Assembly (NCBI RefSeq): GCF_965363235.1
Contig: NC_134840.1
Span: 96,918,416-96,982,415, forward strand
Direction of reading: 5' to 3'
DNA length: 64,000 nt
Source of the DNA: Mytilus galloprovincialis
Taxonomy: Eukaryota > Mollusca > Bivalvia > Mytilida > Mytilidae
In this document: positions 1 to 64,000 of the stretch, in pieces
Numbering within the stretch: the first letter of the stretch is position 1
How the letters are laid out: every line of letters begins with the position of its first letter
Program-made: the position numbers and the translations under genes
The notes under the pieces: model-generated
Told to the model about the DNA's origin: nothing
The model's input: the letters and a program-made list of their open reading frames with translations, nothing else
Databases searched by the model: none

Positions 1-97
1 CATATCAAGTTATCGTTATTGTCATGGTTTACTATTTTTCTAAATATAAAAAAAACAAAAATTTCATTGAATAATAAGCTCTTATATTGTGTTTCAG

Positions 98-146
98 ACT
101 GAGTCGTGGCGCCACCTTGATTATAAAAAAGGAGGAAGATCAAGAA
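98..146 (+). CDS. internal exon of a PWWP3A/MUM1-like gene
   Basis: Exon of 49 nt between a TTTCAG acceptor and a GTATGA donor, reading TESWRHLDYKKGGRSR and ending in phase 1. It joins in phase to the exons at 666 and 2080. In vertebrate MUM1/PWWP3A, as I recall it, a basic stretch precedes the C-terminal helical domain, which fits. The gene continues off the left edge, so its 5' part and any PWWP domain are not visible. Confidence 0.55.
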
Positions 147-665
147 GTATGATTTTATTTTTTTATTCTTAACATAAATATGATATTTAGATGAGTATTA
201 GACATCAATTCACTTTACCTTTTATTCAATTCAAAAATATTTGGATAAAGGTCTCATCATTTCTATTCAAGTTTATATATTTTGTAGACCTATACTTTTA
301 AAACCACCTCATGCAGTCATGCAGTGGTCTTTCTTTAAAAATTGGATTATTGAAGCCTCTCTGATTAGCACACAGCATTGGAGGAGTAAGGATAAAGACT
401 GATTGGCTTGAAGTCAGAATAGTGTGGCCTGACATGTCTTCCTGAGGCTTGTGGAATTGTGAACTAGGACATTAAAAATCCAGCTCACCAAGTTTGTTTA
501 GTATAAAGCAGAATTGATATTTGTAATGCATTTAATTAGGGGCTGATAGTTATACAGCCAACCAACCATCATTATCATCTACATTTTAAAACAAATCTGA
601 ATATATATGAAATTATTTTAACAATATGATTATTTGGGGTATTTTATGATTTTATGTATTTACAG

Positions 666-766
666 AGTTGCTAAACCATCAAGTACACCTGGGATTGTTT
701 ACAGAAGAACAACAAGATATCGTCATGGAAACATTAATGTCTATTTTCTGTAAGAAACATCATAAG
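666..766 (+). CDS. penultimate exon of a PWWP3A/MUM1-like gene
   Basis: Exon of 101 nt (2 + 33 codons) flanked by TTTACAG and GTAATG. Only one frame is open. It reads a helical segment that includes LFTEEQQDIVMETLMSIF. This resembles the E-E-Q-x-D-x-V-x-x-x-L-x-x-x-F/Y pattern of the MUM1/PWWP3A C-terminal domain as I remember it. That family binds chromatin in DNA-damage repair; the role here is inferred from resemblance only. Confidence 0.6.
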
Positions 767-1129
767 GTAATGATTATGCTGTTTGAACATTAGATATTGC
801 AAGAAAAGACTAGTTATGAAGATATTATGATAAAAGTTATGTTATGAGAATAGTATATTACTATTGACACTTAAAAAGCCCTTTGATATCAGAAGATGTG
901 CACTTTAGTTTGGATACATCTTATGTTTATCAAATGTTTATACTGTCTGTATAAAGAAGATTTAGAGGGTATATTTCAATAAGAAAGCAACCCAAGGACA
1001 AACATAATTAAATAACATATCAAGGGCAACATAATAGTCTAGAATATTTTTCTTTCCTAAGTTTGAGCAATGTTATGAGTTTTATTTATTTGAAAATTTT
1101 TTTAAAATGCATCTATGTGTAAAAAAAAT

Positions 1130-1985
1130 TTGTAAGGGTTCCACAGAACCCGGTGTCTCGCCTACTTTTGCTGTAAATCGCAGGCTCAACAAAAGTGAGG
1201 AAAAAAATCAATAAAAATATTCCTCTTGATACTATCTTTTGATTGTAATAAGCTTCTGTTCAAGTTTGGTAAAAATCCAGGGTAGTTTTTGAATCTAATA
1301 AATGTTTTAAAAACTTTAACTGCAGACTGTATGTAATGTTAACTGGAAGAAAATCTAAGTCCATTTATAAGTAAAATACGGAAAAAATGGATTTATATTT
1401 TTACAAAATTTACTTCTGGATACTATCTTATGATCATAAACAAGCTTCTGTCCAAGTTTGGTACAAACCAAGGATAGTTTAAGAAAGTTATTAAAATTTT
1501 AAAAACTTTAACCACAGAGTGAATGTAATGTTTCCCTGCAGAAAAACTAAGTCCATTTAAAAGTAAAATACGGAAAAAATGGATTTATTTTTTTACAAAA
1601 TTTACTTCTGGATACTATCTTATGATCGTAAACAAGCTTCTGTCTAAGTTTGGTACAAACCCAGGATAGTTTCAGAAAGTTATTAAAATTTTAAAAACTT
1701 TAACCACGGAGTGAATGTAATGTTTCCCTGCAGAAAAACTAAGTCCATTTATAAGTAAAATACGGAAAAAATGGAATTTTATTTTTACAAAATTTACTTC
1801 TGGATACTATCTTATGATCATAAACAAGCTTCTTTCCAAGCTTGGTAGAAATCCAGTATAGTTTAAGAAAGTTATTAAAATTTTAAAAACTTTAACCACA
1901 GAGTGAATATTTGTGGACGACGACGACGGAATGTAGGATTGCTTAGTCTCGCTTTTTCGACTAAAGTCGAAGGCTCGACAAAAAT
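1130..1985. mobile_element. pearl/Helitron-like element with tandem core
   Basis: Intronic element. The left end carries a perfect 6-bp-stem hairpin (GGGTTC-CACA-GAACCC, 1136-1151). The right end carries TTCGAC-TAAA-GTCGAA (1956-1971). Between them are four units of about 191 bp (marker GGATACTATCTTATGATCA at about 1417, 1608 and 1800; a more diverged first copy near 1219). Hairpin ends with a tandem core match the bivalve pearl family and related non-autonomous Helitron-like elements. No coding capacity. Confidence 0.55.
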
Positions 1986-2079
1986 TATTAAATAAAAAAA
2001 AATCTTTAAAGGACGGTAAATACAAACAGAATTTTAATTTTCTGATGCTATGGTAATTATTTATGATATGTGTTTTCAG

Positions 2080-2217
2080 TTTATGGAATATGTGATGAAA
2101 GTTTTGTTACCTGAAATGTTGATAAAGATCCACATGGCCGTTAACAGTGTCAGTCATAGAGAATCAGAGGTCATGATGATGGAAGCCTTGTCCAAACCAG
2201 GAGGTGTCTACATTTGA
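2080..2217 (+). CDS. terminal exon of a PWWP3A/MUM1-like gene
   Basis: Last exon of 46 codons after a GTTTTCAG acceptor, phase 0, ending at TGA 2215-2217. It begins FMEYVMKVLLPEMLIKIHMA. The core V-L-L-P-E followed by an amphipathic helix is the best match to MUM1/PWWP3A, where a similar LLPEAII helix lies near the C-terminus. The protein stops about 25 residues after this helix, shorter than the vertebrate tail. Family identity is tentative; coding status is well supported by three phase-matched exons. Confidence 0.6.
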   Translation, partial: FMEYVMKVLLPEMLIKIHMAVNSVSHRESEVMMMEALSKPGGVYI

Positions 2218-3071
2218 ATAGATCTGAATTTATGAGAAAAAGTCCTTGACTTCCAGAGGTCCTTGCATATATATCAATATACCTTCCATTATTTTTCAAA
2301 GGTTGTAAGACATGTGAAAAATGTATTTTTCTCAAGAATTATTGGGCTATTAAATACTCATAAACTTTAAAGGCTTATAGAAATCCTTTATGGAAAATGT
2401 GCAATTTAAGATTATAAATTGTAACATATTTATGTTTAGATCATAATTTCAAAGATAAAATCAGTATTAAGATCTAACAATCAAACTTATATGTGAGTAA
2501 AGATTTCAATCCAATTTGCATTTTTTCTGTTAAAATTCCTTATTAGGTGTCTTAATCATTATGTACAAGTTTATTTTTATTCTGCAAGAGAAAACAATAT
2601 TTACCTCAAGGGTAGACCTCGGTATAGAGATACGGTCATCCCTAGAATTCTACTGGACATGTTCTGACAGTAAAACACGATATAAATTGGGCATTTTATT
2701 TGTCTGTATTGTTTAAAGTTGAAATTATATTTTGGCTGTGCGGTTGAAAGTTGATGTGTATATTTTGGTTGTGTGGTTAAAAGTTGAAATTATTTTTTTA
2801 CAACTGGGCTATTAACTATGGATTCATTATTTTTCATTGGGTATTAGGTGAACAATGCATTAAAATTTTAAACTAAATATAATTATTCTGTAAAAGAGAC
2901 AGAAGTTGCTGAAACCATAAACTGAATGTCCACAAAGATGCCACTTTCCGTGATCCACTAAAATTCATGATCCACAGTAGATTGTAACAGATTCTTATTT
3001 AACCAAAAAACTTAATTTCTAATCAATCTTTAGAAAGCTTCTCTGTCAAATCAAATACAATTGAACCCTTA
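2218..3071. other. downstream region of the PWWP3A-like gene, no feature seen
   Basis: AT-rich sequence after the stop codon; part must be 3' UTR. I see no canonical AATAAA placed convincingly and no open frame or repeat. A short stretch near 2938-2975 (GATCCACTAAAATTCATGATCCACAG) is a decayed fragment of the CTGTGGATTC MITE family. Confidence 0.4.
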
Positions 3072-4207
3072 AGGCCAATTAAAATTAATTGCTAGATTTT
3101 CATCCCCGCCCGCCCCTCTGAAATCGTCCCGCCCCGATTTTTTTTATTTTGAAAAATTTACGATTTCCGGATTTTGTTCATTTCCGTTACCGGTAACCGT
3201 CAACAATTTCGTTTCATTCGAACTTCCTATTTCAAATTTCGGTTTTCATATTTCTTGTTTCGAGTACTTTAAAACCATTGTTATGTTGACAAATTCTGCT
3301 GCTCAATGATGACAATATCATCTACGGAGAATAGAGATAGATTACCAGAAGGGCATGAAATATTCGGGTTACGAGTAATACGCTGTGTCCAAGAACGCAA
3401 ATCGCGGTATGTCACAATTTGGAAATTTCTGTCATTAGAAAACCGTGGATGTTTTTTTAATAAAACATTGACTTATTGTCAGCAAATTTGGGCTCTGAAA
3501 ATTTCAAAAGCGCAAGAATCGTGGAACACATTGGTAGAAAAAAAAAACATAACTGGATTTTAAAGAAACTGACAAAAGCATGAACTTGTTAGATCTATGA
3601 CCGTATATTGAGTTCAAAAAGTCGGCAAACATACACATTGTGTTATAGAAAGCCCTTAGATTTACCCATGGCTATTGTTTTTGTTTAAAACACCCAATAC
3701 CTTAAAAGAGTCATTTAACAACTTCATGTTTTACATTGTAATTATATTTGCTTCAGTCTTGCATAACTTGAGAGTCTTAAAAGCACAACCCTACTATTAC
3801 CAACACTGTTTGATTTCTCATTTCTTTCATAATACTTGTGTTCCATACCATTGCATTTGCATAATTTTACGGGGACTACAAACCATCACTTAAAAAGTAG
3901 TCCAATTTCTCCATGATTTTACTGTTTACTGGAAATAGGTTTCTAAAGTAGCAATTGCATGTAGAACAGTCGTTGCCAATCAGAGATATTTATTTAAGAA
4001 TTTGAAAAATTATGTACGATTCTTTATACATGTTTACACATGTACATGGTATAAGCTAATTATAACACTTGCATATATATATATATATGAAGTTTACGTC
4101 ACAAGAAGGTTTCATATTAAATAAAATTTAAAAAATAAAATCCTCCCACCTGCCCCATTTTTTTCAAAACTTTGGATGAAAATCTACTAATTAATTTTAG
4201 TTGGCCT
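3072..4207. mobile_element. DNA transposon/large MITE with 34-bp TIRs
   Basis: Terminal inverted repeats of 34 bp, AGGCCAATTAAAATTAATTG... at 3072-3105 and its inverse at 4174-4207, about 31 of 34 bases paired. The body is 1.14 kb. It contains an 85-codon ORF (3306-3563) and a 72-codon ORF (3675-3893) that I cannot assign to any transposase. Target duplication is unclear (flanks TTA and AAT). The element lies between the first two genes. Confidence 0.7.
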
Positions 4208-5050
4208 AATAGAAAATGAGAAGCCTCTTATGTCAAATAGACTTCAAGAATTACAGTTGGTTATATATAAATGTATAGATTTTTAACTAAGAAAAAAAAA
4301 ATATAATATTGCATATTCTGACTTTAGACTTTGTGAGTTAACTTTGTAAAAAGCAACTTTATACATATTTGTTATTTTGTTTGTTTAAAGGAAGCAAATT
4401 GTTTCCTATTTGTTATGCATTTTCATTTTGGTTTAGATTTGAATATCTTTTTCTAGTCATAGATATATCGGGTAGTCTACCATTTATATGGAAATAAACA
4501 ATTTGAAAACAAATATTTGTGAATGATTATTTGCATCAGTACTAGAACTTAAAAGATTGGGAAATTATTCATGGTGAATAAACAGTGATAACGGATTTAA
4601 GTCAGTGAAATAGTAACCCAACAACACAAACAAAACAGTTATTTAAAAGTCAGTTGAATGAAGGTCTTCAGCAATAGCTGAATTTCAAACTATAAAATTG
4701 TGGAAAATTTGGACAAGTTGTTTTCAGATTCAGATTTAACAGAACCTAACAAAGATCTGCCAATATTACCAAATACAAATGCATACAAAACACAAACAGC
4801 CACTGATAATGTTTCTGACTTTAGATGAGCACATTAAAACATGTTACAATGTTTAACAGTCTAAGGGAGTATTAAACCTTTCGGCTGTAATATAGAAATG
4901 TAGAGAGAACACTCCATAAAACATAGTTAAGAGAAAAACACTTCAACCTATCATGTTTATATCACATTTAGCAATAAATATTTACAGGTTAAATGATACT
5001 GTATAATATATCCGTCTGATGAAATCAATGCTCACTACAATAAAAAAACA
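4208..5050. other. intergenic, nothing recognised
   Basis: AT-rich spacer with no convincing exon, repeat or RNA gene that I can see. Confidence 0.4.
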
Positions 5051-5322
5051 ATGGCTGATATGAGGTATCCATCCATGACACAAAAAACAATGGCTGATAT
5101 GAGATATCCATCCATGACACAAAAAACAATGGCTGATATGAGGTACCCATCCATGACACAAAAAACAATGGCTGATATGAGGTACCCATCCATGACACAA
5201 AAAACAATGGCTGATATAAGGTATCCATCCATGACACAAAAAACAATGGCTGATATGAGATATCCATCCATGACACAAAAAACAATGGCTGATATGAGGT
5301 ACCCATCCATGACACAAAATCA
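5051..5322. repeat. 39-bp minisatellite, seven copies
   Basis: Seven tandem copies of a 39-bp unit beginning ATGGCTGATATGAGGTATCC. Copies differ by a few substitutions (GGTACC/GATATCC, one ATAAGG). Because 39 is a multiple of 3, several frames stay open on both strands; the plus frame would read MADMRYPSMTQKT per unit. No start context, splice border or match supports translation. It lies downstream of the calmodulin-like gene on the minus strand. Confidence 0.9.
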
Positions 5323-5496
5323 GTACATGCACAACAACAAAATACACAAAAAGCAAATGAACATTGCTTTTATTACTGATCTTCGTCTTTTAGGTCACAG
5401 TGAGACCTCACACGGAGCAAGAAAACTCACCTCACTGCAAGTTTAAGCAGGCCCCTTTCACTACAAGAATGAATGTGCTGTGGTACTCTGTATATC

Positions 5497-5762
5497 TCTG
5501 TTTTATGCCTCACTTAGGGCCATTCTGTTTTTCTGTCTGTCTGTTCGTTCGTCTGTTTATCCATATGTCCCGCTTCTGGGTAAAGTTTTTGGTTGAGGTA
5601 GTTTTGATGACTTTGAAGTCAATGAATGAACTTGAAACTTAGTACACATGTTTCCTACGACATGATCCTTCTAATTTTAATGCCAAATTAGAGTTTTGAC
5701 CCTAATTGCACCGTCCACATAAACAATGAAGATGATAGTGTGATGGGGCACCTATGTACTAT
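5497..5762 (+). repeat. dispersed repeat family C
   Basis: Copy of a repeat also seen at 48990-49225 and, inverted, at 60310-60440. Shared blocks are a CTGTCTGTCTGTTCGT stretch, TTGAAACTTAGTACACATGT and GGGGCA(T/C)C(C/T)ATGTACTATG. A left-end fragment, ATGCCCCACCTACAATAGTAG, lies at 24206. Mussel-type interspersed repeat; class not certain. Confidence 0.6.
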
Positions 5763-5846
5763 GAAAATAATTTGTATTTAATTGAAAGATAGCTTTAAGT
5801 ACTAATTTTAGAAATATAAAATGCTTTTTTCTTCTTGTGTACCAGG

Positions 5847-5880
5847 GGCATCGGTGGTCTAGTGGTCATAATCCATAAAC
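5847..5880 (+). repeat. tRNA-like SINE head fragment
   Basis: GGGGCATCGGTGGTCTAGTG contains an A-box-like TGGTCTAGTGG, as in tRNA-derived bivalve SINEs. No B box follows, so this is at most a fragment. Confidence 0.3.
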
Positions 5881-6095
5881 TTTTCTGAAATGATCCTCTC
5901 ATGGAGAAAGACCAAAATAAAAGAAACTTATAAGGTACTGAGATATTTTAAAAAACATTTAAAATATGTACAAAATAAAATGTGTAATAAATTAAATGAC
6001 AACAATGTAAAATATTGCACTGGAATATTATTTGTCTTGAGCTGTGTTCTTTCTTCTCTATGACAAGGTTTTCCTGTTATTTCTGTATGTACTTC

Positions 6096-6124
6096 TCATT
6101 TTCCCACAAGGACATGGGCAAACT
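6096..6124 (-). CDS. calmodulin-like protein, terminal exon
   Basis: Minus-strand exon of 29 nt after a TTTTCAG acceptor. It begins with AG, which completes the split Glu codon from the 8665-8892 exon, then reads FAHVLVGK and TGA. This is the position of FVQMMTAK at the calmodulin C-terminus, so EF-hand 4 is complete as [13 protein letters not shown] possible AATAAA (TTTATT on the plus strand) lies about 0.7 kb downstream near 5370; an ATTAAA is nearer, at about 5780. Confidence 0.75.
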
Positions 6125-6589
6125 CTGAAAAGGAAATTGTAACAGCCATTGCATACTGTTTTAAACTGTATAAGGAAATTGAAGTGATAAATATTTGGAA
6201 CAAAAACAAGGCGATATTGTTATTATTGACAATTATTTTATCTATACTAACTATCATCTGTGTTTAATCAACAAAGCCTGTACCCTCCGATATATGTCCA
6301 TATCTATAACTGTTTTTTTGCCAATTTTAAGCAGAATTCCCAATGTCTTTCTTTTTTCCTACACTCCAAATTAAAACATTAAATCATATGCTTTGTGTAG
6401 GAAGGGTGCCAAACAATGTTCATGTTAGAAAACCTCTGCACTTTTATGGCCTAACCCCCTACACCCACTGTTTAAAAATGCAGGATCAGCCCTGACCTCT
6501 CTCATGTTTTGTGGGTTATTTGTAGAATTGTCTTGTGTCTGTATTGTGTGTAAAACTCTATTGGTTGGAGTTTTATACAGCTGTCTTTG

Positions 6590-8190
6590 TTGTCGGCTTC
6601 GTTTGTTTTAAGGTGGTTTGTCTTATTTTGATGCTGTTTTGGTGTTGTTCGTACGGCAGGCTTGTTTTGATGTATTTGTACAACTGCCATGTTTTGGTGT
6701 TGTTTGTACAACTGTTTTGTTTTGATGTTCGTACGGCTGCATTGTTTTAAAGTTGTTTGTACAAGTGTCTTGTTTTGATGTTTGAATGTTGTTCGTACTG
6801 CTTTCTTGTTATGATGTTGATTGTATAACTGTCTTGTTTTTTTGGTGTTGTTTGTACAACTGTATTGTTTGATGTTGATGGTACAACTATCTTGTTTTTA
6901 TGCTATTTGCACAACTGTCTTGTTTGATACGTCTTGTTTTGGTGTTGTTGTACAACTGTCTTGTTTGATGTTGATGGTACGTGTCTTGTTTGACGTTGTT
7001 TGTACATCTGACCTGTTTTGATGTCTATACAACCGTCTTGTTTGACGTTGTTTGTACAACTGTCTTGTTTGATTTGTTTGTACAACTGTCTTGTTTTGAC
7101 TTTGTCTGGAAAACTGTCTAATTTTGACGTTGTCTGTACAACTGTTTTGTTTGTAAAAATGTCCTATTTTGATGTTGTTTGTTCAACTCTCTTGTTTTAT
7201 GTTGTTTGTACATCCTTTTTGTGTAAAGTTGTTTGTACATCCGTTTTGTGTGAAGTTTTTTGTACAGCGGTCATGCATTGTTGGTGTTTCTACAGCTGTT
7301 ATGTTATGCTGTTATTTGTACAGCTGTCTTGTTTTGATGTCGTTTGTACAACTGTCATATTTTGTTGGTGTTTGTACAGCTGTCGTGTTTTGATGTTGTT
7401 TGTACAGCTCTCTTGTTTTGATGTTGTTTGTACAACTCTCTTGTTTTATGTTGTTTGTACATCCTTTTTGTGTAAAGTTGTTTGTACATCCGTTTTGTGT
7501 GAAGTTTTTTGTACAGCGGTCATGCATATGTTATGCTGTTATTTGTACAGCTGTCTTGTTTTGATGTCGTTTGTACAACTGTCATATTTTGTTGGTGTTT
7601 GTACAGCTGTCGTGTTTTGATGTTGTTTGTACAGCTCTCATGTTTTGATGTTGTTTGTACAGCTGTCATGTTTTGGTCTTGTTTGTACAGCTGTCTTTGT
7701 TTGTCGGCTGTCATGTTTTGATGTTGTTTGTACAGCTCTCTTTTTCTGTTGGCTGTTATGTTTAGATGGTATATGTACAGCTGTCATGTTTTGATGGTGT
7801 TTGCACAGCACTCATGTTTTGATGTCGTGTGTACAGCTGTCTTGTTTTGTCGGCTGTCATGTTTAGATGGTATATGTACAGCTGTCATGTTTTGATATTG
7901 TTTGTGTAGCTGTCATGTTTTGATGTTGTTTGTGCAGCTGTCATGTGTTGTTGATGTTTGTACAGCTCTCATGTTTTAATGTTGTTTGTACAGCTCTCTT
8001 GTTTTGATGTTATTTGTACGGCTGTCTTGTTTTGATAATTTGGTGTTGTTTGAACAGCAGTTCTCATTTGATGTTGTTTGAACAGCTGTTTTTTTTTTTT
8101 TGGTGTTGTTTGAACAGCTGTTTTTGTTTGGTGTTGTTTGTACACTTGTGTTGTTTTTAGTTTTTGTAGAACTGTCTTTTGGCTATCCTT
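6590..8190. repeat. about 28-bp satellite array in a calmodulin-like intron
   Basis: About 1.6 kb of degenerate tandem units near 27-30 bp, consensus TGTTTGTACAGCTGTCTTGT plus TTTGATGT. A segment of about 245 bp is duplicated inside the array: the block from CTCTCTTGTTTTATGTTG through CAGCGGTCATGCAT occurs near 7187-7278 and again near 7437-7527. The unit contains CAGCTG or CAACTG E-box-like cores many times. The array lies between the last two calmodulin-like exons. Long frames here are by-products of the period. Confidence 0.9.
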
Positions 8191-8664
8191 CAATCCTTGC
8201 TCACTGTTTCGTAGTAAATGCATATTATATAATCAATAAATGAGACAGAATCCGTTAAAAACACCAAAAACCTCAAAAATTTCTGGGGCATCAGAAAAAC
8301 ACACAGTCTTCAACAAAAGAAACAGGTGATCTAACAATATATAAAGATCTAAATTGTCCCGAGTCTTAACATTGGTGAATAAATATAAGATCCAAGATAT
8401 CCCATTTACACTAAATTCTTCTAATCAGAGGCTTATTAAGGGGGCTAGGTGCCCAGGTCCGCCTTTTATAGAGCTATATTTATCGTTAATCCAAACTTTT
8501 TACCAGATCCACCCCTTTCAAAATCCTTGATCTACATCCACATGCTGAAATATCAAAAAGAAAATAATCCCAGTTCGGAAGTATATCCAACAAAAATCGA
8601 TTGCCTTTCAATTTCTTGTATGAAAAATGTCTGTCCACTACAACCCTACTTGTCTGACTCTTAC
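8191..8664. other. calmodulin-like intron, unique sequence
   Basis: Intron sequence between the satellite array and the donor at 8664. No further feature recognised. Confidence 0.4.
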
Positions 8665-8892
8665 CTTCATAATTAATTTGTCCGTCTCCCGTCAGATCTG
8701 CCTCTCGTATCATCTCGTCAACCTCCTCATCTCGCAGCCTCTCTCCGAGGTTAGTGAGAACATGTCGTAGCTCTGCCGCACTGATATACCCATTGCCTTC
8801 TTTGTCAAACACTCGGAATGCATCTTTTATTTCATCCTCACTGCTGATATCTCGTTGATGGCGTTTAAACATGGCGAGAAATTCTGCATATA
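8665..8892 (-). CDS. calmodulin-like protein, EF-hand 3 and 4 exon
   Basis: Minus-strand exon of 228 nt between TTTTGCAG and GTAAGA, phase 1 at both ends. It reads from [10 protein letters not shown] through [20 protein letters not shown] to [18 protein letters not shown]-hand loop 3 ([12 protein letters not shown]) and loop 4 are canonical, with Asp at position 1 and Glu at 12, so both should bind calcium. The linker [11 protein letters not shown] replaces the usual ARKMKDTDSEE. Strongly calmodulin family but not calmodulin itself. A second acceptor (ATATGCAG) lies 9 bases inside the exon. Confidence 0.85.
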
Positions 8893-8965
8893 CTGCAAAA
8901 CCTGTGCCTAATGATGTAAATTTTATTATTTCAAAACATATCTTGAGAAGTTCAATAGTTGGTTA

Positions 8966-9800
8966 TGTAATGTTTATTGGTCGTTATGGTTATAAATCAA
9001 GTAGAATCTTAGTGTAACAATGTATGGTTTACGCCCGAGAAAGAGTTACACAGATTTAGACGTTTGGCGGGGAAATTAGTGGCCGGGTCGAAAGTTATAG
9101 GGGTGATCATAAGAGACTCTCTATGCTCCATAAGGGTAACATATTGAGAACACCCCTTTCAAGGAAATAGTAGTATCGACCAAGAGTATATAAGAGAGTG
9201 AGAAACGGCACTAGAGGCTGTCGGTTGGCTGTCGATGAGCTGTCATCCTTCAACTGAGCGTACGTCGGATATATTAAGTGCTAGAAGAGCCTTGATATTC
9301 AGAGGACACCTCGTACTGGGTACAGAGTGGACGTACACGTTGACAGGATCGACATAGCAGACTGTCCCACTCGGAGGACAGGCTGTACCAGCCCGTACTG
9401 TCTGGTAGTGACAGTTGTCCCACTCGGAGGACAAGTTGTTCCAGCCCGCACTGTCTGATAGTCACAAATTGTCCCACTCGGAGGACAAGTTGTATCAGAC
9501 CTCTCTGTTTTGTATTGACAGACTGTCCCATTCGGAGGACAAGCTGTACCAGCTATACTGTCTATAAGTGACACATCGTCCCATCTTGAGGACAGGCTGG
9601 TTTATTGTATTATATTTGTATATATATAATTGTCCGTTGTTACTTTATTTCGACAAAGAGTCAGTGTGTATATTTTAGTTCATTGTGCATAACATAGATA
9701 GTTGTAGTTCTTAGTATTACCGTATTGTTTGTGGACAACTTGGATCCAAGTATTTACTGGAACGGACGTTTGAGATATAAACGCCTGGTTACACGTTACA
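8966..9800 (+). repeat. 5' LTR
   Basis: LTR of 835 bp with a TATA-like GTATATAAGAG near 9187. It holds an internal tandem series at about 9358-9595: five units near 57 bp, each with TGTCCCACTCGGAGGACA or a variant. That motif is partly self-complementary (TGTCC...GGACA). Confidence 0.85.
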
Positions 9801-10016
9801 TATTTGGTGGCTAGCGGTTGGGATTCAAGTTGTCTATGAAATACTATTTGATTGATTGATCGGCATTTAATTTATTGTCAGTTAACATCAATGTTTACTT
9901 AAAAGATTAAAGTGAATCAACCGTAAGGCATAGTTGTAAATCACGGCTGAGTTGTAACACGAGTGTATTATTTAATTAAAATTGTTTCATTTTGATTACA
10001 CTGTATTGCAATAAAT

Positions 10017-11261
10017 ATGTCGAATATTGACGATCAGATTGCTGAAATTAGTAGGCAAATACAGTCTCTTAGCGAAAGCACAATACAACATGGACAAAGT
10101 TTAATATCTACACCTAAAGATCAGGGTGTACGTCCGAAGGTTGTTGAAAATAAAGATCGATATTTTCATCCTAAGCCGGAATTAACGAAAAATCAAAGTA
10201 CTGCTCATACTATTTGCTCTGGTTCGAATAATGTAAAAATTAAACCTACAAAATATGATGGCACTACTCCATGGATTGATTACTTAGCACACTTTGAGAT
10301 GTGTTGCCTAGTTAATATGTGGTCTGAACACCAGAAAGGTTTGTACTTGGCCGTGTCACTGATTGGACAGGCTCAAGCAGTCCTTGGTGATTTACCAAAG
10401 GAAAAGAGACAAATATTTTCAGACCTAGTATATGCACTGGAGGAACGCTTTGCTCCATCTTGTCAAACTGAACTGTATCGTGTACAATTTAAGGAATGTC
10501 GACAAAAAGCAAGCGAGACTTTGCCGGCGTTAGGTCAGTCAGTTCGAAGACTGTCTAATCTGGCCTACCCGACTGCTCCGTTAGAATTAAGGGACACGCT
10601 CGCCAAAGAACAGTTTATAGATGCACTAGTAGACTCCGAAATGAGACTGAGAATTAAACAGTCCCGTCCAAAAGGTCTTAACGATGCTATACGGTTGGCA
10701 GTTGAGCTTGAAGCGTATAACACGGCTGAGAGCAAAACACTGAACAGTATAGGTCATTTACGACAGACTACTAGTGACGAACGGACAGACACACCTGATA
10801 ATCCTGACACGACTGTTTCTATGGGACAAATGGCGATATGGATGCAGACGATTGAGAATAATTTACTGGCCATAACAAATGAGATTAAAGATTTAAAGTC
10901 CCAAAGAAAGTTCCAACGGGGGAAGATAGATAACACACACAGTAAAAGGAAAAGGGGTGGCCCTTGTTTTAATTGTGGAGAAATAGGACATTTCGCGAGA
11001 GATTGTCTCCATAATATTCAGATACCAAGTACGAAGGGAACAAATAAGAATGATTTTATTACGGAAGGTACGGTTAAAACACTAAAGTATGAACTTACGT
11101 CTCCAAATAATGACAAAGACGCTGTTGTTTCAGCATCAGCGGATGCAGGAATGTTTGTCGAGTTGAACATTCAAGATGTACCAGCCACGTTTGTGGTTGA
11201 TACTGGGGCTACATTCACTTTGGTCTCTTCAAGAGTGTATGATTTAATGTCTGACTTGTGA
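10017..11261 (+). mobile_element. Gag-like and protease-motif ORF of the LTR element (fossil part)
   Basis: Open frame of 414 codons in the retrotransposon. Residues about 75-240 look like a metazoan gypsy Gag (ALEERFAPSCQTELYRVQFK region). A CCHC zinc knuckle, CFNCGEIGHFARDC, lies near residue 318. A retropepsin-type VVDTGATFTLVSS lies near residue 393. This is a remnant of a mobile element, not a host gene. Confidence 0.8.
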
Positions 11262-12142
11262 GGCCACATTTGAGTGAAACTAGTTCACAGATTAAGTCCG
11301 TCAGTGACAAGTATCTAAGTCATCGAGGTAAAGGTAGTTTTAAAATTGATTTTGGTAAAGAGAAGTTTACATTAGAGGCCGTTGTAACTGACCTACAAGT
11401 CGATGGTATTCTAGGTTTAGACTTCATGAAGAAAAATAAGTGTCTGATTGACGTGTCTGCTACCGTATTACACATCGATAACGTTAAGGTCCCCCTATGT
11501 GTTCAAGGTACCAAAATTAGAAATACTGATGTCCATAGAAAATCTTGTCGGTTAACATCAGACACACAGTCAAAAACGGACCGTGATTGTTTTAAGAGAG
11601 AACAAAGTCAGGTAAACCTAGTTACAAGTAAGATGTCAGACATAGGTAAAGACTTGGCTTTAAATGAGTTACAGTCAAATGACTCGGACCTTAAACTTGT
11701 TAAGCGGTGGCTGACAGAGGGTCAAAAGCCACAGTACAGTGAGGTATCAGGTAAAGGATACTCTATAAGGTCATTATGGAGTCAGTTTGGTTGTTTAGAG
11801 GTCCATGATGACGTAGTAGTTAGACGCCACGTTGACCGGGAACGGAATATTGTGAAATTACAAGCGGTAATTCCTATGTCGGAGCGCAAGCAAGTATTAG
11901 AATACTGTCATGACACAGACTATGCTGGTCACTTAGGTACGCATAAGACTCGAGAGAAGATATGTCAGTCTTACTATTGGCCTGGTATACAGTCTGATGT
12001 TAGGGCATATGTCGCTAGTTGTGCTAAGTGTTATAAGAGAAAACGCCCAATGAAAAGGAAACGTATCTCGTGGAGATTAGAGGATAATGGTCGTCACGAT
12101 AGTAAGAGACCAACTTGTATGGCTGATAATGTAAATAAGTAA
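11258..12142 (+). mobile_element. integrase zinc-binding region of the LTR element (fossil part)
   Basis: Open frame of 294 codons. Near residues 220-260 it has the HHCC integrase N-terminal zinc-binding pattern (H-L-G-T-H ... C-A-K-C) with YYWPGIQSDVRAYVASC, typical of gypsy elements. No DDE catalytic core is seen. Treated as part of the fossil element. Confidence 0.75.
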
Positions 12143-12230
12143 ATTTCGGATTATGTATAAATATTGTTGAATTAAATTGTGTAATTTTAAATGTATCATG
12201 CGGGACGCATGTAGATTGAGGCGTGGGTTA

Positions 12231-13055
12231 TGTAATGTTTATTGGTCGTTATGGTTATAAATCAAGTAGAATCTTAGTGTAACAATGTATGGTTTACGCC
12301 CGAGAAAGAGTTACACAGATTTAGACGTTTGGCGGGGAAATTAGTGGCCGGGTCGAAAGTTATAGGGGTGATCATAAGAGACTCTCTATGCTCCATAAGG
12401 GTAACATATTGAGAACACCCCTTTCAAGGAAATAGTAGTATCGACCAAGAGTATATAAGAGAGTGAGAAACGGCACTAGAGGCTGTCGGTCGGCTGTCGA
12501 TGAGCTGTCATCCTTCAACTGAGCGTACGTCGGATATATTAAGTGCTAGAAGAGCCTTGATATTCAGAGGACACCTCGTACTGGGTACAGAGTGGACGTA
12601 CACGTTGACAGGATCGACATAGCAGACTGTCCCACTCGGAGGACAGGCTGTACCAGCCCGTACTGTCTGGTAGTGACAGTTGTCCCACTCGGAGGACAAG
12701 TTGTTCCAGCCCGCACTGTCTGATAGTGACAGATTGTCCCACTCGGAGGACAAGTTGTATCAGACCTCTCTGTTTTGTATTGACAGACTGTCCCATTCGG
12801 AGGACAAGCTGTACCAGCTATACTGTCTATAAGTGACACATCGTCCCATCTTGAGGACAGGCTGGTTTATTGTATTATATTTGTATATATATAATTGTCC
12901 GTTGTTACTTTATTTCGACAAAGAGTCAGTGTGTATATTTTAGTTCATTGTGCATAACATAGATAGTTGTAGTTCTTAGTATTACCGTATTGTTTGTGGA
13001 CAACTTGGATCCAAGTATTTACTGGAACGGACGTTTGAGATATAAACACGTTACA
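12231..13055 (+). repeat. 3' LTR
   Basis: LTR of 825 bp, almost identical to the 5' copy and including the same five-unit internal tandem series (about 12623-12860). It is followed by the GTTA target duplication. Confidence 0.85.
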
Positions 13056-13154
13056 GTTATATAAACATTTACTTAGTATTAATATTCCATTAAATCTACA
13101 CTAGGAATATCGCTAAATTAAGCTTTATAGGGAATCTCTTGATGACGATTTTAA

Positions 13155-13425
13155 AATCTAGACCAGGAGCCTCTGGCCTTTGTTAAACTTGTATGTTAGT
13201 TAATTTTAGTTCATTGGTATATGTTTTGGAGTTCAGTGTGACGTCCATCATCACTGAACTAGTACACATTTTTGTTTAGGGGTTAACTGAAGCCCGCCTG
13301 AGCCCTCCGTTTCGCGGCGGGATTTTCTCGCTGTGTATTCATTTGGTGGCCTGGTGCTATTTTTTGCTTTGATCGGGTTGTTGTCTCATTCTCCATTACA
13401 CATTTCCATTCTCAATTTTATTGTA
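13155..13425 (-). repeat. dispersed repeat family A, inverted copy
   Basis: Starts ACCAGGAGCCTCTGGCC and ends CCATTCTCAATTTTATT, the reverse complement of the copies at 24286-24560 and 54366-54645. It is a very common mussel-type interspersed repeat of about 270 bp. No coding. Confidence 0.7.
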
Positions 13426-13648
13426 TCTCAAAAAAAAATATTCCTCATAAGTCAGATATTTCGTGGAAGAAAAATATTGAAGTTACGACCAAATGAGAGC
13501 AGATTTAAGAGCGCATGCCATTCACGAATGAATTGGATAATTTCTAATATTGAGATCTATTTACGCCAATTCGTTGTTTTTTTCTATAGAAAATCACAAA
13601 ATAACAGCATCGATTTCAAGTACCCCCTGATTAAAAGAGTTAACACAC
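13426..13648. other. calmodulin-like intron, unique part
   Basis: Intron between repeat A and the donor at 13648. A spurious plus-strand frame (13333-13881) runs across this and the antisense of the next exon. Confidence 0.4.
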
Positions 13649-13792
13649 CTCTGACATCAACCTCCCGAATCATCAGTTGTACTTCTTCCTCCGAAGGATT
13701 AAGGCCTAATGATCGTACTGCCTGTCCAACTTTATCATTTGCAATTTTGCCTTCATTTTTCAGATCAAATAGTGTGAAGGCTTCACGAACCT
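13649..13792 (-). CDS. calmodulin-like protein, EF-hand 1 exon
   Basis: Minus-strand exon of 144 nt between TTTTCAG and GTGTGT. It starts by completing a split Glu codon and ends in phase 1. It reads VREAFTLFDLKNEGKIANDK then VGQAVRSLGLNPSEEEVQLM and IREVDVR. This aligns with calmodulin [20 protein letters not shown]. EF-hand loop 1 is degenerate: Lys at position 3 and Lys instead of Glu at 12, so calcium binding there is doubtful. The following loop 2 is cut off after D-V-R at the splice junction. Confidence 0.8.
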
Positions 13793-14588
13793 CTGAAAAG
13801 AAAGGTTATTGCAACTTTGAAAAAGTTAACAGACTTTGTCATTGTGGATCTAACCTGCATTTTTTAAATATAATTAAGTAAAATACATCTATAAAAATGA
13901 AAATAAATATGCAACTGATTCCCAAAACCGCTGCCGAATTTATTTTATCCATTATATTAATTACCAGCGGCAAATATTACACGATCTTCGGAACTACAAT
14001 TGAAGATATCCTGTGCTGTTATAGACTATCAAGCAGTGTTGAATTATCTACGTGCTTTTCACAAGGTACCACTGCGCAGGAATACATGCCATCCTACTTG
14101 ACAGATTGTTTTCCGCAAAGTTTCTAAAATTCTATCCAATCTTGCAGCGTTTACACTTCCACATAAATACAGAAAATACCAATTTTGAAGTATTTGGTTA
14201 AACATGGCTGTGCTTCAAACCAAGGAACCCTCTCCCTTTTCCCCATCTCGTACTCATGGCGAGACGGGTATGCAACTAAGAAACCATTCAGTCTCTTACG
14301 ATTATGAGCCATTTGAAACTAATATAAACGAAATGAAACAGGCCAATTTACTCATTTAATATGTATTAATTTGTACAGAGAACTTGATATAGAAATGCAC
14401 GAATCTCCAGGAAAAGTTCAAATTAGTGGCAAAAATATAGCATATGAAATAGGTTTCATCAAATTCAAGATAGTGTATATATGGTACTTTTTTTTTTGAA
14501 AAAGTAGTTGTTATTAACTTGTGTGACCTCTGTTTCGAACATCTATATATAGTGGGTTGAAAAAACTATCACTGTTTTAAATTCCTAC
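13793..14588. other. calmodulin-like intron, nothing recognised
   Basis: Intron sequence with no repeat or conserved block that I can identify. The small frame at 13897-14127 has no support. Confidence 0.4.
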
Positions 14589-14619
14589 CTTTTAATTGTT
14601 CATCGGAAAGTTTATCACC
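14589..14619 (-). CDS. calmodulin-like protein, N-terminal exon
   Basis: Minus-strand exon of 31 nt between TTTTGCAG and GTAGGA, reading GDKLSDEQLK and ending in phase 1. This matches the calmodulin start ADQLTEEQIAE directly after Met. The intron after the initiator Met and another soon after residue 10 agree with the gene layout known for calmodulins. Confidence 0.75.
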
Positions 14620-15947
14620 CTGCAAAAGTCAAGATTTTTTATATACTATTCTTCAATTTAGAATGATACATTGAAATTAATTAAAGACATAAACACTGAC
14701 GTAGGAATCAGGGTTAAGGCCGGGTCCAACTATATATCCCCTTTCAAAATTAGAGGAGGAGAAAACTTTGTTACTATACTACTGCTTGATAATAGTTGTG
14801 ATCTATATATTTTAATTTGGAGTGTATCTATTCATGTTAATGCTTATTTTGATCGTGTTGTATTTTGTATTGTACTTGTTTTGGACTCGAATTGTATGGT
14901 CTTTATCACCAGGAGTGTGTTTCATTTGGATTCAGACATTTCTCGATTTGTCGAATTTATTTCGGTAGAATTTCACTTTTTTCCTTCTAAGTGGAACATG
15001 CAAATACAGGGGAAATTGTTATTATATCGTTTTATCCTTCAGGTATTTTTCTACATTGTAGCTTAAGGGGTGCAAAATATAAAGGATCCTATCTTATATA
15101 GCATGCATATTCACCTGATAAAGATTTTATATTAAAAAATGTTGGTATTTATCACTTACATACATATATGATTGTTATGTCAATATCCAGTATCCGTTTT
15201 ATCTTAAATGTTCTTGATAAACTGATGTCCTTAAATATACAATATTCGTATACAGTGTCGGAAAATAATGAAATTTATTTGACGACCTTTAGAAATAGCC
15301 TAAGAAAAAACAAGGCTCTCCGAGCTTTTCATTCTCCTGTTTCGTAGCAAGTACAAATGCATTTTATATTTTTCGATATATATTCGATTGCAGAATAGAT
15401 ATAAATAAAAATCAAGTAAAACAATCTGGACATAGATAGATTCAGAAAAAAAATCCATATACATTTGTATCATAATTTATTTCTATCCCTTATAGTGTGG
15501 AGACCTTACATGAAACATTGTCACGTATATCACCTGAGATCTCTTGGATATACTAGACATTTATGAGGGTCTTCAAGAAGTCTCTACAATTCTGTGTTCT
15601 TTATTTTCTTATTCAATATCCCTCAATTCTATATATTTTTGCCAATTATTCTCTTTTTCTATTAAATGTTTTTCTATGTTGTTGGCCTACTATATATGTA
15701 GTATAAGTCCATTATTCTCATTCATTATGTTATGATTTACTTTGCGTCAAAACTTGTTCATTCCATATTCCGTAGATTTTAACTATCTTTAACATGTTTA
15801 ATACAAACATGGAAGGATCTGAACCCTCTTCTTCCAAAGTGAACGTCGAGTCTCACCCTTTTATTTGTGGACCCTTCGCTTAAAGGGCTTTCTCTTTTTG
15901 GAAATCATGGATTCATCCGCTTGTTGAAAAATTGAAATTATACATAC
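14620..15947. other. putative first intron of the calmodulin-like gene
   Basis: Contains a 131-codon plus-strand frame (14671-15066) without recognisable motifs. TTAAGGCCGGGTCCAACTATA near 14713 looks like a possible repeat end, but I found no partner. No other feature. Confidence 0.35.
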
Positions 15948-15950
15948 CAT
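15948..15950 (-). CDS. candidate ATG-only first coding exon, calmodulin-like gene
   Basis: On the minus strand CCAGGTGTCATG is followed directly by GTATGT, a strong donor. Calmodulin genes commonly have an intron just after the start codon, and joining gives M-GDKLSDEQLKEVREAFTLFD. Phase 0 fits. It is the best ATG-GT site I saw upstream, but it is a three-base exon and needs transcript support. Confidence 0.4.
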
Positions 15951-16829
15951 GACACCTGGTCTATCAACATATATCTAATCCTGAAATGTACCGAAACACA
16001 CCGAGTGAATTCCACACAATTAAAATGTGCATTGTGATATTCATATCAGACACCGATTTAGTTAAATAATGTACGTATATCTAAACTTATACAACTTAAC
16101 TTAATGTATTACAGATATTGATGACCAGTTTTTGTAATCAGCATTGCTCAGGTATACCTTAGACATGTTAGAAGCACTTTTCCATCAACTAAATAGTTTA
16201 TTGCAAAATATGGATTGTATGCTGTACCAGTATGCAATAAACATGCAGATAACATGCAGATGCATAAGATTGGGTGTAAACGATTGAAGCCATGTATAAA
16301 TTACAGATAGCTTATATCTAATATTGTCTTCGTTTTTACTTTCCGTAGTAAATTAACATTATTTATGATTGTAGGTATTCCTTTTGAAATATGAGTTCAT
16401 ATGAATGAATAATAGTTATATTAAGTATTTATTGTACAATGAAAAAAGGAAATCTTACCTGTTCGACTTATAGCAGAGCTTTATCCATTAATATCTTGAC
16501 AATGATAACCAGAGACAGATAGCCATGGTCAAAGTTCATTAACTGATACAGGGATGTAAAACTGTAATGTGTAACAGTTTTATCAATTTCCTTCTCCATA
16601 TTTTGTTTGATTTTTACATAGAAGCACATCTGATACTTATCAAAAGCTAATGGTTTTGCTGGGTACGTGTTGGAGACGCTGCACAGAAAAATGATTCCGT
16701 GCCACAATCGTTATATTGAAGATGGAGTGTCCTTTGAAAAACTCCGTATAATTCTAGTCCCAGTTGCCGTCTGATAAAATGGACCCTTTTTACCCTTCAA
16801 CACAACAATGTGAAATCTGCAAATTTGTG

Positions 16830-16927
16830 GAAGATGGGTTCTTCCCTCGACGGGATTCGAACTAATGTAATGGGATGTCGAGACAACTCCACTGTGTCCA
16901 GCGCTGTACACCACTCGACCACCTAGA
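16830..16927 (-). repeat. tRNA-derived SINE head
   Basis: The minus strand reads GTCTAGGTGGTCGAGTGG, with an A-box-like TGGTCGAGTGG. About 60 nt later comes GTTCGAATCCCGTCGAGGGA with a B box (GTTCGAATC). The cloverleaf is not intact and the sequence runs on into a body toward 16700, so this is a SINE rather than a working tRNA gene. Confidence 0.6.
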
Positions 16928-17155
16928 CTGAACTAAAAATTCAGCTTTATGAACCCTAGTGTTACCTTTCCTCGTCATTAGAATCTAGAGTTGTATACCA
17001 CAGTACATACTATATTAGGCATGAAGATGGAATAGATTGCAGATTAGCTATATTATCTATCGTAAAATTTGTGAATTATCGTAAAAAAAACTAAGATGCA
17101 GTAACAGACTGAATAATTATTTGATAAAAAATAAGTTCGTCTAAACAAGTATCAA

Positions 17156-17311
17156 CAGTGGCGGATCCAGAAATGTTCATAAGTGGGGGCCCACTGACTG
17201 ACCTAAGAGGGGGCCCGCTCCAGTCACGCTTCAGTAATTCCCTATATAAGCAACCAAATTTTTTCCCAAAAGGGGGGCCCGGGCCCCCTTGCCCCCCTAA
17301 ATCCGCCTCTG
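17156..17311 (+). mobile_element. GGCGGATCC MITE, copy 1
   Basis: Begins CAGTGGCGGATCCAG and ends TAAATCCGCCTCTG as an imperfect inverted repeat. The body is G/C-run rich (GGGGGCCC) with TATATAAGCAACCAAATTTT. The same family occurs inverted at 18258-18412 and again at 59480-59630. Frames across it are not genes. Confidence 0.75.
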
Positions 17312-18257
17312 AATTCAACTCTACGACAAATCCATACATTGCATGGACCACCAGAGGTATTTAAATAGAAGTTTATGTGGATGACGATAAAATGTACGCT
17401 TTCTTTCAGAAGATAAAAAAATCGACTGATTTTGACGAATCACATTAAATCATTTCCAAAAAATGACGGTAACGATAATTATTTGAGACTTCTGACGAAT
17501 CACGATAAGGATATTTTGACGAATCACGGTAAAATTTAAACCAATTAGACGCTAACGGTAGCCGAAAATGCCCCCTCGAAATGACGCCTGCCGGTAAAGG
17601 ACATTTACTACCCTCGTATATCATGTACAGCGCAGACAAGGAAAAAAATATGTAAGTCTAAAGATTTGCACAATGATACTAATATAAGATTTTTTTTATC
17701 TTTATTATGGTAATATACGAAGATGATGTTTAAGGTGGTATGGGTGTCTTTCGCCATCTTGGATTGTAAAAAAAACCAGATAACCTAAGGTCCAGATTTT
17801 CAATTGAGTTAGCAAAATTTGCATGCAGGAATGCAGATGACTAATGTGAATATCATCTTAAAGAACAGAATATATATTATTATAACTTGTAAATATTAAT
17901 GCTGGTAAAAGTGTAGATTATTTTTATTTGATTCTTAATTTTTTGAAATTGGCATTTTAAGGGTAACTCTGAAATAGTGCATTTTCTGATGGAATCTACA
18001 TGGCATTTTGCAATTTTGTTTTCTAATGTACGGTAACCCAAGGAGGTTATATGAGAAGGAGAGAGGACGAAAGACGATAATTACACATAAAATGTTACCG
18101 CCTTTTCGGAAAGTGGGTGTTAATTAGTTGAGATCGATTCGGTCGCAGAGGGAGAGTATATATATGTCCTAATTACACATCCGAGTAAAAACGGAAACAC
18201 CTGAAATGTTATAAACCGACCAAGATCTGAGAATTTGATGTAGAAATACTTTGCATA
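17312..18257. other. between two inverted MITE copies
   Basis: Upstream spacer of the calmodulin-like gene. It holds TTAAGGTGGTATGGGTGTC at 17731, which looks like one end of a TTAA-type element whose other end I did not find. Nothing else assigned. Confidence 0.35.
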
Positions 18258-18412
18258 CAGAGGTGGATTTAGGGGGGGCAAGGGGGCCCGGGCCCCCCTT
18301 TTTGGGAAAAAAATTGGTTGCTTATATAGGGAATCATTGAAGCGTGACTGGAGCGGGCCCCCTCTTAGGTCAGTCAGGGGCCCCCACTTGTAAATTTCTG
18401 GATCCGCCACTG
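18258..18412 (-). mobile_element. GGCGGATCC MITE, copy 2 (inverted)
   Basis: Reverse-orientation copy of the 17156 element, ending GGATCCGCCACTG. Flanks GCATA and GCATC suggest a target duplication with one change. Confidence 0.75.
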
Positions 18413-18799
18413 GCATCTGCAAGACGAACGACTTGACCGACCTGATTTGATTCGTAACGGCTTACTATGTATGGGATTAAAATTAATCACATAAAACTTT
18501 CACAAAAATATGTAGGAGAAATGTCCGAAAATAAAAGATGGACACACATCTTCTGTTTTATATATATCGTTATTAACAAATTGCCATCGGCTTTTCAATT
18601 GCTTTTACTATTTCAAGTCTATAAGAGTCAATTATAATTATGACATTCTTCCTTCGCTTGGGGAACATTACTGAAATGTGTCACCATTTTACACCTAGCT
18701 TTATATCGTTTTAAGTATATTGACAAATATAATACTTCCCGTGTTAAAATTTGCAAAAGAATTATCACAAATCCCGTCAATAAGAGACCGTTGTATTTG

Positions 18800-19360
18800 T
18801 ATCTTAATTTAACTTGTTTTTCGGTTCATGATGAAACTGTCGTTTGGCCAATCATGGTTAAGTTTACAAAATCGACGGCAGGTGCTCGATGGCGGTCTCC
18901 GATGTAAACAAAACATGCCTGAACTGATCGATCGACAATAATCTTTTGTCCGTAGCATCCTAAAAACCTTTGCCCAAACTAAACATATTAAAATATGAAT
19001 CTTAAATTGAAATTTGATTTTTATCTATGATAAATTTAAATTTTACTCATGTCTGTGTTTAAATGAATTAAATACGGGTTTTTCAAATTAATTTTTTTTA
19101 CTGTCATGGATATAAATTTCTAATTAAGATATAGATATGATTAATGACATTTTACCTATAGTCTGTAATTAGATTGATTAATTAGAGAGTAAGGTGTGAA
19201 TTGTATATTTAATTAATCCTATTGATTGTTAATTAAGTTTATGACAATTATCTGATCAATGTTTGTTACTGAACTGCCACCATACGTGAACAAGATCGGG
19301 CATGCAAGATTCAACAATTTGTAGTGACGAGACGGTGTACAAAATTGAAGGTGGGATTTA
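18800..19360. promoter_or_regulatory. possible shared promoter / 5' region of CEP128
   Basis: The interval between the divergent calmodulin-like and CEP128 genes has a local rise in GC, a CCAAT box (GGCCAATCATGG near 18846) and CG-containing stretches (AATCGACGGCAGGTGCTCGA). A non-coding first exon could end at TTGAAG|GTGGGA near 19351. CEP128 needs a 5' UTR exon because exon 20890 has a splice acceptor. All inference. Confidence 0.3.
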
Positions 19361-20889
19361 GAATATTATTATCTATGAACATATACTGATTTCGGGATGT
19401 AGTTATCATGTTTGTTGCATTTAGTTGACTTTGGATACAATTTTACTGTTTTATGGTGCCTAATTTGGAGAAAATATATGAAATATATAGGTAAGGAAAT
19501 GAAAATAAAGTTATACACCATTATATTTGATGATGTACATTTATATAATGACTGTTATATTCAAACCATAGTGTAGAATTTAGATTTTAAAGCTGCAAAA
19601 TAAACAAATGATAAAGACAAATGAATTCTTTCTACATGTACTAGTATAATGGATATCCAGGAATGGCTAGCATGGAATGTAAACAAAAGAATGTTACCAG
19701 GATGCCTTACAATGTCTTGGTGATGGTTTGAATGAAACTTTGGTTTTCTAGGTGGAATTATCTTAAAAACATGATATATGTACATGATGTATGCAAAGCA
19801 TCACAGAATAATTTTTTTTTTTAATATTGGAGATGGTTGAAACATGTACATGCAATAGTAAACATGTATAAGTTGACCTGATTAATTTTCACATGTCTTG
19901 TAGTCATATTTGATACACATTTCCTATCTAAAATTTGTAAACAGGCAATACTAGGACATATTCAGTCTTTAGTACATTGTATGTACTATTAACATTTGTG
20001 TTAGTAGAAATAGTTCCATGAAAACTGACAATGCATGAAGGCTTCGAAATTTTTTCATTCTGATCTCGAGGTCTATATGTTTATTATTTATTTGTGGTAT
20101 TTCTAGTCCTGAATCTACATGCACATGTACATGTACCTAATTAAAAAAGAAAGATGGACAAAAAGGTGTTCCTCCACTATTCACTGTTTGATTTTCAAAA
20201 TCTGAGTATGAAACAAGACCTCAAATAATCCAAGTAAAATGAAAAAAAAAAAACAAGTAGATCTTGGTCACAGCCTAAAGTTCAACTATATTATTAAACA
20301 TGTTGAACGTAAGATGGCTCCATAGCCTTGATACATGTACATTTTCTAATAAAAGCTTAAGCCCATATTGCTAAGATGTATACAATATGTAATAATCAGT
20401 TTATGAATACAAAATGTCCCAAAAACATAATAGTAATATTAAAACCTTTACACCAAAAATTAAAGAAATATGTCCAAAAAATGTGTGATTTCTGGATTTT
20501 GAAAAGCATCATTAAAAATGTCATGTACATTGTATGTAGGGTACTGGTACATCATGTTTAAAAATATCTAGTGAAGATGTCCATTTGTACAATGCAGTTT
20601 CCTCTGTCTTGACGAATAATATTCTCTCCTGGCTCTTTAAGTATAAGTTGTTATAAATTTAATTTGAATAATATTCATGATATTCACAAAATTTCACATG
20701 ACATTTTAGAAGCAAATCTCACTTAAAAAATGTAGTTGAAACACTATGTTTCTCATTGTTGATGGTTTAATCAACAAAAAATATGTCAACAGTTATATTT
20801 GTCTAAATACATTACATGCTAATTGTTCCAACATACATGTATATTTAAGACCTAATACATAATTTACATTTTTATTGTTTTGCTTACAG
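19361..20889. other. probable 5' UTR intron of CEP128
   Basis: AT-rich sequence with scattered ACATGTACATGT-type short repeats. No exon or known element recognised. Confidence 0.35.
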
Positions 20890-20957
20890 ATTTGATATGA
20901 ACCACAGAATGACATAAAATGGATGACAGAGTTCACAGATTAACAGATAATTTACAG
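20890..20957 (+). CDS. CEP128: CEP128 exon 1 (start codon)
   Basis: Follows a TGCTTACAG acceptor. ATG at 20919 begins MDDRVHRLTDNLQ, residues 1-13. An in-frame TGA at 20910 makes this the likely first Met. LTDNLQ joins GTTRNLR in the next exon, as LQDTSRNLR does in vertebrates. Ends in phase 0. Confidence 0.8.
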
Positions 20958-21981
20958 GTATAATCTAGGTCATTTTCATAAATATACAGGTACATATTAC
21001 TAAATATACATATAGAAACATATAATTAGATAAAGGAACAAGCAATTGCCACTCATACCACATCTTCCTACATGTATATCTAAGAATTGTTTCAACAAAA
21101 ACTTCAGTACATATTAAATTGGTGTTCCTACAATGTCCTATGTGCATTTGATAAGGAATGCAAGATGCATGTGCTTCTGTAATATCCATAAAAAGACCCA
21201 AAAAAATGGTAGAATAAAGATAATAATATTTCACTCTGTTCATGACAACTTTGATTTATAACCTGGATTCAGAAGAACCTCAATTAAGTTAAAGTTACTC
21301 CAACTCAAACTTACAAAGAATTAAGAAATAAGGATTTTAAAACATTTTAAAGACCTTCCTGTAACTTTTATGATACATAATAACAATGAAATTATGAAAG
21401 CAATGCAGTATTTAATACATTTATACATGTACAACAATGTAGATACGCTTTTTCTCCAGTACTCTTTGGACAAATTTTCTGCATAAAAGTAACATGAATT
21501 TCTTTTCTCTCACATCTACTTGTAAGTTAGGTCATTTAGGTAGGGTGATTGAATCCATTGTTGTTTCCAATTCTTCTTTTAACTTTAAATCAGTGAGATT
21601 TGGTGTTAGATGTAAAAAAGTATAACAAAAATCCCTAACCCCCAATGTAAATTTTTAATCCACCAAAAAAACGAGTGGAAAACAATTGTCATATTCCTGA
21701 GAAAGAAAATGGTCGGTTTAACCTGGTTTTATAGCTACATTTAGCTAAACCTCTCACTTGTAGGTCAATTCTTTGATATCAGTTTATTTAGAAATTTTGA
21801 AAACTGGGATCACTTTTTCATAGACATTTAACTGATAGTACTGACACAAAAATGGACCACCACAGACCTCACATCTGCATTTATTTTTTGTTTCATTGGT
21901 TCCCTACTTACAACAGAATTAATTTCTGGTTATGATATTTAAGCATCATATAGTCACATACTCAATTTATAAATTATTGAG

Positions 21982-22058
21982 GAACATTTGTGCAATTATT
22001 TACCATTTACAAATTGTAATTTACAATTTATAAATGGTAAATAATTGCACAAATGTTC
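21982..22058. repeat. near-perfect 77-bp palindrome
   Basis: Arms of 38 bp (GAACATTTGTGCAATTATTT...) around a single central base, with one mismatch. Transcribed, it forms a stem with almost no loop. It may be a minimal foldback MITE, but no target duplication is clear. Confidence 0.9.
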
Positions 22059-22844
22059 ACAGTAATACCTTTTCCTTGAATGTTACCGAGCAAATTATAG
22101 CTATTCCCAGGTTTATACTTACATGATCAGCAAGGCAGTTGCCACATATGGAGCAGAATCTGCTTATCCTTAGGGACCACCTGATTTTTTTGGGTTCATG
22201 TTTTATCGGTCCTAAGCTTTCCATATGTTGTGTTTTTTTAGACTTTTTAGACTTTTTTGTCATTTTGTTTTTTACATGGTATAATGGTATTGTCAGTTAG
22301 TTTTAGACTTATAAAAAGTTGATTGTTGCAATGATATCTTCCACCTCTCTTTTTTAGCATTTCTTATTTGTCTGAACAAGTAAAATCCCCCATGTCAACC
22401 CCCACCATAAATGGGAAAAAAAGATGAATTTAATATATGACAGGTTTAGTTTGCTTTCTCACCTTACATGTATGAGTTATGAATGCAACTAAATGTTTCT
22501 TCTAATATCATGATTATATACTGGATTGAATATATTTTTCAAAGATTATTTTCAGTAAGAGTTTCCCTTTAACATGTTTAAAACTAGCTTTTAACTTAAA
22601 TTAAATAAAGTGCATCTATTGATCATACATACCTGTCTTTAATTTATGGGAAGAGATAAAACTTTAATATTAGATATTTATTTCAGAGACTCTGAAATAT
22701 TCTGAGAAATTATTTAATTTTTTGCCAATATAAATATATATGGCATATACATGTAGCTCTGAACCTCTCAAGAACACACAATATGTGTGAGGAACATTTT
22801 GAATTAAATTGAATAAATTGTGTTTTCTAATATAGTTCACCCCA

Positions 22845-23206
22845 AGGGTGACTGGGGTATAGAAATGGTCACTTGGTCTTCTCCCGGCCGGCAGTAAATC
22901 GCTCGTTAAATCCGATGCCTCGTGTAAAGAGAGTGCCACGCTCTTTGCAAGTTAAGAACCCTTGCAACAATTCTTTGAGGGGTCCGTTGAAGAATCATAT
23001 CAAGATGGAAAAAATGATTGCAAGGCAAAATTTCTGTCCCTATCCAGTATACCCTCATTTTCCAGTGGAAGTCCAAATTTCCCCGACCATCATCCCAGAT
23101 GGCCTCTATTGTATCCACCTACCTATTGTATTTTTTGTGAACTTGTTCTCGTCCTGAATATGCATGAAATATTTGCCACTGGACGTTAAGTAACCTACAA
23201 TCAATC
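22845..23206 (+). mobile_element. SINE-like retroelement with (AATC)n tail
   Basis: Block of about 360 bp, unusually GC-rich for the region (CTTCTCCCGGCCGGCAGTAA). It ends CTGGACGTTAAGTAACC and a short AATC repeat tail. A related 3' end occurs at 30690-30765. The tail form suggests a SINE or a LINE 3' end. Overlapping frames of 60-94 codons are incidental. Confidence 0.5.
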
Positions 23207-24285
23207 AATCTAATATAGTTTAAAGCTATTTTAAATTCTATTTCAAACTGTAAAAAGGGACATTTATATTGTATAACGTTAAATTTATAGATTATTTCAT
23301 CAAATGCCTCTAGTTAAGTCATTAATGTGAGAGGAGCAGTTATAACAGGCACTTTGTCTTTTGTCCAATATTTCATATTAGGCCACTAAATCATTGTAAA
23401 TGTCGACAGGATTTTTCCATCTTGATATGATTCTTCAACCATATAAAATGAATAGATAAACATTAAATGCCAGAACTGTTAAATGTTTGTCAAAACAAGT
23501 CCTTTTAATCAATGCAGTATTTAGTATACAGAATGATTGAAGTTAAAAATCATGTTTATTTCTTTTCAGTTTAAATCAATGGAAATTTAAATAGAAATTT
23601 AATGACTAGAGATTGTCTAATCTTAAACCGTATTAAAATTGTATGCATGGCTAAGGATCATTTACTTGAATTCATTAAAGATTTATAAATCTGCTTTGTT
23701 ATCCTTACCTAAGGAATCAATATAAATAATGGATAGTAAACGTACTAAAGAGATTTAAAGGAATCTGAGATATGTCCTTGTTGTATGTTAATTCATAGCA
23801 TCAATTGACATGATATATAACAAATTTCATCTTCAATTATTCATTATGGCTGTTCCAGAATTGATAATATTGTATGGGGAGTGAGGTTGGACAGGGTTGA
23901 ATGCAATTCTATTCAAATTTCATTTTTCATCGTTTATTCAGGAAGGTATGCTGAAGAACTTCTGGAAATAATCCCCCAAAAAATGTGTGCAGGCCACTGC
24001 ATGGTGAGGTAAAAAGTGCCTTCAAACCCCCTACCCATACATTTATTTCTGGATGGTTAACAAATTTGAAGTATTTATTCATCATTAGAGATAAGTCAAA
24101 AGATGCCTTGTAAAAGCCATCTGAATTATTGCATATTCAAAATAATCTAAATTTGCTACATGTATTTGACATGAGTAGTAGAAATGTATTGAATTGCTAC
24201 TTTTTATGCCCCACCTACAATAGTAGAGGGGCATTATGTTTTCATGTGTTATGTTATGTCATAAGAAAGAATTAACATAAAAATA

Positions 24286-24560
24286 AAATTGAGAATGGAA
24301 ATGGAAATGGGGAATGTGCCAAAGAGACAACAACCCGACCATAGAAAAAAACAACAGCAGAAGGTCACCAACAGGTCTTCAATGTAGCGAAAAATTCCCA
24401 CACCCGGAGGCATCCTTCAGCTGGCCCCTAAACAAATATATACTAGTTCAGTGATAATGAACGCCATACTAATTTCCAAATTGTACACAAGAAACTAAAA
24501 TTAAAATAATACAAGACTAACAAAGGCCAGAGGCTCCTGCCTTGGGACAGGCGCATTAAA
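24286..24560 (+). repeat. dispersed repeat family A
   Basis: From AAAATTGAGAATGGAAATGG through CAAAGAGACAACAACCCGAC to CCAGAGGCTCCTGCC. Near-identical to 54366-54645 and inverted at 13155-13425. It sits directly after a family C left end at 24203, suggesting nesting. Confidence 0.75.
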
Positions 24561-25124
24561 GCTGTTAAATATTCTAAGAACAAACATATCACCTTTAATT
24601 TCATACTTTTTTGTTAGGTTTAAACACATATTTCATTTGTTTAAATATGCAAAAGGAATCACAAACATATGTTGTTGTATTTTATAGGGGAAAGATTTAA
24701 AAATGAAACTTTTTAAGTTCTTATACACTTGTCTAACTCAGTCTGAAAGTTTAGCTGGATCATGATATTAGATTAGAACTAAAATGAGTCTGTAAAAGTA
24801 TGTTCATTGGACCATGAAGATGTTAAAGATGTTTGAACTATACAATGTAGTGCTGTATAGAATTTAAATAATCGTCTCAGTTATAGGTCTTTACGGAATT
24901 CTATTCAAGCGTTAAATTTGTTATCAATAAAAACTTTACTTTCATTTGTATGTGAAATATATTTGCTATTCATAGCAAAATATTGGATGAAAAATGAATT
25001 ATTTCTGCCTTATCAATTTTGTATAGTAACAAATCTATACCACCAAATGAGATGGAAGTAAAAATTACCATTTTAAGATGTTTTTTCCACATAACTACAC
25101 AAGTTTTTCATTTTCACACCGTAG

Positions 25125-25211
25125 GGAACCACCAGAAACCTGCGTTCGTTAGATCGCATGTTAGATTCTTATCGTGATGTGACAAGAGAACAGAGAAGCT
25201 CAGTTGATAGG
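25125..25211 (+). CDS. CEP128: CEP128 exon 2
   Basis: Residues 14-42, phase 0 to 0. GTTRNLRSLDRMLDSYRDVT is the most diagnostic CEP128 segment (vertebrate RNLRQVDQMLGRYRE). Acceptor CCGTAG, donor GTGAGT. Confidence 0.9.
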
Positions 25212-25741
25212 GTGAGTAACCAAGTATTTATGGGATCTCGTAAAATCTCTTTGTTATCAGGATTCAAGAACATTGACTAAGGTTAATGCTAGATGTTTTT
25301 GCAATGTATATTGAGTTATCCCTTTCCCTAGGCAACATAAATGATATATATTGCTCATGACGACAGCACATTATTTTCTGAGAAAAACCTATTTCAATCA
25401 ACTAGCATGACTAGTGTGAGATTGAAAAATATTGAAAAAGATCCAAGGAAAATTTAGAAAATAGGGATATATTTACATGTTTTCACATACATGTACACTT
25501 GAAATATTTGTATTTTTGAATCACATGATATTGATGAATGATTAAACTTTTATGTAAAAATAACGAGATTTGATTAAAAAGGACAAAATCCAGCAATGAC
25601 AAAAATGTAATTTAAACTGTACTTGGTTTGTTTATCATACTCAGTTTTGTAATACATGTATAAACTTATATTATTGTAAGTGTTCAAGACGTAATCTAAA
25701 AATATTAAATTAAACTTATAATAAAAACATTGTATTGACAG

Positions 25742-25819
25742 TTACGCGATGAGGTATCAAGAACAAACGATCAGGTTAGACGAGAAAGAGCAAGAAGTCC
25801 GTCATACAGAGATTATGGG
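25742..25819 (+). CDS. CEP128: CEP128 exon 3
   Basis: Residues 43-68, phase 0 to 0: LRDEVSRTNDQVRRERARSP and SYRDYG. It corresponds to the LRDxLE...RSQR segment after the conserved N-terminal helix. Borders TTGACAG and GTAAGG. Confidence 0.85.
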
Positions 25820-26587
25820 GTAAGGTTCTAATAAAAAACAATGCTTTACTGGTTAAAGGGAAATCTTATTTTCTGGTTTAGGCTTATTATTTCTCACTAT
25901 GATATAGCATGGGCTTTTGGTATCTTTTCATGAACTCTTTTGTTAATGTTTTAATCAAAAGCATTTTATGGATGTATATGTATGTACATGAGTTGTTCTT
26001 ATTGGCACTCATACCACATCTTCTTATATCTATGTATATTTTATTTGTTTTATTGAAACATGCTATGGACAAAAGTGCAAATCATATTATAGACGATGAA
26101 GTTTCAGATAGGTGGCTGAACTAACATTTAAAGTTGGAGTCTGGGAATTGAAAAGAGGCCATGCCAAACATTTACCAAAATTAACAGTTTTTGATTTTGA
26201 CCAAAAGATATGACAAGAAAAACATTTCTGCTATAGATAAATGCTTTTACCCTTTTTAAAATAAAATGAAAAAGCTCCTTTCATGAAATTTTGATCCATT
26301 AGGCATAGTTCCTTGAATGTAATGTTAAATGTGAACAGATTTAGAAATAAACAGTGGTAGAACTTTATAGTGACTTTTTAAAAGCTATAAAGTACTAATT
26401 TTATCAAAAAAAGAAATTCAATGTTTACAGCATTACTATAATCCTGTACTTTCTATTTACTCAAATTTGAAATACATTTTTATATGATTATTATATTTGT
26501 GTGATTTTGACGGATTAAGAGGATTAACACGTTTCTTTTATAAGTGTAGTAACACGTCTGTACATCACTGATTATTTTAATCCCCAG

Positions 26588-26602
26588 GACAGTGGAGGAC
26601 AG
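26588..26602 (+). CDS. CEP128: CEP128 exon 4, 15-nt microexon
   Basis: ATCCCCAG then 15 nt (DSGGQ, residues 69-73) then GTACAT. Phase 0 at both ends, so it is optional without frame change. It lies in a Ser/Asp-rich linker where vertebrate CEP128 is also variable. Support is the splice borders and phase only. Confidence 0.5.
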
Positions 26603-27956
26603 GTACATGTATTATTGTTATGTTATAGTTTGTTTAGACGAGCTCAGTTGTATACAATATTATAATCTTTAGTGATAGGGGATTTTAATGAGAAGACTTT
26701 CTGACATTGTAAAATTCAATTGTTGTGTGTGTTGGTGTCGTCATGACCTTGAATGATATATCGTGTTTTATGTACACCGACAAAACTGCTAGTTGGTTTG
26801 GTACTTGTTTAATGTGTAGAAGTTTTTAGTAAGCTATTGTAGGTAAAACATGAAAGTTGAATACCGTTAAATAAAATCTTTGAAATAAGTTATTATCTGA
26901 AAAATCTGAGATTTAAGGCTAAGGGTCATTTGATTAGAATGTATGTCGGAGGAAGGGTTGGATTTCAAAAATCCCTCACAACCATCATACCTTTCTTTAT
27001 TTTATTTTGTATACATCAGATGTACCAAAAACCATAAATAGCCCACAGCCAAGATCCAAAAATGAAAATTCCTGTCCTTCTTTTGGATTTTAATGGTAAA
27101 GCCCTAACCTACTCGTACTGCCTATTTATTTTCTGTTTTTCTCTTTCAAAATTTTGAATTTAGATCATTTTTAAGATCATTCCCGACGACACAGTTATTT
27201 TTCATAGTAATTTTTTTTTCACTTTTTTTTTTATTATTCATATCTTTAAAGATCAAATATGATTTTTGTAAGGCTAAATTAAGTACTACATCCCCTGAAT
27301 ATTGTACTACACTGATCAGATGGGTGGAGGATAACTAACATTTTTTTATGCACTTCACAGATTTTTATCACATTACATCATATATGTTTTTTGTCACTTT
27401 ATGAATCTATTTTGTTTGACATTCACTAGCTAACTTTTCCTTACATTATAAACGCATTTATTATTTGATATTTCTGATGATATTTCACAATTCATCCAGA
27501 ATAAATTATCAAAGATTGAACACCTTTACATAGTTGAAACAATATCAATATTAATATCACTTTTTTCAATATAACTTTTTTTTAAACTCATGTGACATTA
27601 AGCATGTTAAGCAAGCTATCACTTCATTTGTACTTAGGTGGATAGTCCTTACTTGTATATCAATCAATCATTATTGATAATTTCAGTTTTTATCATGGAT
27701 TAGGTTTGATTAATCAATATCACATATTCATTCAATTCAACAAGCTCTTGCATTTTTGTTTTATGAGCACATTGAAAAGTAACCTACAAAAAAACCAACA
27801 AAATCATTAGCACTTCAATGCATCATTTTTCATTTCTGGAGCACTTTAAAAAGTCACATATGAAACAAGCACATAAAAAATCATTTTGCCCTTTTGAATA
27901 AAATTTCAGTGTCAGAATCTATTTCAACCGTTTTTTTTTTTTTTTTTTTTTTGTAG
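26603..27956. other. CEP128 intron 4
   Basis: Plain AT-rich intron. It ends with a 22-base uninterrupted T tract before the TTGTAG acceptor at 27956. No repeat element recognised. Confidence 0.5.
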
Positions 27957-28141
27957 AGTGACAGTGAATTTGAAGGTTCTCCGACTGTGACGAGACGGCG
28001 AAGGAAGAGAAGTTCTACTGTACGGTTCGCAGATGATATGAACAGAGAACTTCACACTTTAAATAATTCATTACGAGATTTATCCAACGACCATATAGAT
28101 TTAGGCCATCAGTTTCAAACAGAAGTTGGACGTAGGGAAAG
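27957..28141 (+). CDS. CEP128: CEP128 exon 5
   Basis: Residues 74-135, ends phase 2. Acidic SDSEFEGSP, basic TRRRRKRSSTVRFADD, then NRELHTLNNSLRDLSNDHID. It matches the conserved RSRSATVRFxDD and IHTLHQSVRDLSSEQVRLG blocks of CEP128. Confidence 0.9.
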
Positions 28142-28519
28142 GTAATTTTTGAAGAAGAAAAAAATGTGTAAAAAAAGTGCTGTCAAGATTGAGTGTTGGC
28201 TCTTCAGCCTTCAACACCAAATATTTCATGCAAGTTCTTGTCAATTTGCTGGAAAATATTGTAGTTACTTCCTATTTCAATTAACCATAAAAGTTTGTGA
28301 TGAAGAAACATCACTTTCATGTGCACCAGCATATATGACCAAACAAAGAAATACATTTGTATTCTGAAAAAAAGTCCCAGATAGGGAAATAATTTTTCAA
28401 AAAATTAACACTGGTTTTAACAGGAAAAAGTTTGACTTGAATAGTGGGTGATAAAAAATGATAAAAACTGTTTAAGGTATGAGCGGCACGGACAATAAGG
28501 GTTGGTTGAGTTTAAACAG

Positions 28520-28680
28520 GTCCAATAAAATAATGTATGGAAATTGGGAATGTCTCAAAGACAACATTCTGACCAAAGAGCAAAAAATAAATGTAGGTCT
28601 TCACCACAGCAAGAAAATCACGAACCAGGAGATAGGTTTTCAGCTGGCCCCTAAACAAAAATATGTACTTGTCAAATAAT
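28520..28680 (+). repeat. degenerate copy of repeat family A
   Basis: GGAAATTGGGAATGTCTCAAAG and CAGCTGGCCCCTAAACAAA recall family A, with several indels. A family B fragment follows at 28925-29005 after the next exon. Confidence 0.5.
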
Positions 28681-28834
28681 TAAATAAGAAAAAGAACATA
28701 TATTTGTAAAAATAATGTATTTAATCTTGATCATTAACTTTCATATGTTTGAATGTGAGCATTTCTGACAAAGGTAAATCGTGGAAAAGCGCTTTGGAGG
28801 CACAATATTAATAAAGGTTTATTTTTATTTGTAG

Positions 28835-28907
28835 AGGTGAATATGAAGCCAGAAGGACTATGAGAGATATATCTGAAACACTGAAGAAAATGCCACACGA
28901 AGACCCT
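28835..28907 (+). CDS. CEP128: CEP128 exon 6
   Basis: Residues 135-159, completes the Arg codon of exon 5 and ends phase 0: GEYEARRTMRDISETLKKMP. Corresponds to vertebrate DTRRTLEELSGRL. Confidence 0.85.
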
Positions 28908-29334
28908 GTAAGTAAATACATAGGGCACTTTGTTGCAGTATGGGCTTTGCTCATAGTTAAAGGCCATATGCTGACCTATAGCTGTTTATTTCTGTGTCAT
29001 TTAGTCGAAAATTGGTAATTTTACTACACATTCTTTTTTATATTTGGTCTGGTTATGGGTCATGTGTAACACATCATAAATACTACACTGTCACATTTGG
29101 CATCCACATCATGAATTAAAATAACAAATTTTGTTTTCTTAAATTGGTGCAGCAGCCTATGAGCCTGATATTTGTAATTGTAAAATATCATTTCAATCGA
29201 AATTTTGTATTGTCATGGAAATTTTGCTGTCTGTACCATAGAAAATGTTGAGAATGACATTAGCTGCAAATGAAGTTGATGTTGATAAAATTAATTAAAA
29301 AAAATTTGATGCATGCTTATGTTAATATTTGCAG

Positions 29335-29454
29335 GTTGCTTCTAGAGTAGAGAGAAGACTAAATGCTATACAGAACGAGTTACGAGGAGATAGGGACAGA
29401 CATGCTTATGATCGTTACGATGAACTATTGAATTTATCAACTGATTTACGACAG
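29335..29454 (+). CDS. CEP128: CEP128 exon 7
   Basis: Residues 160-199, phase 0 to 0. SRVERRLNAIQNELRGDRDR matches vertebrate SRRVEKRLQEIEKEMRAERQ. Coiled coil. Confidence 0.9.
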
Positions 29455-30049
29455 GTGAGAGAAAAGGTTTTAGATTTTTTTTGTTAGAAAAAAAAGAAAT
29501 TATAATATTTAGAAAAAAAAACATTTTGGGTATTTGAACATTAAGTAGATTGGTAGTATCTACCTCTTATTTACAATGTTCTTTAAATGAACATGAGCTT
29601 CAAGTACATGTATAAGTATTTTACCCATCAAAATTATTTCTATGAACAAAGTGTTGTAGATAGTTAATGGCATCAACTGATAAGTATTAAGTTATGTAAA
29701 TATGTCAAAATTATGGCATTTCTTGCAATTGTTATTGATTTAAACTGAAATTCTCCATTTTTCAGCATTTAAGCACACCAACAATAATTGTAATTATATT
29801 AGTTTTGTTTGATATATATAAGTTTTGTTTTGAATGATTTATTTGCAGTTTGAATTCAATTGGATTAAATATCAGACCAAAATCTATCCTAATGAATATT
29901 CAGTTACCAAAAATTTATAAAACCATTTCAATTTGAAAGTGATAGTTTGATATTTATTTGTTTGGTTTTGATCTTAGTTTTTAAAAGAATTACTGTGGAC
30001 TCATTTATTTCCCTGGATATCAATTTTCAGGAATGGATAAAAAAAATCA

Positions 30050-30400
30050 TGGTTTTGCAGCAGTTTTCATACAAGCCAATAATTTAATTTTGGATGTAAC
30101 GTGTTTTCTGATTGGCTGATGTTATTTTGTTATAAGCCCATAGACATAATTTAGTCATGTGACCGTGACGTCATCAACGTTTTTTCATGGTTTTCTACGG
30201 TGTGAAATGGAATTAGAATTAAATTATAAGAAATGACTGTAATATTTTTTCTGTCTATTCAAAATAACATAAAAAATGTGGTGCACACTGTTAAATAACC
30301 CGCTACACGCGTGATTCAGTGTGCACCAAATTTTTTATGTTATTTCTTCATAGACAGAAAAAATATTACAGTCATTCCTTAAATAAAAAATTTCAACTTG
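30050..30400. mobile_element. foldback element with 60-bp arms
   Basis: Arms 30231-30290 and 30317-30377 are nearly complementary (AAATGACTGTAATATTTTTT..., GGTGCACACTG). They enclose a 26-nt loop with ACCCGCTACACGCGTGATTC. An associated left block (CTGATTGGCTGATGTTATTT, GACCGTGACGTCATCAACG) belongs to the same common mussel-type repeat. Confidence 0.7.
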
Positions 30401-30570
30401 GTCCACATTTAAAATTGGTTGTTTACATATTACCACAAAATCAAAGACAATTGATATCCAACAAATAATAAGAAATCCATAATACGCATAAATATAATGT
30501 AAATTTGGTCTGATATTTAAAGGTTATATATATCATTTGCACATTGGTAGAAGATATCATATCATTGCAG

Positions 30571-30660
30571 GCAATAAATCAAAATCAACATTATGCACAA
30601 CAAGCATCAGATGAACGAGTCAGGAATCAGTATTTACAATCAGAAGCCAATAAAATCAGA
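30571..30660 (+). CDS. CEP128: CEP128 exon 8
   Basis: Residues 200-229, phase 0 to 0: AINQNQHYAQQASDERVRNQ then YLQSEANKIR. Predicted coiled coil. Borders TTGCAG and GTAGGT. Confidence 0.85.
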
Positions 30661-30689
30661 GTAGGTTCTTCAATATTTTATTAATGACA

Positions 30690-30765
30690 GATTAAGGCTC
30701 GTCCTGAACGGACATGAAATAATTGCAACTGTACATTAAGTAAATAGCAGTCAATCAGTCATATA
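30690..30765 (+). repeat. SINE-like 3' end fragment
   Basis: AAGGCTCGTCCTGAACGGAC ... TTAAGTAAATAGCAGTCAAT resembles the tail of the 22845-23206 element, decayed. Confidence 0.4.
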
Positions 30766-31587
30766 TTTTGGACTACAAATGTATTTTTAGTTGATCAAAC
30801 CTTAGTCTAACCAAATCTGGTTTTTTTTATAATTACTAGTTGGAAAAGACCGATTGAACATAAGTCTTACTTTCATCTATATTTGTTTAAAAGTAAATAT
30901 TTAGTGAACAAATTATAAATACCATAGATCATTGAAATATTTTAAGTAAGAATTTTTATGATTTTTAAGGACAACAGGCGTTTATGACTAAGTCAATTTT
31001 GCAATGACTGGTTGTCAATAATTTTTTTGAAATCTGGTACATACAAGGGCCTGTATTTTTGTCTCTTTAATTATTCAAATTTCCATGTAAATGCACGTCT
31101 GCTGCTTTGAAACTGTCATATATACTTTCATTGTATTTGTGGCAGTATTCTAGTTTAGACAATGTTTGTTTGTTAAAATATATTCGTGAGTTAGAATATG
31201 ACATCAAAATAACCCATTGAGGTCTCGGCCATATTTCCATTTGGTACAATTTTGAACTTTCACTTAATCTCCAGTACAAGGTTATTTTCATGAAATTACA
31301 TTAACTTCCATAAATATGAAGAAAAAAAAAAGTTATTTAGTAAAGAAAGAATAACTTCTTCTTTTACAATTTTCTAACAAAAAATATCATCTTTTAAAAG
31401 TAAGAAAAAAGGAGGGCTTCAATGAAATTTGAATTGGAAAAAATATTTAAAAAAACCTTTTCAGGAATATTTTATAGTAGTATATTTCAAGTCCGAAATT
31501 TAAAATGTTACTTGGTCAATCCTGAATAAATTACTATTCCACATTTACCAATGAAAAAGTATATAATGAAATACTATGATATTGTAG

Positions 31588-31662
31588 GTTGAGTCAGATT
31601 TAGATAACCTAAAGAGAAAACTAGACCAGAGTGAAGGAGGCAAAGTAGCTCTTCAAGCACAG
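31588..31662 (+). CDS. CEP128: CEP128 exon 9
   Basis: Residues 230-254, phase 0 to 0: VESDLDNLKRKLDQSEGGKV then ALQAQ. Matches vertebrate LSRRRLNQSEGSREALLRQ. Confidence 0.9.
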
Positions 31663-31916
31663 GTAGGTACCAGTTATATTGTAAACATCAGGTAAAAGCT
31701 GAGTTGGTGTAAAGAAGCAATTTTCATCTATATTGTCAAAGCCAAAAGATTAAAAAACTAAGTTATAAGAACTATTAGAAGTTTGAAACTCAGAAAAGAA
31801 AGTGTGAAAGGTCTTAACAAATAAACACACACTTGTATTACTTGGAGCACAGTATCTTTTTAAAATAATGTAAACTAGACAAATACCTGATATTGTTTAA
31901 CATGTTATTTATTTAG

Positions 31917-32034
31917 GTTGATGAATTAAGGTCACAGCTACACAGAATAGACAATGAAAAAGGTCGTCTGAAACAACAAATGGATGACAGTCGATATGAA
32001 GATGAAGTGAGAGACAGAAGGAAAAGGAGATCAG
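31917..32034 (+). CDS. CEP128: CEP128 exon 10
   Basis: Residues 255-294, ends phase 1: VDELRSQLHRIDNEKGRLKQ, then a basic RDRRKRRS. Vertebrate counterpart VEDLRAQLLKAEEDRAGLQ. Donor is GTTATT, a weak but usable GT. Confidence 0.85.
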
Positions 32035-32619
32035 GTTATTATAATGGAGGAACTTTACATTTTGAAATTTCATAATTTTCCACTTTTTGCTGTATTCATA
32101 TTTCTACGATATTGCACCTCATATTTCATTTTTTGATTTTTGGGTTTCCAATAGGAAAACAAAGACATTATTGTATTGATTCAACTATTAAAGGAAGTAT
32201 AGATTAAATGTCAACTTCATGTTGTTATCTGAAATGATTCCTGCTTAGAGTAATTTGAAAATCTGTATGTTCCCTTCAAAATTCTTTTTAATCTTATTCA
32301 TTAAATCTGAGTCCGATATTTAATATACACTCAATTTCTTGATGGTGTATTTAATTCCATAAAGTTTCAATATACTTGTGATGTATACATTTCAAATTAA
32401 GGAGATGTAGTATCATTCCCAATGAGACAACTAGAGTCTACCCACCAAAGGACAAATGAAGTTGATGTAAGCAATTATAGACAACTGTACATCCTTCAAC
32501 AATGAAAAAAACCAATATCGTATGGTCGGCTATTAAAGGCCCTGACATGAAAAATATGAAGCAATTCAATTTAGAAAACTAATTGTTTATATGCAATAAA
32601 ACAATATTTTCATTTTTAG

Positions 32620-32783
32620 CTGAAGAGGAAAAGGACAGAGACAGGAGATTGATGGAAAGAGAATTACAGGAGTTACGTGGACAGTTAACACGATCAATTA
32701 GTGCTTCAAGTGAAATGGAGGAATTAAGGCGAGGAATTGAACGCAGTGAGCGACAGAGAGTTCAACTTTCAGATCATATAGAG
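32620..32783 (+). CDS. CEP128: CEP128 exon 11
   Basis: Residues 294-348, phase 1 to 0: ...ELQELRGQLTRSISASSEME..., strongly charged coiled coil. The intron just after contains a 37-bp tandem duplication of the exon end and donor (GAGGTCAGTTGTTAAAAGTA at 32781 and 32815), leaving a second GAG|GTCAGT donor copy. Confidence 0.85.
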
Positions 32784-33185
32784 GTCAGTTGTTAAAAGTA
32801 GTTGGTATTTTGTAGAGGTCAGTTGTTAAAAGTAGTTGGTATTTTGTATTTAATGGCTATATATCTATGATTGACCAGCGTAATATTTCTGTGTGGGTTT
32901 TTCGTTGCTTGGTTTCTGTCTCATTGGTATATATTTGATATAATAATAATTTTTATTCCTGGGATACTGGGTGAAATTTTAACTTAAAAATTTTCTTTGG
33001 CCTTTTCAGAATTTGTTTATTCCAAAATTAATTGTCCTAGAAAATGCAACTTTTCGTCAATCTGTGAAATGTATGGCTACAAAAATGGAAACATGTTTAA
33101 CATAATGGAAATATGATGAAAGGTTGTATCTCTAAATTTTTAGAATCTTATAAGTTATTTATTTCATATATTTAATTTTTTGCAG

Positions 33186-33451
33186 ACTTTGACGAAGGAT
33201 TTAGATAATAGAGAAAAACAGGCTGCCAAGCTTATTACACAATTAAAAGAAATGTCAGACAAGTTTGAAGCTTCTGATCGGCAGAAGAATCAGTTACAAA
33301 CTAATTATGACGATACTTCTAATAAAGTGAAAGAAGTTACTAAAGACTTAGAAAAAACAACTAATGAATTACGTAATACACAGTTATCTTTACATGAGTC
33401 GGAGAAAAAGAAAGATGAATTCAAAGCTCGAGCTCAGGAAACTGTCAGACA
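33186..33451 (+). CDS. CEP128: CEP128 exon 12
   Basis: Residues 349-437, the longest exon (266 nt), phase 0 to 2: TLTKDLDNREKQAAKLITQL through ELRNTQLSLHESEKKKDEFK. Continuous heptads. Ends CA|GTAAGT. Confidence 0.85.
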
Positions 33452-33626
33452 GTAAGTAGAATTATATATATTGAATATTCCAGAAAAAATAACATTTGTG
33501 AGCGTTTGTTAAAAAATGGGGAGTAAATATCTGGAACATGACTATTGGCATAGCGATAAATAGTCAGTTTTCTGTGTTTTTTTTTCTCTGCTAAATGAAA
33601 GCAAAATCAGTTGAAGCCAAGAATTA

Positions 33627-34550
33627 CAGTGACTTGACTGTTAGTGTTGCTCTCCACCAATTGCAACTCATTCAAAATTTTGACCAAATTGCAATTTGTT
33701 TTATAAAATCAAATTGTTCAACTGGTCAGAAATTTGAACCAACTGCTGTAGAAAACCACAGCCAAGTCATGAAAGTGCAAGGTGATAAAATAAAACATAC
33801 TTACAATCCTATAAGACTTTAACTCCACTTTAATGATGTTGTGACAAAATTAGTTTATCAGTTTGTATAGTTATATTATATTCATTTCCATGCTGAAGGG
33901 GAACTGTTTGTTTTGAATTGCTATTAAGTTGTCCAAACTAAGCTTTCATATAGTTTTTCTTTCTAAAAGTATTCTATATTTATAAGAATCAGACATTATG
34001 TGAATTAAAACATTTCATATTCAGTAAAATATGTGTAAAATTGCAATATATGTTTGTAGGAAGTTTCCATTGGGGAGATAATAACTTTTCTTTCAAAAAG
34101 TCTTTATTCAAAAGAATAATATTTTAGGTTATCTCCCCTGAAAACTTATCAATAGCATATTGTTATTTCACACATATTTTACTGAATATATGATGTTTTA
34201 TTTAAAATGATATCTGATTCTTATAAATATAGAATACTTTTAGATAGAAAAACTATATGAAAGCTTAGTTTGGACAATTTTATAGCAATTCAAAATAAAC
34301 AGTTCCTCTTCAGCATGGAAATGACTATAATATAACTATACAAACTGATAAACTAATTTTGTTAGAACATCATTAAAAGGATTGTAAGTATACTTTATTT
34401 TATCACCTTGCACTTTCACATTTTGACTGAACAATTTGTTCAATATTCTGACCAGTTGAACAATTTGGTTTAATAAAACAAATTGCAATATGGTCAAAAT
34501 TTTGAATGAGTTGCAATTGGTGGAGAGCAACACTAACAGTCAAGTCACTG
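33627..34550. mobile_element. 924-bp palindromic foldback MITE
   Basis: Almost the whole element is one inverted repeat. It starts CAGTGACTTGACTGTTAGTG and ends with the complement of that sequence at 34550, flanked on both sides by TA (33625-33626 and 34551-34552), the Tc1/mariner-type duplication. Arms of about 420-457 bp run inward to GGGGAGATAA (34073) and TTATCTCCCC (34130), leaving a loop of about 46 nt. The two arms differ by scattered substitutions and small indels. It lies in intron 12 of CEP128. Confidence 0.9.
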
Positions 34551-34719
34551 TAACAGGAATAAGTATGGATCTTAAAATGTGTTTCCCTTTTTGTTTTTAG
34601 GAAAATGGTAATAACTTAATTATGAAACTAACAAAAATGAGTATAATTGTAATCTTAACTTGATCAAATTTTAGATGGAAAATGAAAATTAAACTAATCT
34701 TTACTTGTTCTATTTTAAG

Positions 34720-34894
34720 ATGGAAAATGAAAGTAAAACAATTAGAGCGTGAAGTTGACAGACATAAACATGGTGCTAATCAGTTAATACAGAGAAATGA
34801 ACAGCTAGTCAAAGATCTGGAAAGTCATCGCCACCAGCTACATCATAATGGTATGCAGATGGAAAATATGAAACGAGAGCTCGGGGATGCATTG
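34720..34894 (+). CDS. CEP128: CEP128 exon 13
   Basis: Residues 437-495, completes the CA|A Gln codon, ends phase 0: WKMKVKQLEREVDRHKHGAN through ENMKRELGDAL. Acceptor is ATTTTAAG. A duplicate acceptor with the same exon start lies 45 bases upstream (34674) and would add 15 in-frame residues. Confidence 0.8.
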
Positions 34895-35111
34895 GTAAGT
34901 TATGTTGTCAGCAAGAATACTGTATAATAGATTCATTGTTATCATGGGTATCAATTTGAGTGGATGAACACCAAGAAAAATAAAAGATTTTTGTGGGTAT
35001 TAGAATCTGGATTTGGTTTTGGCAAAAACTGCATATAAGATTAAGGAAATTTGTTATTTCATTGAACATTTCAATTTGTGTTCACCTATACACATGAAAC
35101 CTGTAAAAATT

Positions 35112-35558
35112 AGTTCCATAGTATGGAATTTAGAGACAATAATAGTTCACCACTGTTCCATAGTATTGAATTTAGAGACAATAAATTGAATTTAGAGACA
35201 ATAATAGTTCACCACTGTTCCATAGTATTGAATTAAGAAACAATAATAGTTCACCACTGTTCCATAGTATTGAATTAAGAAACAATAATAGTTCACCACT
35301 GTTCCATAGTATTGAATTTAGAGACAATAATAGTTCACCACTGTTCCATAGTATTGAATTTAGAGACAATAATAGTTCACCACTGTTCCATAGTATTGAA
35401 TTAAGAAACAATAATAGTTCACCACTGTTCCATAGTATTGAATTAAGAAACAATAATAGTTCACCACTGTTCCATAGTATTGAATTTAGAGACAATAATA
35501 GTTCACCACTGTTCCATAGTATTGAATTTAGAGACAATAATAGTTCACCACTGTTCAA
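35112..35558. repeat. 42-bp minisatellite with four-unit higher order
   Basis: About ten copies of TTCCATAGTATTGAATTTAG plus AGACAATAATAGTTCACCACTG. Two versions occur, GAATTTAGAGAC (F) and GAATTAAGAAAC (A), ordered A-A-F-F-A-A-F-F after two initial F copies. That is a 168-bp higher-order repeat. It lies in intron 13 of CEP128. The long minus frame across it is a by-product of a period divisible by 3. Confidence 0.9.
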
Positions 35559-35767
35559 ATCTCATGTTTAATACATAGATATAAATCAAGGTAACTAACA
35601 AAATTTGGCATTTCTAGTTTTTCCATCAAAACATCTTTGCAACACATAGTATTAAAATTAATCTCTCACTTTTATTTGGGGGTTGGGACTGCATTGCTGC
35701 AATGAAAATATATTTTTTTTATTTATCAAATTCCAGTAAATATGTAACAGTTTTCATTTTAAGCATT

Positions 35768-36400
35768 ATTATACCCCCGCTTTAAAAAAGGGGGGGTATA
35801 CTGTTTTACCTCTGTCTGTCCGTCCGTCCGTCAGTCAGTCCGTCCCATGAAACTTTCGTCACATTTTTCTCAGGAACTACACATCCACCCTTTCTGTAAT
35901 TTGGTATCAACATTTATATATGTCCGCCATACCGTGTGATGCGTTTTCAGATTCATCACTTGACAACTTCCTGTTTACCGAACACTTGTCTGATTTTACA
36001 CATGATAGCCACGTTGAAAATTTTCGTCACATTTTTCTCAGGAACTACAATACAAGGATTTCTGAAATTTGGTTTCAGGATTTATATAAGTCAGCTATAC
36101 CGTGTGATGCGTTTTCAGATTCATCACTCGACAACTTCCTGTTTACCGAACACTTGTATGATTTTACACATGATAGCCAAGTTGAAAATTTTCGTCACAT
36201 TTTTCTCAGGAACTACAATACAAGGATTTCTGAAATTTGGTTTCAGGATTTTTATAAGTCAGCTATACCGTGTGATGCGTTTTCAGATTCATCACTCAAC
36301 AACTTCCTGTTTACCGAACACTTGCATATTTTTACACTATTAATATTATCCACTTGCTGCGGGGGTATCATCAGTGAGCAGTAGCTCGCAGTTTCACTTG
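35768..36400. mobile_element. pearl/Helitron-like element with three 168-bp units
   Basis: The left end ATACCCCCGCTTTAAAAAAG-GGGGGGTAT can fold as a hairpin. It is followed by CTGTCTGTCCGTCCGTCC. Core units are marked by CTTCCTGTTTACCGAACACT at about 35968, 36135 and 36303. The right end is CTGCGGGGGTATCATCAGTG. Open frames of 135-154 codons in the core have no start or splice support. Confidence 0.65.
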
Positions 36401-36587
36401 TTAGTTTAGACATTGAAATAAAGAAAATATTTCAGCAAATATATGAAACATATGTTGTGCTTTCATTATAAGTTGTTCTAAGTGACATGAATTGTCAAAT
36501 TATCATCTGGTGCATTACAAATGCATTAGAATTGACACTGTATTTCAAGTATTAAAGTAATCAGTTAAGTTATTTGATTTTTTCCAG

Positions 36588-36707
36588 GCTGTACGAGCTG
36601 CTCAGGATGAACAAATCAGAGTCAAAGACGTGGAACTTAATGAACTTAAATCTGTAAGAATAGATATGGACAGGGAGGTCAGAGACTCCAGAACAATTGT
36701 TGAAAGG
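36588..36707 (+). CDS. CEP128: CEP128 exon 14
   Basis: Residues 496-535, phase 0 to 0: AVRAAQDEQIRVKDVELNEL then KSVRIDMDREVRDSRTIVER. Coiled coil; TTTCCAG acceptor. Confidence 0.85.
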
Positions 36708-36994
36708 GTAAATATAGTTTCTGTTTGTAGAATATTATCATTGTATATCATGTTTGCATGTGTAGTAGGAAATTTATGAATGATTTGGAAATATATATTT
36801 TCATAGTTCAAATGCATAATTGAAATATATGGTATGACCATAATATATGAATGAATTTTTTTTTTTTTTTTTATCTTTGATGACATTTTATTATTAACTT
36901 GAGGTATATAGACACTTTATTTAATAGTGTCATCCTGCCTTAAAATAATACTTATCTATCATATACAAATATGCATATATTTTCACATTATTAG

Positions 36995-37126
36995 ATGGAG
37001 AATGAATTAAACAACAATGCTGCCAAGTTAGCAACTGTAACAGAGGAGAGAAATAGAATAGAGGACAGAATGTCTTCTCTAGAGGCAGCACATTTACTGG
37101 CCCAGGATCAGGCCAATCAACTACAG
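36995..37126 (+). CDS. CEP128: CEP128 exon 15
   Basis: Residues 536-579, phase 0 to 0: MENELNNNAAKLATVTEERN through LLAQDQANQLQ. Coiled coil. Confidence 0.85.
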
Positions 37127-37689
37127 GTATATAGTCTGTTACTATGGAAACAGCATTGGTTGATTTAAATTTGGCTAGAAGGTCTACACAATCACTTTTC
37201 ACTCAAAATTTATAAAAAAAAGAAGAATGAGTAAATGGTGGCATGCTAAATTCAAAGTTTTTAAAACATGGTCACAAACAGAATTCACAAATACACACAT
37301 TGAAATTTTTTTTTCACTGTTTGACTAAGTATTTCACATTTCACATGACTAAATAAAACTAAACATTTGATACATTTCAAACAAAAATTGAAACAGAAAA
37401 TAATGGAGTTAAAACTAGTTTCATTTTCACAAAGTCACAAAGTCACATAGTATTGTTGTGGTATTGTTTCACTGTTAGTTGTTCACATTTCCATGGCAAC
37501 TGTTAGATAAAATTGTGAATTGAAAGAAATTGAAGGGGAATAATCTGTAATTTCATATTCATTTTCACAATTCACAAAGACTCAAGGCATTTGTTTTGTT
37601 ATTGCTTACGTTCAGTCTTCACATTTCTAGCAATTAAAATTAACAATTTTCAGAATGAAAGCTTAATATTAAAACTGATTCATTTTCAG

Positions 37690-37764
37690 CATGAAATAAA
37701 AGAATTGAGTTCTATAAAGGCAGAGATAGCGGCTAAGTTGTCAGAATCTAACGGAAAATTACAT
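37690..37764 (+). CDS. CEP128: CEP128 exon 16
   Basis: Residues 580-604, phase 0 to 0: HEIKELSSIKAEIAAKLSES then NGKLH. TTTTCAG acceptor, GTATGT donor. Confidence 0.8.
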
Positions 37765-38613
37765 GTATGTGCTGCAACACTCGCAGCATACCTAGTCAAG
37801 ACACTATCAAACTGTATTGTACATAGTTCATCATAGAAAATATAGAGCCTGGTATTCCAATCATTTAAAATCACAATTTATTTGGTGGTCAGTAAAGTTC
37901 ATTATGTCTCTGCAAGATCCACAAAATTTGGTATGGACAAATCATGCTAATGATTCAATGAAATTTAAGAGCATGAACAAAATGAAGATTTTATGGTGAA
38001 GATATCAATACAGTTTGACTTGTCTTTTTATTTTAGTAGCATGCTCAGTAGTATATAGTAGAAAACCCTGCATGTTTTATTCTTGTTATAATCAGAATTT
38101 TTTGTCTAATATTCGTTATTTCTGTTATATCTGTTTTATTCCAATTTCTTGGTATTACCTATGCATGATATCATTATTTTGAATTTTCACTAACAAATAT
38201 GTTTGTTTTGGAACTATATCTACTCTTGCAAACTGTTTTCTTTTTCATGTAGAGTTGCTTGTTCATTTTATAAAAAACTGTCATCTGAAATAACTTTTCT
38301 ATAAATTTTCAATTGCATGAACTATATTTTTTCTTCCCTTTTATAAGACCTATATCCTTATCTTTATATTTCTTGTTATCACAGAAACATAATTTAAGAT
38401 TTTTCACAAGCTAATTTTCATAATATCATTAAAAATTATTATTTTACATTCACATTTTCAAAAATTTTGTTTTATAAATCAACTTGGATTCATATAATGA
38501 AAATATGATCATAATCACAAATTCAATCATTAAACAGTAACACCCTATAATCTGTGTCGTCTTTCATTTAAAATCAATAAGAAACAGTCAAAAAAAAATC
38601 TTTATTTATTTAG
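37765..38613. other. CEP128 intron 16
   Basis: Plain AT-rich intron, nothing recognised. Confidence 0.4.
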
Positions 38614-38700
38614 GATTTGAAACAGAATTATATAGAGATGCAGCATAGAGAGAAGGCAGCCAGAGATGAGGCCAAACTTTATCAAAGACAGCTACATGAG
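38614..38700 (+). CDS. CEP128: CEP128 exon 17
   Basis: Residues 605-633, phase 0 to 0: DLKQNYIEMQHREKAARDEA then KLYQRQLHE. Coiled coil. Confidence 0.85.
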
Positions 38701-39092
38701 GTAATAAAAATAAAATGGGCTCAAACGAAACCACAATATATATTGGAAGTGAAGGTGTATTTAAAATTTTGGCATATCCACACATAACTTATTCATGAAA
38801 CGATTCAAATATTAAATATATTTAAATGTATTTAAAGTAAATTTTTATAAAAATTGTATAGTATTAGTTTATGTTTCGCCTAATTAAGATAATGAGGCCA
38901 GACATAATTTGGGTATTTCCACTGGCACTGGAAGTAGCATAATTTCAATTGACATTGTATGGGCCCACACTCATACTCATGGTTAACTGAAGCTTTTGTT
39001 GTTTTATATGTGAAAGGGATGCCATTTAAACTTCAACAATTACAATCTATAATGAAAGGAATGTGTGTTTACTGTTTATTTATTATTTCTAG

Positions 39093-39239
39093 GAAAGAGA
39101 AAATCACCAAGAACAAATAGAGTCGGTAAAACATGAGTTGAGTGAGGTTAAAGTTCGTGAAGCACATGTCATGCAGGATATTCAGAGGAAGATGAAGAGA
39201 GGTCATGCAGAGTATGAAGCTACGATACAAACATTGAAG
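39093..39239 (+). CDS. CEP128: CEP128 exon 18 (source of the tandem array)
   Basis: Residues 634-682, phase 0 to 0: ERENHQEQIESVKHELSEVK through IQRKMK, then RGHAEYEATIQTLK and donor GTAAAA. The last 42 nt (14 codons) plus this donor are the seed of the repeat array that follows. The 3' half of the exon is therefore present 35 times in the locus. Confidence 0.9.
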
Positions 39240-39915
39240 GTAAAATAAATCAGGGGGTTTATTGTTTATTATACCCATTGACCCTGAAGAGAGGTCATGC
39301 TGAGTATAAAGCTACGATACAAACATTGAAGGTAAAATAGATTTAGGGGTTTTATTGTTTATTATACCCATTGACCTGAAGAGAGGTCATGCTGAGTATG
39401 AAGCTACGATACAAACATTGAAGGTAAAATAAATCAGGGGGTTTATTGTTTATTATACCCATTGACCCTGAAGAGAGGTCATGCTGAGTATAAAGCTACG
39501 ATACAAACATTGAAGGTAAAATAGATTTAGGGGTTTTATTGTTTATTATACCCATTGACCTGAAGAGAGGTCATGCTGAGTATGAAGCTACGATACAAAC
39601 ATTGAAGGTAAAATAAATCAGGGGGTTTATTGTTTATTATACCCATTGACCTGAAGAGAGGTCATGCAGAGTATGAAGCTACGATACAAGCATTGAAGGT
39701 AAAATAGATTTAGGGGTTTTATTGTTTATTATACCCATTGACCTGAAGAGAGGTCATGCAGAGTATGAAGCTACGATACAAGCATTGAAGGTAAAATAGA
39801 TTTAGGGGTTTTATTGTTTATTATACCCATTGACCTGAAGAGAGGTCATGCAGAGTATGAAGCTACGATACAAACATTGTAGGTAAAATAGATTTAGGGA
39901 TTTTATTGTTTATTA
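39240..39915 (+). repeat. exon-18-derived tandem array, block 1
   Basis: Seven tandem units of 91-93 bp. Each holds about 50 bp of intron start (GTAAAATAGATTTAGGGGTT through TTATACCCATTGACC-TGAAG) followed by 42 bp equal to the 3' end of exon 18 (AGAGGTCATGC(A/T)GAGTATGA...AAACATTGAAG). The next unit's GTAAAA follows at once. Two copies have AAA for GAA, two have GCATTG for ACATTG, and the last has a TAG in the core. Otherwise the coding part is preserved. Confidence 0.95.
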
Positions 39916-41213
39916 GGGCCCCGCCGACGGCGGGTCGCCCTATAGTGATCAGTCTGTCCGTCCGTCCGTCCGTCCGTAACACTTTCGTGTCCGCATCATA
40001 TCTAGAGAACCGTTATGATTTCATACTTAATACTTAACATGATTATTAACCAACACCAGAGGGTGTGTCATGTTGTATGTACAACTTCCTAGGTCAAAGG
40101 TCAAGGTCAAAAAGTTTGGTTTCAGTTGACAACCCCGTGTCCTGTGGTGAAGATCGTGTCCGCTCCATATCTAGATAACCATTATGATTTCAAAGTTTAT
40201 ACTTGACATCCATTTTAACAACCACCAGAGGGTGTGTCATGATGTATGTACAACTTCCTAGGTCAAAGGTCAAGGTCAAAAACTTTGGTTTCGGGTTGAC
40301 AATCCTGTGTCCTGTGGTGAAGATCGTGTCCGCTCCATATCTAGATAATCGTTATGATTTCAAAGTATATACTTGTCATACTTTTTAACCACCACCAGAG
40401 GGCGTGTCATGATGTATGTACAACTTCCTAGGTCAAAGTCAACGTCAAAAAAACTTTGGTTTCAGTTGACAACCCTGTGTCCTGTGGTGAAGATTGTGTC
40501 CGCTCTACATCTTGAGAACCGTTATGATTTCAAATATTATACTTGACATCCATTTTAACCAACACCAGAGGGTGTGTCATGATGTATGTACCACTTCCTA
40601 GGTCAAAGGTCTGTCTGTCTGTTGGTCTGTCCATCGCTAACAAATTTGATCCACATTATATTTTGAGAGGACAGCTGTTATTATTTCATACTTTATACCT
40701 GACAAATATTTTCAACTTAACACATATATTAACCAACACAAGAGAATGTGTCATAATGTATGCATCCTAGGTCTAAGATCAGTCTGTCGGTCTGTCCATC
40801 CATTCGTTGTTCTTAACAAATTGTGTCCGCTCTACCTCTCGAGAACCATTAATATTTCATACTTTATACTTGGTGGGTCATAATATATTGAAGGCATAAT
40901 TCTAAAAATATGTGACAAATATCAATTGGGCAGCACCTTTAAACATATTGTTCAAACATCAATCCATATATCCAGAAGTCACCTTAGAGTAGTAAACAAT
41001 GAGTTCACATCATGCAGTCATATCACTATTATACTATGAAAGTAAGATGAGAATATTTATCAGTTTTAACTTAAAATCTTAGATCAAAATCACACATGAG
41101 ACTATGTAATAACTTCAAATAATGCTTCATATCAGATTATCCATACAACTTATTTACCCCACGTTATTGACAGCGGGGCCCACAGAGATGGCTCCCATCT
41201 CAATGATATCTAG
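39916..41213. mobile_element. pearl/Helitron-like element inserted in the array
   Basis: Interrupts one array unit: GTTTATTA on the left resumes as TTATACCC on the right, with TTA shared. The left end GGGCCCCGCCGACGGCGGGT folds on itself. CAGTCTGTCCGTCCGTCC follows. Core units of about 170 bp (marker CCAGAGGGTGTGTCATG near 40057, 40227, 40397 and 40567, decayed near 40740) number about five. The right end is GACAGCGGGGCCCACAGAGATG. It must be younger than the array. Confidence 0.75.
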
Positions 41214-43590
41214 TTATACCCATTGACCTGAAGAGAGGTCATGCAGAGTATGAAGCTACAATACAAACATTGAAGGTAAAATAGATTTAGGGGTTTTATT
41301 GTTTATTATACCCATTGACCTGAAGAGAGGTCATGCTGAGTATGAAGCTACGATACAAACATTGAAGGTAAAATAGATTTAGGGGTTTGATTGTTTATTA
41401 TACCTATTGACCTGAAGAGAGGTCATGCTGAGTATGAAGCTACGATACAAACATTGAAGGTAAAATAGATCAGGGGGTTTTATTGTTTATTATACCCATT
41501 GACCTGAAGAGAGGTCATGCAGAGTATGAAGCTACGATACAAACATTGAAGGTAAAATAGATCAGGGGGTTTTATTGTTTATTATACCTATTGACCCTGA
41601 AGAGAGGTCATGCTGAGTATGAAGCTACGATACAAACATTGAAGGTAAGAGAGGTCATGCTGAGTATGAAGCTACGATACAAACATTGAAGGTAAAATAG
41701 ATCAGGGGGTTTTATTGTTTATTATACCTATTGACCCTGAAGAGAGGTCATGCTGAGTATGAAGCTACCATACAAACATTGAAGGTAAAATAGATTTAGG
41801 GGTTTTATTGTTTATTATACCCACTGACCTGAAGAGAGGTCATGCTGAGTATGAAGCTACGATACAAACATTGAAGGTAAAATAGATTTGGGGTTTTATT
41901 GTTTATTATACCTATTGACCCTGAAGAGAGGTCATGCTGAGTATGAAGCTACGATACAAACATTGAAGGTAAAATAGATTTGGGGTTTTATTGTTTATTA
42001 TACCCATTGACCCTGAAGAGAGGTCATGCTGAGTATGAAGCTACGATACAAACATTGAAGGTAAAATAGATTTGGGGTTTTATTGTTTATTATACCCATT
42101 GACCCTGAAGAGAGGTCATGCTGAGTATGAAGCTACGATACAAACATTGAAGGTAAAAAAGATTTGGGGTTTTAATTGTTTATTATACCCATTGACCCTG
42201 AAGAGAGGTCATGCTGAGTATGAAGCTACAATACAAACATTGAAGGTAAAAAAGATTTGGGGTTTTATTGTTTATTATACCCACTGACCTGAAGAGAGGT
42301 CATGCTGAGTATGAAGCTACGATACAAACATTGAAGGTAAAATAGATTTGGGGTTTTATTGTTTATTATACCCATTGACCCTGAAGAGAGGTCATGCTGA
42401 GTATGAAGCTACGATACAAACATTGAAGGTAAAAAAGATTTGGGGTTTTAATTGTTTATTATACCTATTGACCCTGAAGAGAGGTCATGCTGAGTATGAA
42501 GCTACGATACAAACATTGAAGGTAAAATAGATTTAGGGGTTTTATTGTTTATTATACCTATTGACCCTGAAGAGAGGTCATGCTGAGTATGAAGCTACGA
42601 TACAAACATTGAAGGTAAAATAGATTTAGGGGTTTTATTGTTTATTATACCCATTGACCTGAAGAGAGGTCATGCTGAGTATGAAGCTACGATACAAACA
42701 TTGAAGGTAAAATAGATTTAGGGGTTTTATTGTTTATTATACCTATTGACCCTGAAGAGAGGTCATGCTGAGTATGAAGCTACGATACAAACATTGAAGG
42801 TAAAATAGATTTGGGGTTTTATTGTTTATTATACCTATTGACCCTGAAGAGAGGTCATGCTGAGTATGAAGCTACGATACAAACATTGAAGGTAAAATAG
42901 ATTTGGGGTTTTAATTGTTTATTATACCTATTGACCCTGAAGAGAGGTCATGCTGAGTATGAAGCTACAATACAAACATTGAAGGTAAGAGAGGTCATGC
43001 TGAGTATGAAGCTACGATACAAACATTGAAGGTAAAATAGATTTGGGGTTTTATTGTTTTTTATACCTATTGACCCTGAAGAGAGGTCATGCTGAGTATG
43101 AAGCTACGATACAAACATTGAAGGTAAAATAGATTTGGGGTTTTATTGTTTATTATACCTATTGACCCTGAAGAGAGGTCATGCAGAGTATGAAGCTACG
43201 ATACAAACATTGAAGGTAAAATAGATTTGGGGTTTTATTGTTTATTATACCTATTGACCCTGAAGAGAGGTCATGCTGAGTATGAAGCTACAATACAAAC
43301 ATTGAAGGTAAAATAGATTTGGGGTTTTAATTGTTTATTATACCTATTGACCCTGAAGAGAGGTCATGCTGAGTATGAAGCTACAATACAAACATTGAAG
43401 GTAAGAGAGGTCATGCTGAGTATGAAGCTACGATACAAACATTGAAGGTAAAGTAAATCAGGGGGTTTGATTGTATATTATACCCATTGACCTGAAGAGA
43501 GGTCATGCTGAGTATGAAGCTACGATACAAACATTAAAGGTAAAGTAAATCAGGGGGTTTCATTGTTTATTATACCCACTGACCTTGAGT
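41214..43590 (+). repeat. exon-18-derived tandem array, block 2
   Basis: Twenty-seven further units of the same 90-93 bp repeat. Three units (cores near 41649, 42988 and 43408) lack the spacer, so two cores abut as TTGAAGGTAAGAGAGGTCAT; these carry GTAAGA, a stronger donor than GTAAAA. Core changes are mostly synonymous in the exon frame (GCA/GCT, ACG/ACA/ACC, TTG/TTA). Units with GTAAAAAAG lack the in-frame stop and, at 93 bp, keep frames open across the unit (42072-42287). The array ends in CCTTGAGTTTTTCCTCAATA. Confidence 0.95.
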
Positions 43591-44002
43591 TTTTCCTCAA
43601 TATTTAGTAATGAGTGGGGTATACTTGAGTGCAAATCTTCTTGTTTTGGGCAAATTTTAATAAGATCTACAGAGTAATGTTATTATTTTGAAATACTAAA
43701 AACTAACTTATTTTTGCTAGCTGGAAAATTATCAATTTTCTGAAAACGGATCAGTTCAGTTTGAATTCTTAACATTGTAATAGTCTTGTGAACCAGTTTG
43801 CTTCGTGTTACCAACATAGAGTATATGTATAATAACAAATAATGCTGAATCCACAGTATTAGAAAATAAAAAAAAGGTCTTTTGATAACAAAACATAAAA
43901 AGAAAATGGATGTGCAAAACAGAATATGACTGAATTAGATATTTCCATATACAAATGATTTTGACTATATATAACTTTAACCAAATTTTCATTATTTGAT
44001 AG

Positions 44003-44100
44003 ATGGAGCTATCAGAAGAAAAATCTGCACATAAAATCTCAAAGAGAAATGAAGAGAAGAACCGACTTGAAAGTGAGAAACTCACCATAGAAATGGTCAG
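44003..44100 (+). CDS. CEP128: CEP128 exon 19
   Basis: Residues 683-715, phase 0 to 2: MELSEEKSAHKISKRNEEKN then RLESEKLTIEMV. First true exon after the array. TTTGATAG acceptor, GTTAGT donor. Confidence 0.85.
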
Positions 44101-44384
44101 GTTAGTATACTAATATACACACTATGGTTTAGGATTCAAATTAGGGCTGTTCCATACATGATATTGGAGGAACTAAGGGATTGGTTACCTCATTTTCAAA
44201 GTACCTTACCTGGATACCAGGTTAAGAAAACAACTCTTAAAATCATCAGTACGTTTGTGACAACCATTTTTTGGGTATTATACAAGTGTTAAATACAAAT
44301 CTTGAATTAGCTGTTATTTCAGAAATTAGAGGAAATGATTGGTGGTCATAAAATTTTAGTATTTTTTTAATATATATTTAATAG

Positions 44385-44451
44385 ATATGAAGAGGAGAAT
44401 GGCCGATTGATGAGAAAATTAGAGAAGATTCGTCAAGAATATGAAACCCAG
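44385..44451 (+). CDS. CEP128: CEP128 exon 20
   Basis: Residues 715-737, phase 2 to 0: YEEENGRLMRKLEKIRQEYE then TQ. Coiled coil. Confidence 0.85.
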
Positions 44452-44960
44452 GTAAGTTTATATCATAGTGTGTGTATACCAGTCAATATCATCTTATCAT
44501 ATCGCTAGGAAAAAATAAATAAAGTGAAAATGAAATATTGAATGTAAAACTTGCTTAGTTTGCTTTTTCCTTTCATTGTTTTTTTTTCCATCAGTTTGTG
44601 CATTGAATTTTTGGACAATAAATATCTTTTTTAAGTGACAATATTTTTTTTTTATTAATGGAAGATATGTTGGTCTTTTTATTTTATTCAGTTATATTTT
44701 CATCCTAATTACATATTGAATTTAAAAAAATATTGATATGTTAAATGAAAATGTAAAAAAACTACAAGAAACAGTTATTTTCATTGTTATAGGTTGAGTA
44801 TAATCATTTTTATCATTCAACTTTCAATTTTTGAAAAGCATTTAATGTAAATCAAATTTTCTTTATTCTTTAAAACAAAATGCATTAGAGTTTAAAGGAA
44901 AATGATTTCTTGGCCTTATCTTTAGTAGTATATACATGAGTTAAGTTTTGTGAATTTTAG

Positions 44961-45125
44961 GGAAGTAATTCTGGTAAACTTACAATGTCGCCACATCTCC
45001 GTCCCCGGCGGAAACGAGGATGCCTAGTCAGTATAAACCATATTTTAGTGCTGTCGTCTGCTTTGTTGCATCATCATCCCATCATCCTTGTTGTCATAGC
45101 AACAATCATTACTAATAACGATTGA
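44961..45125 (+). CDS. candidate alternative terminal exon of CEP128
   Basis: After GTGAATTTTAG the phase-0 frame reads GSNSGKLTMSPHLRPRRKRG, then a hydrophobic stretch with ILVLSSALLHHHPIILVVIA, and stops at TGA 45123. AATAAA follows at 45129. Phase fits exon 20. The first 70 bases (CATCTCCGTCCCCGGCGGAA) are far more GC-rich than the intron. It could end a short isoform at about residue 791, or the GC block could be a repeat fragment. No transcript evidence. Confidence 0.3.
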   Translation, partial: GSNSGKLTMSPHLRPRRKRGCLVSINHILVLSSALLHHHPIILVVIATIITNND

Positions 45126-45471
45126 AGAAATAAAATAAAATGGCAGCAAAATAACTGCATGTTTAGAGTCTGCATGACTGATTGATGTGACATGTGATTC
45201 ATGTTCATGTAGTTTGTTATTTTTTAATCTAATTTGATAAAAAGTTAAAGAAAACAATACACCAATAGAAGCAAGCAGTGTATTGAATTTCGGAAGTAGT
45301 GGCAATTACAGATAAAACTACTAAAAAGAATAAATAGTGTTGCTAGTAAAGTCAGTTTTATATAGAATAGAATTATAGTTCAGACTTGTCCATTAAATGA
45401 ATGTGGGAGGGAAGGGATGGACTGTTTATTTTGGACATGGGCCATTTGGTGTTGAATGTCCATTTGATATA

Positions 45472-46650
45472 CTGTGGATTCATTTTTATTCGTGGTATAC
45501 CAATTTTCGTGGGTTTCGTGGGTCACAGCGAACCACAAATTTAAGAATTCAACGAAGAATAATCCCGAGAAATGTGTATGGAGTCGGATGTTTATTTCCA
45601 GTTATGTTATGCAGTTCTAGTATAGTGTTGACTAGCGAAAGTAGCGATAAACATTGTAACATAACACGTGTTTTTTTATTGAAAGAAGATACAAGTATTT
45701 TGATTAAATCTATGATAAATATATCAAATATCAGTGATAATTTACTTTTTAAAATTGATTAAAACTGTTCATGGAAAATAACTGCAAGTCTTTTTTTTTT
45801 CTTCTTCTTTCGTAATTCCCTCCTGTTTAGGAGCACTCGGATGAGACCGATAAATGTTAACAGTATATGTACATTAAAACACACAATAAATCCTCTGTAA
45901 AATATGAATGAACAGCATCCTCCACCATAAAAACCAGTGTATTTACAACAAGTCGTGAATTTATATATAAGCACTAATATAGGGACTTTTAAAGTAATGT
46001 AGTATTAAATTGGCAAGAGATATACTAAATAAATTACATGTTCGCAGACTCATAAATTTAAACAGGTGCTTTTCAATGCAATATAAAACATAAGCATGAT
46101 TAATTTGGATGTTGAGTTGCTAATTACCGTGTCATAGTTTGGTTTACCAGTGATTAAAAATCAATAGGATTAAGTACGGGGATATTGCCCGTAGGTAATA
46201 TTGTTTATGACAGGAACATTTATTTTCACACCTTATACTTATATCACTGTTTATTATATCGTGATTAGGGAAATGAGCTTTCAATCATAAAGTTTTGAAT
46301 GCCTTATAGAATTCAGACAAGAATTTATAAATTGTAAAACAAACAAATAATTAGTTGTCTCTGTCCATTATTTTTATCGAAGTTATCAATGAACACTTTA
46401 ACCTAGAATGACCAAGTGATGATTTTGACAACTCAAAACTTTTTCAATGAATTCCTTCTTTTTTGTTTTGTTTTATTATTGATCAAACCAAGGAGGTTAT
46501 ATGATCTCCTATATCAAAAAGAAATCCACGAATTACATATCTAATTTTTTGTTGTTGTAATCAGCGATCCACAAATTTACGTATACCACGAAACGTCCTT
46601 TTTTCTCTATCCACGAAAATTGATACCCACGAAAATAAATGAATCCACAG
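45472..46650. mobile_element. CTGTGGATTC MITE with TA duplication
   Basis: Inverted ends CTGTGGATTCATTTTTATTC (left) and GAATAAATG-type complement ending GAATCCACAG (right), with repeated CGTGG(G)TA(T)ACCAATTTTCGTGG motifs near both ends. Flanked by TA at 45470-45471 and 46651-46652. Length 1.18 kb. The internal frame at 45397-45762 is not recognisable. Short relatives occur at 57927-58041 and 29990-30060. Confidence 0.8.
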
Positions 46651-47170
46651 TATGTGAAATTACTGAAAGATGGTTTGTTGGCTGAGAGAGGATTTTGGAA
46701 GTCCTTTTTTTTTTTATCTTACTCCCACATTCATTTAATTGGAAGAGCCTTTTCTTCTATGAATTTAGAAAAAAATGTCTGTCATATATGGATGAGCGAT
46801 GATGATCTCAGTTTAGAATTCATTGTGTGAAACCATATAAACGCTATGCAAAGAAATGGTACAAGGTTCACACATAATTGTGGGAAAGGAAATGCTTTGT
46901 TCATGCACATGTTTGACAACACACTTTATCATAAGATTAGCTCAATATTGTGGAATAGAAAATGCAGAATTAAAATAATTAAACTGAGAACAGTGGAATA
47001 TGTAAGTAATAGAAGATGGGATTTGTTTTCCCTTAAAATTTATATGTTATCTTGTGTCTGAGATCCATAAATGTTTTGAATTGTAAATATTGTTTCTTTT
47101 TTTCATTTTTGATTAAGACTGATGTATATTCTTTAAAAGCCATATAAAATTATGTTTCTCTTCTTTTCAG

Positions 47171-47199
47171 ACTCAAATGGCAGAAAGTGACATTTCAAG
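47171..47199 (+). CDS. CEP128: CEP128 exon 21
   Basis: Residues 738-747, only 29 nt, phase 0 to 2: TQMAESDIS plus a split Arg codon. TTTTCAG acceptor, GTAAAG donor. Both neighbours require exactly this phase. Confidence 0.75.
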
Positions 47200-47627
47200 G
47201 TAAAGTACTTGTATTTGATTTCAGAGTAAATATAAAGAAAATATTTTACAATAGGGGTATCATAACTCATGGTATACAGCTTTCTATGATTATTTTTCGA
47301 AGAATATATGTATATCTTGGGGAAAAAAAGGAGACAAACAAACAACAGTTCATTAAACAGTACTCATAAAAATTAAGATAGATATAATAATCCAACAGAT
47401 CTTTAAAAATCTGATCTTGATCTCTGGTTTCACGATTTATTTGTAATGTTTTGTTTATGTGTTACCTGAAGGACAACCTTTGTTTACTTTAAAACTTTCA
47501 ACATAAAACTCAATCATAATAAGTAAATCAAGTGAGACATTTCCTCATGCACATTTGTATTATTTTACACATGATGATTTATATAACAAATGATTAACTT
47601 AGTTGAAAACTTATATTGTTTATACAG

Positions 47628-47697
47628 GGTGAAAAGAGTGGAAGAAGAATTGTTTTCAGTACAGAATGATGCTAAGAGATTCCAGGCAAATTTCGAG
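47628..47697 (+). CDS. CEP128: CEP128 exon 22
   Basis: Residues 747-770, phase 2 to 0: VKRVEEELFSVQNDAKRFQA then NFE. Confidence 0.85.
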
Positions 47698-47713
47698 GTA
47701 AATATGATATTAA

Positions 47714-47987
47714 GGTGGTACCTAACACTACAGGGAGATAACTCTGTAAAATCAGCAGAACGTTTTAATGACGTTGTGTTCTTAAGGGAATATTAAGCTT
47801 CTCGATGATCAAAATGAGTGTTTGTCAAACTGCTATATAACCAGTGTAATTTTTCTGATTAAACGGTTGGTTCAATTTTTTTGGTTTTTTTTATATTTTT
47901 GTCAAAGGGTCAAAGTAAATACTTTGTCAAAATTTTAAGAAAAATAAACGAGCCAAATTTATTTTTGTTCAGGTGTTAGGTACCACC
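47714..47987. mobile_element. TTAA-flanked MITE (piggyBac-type)
   Basis: Ends GGTGGTACCTAACAC and its inverse GTGTTAGGTACCACC, exactly flanked by TTAA on both sides (47710-47713 and 47988-47991). Length 274 bp. TTAA duplication is the piggyBac hallmark. It starts 16 bases after the exon 22 donor. Confidence 0.85.
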
Positions 47988-48059
47988 TTAAATGCATAAA
48001 AAAAAATTTGAAAAAAAATGTCATTTTCATGAAAGTTTAAACTGATTAAAAAATTTCTG

Positions 48060-48310
48060 ACAAAAAGAGATGAAAGATATCAAAGTGATATTCAAACTCA
48101 CAAGTGGGAAACAAACTAACTATTGGCAAAAAAAGAAAAACACCAAAAAAACTAAAAAACAAACAACGTTATACAAAACACAACACAGAAAACTAAAAAC
48201 AGAACTTCAGGAACCCAACCAAAACAGGGGATAGTCTCAGGTACTAAAACATCAGATCCCAATCAAAACTGGGGATAGTCTCAGGTGCTTTGGACAGTTA
48301 ATAGATGATA
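48060..48310 (+). repeat. dispersed repeat family D
   Basis: A-rich block (AAAACACAACACAGAAAACT, AGGGGATAGTCTCAGGT twice, 57 bp apart) of a repeat common in mussel genomes. Intron 22 of CEP128. Confidence 0.5.
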
Positions 48311-48458
48311 AACAATCTTTACACTCTTGTTATTTAGTCTCTGGTGAAAAGTTGTGTCTTTGAAAATCATACCATATCTACTTTTATTTAATGCTCACTT
48401 TAGTTTAAAGTATTTGTTTTGTAGTAATACAAATATTGATTTTTGACCTTGTTTTCAG

Positions 48459-48536
48459 GGTTTATTGCATGACATGGTGGCAGAAATTGATTCATTAATG
48501 GAGATTACAGCTGTTGGCACTAGAAATCCATATCAG
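48459..48536 (+). CDS. CEP128: CEP128 exon 23
   Basis: Residues 771-796, phase 0 to 0: GLLHDMVAEIDSLMEITAVG then TRNPYQ. A break in the coiled coil starts here. Confidence 0.85.
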
Positions 48537-48897
48537 GTGAGTTAGGTTTACTTTATAGATTCTGATGTGCTGGTGTCCTATAGTGGTTATAGCATAATGA
48601 CAGCTTGATTTGGGTAAAAACAAAGATGAAAATTATAGCAATTGATTTTTTTCTTCTTAATTTTGTAAAGTTGCTTTCCTTTTAATGAAGAATTGTTGAA
48701 ATTTGAACAATAACTGTTTGTCTTGCCTACATACAGTGTGCAGGGTGGGACGGTTTAAAAATAGAAAATGTGCACAAATGACAAATATACAACAGAAACA
48801 AAAAGATAAGGAAACAAGAAAATACTAATATATCATTCTTTCAGTAACATAAGCAAAACAGGTCTTTGGTTAACAATTGATTCTTTTTATTTTTTAG

Positions 48898-48948
48898 CCT
48901 GTAGCCACATCAACAGATGGACCAAATGCAACTATTGCTGAAGCAAAG
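48898..48948 (+). CDS. CEP128: CEP128 exon 24
   Basis: Residues 797-813, 51 nt, phase 0 to 0: PVATSTDGPNATIAEAK. Non-helical Thr/Pro linker. Confidence 0.8.
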
Positions 48949-48989
48949 GTATGTTAAACATGTGGTCAAATTTTATGCCTAAACGATAT

Positions 48990-49225
48990 AGCTAGGGACA
49001 TCATGTTTATCTTTCTGTATGTTCCTTTGTCAGTCTGTCCTGTTTCAGGTTAAAGTTTTATGTCAAGGTAGTTTTTAATGACGTTGAAGTCCAATCAACT
49101 TGAAACTTAGTACACATGTTCCCTATGATATGATTTTGCCAAATTAGAATTTTTACCCCATTTTTCTGTCCACTGAATACAGAAAATGAAACTGTAAGTG
49201 GGGCATCCATGTACTATGGACACAT
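48990..49225 (+). repeat. dispersed repeat family C
   Basis: TTGAAACTTAGTACACATGT ... GTGGGGCATCCATGTACTAT; same family as 5497-5762. Intron 24 of CEP128. Confidence 0.65.
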
Positions 49226-49508
49226 AATTGTTTTAAATGTTATTTTAGTATTTGCGAAGTAATAACAGATAAAGGGGAAGTAATTCACTTCTATCTTATG
49301 ATCAGTTGTTGATATGCCGTGCATGCATTTTCTTCATTGTATTTATAGATTGAAATCTGTAATCCTTTTTTATTATTTGTTCTTTGTGTTTTTGTACTGT
49401 GGAAAGTCGATGGCAAAAGGAGAACTTGGCCCTGAAAAAAAAAATCACTATGTGCAACCTAATAAGATGTTTTAAAATTAATCAGATTTCTATATATTTA
49501 ACTTTCAG

Positions 49509-49680
49509 ACTAAAATGAAATGGTTAAGAAGTGACATGAGGAATAGATTAACGAGAGAACAAAAGTTACGGAATGATTTACGTGAGGCCATTAATGCTAA
49601 CGAGAATGATCGACAGTACTTACTGTCAGAACTAGCCAAGCGTGAAGATGTCCTGGACGAATTGTCTGTAGTCAAACACG
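49509..49680 (+). CDS. CEP128: CEP128 exon 25
   Basis: Residues 814-871, ends phase 1. KMKWLRSDMRNRLTREQKLR resembles the conserved vertebrate EVEWLREEVRERLQRE segment. It then runs YLLSELAKREDVLDELS. Confidence 0.9.
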
Positions 49681-50075
49681 GTAGGTCAACCCCCAAAGGT
49701 GCATACTGAAATATGCATACTGATTAATGAGTTTGTCTGACAGAAATGCACAGAAACCTTTATAAATGAAAACCAATTGGTTTTAAAGTTTTAAATATTT
49801 TTCTTTTACTTGAAATTTAAGTTGAAATAATTGGAGAGATTTTCTATGAATACTTGATGAAAATAATTTCAATAAAAATTTGTTAACAGGTTTTTTAGGG
49901 TTTCTTTACAATTGTAAAAACCGAGGAAGATCTATTTGCTATGACTTTTCAAGTTTTACCTTCAAATAATATTTTTTTTTACCATGAATCTGTTGGATTT
50001 TCCCCATTCATAACGGATTACCTTGTATAATTCACATACACAGAAAATTTTACACATGCTTTTTTATGTTTACAG

Positions 50076-50125
50076 AATTATCCAAGAGAGAATTTGATAG
50101 TCAAAGTGCTGTAGAAAACTTAAAG
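50076..50125 (+). CDS. CEP128: CEP128 exon 26
   Basis: Residues 871-887, phase 1 to 0: ELSKREFDSQSAVENLK. TTTACAG acceptor, GTATGT donor. Confidence 0.85.
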
Positions 50126-50364
50126 GTATGTAATCTAAAAAAAATATATATTGAAAGGAAAAGCAGCTTTTTACATGGATTCTGGAAAACTTTCCTTTTT
50201 TTAAGTTGTTTGTTTTTATATTTTTTTTGTTCATTTGAACAATTGAAGTGATTTTTATTCTTTTAAAACCAAAAGTGTTTAAAAATACTTTTAATCCTCA
50301 TTGAATTCTCCATTATATGAGTTTTGTTGTTTGATTTTTTACGATATATTTTTCATTGTTACAG

Positions 50365-50481
50365 GATCATATATTAGATCTAACAGATGAAATAGAACTT
50401 CGTAAAATACGAGAAGAAGAAATTATACGATCTCATGTGATGGATAAAAAACACATCATTGATGAAATGGACGATTTGAAG
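50365..50481 (+). CDS. CEP128: CEP128 exon 27
   Basis: Residues 888-926, phase 0 to 0: DHILDLTDEIELRKIREEEI then IRSHVMDKKHIIDEMDDLK. Coiled coil. Confidence 0.85.
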
Positions 50482-51070
50482 GTAAGTAATAAATTATAAT
50501 GCAACGTTGTGTGTGACATAGATTTGGAATATTTTAGGTGGTAAAGCTCTGTTTGAAGGTTACATACAACTGCTCTCTAGGAATTTATGTTTTGAAAATT
50601 GATCAGAAACCTTACAAGTCAGCTTAGAATTGAAGTGCTTCTGATTCATAGTACTTTTTAATCAAGGCAATTCACAAGCCAACAAGTACACAAAGAAATA
50701 CAAATTAATTTAGTATGACCCTCAAATTCGTTTTCAAGTATTTTAATAGACACATAAATGTAATATTTGATAGAATATGTGTTGGAGGCTGTACCGTGAC
50801 CTATAATGGTTTACTTTAAAAAATTGTTATTTGGATGGAGAGTTGTCTCATTGGCACTCATACCACATCTTCCTATATCTATTTAGTTGTATTCAAATAA
50901 ACATAAATATATGCACCTTCATTTAGTTACTATTATTTTATCAGAGTAACAAAGTTTTTTTTCTTCAAGTGAAAGTGTATTTTTTATAAAATTTACAATC
51001 ATTCATCTATTATTATGTGAATACCCAGATAGCATGATACAATATTCATATTTATTATTATTTTCCACAG

Positions 51071-51178
51071 CATGTACAAGAAGAGAAGGCCCGGATTGAG
51101 AACCGTTACCTCAAGTTACAGGATACAATGAGAGCACTACAAGATGAAATTCAGTCAGCTAACTTCTGTGGTGCAAAG
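51071..51178 (+). CDS. CEP128: CEP128 exon 28
   Basis: Residues 927-962, phase 0 to 0: HVQEEKARIENRYLKLQDTM then RALQDEIQSANFCGAK. Confidence 0.85.
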
Positions 51179-51525
51179 GTATGAGAATGGGTATCTCTGT
51201 AAAGCAGCTGTTTTATTTTGAATGTGTATTCCTTGCACATTTTTTGTTATTCAATTGAATTCAACTCTACAACTCTTTTTTGGGGAAAGTTTATGAAATA
51301 AATATTTTCTAAATTATAAAAATAAATACATGTAGCTTTAGTGAATTTAGCGTATGAATATATATTTTAATAAAAAAAAGAAATGAATTAACAACTTTAT
51401 GTTATGTGGAAATGTATAAAAAATTATTATAATATTAACCGTATTTGTCTGTACAACGCTGTATGAAAATTACTGTTAAACCTCCATTTAATTTATTTGA
51501 ACATTCTTTTTTTAATACTTTTTAG

Positions 51526-51675
51526 ATAACAGAAATAGAAAATAATATGCACAATTTACGGAAAGCCACACCTAAAAAGAAAAGAGTCAGAATACAAGAC
51601 ACGTCTCGTAGCCGATCAAAATCTCCACTCAGTCGAGCCAAGTCACCTCTACGACCTAAGTCCCCGTTAGTCTAG
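51526..51675 (+). CDS. CEP128: CEP128 exon 29 (stop codon)
   Basis: Residues 963-1011 and TAG at 51673. ITEIENNMHNLRK closes the coil. The tail ATPKKKRVRIQDTSRSRSKS then PLSRAKSPLRPKSPLV has four Ser-Pro sites in a very basic context, a likely phosphoregulated or microtubule/nucleic-acid-binding tail (inference). Confidence 0.9.
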   Translation: MTEIENNMHNLRKATPKKKRVRIQDTSRSRSKSPLSRAKSPLRPKSPLV

Positions 51676-53357
51676 TGATATTATTTATTGATAGCAATAT
51701 AACTTGATAGAGACCATGGCAGCTTGTTTATTGTCAAGTATTTGCCATTATTTATTTAGGCTAATTACTGTGAGTAATTGTACAGAAATAGATGGTTGTT
51801 TCAACTTTGCATTTATGTTGCAGTGGATAAACGTTGATGGAACTGTTAAGTTTTGTCATACACTTAAACCAAACTTTATAACCAATTGTCACATCCAATA
51901 TTGTCAAGTATCACATGACCAAGAAGGTGAATATTTTCATATGAAATCTGACGCAAGGAATGCAGAAAATAATCATATAAATACATGTACCATATGAAAT
52001 CTCAAGAACATGTAGTTTCTGACAAAGGTCAAATGACTTTACCTTGTAATTCCGTCCATTTTTTCTGTTGTTATATATAATATATCCCATCATTCCAATA
52101 ATAGCAAATGAACTTTGAACTTTGACTATAGTATTAATGGTTGTTAGTGCATTTTTTATATTTGAAATTTTTTTTAATAAATGTTTGTAAAGTTTAATAT
52201 TTATAGAAATCTCATTCCATTGATTTTTTCTACATTCCAACATTTAAAATTAATGAATTTCTTCTACTTGACAGTTTTCCATTCTTTGTTATATTGTTTA
52301 TTATTGTCTCGAGGGTTCTTATCTCCCTTTTCCCAAGGTTAAGTGACAAACAGAAATTAAGAAATGAATGTTATTTTGATAAAATTGTTTGTTTGAATTG
52401 AGTCAAGGATGTTTGTTATGTTCCTAACAATCATGATAGGATATCTGGTAGGTCATGCATGGTTTTATTTAAGGCTAGTGTTAATTTGCATCCTCTATAT
52501 CTTGACAATTTCGAAGGGCAAGTATACCCAGACCTTAAAACCTTTTAAAACTACTTTATATAATGATGGGGGATTTTAATCATGAGAACCTGTTGCATCA
52601 GTTTATAAACATGTTATAATTGTAAAATCTAATATACTATTGCTTTGTCTGGATAAATTTGTGCTTAAATATCATTTAAATGCCTGGTTTTAGGAAATTA
52701 GTTTTATTAAGCAAGATTTTTAAGAGTATCTTAATAGGGGGAAGTCCCACATGCATAGAAAAAATTGTCAGGTCTGTTAATAACCAAAATGATATTTTTT
52801 TTGCAAATGTAGAATTCTAATAAATGCCAGAAGTCCAACAAGTCTCCTCAAGACAACACGAGAGTAGAAATCTGATCTCTTCTTCAACCTTACAAAGAAT
52901 AAAATGATATATTTTTGCCTAGCCTTCATTTCGTAAACATGTCAAGAATAAGGGGCATGCATTAACATCTAGCAACATTATCTGTGATATATACATGTAG
53001 AACCATACCAGTATTTGTTTTTGTATTTATGTAGATATTGTATATATATATATATAACACACAATTTTTATGATTTAGATTTTTAAAATAACATACATGA
53101 AGAACAAAATCAAACAAATACCGTATAACTATTTATAATATTTGATTTTATTTATGGTAGATTTTAAATGTTAGACATTAAGTATACATTGCCTTGTCCC
53201 CTAGTGCTGGATATTTTATATTTTTTACGGTAGATACAGCATTTAATTTATTTATCAGGGTGGATGAATGTTGTCCAAATGTTTATGATTCATAACATAT
53301 ATTTCTGTACAATTTATTTGAATATTTTAAAGTAATTTCTGTAATTCATGAAATAAA
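51676..53357 (+). other. CEP128: CEP128 3' UTR candidates
   Basis: AATAAA signals at 52176, 52898 and 53352, the last followed by a T-rich stretch, so alternative polyadenylation is possible. The 97-codon frame at 51704-51997 lies in the UTR without support. Confidence 0.5.
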
Positions 53358-54365
53358 ATGTATTTTAATTTTAATTTTTTTTTTTAAATGGAATATTAAT
53401 TGTCAGTTCAAATGAATAAATTCTAATCACAATGGTTTTTTTTTAAAAGTAATGTTTAACAGAATCATCAGCTTCAAAATTAAAATTAAAAAAACCTATT
53501 TTTTAAAAGAAATATTTTTAGCTAGGCAACCAATGTCAGGTTGATACACAGTAATACATGTATCAGTATATTTAAATAAAAACCTGATGAGAATTTAATT
53601 ACCTTTTTATATCCGTTTTAGTTAATAGAACTAAACATAATAATTTATATCTGGCAGTTGTATTTATACATGCAGAAACAAAAGTTTACAATGTTATGAA
53701 TGTTTACATGTGAGAGTGTTTTACAAGTCTGAGAAATAAAAATGAAATAAAATAACTGTATTTGTTTCAAACGCAATGAATGAAAAGATGTTAGGTATAT
53801 ATTAATGATACAGTATCCAACGACCAAAAATACTGAAAAGACTAGTAAACATATAGGAACTTCTTTTACTGCTAAAACTTCGAAATAAATTACCTATATC
53901 CTTAAATGGAAATCTCATATGCAATATTATTTTTTTCAAAGTTCAAAATATAGGGCTGTGCATATTTTCAACGTTAATATGCCCCATACTTGAGAATTCT
54001 CCACTACCACTTCCTTCACATTCTGTATTCCTCAGAATTCAAGGCGACCAGGATGTTACACTGGTGACATTCCCAAGTTCTGTCTCTTTGAGAAGATACA
54101 TAGAGATCATATCTAGGAACCAGTACAACAAAAAAAATTATCTATGAATATTAAACATCTTCCCAAAAGAGGCACGATTTGTGAAATAGCTGTATTTATA
54201 AAGTGCAACCCAAGATTGATTTTGAAATGAATCACCAACAATCACCACCATTCACAGTGAAATTCACTGCCAAGAGTGATTTTAGCTATAAAAGGTTTAA
54301 TTCACCAGGTTTTATATTAGGAAATGTCTGTACCAAGTCTGGAATATGTTTTTTTTTTGTTTTTT
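53358..54365. other. intergenic between CEP128 and ISCA2
   Basis: AT-rich spacer with nothing recognised. Confidence 0.4.
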
Positions 54366-54645
54366 TGTTTAATAAAATTGAGAATGGAAATGGGGAATGT
54401 GCCAAAGAGACAACAACCCGACCATAAAACAGACAGCAGCAGAGGTCACCAATAGGTCTTCAATGCAGCGAGAAACTCCCGCACCTGGAGGCGTCCATCA
54501 GCTGGCCCCTAAACAAATATATATACTAGTTCAGTGATAATGGACGTCATACTTAACTCCAAATTATACACAAGAAACTAAAATTCAAAATCATACAAGA
54601 CTAACAAAGGCCAAAGGCTCCTGACTTGGGACAGGTGCAAAAATG
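54366..54645 (+). repeat. dispersed repeat family A
   Basis: AAAATTGAGAATGGAAATGG ... CAAAGGCTCCTGACTTGGGA. Same orientation as the 24286 copy and closely similar. Confidence 0.75.
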
Positions 54646-54799
54646 TTTAATGCATTTGTCATTTGATGAAGGACTTTTTGTTTTTGAATTTTTCTAGGAG
54701 ATTGGTATTAATGTTATTCTTTTTTCTTTCCACAATCACCACCTTTCAAACTTGGGGTAGTTGCAATATTTAAACATGAGTGCACATGCTGAAATGTGT

Positions 54800-56440
54800 T
54801 GCCTTCTTTTCTTACCAATCATTTTATGTTGATAGTTCTAAATATAAAGCTCTACCTCAAATATCACATAAGCATAAATGATCAAAGAAAATGAGGTCAC
54901 GGTCAGATAAACCAAACTGGAAATACATGTACATGTACATCTTACAATCATTCCCCCTCTCAAATATGCTTTAAATATAGTTGACCTGTTGCACATAGTA
55001 TCGAAAAGAAAGAAACTTAACCAGGAATTTTTTTTCATTGATCAATGAACCAGGAAATTAAGGTCAAGGTCAGAAGAACCCTACCAGACAGATATGTTCA
55101 CCTTACCATCATTACCCGTTTTAAATTGAGTTGACCCATTGCATATAGTGTTCAAGAAAAAACTTAAGATTGACAAATGAACCATGGAAATGAAGTCATG
55201 GTCAGATGATAATTGCAAAAACGACTAATACACCTTACATAATTCCATATATCAAATATGGTTGACTTATTCTTTGTAGTAACATAAAAACAGCCACCAA
55301 AAAACTAAAAACCACTTAATGACCAATGAACCATAAAATTGAGGAGGGGTCAATGAAACATGCAAGACTGATATGTATGTTGTAAAATCTGGTTGACATA
55401 TTGCACAAAGTATTAGAAAAACTGATCAAAACACAAAGATAAAACGTTTCGCTGAGTGCAGCTTGATACGACAGCAGAGGTCAATCCCTGAACAGTTGGG
55501 GCAAATTTGGACACAATATTCAAGCTTGATCCAGTCTGAATTTGGATTGTTATCAAATTTTTAACATTATATGTATTTTTTTAAATCTATTGCACAATAC
55601 TTGATACTTTTTTTTTTTAATTTGAAAAATCTTGAAACCCTTTAAAAAAAAATAACCCAAAACTTTTTGAACCCCCCCCCCCTTTTGGATCAATTACCCC
55701 CAAACTCAATCCCAGCCTACCCTTTGTAGTATGGTACCTTGAAGTACAATTTTAGAGAGATCCATTCACTTTAAAACAAATTATTGTCTGGAAACTACAC
55801 CACTAGCTTGTTTTTGGCCCTTTTTCCTGCATGATTCCAGCAATTAACCTAAAACTTAATCCTAGCCTTACCTTTGTGATATGAAACAATTACACACAAG
55901 TTATTGTTAAATGATTGGTTTTGGCCCCTTTTTTGGTCCTTCCTTCCTAAACTGTTGGTACCATTATCCCAAAATCAATCCCAACAATCCTTTTGTGATA
56001 TTGAACCATCTTGTAATATTTCATAGAGATCCATTCACTAAAACTTAAGCCATGTAAGTTATTGTTTGAAAATGAAATGTGTCTTCGGACAACACAGACG
56101 ATGACGATGACATCTTAGCATTATCAAACCCCAAAATGTTTGCTGTCATATAAAAACTAAACTTAAAACCATTGAACCAAGAAAATGAGGTCAAATTGAC
56201 ATGACGCCTGCCAGTTTGACATGACGTTGAGGTCAGGTGAAAACTGTCTGACAACATGAGGACCTTACAAGGTATGCACATACAAAATATATTTATTCTA
56301 TAACTCATAATAAGGGAGAAATTATGCATACTGAAAATCTTAACTTTTTTCAAGTAGTTACTGAACCAGGAAAATAAGGTCAAGGACAATGGAAATATGA
56401 CGGATGGAAACTTCAAAACATAATGCACATATACACAAAG
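54800..56440. repeat. diverged repeat region with GAACCAGGAAA-TNAGGTCA motif
   Basis: The motif (ATGAACCAGGAAATTAAGGT and variants GAACCATGGAAATGAAGTCA, GAACCATAAAATTGAGGA, GAACCAAGAAAATGAGGTCA) recurs about every 130-150 bp at 54890, 55045, 55180, 55328, 56175 and 56365. Between copies are TTGACC(T/C)(G/A)TTGCA-type segments. A different repeat (GTGCAGCTTGATACGACAGC) interrupts it at 55450-56060. Downstream of ISCA2. Confidence 0.55.
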
Positions 56441-56665
56441 TATGAAGGATATAGTTCTTCTACCTTCCAACATATCAAGCTGTGTTAATTTCACGGCCAG
56501 ATTCCTATGTCAAGCTTTCTACAACAGAATTTCAAATGGAGTTTCATTGTATCATATGTTAATGTATGTCCTGAAGATCTTAATTTCCTACACAAATAAA
56601 ATTAATAAGTTATTTATTTCTAACAACAAGGTAATAGACAAACATTAAAATAAAACAATAAAATA

Positions 56666-56840
56666 TCACAATTTTAAAGCAAATGAGGCACCACATGAGC
56701 ACCCTTGCTCAGCCTGTGGATTGTTTACTATAGCGAATGCACTCCTGATCAGTTCTTCCTGGAAATCGACAGTAGAACCTCGAACAAATTCCAGTGAATC
56801 ATTGTCTATTGCTACTTTAACTCCATCTTTCTCTATTAAA
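56666..56840 (-). CDS. ISCA2: ISCA2, terminal exon
   Basis: Minus-strand exon after TTTTTTCAG, 175 nt, completing the split codon of the previous exon. It reads [40 protein letters not shown] and [17 protein letters not shown], then TGA. Human ISCA2 ends NNPQAQQGCSCGSSFSIKL. The C-S-C pair supplies two of the three conserved cysteines that bind the iron-sulfur cluster. Acts in mitochondrial 4Fe-4S assembly with ISCA1 and IBA57. AATAAA on the minus strand lies near 56612. Confidence 0.95.
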
Positions 56841-57528
56841 CTGAAAAAAGAAATAGCATGCCATTTTATCAGTGTTTGGTACTGCAATCTAGTGACAGAT
56901 TCAGATGGGCTTGAAGGGAGTACCAACCCCCAAACCCCTGGATCTGATTTTTTTTATATAAAATTGTCTAAAACAATTGTTATGCTCACCTGTATTTTAA
57001 CCATGTTGGACAATTATGGCCCCTTTTCCTTACATTCTAGATCCCCCCTGCAATCTGTTTAAGCATATCTGAATAATATTTTTCCTCAAAATATGAACAA
57101 AATCTTGTAGTGTACATTGTACATTAAATTTTCATCTGCTCATATATATATATATATTTTATTTTGTTGCCCATGAACTATTTATTTAATCATTAATCCA
57201 ATACTAATGTACAAACATGACTTTTTCATTCTCAATGTACATACTTCAGTGTTATTATTTAAAAAAAAATGAGCTTCAAACCATAAGTATAATCTATATT
57301 CAAACACTTTGACTGTTTGTGCATCTTTTAAATTAAATTCATAATTTGTAAGGGAGATATATAATTCAATATCTTGATTTGGATTTAAACATGTATAAAA
57401 TAATACTTATTTACCTCCCCTGACTGAACTATTATATCTTTCTAAACATAGAACATGAAGACATTTTTTTTATTTTTCTTATCCAAGATATACTATTTAC
57501 TTTTTACTTCATTAACTATAAAACTTAC

Positions 57529-57647
57529 ATATCATCTTTATCTACTTTTGTATCGAACTCAAACTTTGTCTGAAAACCAGAACAGCCACCACCTTCTACC
57601 ACAACTCTTAGAAAAGTGCCATCATCTTCACTGATTCTCTTCAGTCT
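57529..57647 (-). CDS. ISCA2: ISCA2, middle exon
   Basis: Minus-strand exon of 119 nt between TTCTCCAG and GTAAGT, phase 0 to 2: [20 protein letters not shown] then [27 protein letters not shown] holds the first cluster cysteine, the signature of A-type carriers (human [17 protein letters not shown]). Confidence 0.95.
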
Positions 57648-57656
57648 CTGGAGAAT

Positions 57657-57820
57657 AAAGAATAAACTATATAGTCTACCAGAAAACTTGGATGAATAAA
57701 GAATAAACTATATAGTCTACCAGAAAACTTGGATGAATAAAGAATAAACTATATAGTCTACCAGAAAACTTGGATGAATAAAGAATAAACTATATAGTCT
57801 ACCAGAAAACTTGGATGAAT
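57657..57820. repeat. 41-bp minisatellite, four copies, beside a splice acceptor
   Basis: Four near-perfect copies of AAAGAATAAACTATATAGTC plus TACCAGAAAACTTGGATGAAT, starting nine bases from the ISCA2 middle exon. On the minus strand the polypyrimidine/branch region of the acceptor is part of the first unit. Confidence 0.95.
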
Positions 57821-57926
57821 AAAAAAGGTATTCTGAAAAGTGTAAAATGTTCCACTCTATCATGTCTATAGATATATAAATGTTTTATACTTTTCCTGTT
57901 AACACACAAATAAAAGCTGATGATTA

Positions 57927-58041
57927 CTGTGGATTCAGTATTATTCATGGTTACCAATTTTCGTGGGTACAGGTTAACCATGAATTTAAATCAGTTTGTA
58001 TGCAGACTTTGGCAATCCACTAAAATTGATATAGTTCACAG
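57927..58041. mobile_element. short CTGTGGATTC MITE
   Basis: 115 bp, CTGTGGATTCAGTATTATTC to ...TTCACAG, flanked by TA on both sides. Small relative of the 45472-46650 element. Confidence 0.6.
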
Positions 58042-58181
58042 TACCAAATATCAAAAACACATTGCAGAATAAATGATGTGAAACCAAATCAATAACTCAC
58101 ATTAATCCAAATTTTACTAGTAAAATACATCTCCACAACAAAATAACTTTTTGCAATTTATTTAAATTATCAAAAACTCAC

Positions 58182-58284
58182 ATTTATTGCACTTTGGCTA
58201 AGACGGAGGGCTTCACTCGATGATTCACTCTCAACTTGTTCAGTCTGATTCTTAGTTGATGCATATCTTATTCCAGACAAATTT
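58182..58284 (-). CDS. ISCA2: ISCA2, N-terminal exon with targeting peptide
   Basis: Minus-strand exon of 103 nt between ATTTTCAG and GTGAGT. After completing a split codon it reads NLSGIRYASTKNQTEQVESE, then SSSEALRLSQSAIN, and joins RLKRIS in phase 0. The Ser/Arg start suits a mitochondrial presequence cleavage region. The upstream exon must end in phase 2; it was not identified (one weak candidate starts at the ATG of 62132, giving MKRFSTTN). Confidence 0.8.
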
Positions 58285-58504
58285 CTGAAAATGAGAAAAT
58301 ACCATAAGTTAAATAATCAAATCATATTCCTTTTAACTTTCAAAGTAAAAAAGGTGATGTTTCCATATTCTCACAGAACAACAGACACTTTCTGTGTAAG
58401 TTTTTCTTATTCTAAGTGCCTGTGCAAATCAACAAACTAATACAATGTATAGAAATGAAGATATGGATGTATAGAGAAAGAGTTTATGACTCATTCTTAG
58501 CGAC

Positions 58505-59475
58505 CTTTTACAAAAAAGACTTAACATCATTGGAAGAATGGGAGAATAAATGGCAAATGAGTTTTAACGCCAAAAAATGCATAGTTATAAGAATAACTCA
58601 GAAGAACAAAGAAGTGAGAGATACATCATATAAACTCCACGGACATACACAAGACAATGTTGATGAAAGCAAATACTTAGGCATAACAATCAGCAACAAC
58701 CTATCTTGGAATAGACACATTGACAATATTGTAGGCAAAGGAAATAAAACATTAGGATTTATCCGAAGAAATCTAAAAGACCGCACAAAACCAGTAAAAG
58801 CAGCAGCATATACAGCCATGGTAAGACCTTCAGTGGAATATGCCTGCACAGTTTGGGATCCATCAAGCCAAAAAAAGATTAAATCATTGGAACAAGTTCA
58901 AAAAAGAGCAGCAAGATTCGTTCATAATAACTACTAAGACCGAACACCTGGCTGTGTAACACACATGGTTAAACAATTACAGTGGGAAAGCCTGGAAGAA
59001 CGTAGAAAAACCAACAGACTATGTATGCTATTTAAAATCCAGCATGGGCTTATTGATATAGATACAACAATATCTAATACCCAATGACAGCCAGACCAGA
59101 GGTATAGGCCGCTTTTACCAAGAAAGAACAAAATCTGAAACCTATGGACAGTCATTCTTCCCAAAGACCATCAGGGATTGGAATCAACTACCAGCTAAAA
59201 CAACATCAGTCGACTCGATAGAGGGTTTCAGAGCTGCTCTGAAAGAAGGCTCTGGAAGGAAATGAACAGCATAGAGTGTACATAATTTTAATTGTAAATT
59301 GGCGAATGTTTTAAATGTATATAACTTTGAGAGGACTTGCTGCCTTGCCCGGCAATGCGCCAAGTTTTTCGTGAGACCAAAAACATTCAGGATGAATACG
59401 GTTCCTTACTTGGAAGAAGAAGAAAAAGAAATATCTAAAATTATGCAACCATCATCTCACTAACTAACAAAGTTA
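58505..59475 (+). mobile_element. 5'-truncated LINE, RT C-terminal part
   Basis: From about 58512 the frame reads DLTSLEEWENKWQMSFNAKK, then KYLGITISNNLSWNRHIDNI, VKAAAYTAMVRPSVEYACTV and VQKRAARFVHNNY, the typical C-terminal region of Jockey/CR1-type non-LTR reverse transcriptases. It stops at TAA 58935 where such proteins continue; the next codons (RTPGCVTHMVKQLQWESLEE) carry on the match. Near 59060 a one-base frameshift is needed to reach FFPKTIRDWNQLPAK and the natural end at 59265. The first two thirds of the RT and the endonuclease are missing. A dead copy. Confidence 0.85.
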
Positions 59476-59479
59476 ATCT

Positions 59480-59630
59480 CATAGGCGGATCCAGGGGGGG
59501 GGCCCTGGCCCCACCTTTGGTAGGAAAAATTTGGTTGATTATATAGGGAATCATTGAATTATGACAGGAGCGGGCCCCCCTTAGGTCAGTCAGCGGGCCC
59601 CCCTTAGGAAAAGTTCTGGATCCGCCACTG
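59480..59630 (-). mobile_element. GGCGGATCC MITE, copy 3
   Basis: CATAGGCGGATCCAGG ... TGGATCCGCCACTG with AATCT duplicated on both sides (59475-59479 and 59631-59635). It is inserted in what appears to be the LINE 3' tail. Confidence 0.75.
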
Positions 59631-59776
59631 AATCTTATTTATTTTAAGGGGTTAAGCTTTCTTATAGGCCAAGTTTTCTCAGGTAATAAGTTTATGTCAT
59701 GTTGTAATTAATGTTATGCTCTTAATGGGCCCTTTAAAATTTGAAAATAAAAATATTGTATTGTATTGTATTGTAT
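59631..59776 (+). repeat. probable LINE 3' end with (ATTGT)n tail
   Basis: GGGCCCTTTAAAATTTGAAA then AATAAAAATATTGTATTGTATTG. A short-unit 3' repeat is usual for non-LTR elements. It probably belongs to the LINE at 58505, split by the MITE. Confidence 0.55.
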
Positions 59777-59834
59777 AAGTTTGTTAAACTGAGCCTAGTC
59801 ATCACAGAATCACACATGTAATAACTGAAAGATC

Positions 59835-59995
59835 TTTTCGGGCCTTTTATAGCTGACTATGCGGTATGGGCTTTTCTCATTGTCATGATTGTTTAAGGCT
59901 GTAGGTGACCTATAGTTGTTAATTTCTGTGTCATTTTAGTCTCTTGTGGACAGTTGTCTCATTGGCAATGATACTACATCTTCTTTTTTATATCT
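59835..59995 (+). repeat. dispersed repeat family B
   Basis: GTGACCTATAGTTGTTAATT ... GTTGTCTCATTGGCAATGAT ... ACATCTTCTTTTTT. Second long copy at 62645-62795. Fragments lie at 21045, 25998, 28925-29005 and 50835-50880. Confidence 0.65.
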
Positions 59996-60309
59996 TCATA
60001 CTAGTGTGGGTTGATAGATTGTTGCTGGCTTAATGTCCAGTGACAATTGGTTCACACTTATACCATGTATTGATGATGTGATACCAATGTGAAACTGAAT
60101 GCCATGTTTTTACTTTCATGTCTTTTCTTCGTATGCGTAAGGTCCGACCATATGGGTATTTTGAAAAAGTATGCATACGGTCTGCAACATTTAGGTACAA
60201 GTTAAAAATTATTTTATTTTGAAAGACATAATCTAGACATAGAATTAATTTTATAGAAAAAATATGTAGATGTCATGGTGAATAAGAATGTGTTCATGGT
60301 ACATGTACA

Positions 60310-60440
60310 CAGATGGCCCATTCGCACTATCATTTTCTATGTTCAGTGGACCAGGAAATTGGGGGAAAAATCTTATTTGGCATTAAAATTAGAAAGATCA
60401 TATCATTCTGAATCATAGGGAACATGTTTACTAAGTCTTT
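60310..60440 (-). repeat. dispersed repeat family C, inverted
   Basis: ACAGATGGCCCATTCGCACT ... GAACATGTTTACTAAGTCTT is the reverse of the 5497 and 48990 copies. Confidence 0.5.
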
Positions 60441-60927
60441 CAAGTTGAAAATTGTTAAATTGTTACAGTTTAAAATGTTGCATAAGCTAAAATGTCATAT
60501 ATAAAAGCAAGGCAACATTTTAAACTTCAAGATGTTATGAGGTTCTTGTTTATACTTGTATTTTGTAAGATTTTGTCTTCTAATTGCACAGAAAGCCGTA
60601 TATGACACTTTTTTCAGAAGAGATGTCATTTCGTTTTTGTTTACTTCATTCCATCAAGAGTTGTATCCCTTTAGCTCTTACTTGGGCTTAATACCGAAAG
60701 ACAGTGATGCATACAACACAGGAACATAACGGTCATAAATTTTATATATGATCAGTCAAATTATTCAAATAGTTTGTCATATAAACTAACTAACTCTAAA
60801 CATATATAAGTTTGTGACAAATTATATGAATGCAAACAAACACAAAACACATTTTTAAAATGAAAGCCATAGAAATCCATATCCTATTAAAAACATACAC
60901 AAGTTGAAAAATCTAACGATCTACTAA

Positions 60928-61226
60928 GGGAGCTACCATTTGATTTTTATGGGGGGGCTAGCATGAAAAATTTTGTCCTGCATTTTTTTTTTTTTAGCTG
61001 TAATCTCTGTCCTGCCTTTTTATTTTTCACTCTGTTCGGTCCTGCCTTTTTTTTTTTTTTTTTTTAGTTTATTCTGACTTTTTTTTACCTAAATTGTCGT
61101 CCTGACTTTTTTTTTTGCAAGTGTCTCATCCTGCCTTTTTTTTTACTCAAAACTCCTGTCCTGCCTATTTTTTTCAAATTTCATCCTAGCCCACCCCCCC
61201 CCCCTAAAAATCAAATGGTAGCTCCC
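60928..61226. mobile_element. MITE with T-tract internal repeats
   Basis: Ends GGGAGCTACCATTTGATTTT and its inverse AAAATCAAATGGTAGCTCCC, flanked by TAA. Inside, a unit of GTCCTGCC plus a T run and a short linker is repeated about eight times. G and C homopolymers follow the ends. Confidence 0.85.
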
Positions 61227-62278
61227 TAAGTCATATCAGATATATTCATATCCCAATAAAAACATACACAAGTAAAAATCTAACGATCTACTAAGTCATA
61301 TATATATTTTATGATAAATAAATCAAAGAGCTCGTGTCCTCATTCTAATACCTGTTTTAAGTTTTAAAAGGATATTAAACTTCCGTTTTGAAGTTGATGG
61401 GGAAAATATTCAATTTTCTACACCGTGAGGACATCATGAAAATCTGGCATGTATTTAACCTGAGACTACTATATATATATATAACACATTATAGTGCAAG
61501 GTTTAACTACATTTCCTAAAAAGTTATCTCTTAGCTTAGATTTTTGTTACAGTATAAAATGAAATGAGCTTCATCCTCCAATGTATTGCAGGGTGGTCAT
61601 AGTCTTTTTCTAGGTATTTTTAAATGTTTTCCTTTTTCTTTCAATAAATTATGGTCTGCACTAATTATGATAAATACTTTATTTAATAAATTATTCTCAT
61701 CTTTGTTGTGTTAATTCTCTTATCACTAGACTTACAGTTTAAAAGTAACCTTTCTATTTCTAAATTTTGCATCAAACTTTTATATTAAAACACTAAATGT
61801 ACTAAATTTTCTGGACTGGCAAAGTCGCAAAACAATGTTGGATTCTTTTTTTTTTGTGCTTTTCTTTCGATCGGAATTTCATAAACTAAATATTATTGCA
61901 TACTGAATTGTACTTTTCGTATTGTTAACTTTCCTCAGTTCTATCTCGGACTAAATACATGATACATTAATACATGATAATATTCATATTGGTCCAAGCT
62001 TCCATTGATGGTGATTGCCAGGCTTAAGAAATGTTTTTTCAGATAGCTCGACACGTACATGTTTAAACTAAAGTTGCAGGTTTTTATTAAAAAGATTATT
62101 CTGTACATATTTGTTGTTGAAAACCGTTTCATATAGTACTCGAAGGAAGGGCCATATTGTCATAAATTAATTTAAGGTCCCGCTCAAATTTTAATTTCCG
62201 CAAGTAAGTTTTCTGGTATGCTAAGAACACGATAACTTTCAATATGAAATGGTATGTCTTGTCAGATTTAAAAGTTAC
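61227..62278. other. spacer upstream of ISCA2 exons
   Basis: Contains a second copy of the flank AACATACACAAGT(TG)AAAAATC near 61260, and otherwise AT-rich sequence. ISCA2 exon 1 and promoter should lie in or beyond this interval; none is convincing. Confidence 0.35.
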
Positions 62279-63525
62279 TAGAACACACCCGCGAAATCGC
62301 GGGCATTCAGAGCGCAGTTTAAAGTATGTAAAGTGTTGTTGGAAGAATTTTATAAAATTTTGAATGACTGGAGAATTTCAGCAAAAGTATCATAAGTCAT
62401 AGGTTATTTGGAAAAGGAATTTTTTTTTATCCCTCCTCCTTTATTTTCAAAATTCCCAATTTTTGGTTTTCTATCAATTTAAATATGAACATACATTTAG
62501 TATTTAGTATGTTATGAACATTTAAGTAAGGAGCCTGTAATTCAGTAGTTGTCGTTTGTTTATGTGTTACATATTTGTTTTTCGTTCATTTTTTGTACAT
62601 AAATAAGGCCGCTAGTTTTCTGGTTTGAATTGTTTTACATTGTCAGTTCGGGGCCTTTTAAAGCTGAGTACGGTATGTGCTTTGCTCGTTGTTGAAGGTC
62701 GTATGGTGACCTATAGTTGTTAATTTTTGTGTCATATTGGTCTCTTGTAGAGAGTTGTCTCAACATGGCAATCATACCACATCTTCTTTTTTTTTATAAT
62801 CAATGAATTTTGTTAACAATGGTAAAAGATTTAATGACTGGAGAATTTCAGAAAAGGTATCAAAAGTTCACATGAATATTTTTAGCGCTTATCTGTAAAT
62901 TATGAACATTCATTACAGTAACTATATAAATATAGTGTATTTACTTTCAATTCTAAGTTTACTAATCGATTCATGGTGGTCATTGATATAGTATACAGAC
63001 TCTCTCTATTTAATAAACTCTGTGACCGCCTTAGATAGTAAATTCTAAGTTTACTAATCGATCCATGTTGGTCATTGATATAGTATACAGACTCTCTCTA
63101 TTTAATAAACTCTGTGACCGCCTTAGATAGTAAATTCTAAGTTTACTAATCGATCCATGTTGGTCATTGATATAGTATACAGACTCTCTCTATTTAATAA
63201 ACTCTGTGACCGCCGTAGATAATATGAAAATGATAGCAGATTGAAAATACACTTTATTCTTTGTATATGTATGTTCAAAGTATACAGAAAAACGCAAACC
63301 GGAAGTCTAATCTGACTTAAAATTTCGTCCAATATCGGGACAATATCAGGATGCCTTTTTTTCTCGTTTTTCTCCCAAAATAACTCAATCTGAATAATCA
63401 TATGAATGGATGACAAATGCGACTATGCACTGTACCTATAGGACACAGAGGCGTGTTGATTAATTTATTGTGGAAAGAAGAGAAGCGACACACAAAATGA
63501 GGTCTTCTCGTTTAATAGTATAGAT
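62279..63525. mobile_element. pearl/Helitron-like element with 92-bp units
   Basis: The left end carries a perfect hairpin CCCGCGA-AA-TCGCGGG (62288-62303). Three tandem 92-bp units (TTCTAAGTTTACTAATCGAT at 62951, 63043 and 63135) lie before the right end, CTTCTCGTTTAATAGTATAG. A family B repeat (62645-62795) sits inside, between two copies of TAATGACTGGAGAATTTCAG-like sequence (62370 and 62830). Confidence 0.6.
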
Positions 63526-64000
63526 GACTGTCAGGGAAAACATAAAGTAATATTTTTTACAAGAACTATTATCGATGAAATATTTTATTATTCTTCTAAA
63601 ACGGGATTTTAAAACATTTACTTTTTTCTAGCACAGAGCAGGAAAATACATCAATGAATGAGAATAAAATGCAGCAAATATTAGTGCATGATGATGATGT
63701 ATATTGCATAAACTTTGTAGATATAATTATGCTCTATATGAACCCTTTAATTGAGAATAGTGCGTGTAATATTATATTCAACAGCACCAGGGGATCGCAA
63801 AGTATATATATATATATATATATATATTGAGATTTAAAAGGCAATATTTTAAATCATAAATTGTTAGTCCCCAATCTTGTTACTGGTACACAATAGAGAA
63901 TAATGGTAAGTAATGTCCGAAAAAAAAGAGCAAAAATGAGAGTTATTTTTTAAGATACAGAGATCAGGTATGAACACTGACACTAAGTTAAGTAAATAAT
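63526..64000. other. right edge, microsatellite only
   Basis: AT-rich, with a (TA)n run at about 63803-63828. No gene seen. Confidence 0.5.

Follow-up and report, generated by a model that had tools for sequence, protein, structure and literature searches.

What becomes of a gene when the end of one of its exons, splice donor included, is repeated 34 times over in the intron that follows? The question is raised by a window of 64,000 nucleotides from the genome of Mytilus galloprovincialis (contig NC_134840.1), in which all positions given here are counted. The original prediction saw in each repeat unit a possible 42-nt exon capable of lengthening a coiled coil by two heptads, and named as its own alternative an intronic minisatellite that had captured an exon end. 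It is this alternative that the present analysis supports: the array is very probably a minisatellite of the "mirage" type, with decoy donors that would normally be removed together with the intron.

The gene carrying the array on the + strand of the window is identified by homology as CEP128, in agreement with the original prediction. A protein search with a 583-residue query joined from its exons matched the annotated CEP128 of Mytilus trossulus at 93% over the whole query, and the further matches among the best 60 (scoring covered the 7996 candidates with the most words in common) included many other bivalves, one bird and one cuttlefish. Alignment by tblastn of mussel proteins, including those of M. 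trossulus and M. californianus, placed CEP128 exons most like those of the edulis group from approximately 25.1 to 51.7 kb, with a first coding exon near 20919. The reading frame stays open over the joined exons from 31917 to 44451, and five exons between 36588 and 39239 are all of phase 0/0. Two exons enclose the array:

39093..39239, + strand: CEP128 exon whose last 46-47 nt form the exonic portion of the repeat unit (phase 0/0; placed by open frame, tblastn and breakpoint); it is the 17th coding exon of the tblastn map, not the 18th as first numbered.
44003..44100, + strand: next exon (MELSEEKSAHK...), whose acceptor, correctly located from the outset, is the one faced by all 35 near-identical donors (open frame, tblastn).

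Over 33 residues, the second of these exons is identical to the M. trossulus protein and to a M. galloprovincialis model, and 91% identical to that of M. californianus.

The array itself was confirmed, with corrections. Scanning for the 42-nt core with no more than two mismatches from the consensus returned 35 copies on the + strand between 39198 and 43539, one being the exon's own end (39198-39239) and the other 34 lying inside the next intron (39290-43539), the number given from the outset. Twenty of the 35 are identical. That the core makes up exactly 14 codons, with phase 0 at both ends, also held true in the open frame of the joined exons. Tandem Repeats Finder scores for the array reached 2479, far beyond chance. 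Its parts are as follows:

39198..39239, + strand: core copy 0, the authentic exon end RGHAEYEATIQTLK, followed by the donor GTAAAA and then by an in-frame TAA.
39290..39912, + strand: left array block, extra cores 1-7 (Tandem Repeats Finder, core scan).
39913..41213, + strand: inserted element of 1301 bp with HINE-like anatomy, in the spacer after core 7.
41214..43585, + strand: right array block, extra cores 8-34 (Tandem Repeats Finder, core scan).
41645..41649, + strand: 5-nt spacer GTAAG, whose donor AAGGTAAGA outscores the authentic donor; the same spacer recurs at 42985-42989 and 43401-43405.

A uniform period of 90-93 bp had been proposed; most units do measure 91-93 bp, with spacers of 49-51 nt, the exceptions being three 47-bp units built on the 5-nt spacer and one unit split by the insertion. 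The capture of an exon end with its donor likewise stands, while the proposed division into 42 exonic and about 50 intronic nucleotides has to be redrawn, each full unit consisting of 46-47 nt of exon and 45-46 nt of intron, donor included, and a single T at the join that could belong to either. The TGAAG ahead of the core in each full unit, first taken for an acceptor, is itself copied exon sequence (...GATGAAG|AGAGG in the exon).

The insertion and the TAA of the first spacer were both absent from the original prediction. Rejoining the flanks of the insert restores a normal spacer, and an alternative reading of its borders gives a target duplication of 3 bp (TTA). Near its ends the element bears 9-bp inverted repeats, GGGCCCCGC and GCGGGGCCC (read by eye), followed inwards by a palindromic IR at 39920, a 4-nt microsatellite at 39953 and 170-bp tandem repeats at 39985-40611; its 3' terminus is CTAG, and a 7-bp hairpin lies 12 nt from that terminus. 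End inverted repeats, an adjacent IR, a 4-nt microsatellite, central satellite-like repeats and a 3' palindrome are also the anatomy by which the available text of PMC7492417 defines the oyster HINEs, and on this anatomical ground alone the insert resembles Cg_HINE, a non-autonomous Helentron of Crassostrea gigas, from which it differs in that its inverted repeat is 9 bp long against the 11-12 bp typical in oyster. The comparison applies to positions 39913-41213 and not to the exon-edge array. We note that the insert also contains, at 40091 and 40260, the motif AGGTCA-N-AGGTCA, whose spacing we take to be that of a candidate nuclear-receptor DR1 site.

Differences among the copies bear on whether the array is a repeat like any other. 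Thirty of the 35 cores encode an unchanged 14-residue peptide; two read E to K, two T to A, and core 7 (39841-39882) ends in a TAG stop at 39880-39882. Seven distinct changes relative to the exon were counted, and the original description of them as mostly synonymous is borne out by number (four synonymous, two missense), but one of the seven is the stop and the chance of at least four synonymous changes is borderline (P=0.04-0.09, depending on the assumed transition bias). Variable sites amount to 6 of 42 over all 35 cores. The claim that spacers vary more than cores came out as a leaning: in an anchored alignment of 31 of the 35 units, which leaves out the insertion-split unit and the three with 5-nt spacers, nucleotide diversity was 0.021 in the core against 0.056 in the spacer (one-sided permutation p=0.055), and variable sites numbered 5 of 42 against 11 of 52, a difference that is not significant (Fisher p=0.28). 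Core conservation relative to the spacer is thus a tendency, not an established fact. The diversity difference and the synonymous excess, each at or close to the limit of significance, lean towards the original prediction, as do the 30 unchanged peptides; homogenisation might by itself account for the core conservation. A stronger difference obtained with an automatic alignment (Fisher p=0.026; diversity p=0.0018) was rejected because gaps were wrongly placed in that alignment, chiefly in the run of Cs that ends the spacer, which made the spacers look more variable than they are.

The pattern among the units is one of local homogenisation from which the ends of the array are left out. Neighbouring units in the anchored alignment differ at a mean of 3.57 positions, compared to 4.78 over all pairs, none of 10000 shuffled unit orders giving so low a mean between neighbours, and the three most divergent of the 31 units are those at the edges (units 34, 33 and 0, with 8.27, 8.0 and 6.53). 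The difference between the blocks on either side of the insert exceeds that seen among shuffled units (p=0.017 in the automatic and p=0.005 in the anchored alignment); a split specific to the insert was nonetheless rejected, other split points separating the units better on both alignments.

Splice sites were scored with position-weight models built from 26 acceptors and 24 donors of CEP128, whose positions came from tblastn borders together with open frames and the AG/GT dinucleotides, with mapped acceptors scored leave-one-out. The donor predicted for every unit, GTAAAA, is present in 30 of 35; two others read GTAAAG and three GTAAG. GTAAAA scores 7.1, within the range of the mapped donors (4.2-13.4) and above 98.7% of background GTs in the gene, so that most array donors equal the authentic one, while the three GTAAG donors, at 10.4, exceed every background GT once mapped donors are set aside. 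The folding of four single units revealed nothing notable (z -0.41 to -1.40), no Rfam family matched at gathering scores, and a scan of viral contigs for the array unit found none.

The breakpoints suggest how the locus may have arisen. An initial tandem duplication would have had one breakpoint 45-46 nt inside the intron and the other 46-47 nt upstream of the exon's end; unequal exchange on a local scale, or else replication slippage, would then have expanded the product to 34 extra intronic copies. Since this arrangement leaves the authentic exon and its first donor intact, growth of the array could have been tolerated as long as the first donor is the one joined to the acceptor at 44003, the 34 others acting as decoys that would normally leave the transcript together with the intron. 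When identical donors are duplicated in laboratory constructs, the intron-proximal one is often preferred; this would predict use of the last donor in the mussel array and counts against the proposed use of the first. A search of the open-licence literature for duplicated donors returned no match.

The closest known kind of array is, by analogy, most likely the amphioxus mirage, a minisatellite-like tandem repeat lying across an exon-intron boundary, described in Adh3, globins and troponin C and, in imperfect form, in PGBD5 (PMC3087553, PMC3902484). In the accessible text of these reports, boundary-spanning repeats place copies of splice sites in the intron, mirages with duplicated splice sites splice normally, their length varies in Adh3 and BflGb6, and the inner copies of BflGb6 are homogenised, those at the boundary less so (PMC3087553, PMC3902484). 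The mussel array shows two of these traits, its unit spanning an exon-intron boundary and copying a splice site, and its neighbouring copies being alike with less homogenised edges; as in the available description of BflGb9, it is the 3' boundary of the exon that is repeated. It differs from BflGb6, for which the same text gives 6 and 3 units in the two haplotypes, in having 34 extra units, mostly of 91-93 bp, and from the amphioxus mirages in general in belonging to a mollusc, in holding an inserted mobile element and in being known here from its sequence alone. Among the matches listed from the open-licence literature, none named an exon-edge minisatellite in molluscs or in CEP128; in an abalone gene, the accessible text places a minisatellite inside an intron and states no crossing of a boundary (PMC6905558).

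The best-surviving alternative, which we nevertheless consider unlikely, is that the internal donors, chiefly the three GTAAG, are used to a measurable extent together with the exon's own acceptor, yielding truncated or decaying messages and allowing copy number to set CEP128 output. The equality of GTAAAA with the authentic donor and the high score of the three stronger sites speak for such use, as does the first spacer, which in frame reads GTA AAA TAA (V-K-stop): joining a downstream donor to the exon's own acceptor would thus add two codons past the exon and then a stop, truncating CEP128 where the original prediction expected a longer coil. On the other hand, a distant donor would create a very long exon, and the normal splicing reported for amphioxus mirages with duplicated splice sites, as far as the available text of PMC3087553 and PMC3902484 goes, speaks against such use. 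CEP128 has a role at the subdistal appendages of centrioles. A slightly more doubtful proposal would see in the array a variable splicing device, its internal donors or units being used often enough for individuals that differ in copy number to make CEP128 in different amounts or lengths, either truncated at the TAA or extended by 14-residue segments, perhaps with consequences for these appendages.

That individual units are spliced in as 42-nt exons through TGAAG|AG, each making the coiled coil two heptads longer, appears very improbable despite the phase 0/0 of every core, the largely preserved peptide, the realistic donors and an acceptor AG that is in frame. With the gene's own matrix, the AGs preceding all 35 cores score at most 1.8, below each of the 26 mapped acceptors (1.9-17.1, with two at 1.9 and the next at 4.7), although the best of them falls short of the two weakest by a mere 0.1; of 1232 background AGs, 23% reach or exceed the array median, and acceptors comparable to those of the gene were therefore not found by this measure. 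The separation is incomplete in a generic acceptor matrix, where array AGs mostly score between -0.3 and -0.6 and the mapped acceptor at 38614 is equally low (-0.4), a point in favour of the cassettes. Further points against them are the position of the AG in copied exon sequence, the spacers of 49-51 nt when the shortest of 25 measured CEP128 introns has 239 nt, the stop codon in one core, and a core/spacer difference short of significance.

Related proteins lean the same way. Among 75 retrieved in three capped searches, the 14-residue motif is present once in 57 and not in exact form in 18, and none of the 75 displays a second motif, a unit-to-unit join or a read-through spacer, within a set drawn from a database clustered at 90% and limited to candidates between 0.55 and 1.75 times as long as the query (a full-length protein carrying over two or three extra units would exceed this), in which the retrieved models of M. 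edulis and M. galloprovincialis either end ahead of the junction or begin beyond it. The plain junction to MELSE is found in 52 of the 57 motif-bearing proteins, including the M. trossulus and M. californianus models; of the remaining five, three continue with MELGE, a fourth is joined to a later exon and the fifth runs on into other sequence, apparently intron. A M. edulis protein model (P0045) ends inside the exon of the array and a M. galloprovincialis model (P0073) starts exactly at the exon after it. Edulis-group gene models may be broken at this intron, which would fit the presence of the array there too.

Finally, that the copy number or the whole array is an assembly artefact is scarcely credible, for although assembly has difficulty in getting the copy number of arrays like this one right, the units carry distinct variants, those at the edges are the most divergent, and an element lies inside the array with flanks that rejoin to a normal spacer.

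If the mirage reading is true, mirage-type exon-edge minisatellites, described in amphioxus, would come to include a case in a mollusc, at a copy number well above that of the globin examples. The locus would then be a natural splicing experiment: a single acceptor has 35 near-identical donors to choose among, three of which outscore the authentic site, yet with the exon's own acceptor it is the first donor alone that yields a normal message, posing the question of how that donor gets chosen. It also bears on whether exon-edge arrays feed intron or exon gain, as proposed for the amphioxus globins. The AG before and GT after an in-frame piece of exon recall the Rogers model of intron gain by duplication of an AG/GT proto-splice site, as it is cited in the available text of PMC3087553, and would give each full unit the makings of a new exon or intron; the mussel case differs from this model in that its acceptors are weak and that no copy gives any sign of having turned exon.

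CEP128 contains a second, far smaller, duplication of this kind:

32779..32846, + strand: perfect 34-bp tandem copy of an exon edge, comprising 5 nt of exon and 29 nt of intron.

Its two copies duplicate the donor of the exon at 32620-32783. Boundary-spanning arrays are not enriched in CEP128, and given that random placement of six arrays produces at least two boundary overlaps in 51% of trials, no special placing mechanism is needed to account for them.

Other observations in the window include the remains of an LTR-type retroelement at 9274-12866, with a gag-like frame bearing a zinc knuckle (9996-11261) and an integrase zinc-binding frame (11255-12142), two frames in which no match to reverse transcriptase was found; similar tandem repeats flank the element near 9363-9599 and 12623-12864. 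The minus strand carries an EF-hand frame at 8486-8962 and candidate exons, picked by composition only, near 13649-14619. Two open frames, of 177 and 147 residues, overlap an intronic 168-bp repeat (35850-36337, 2.9 copies) and are probably due to chance.
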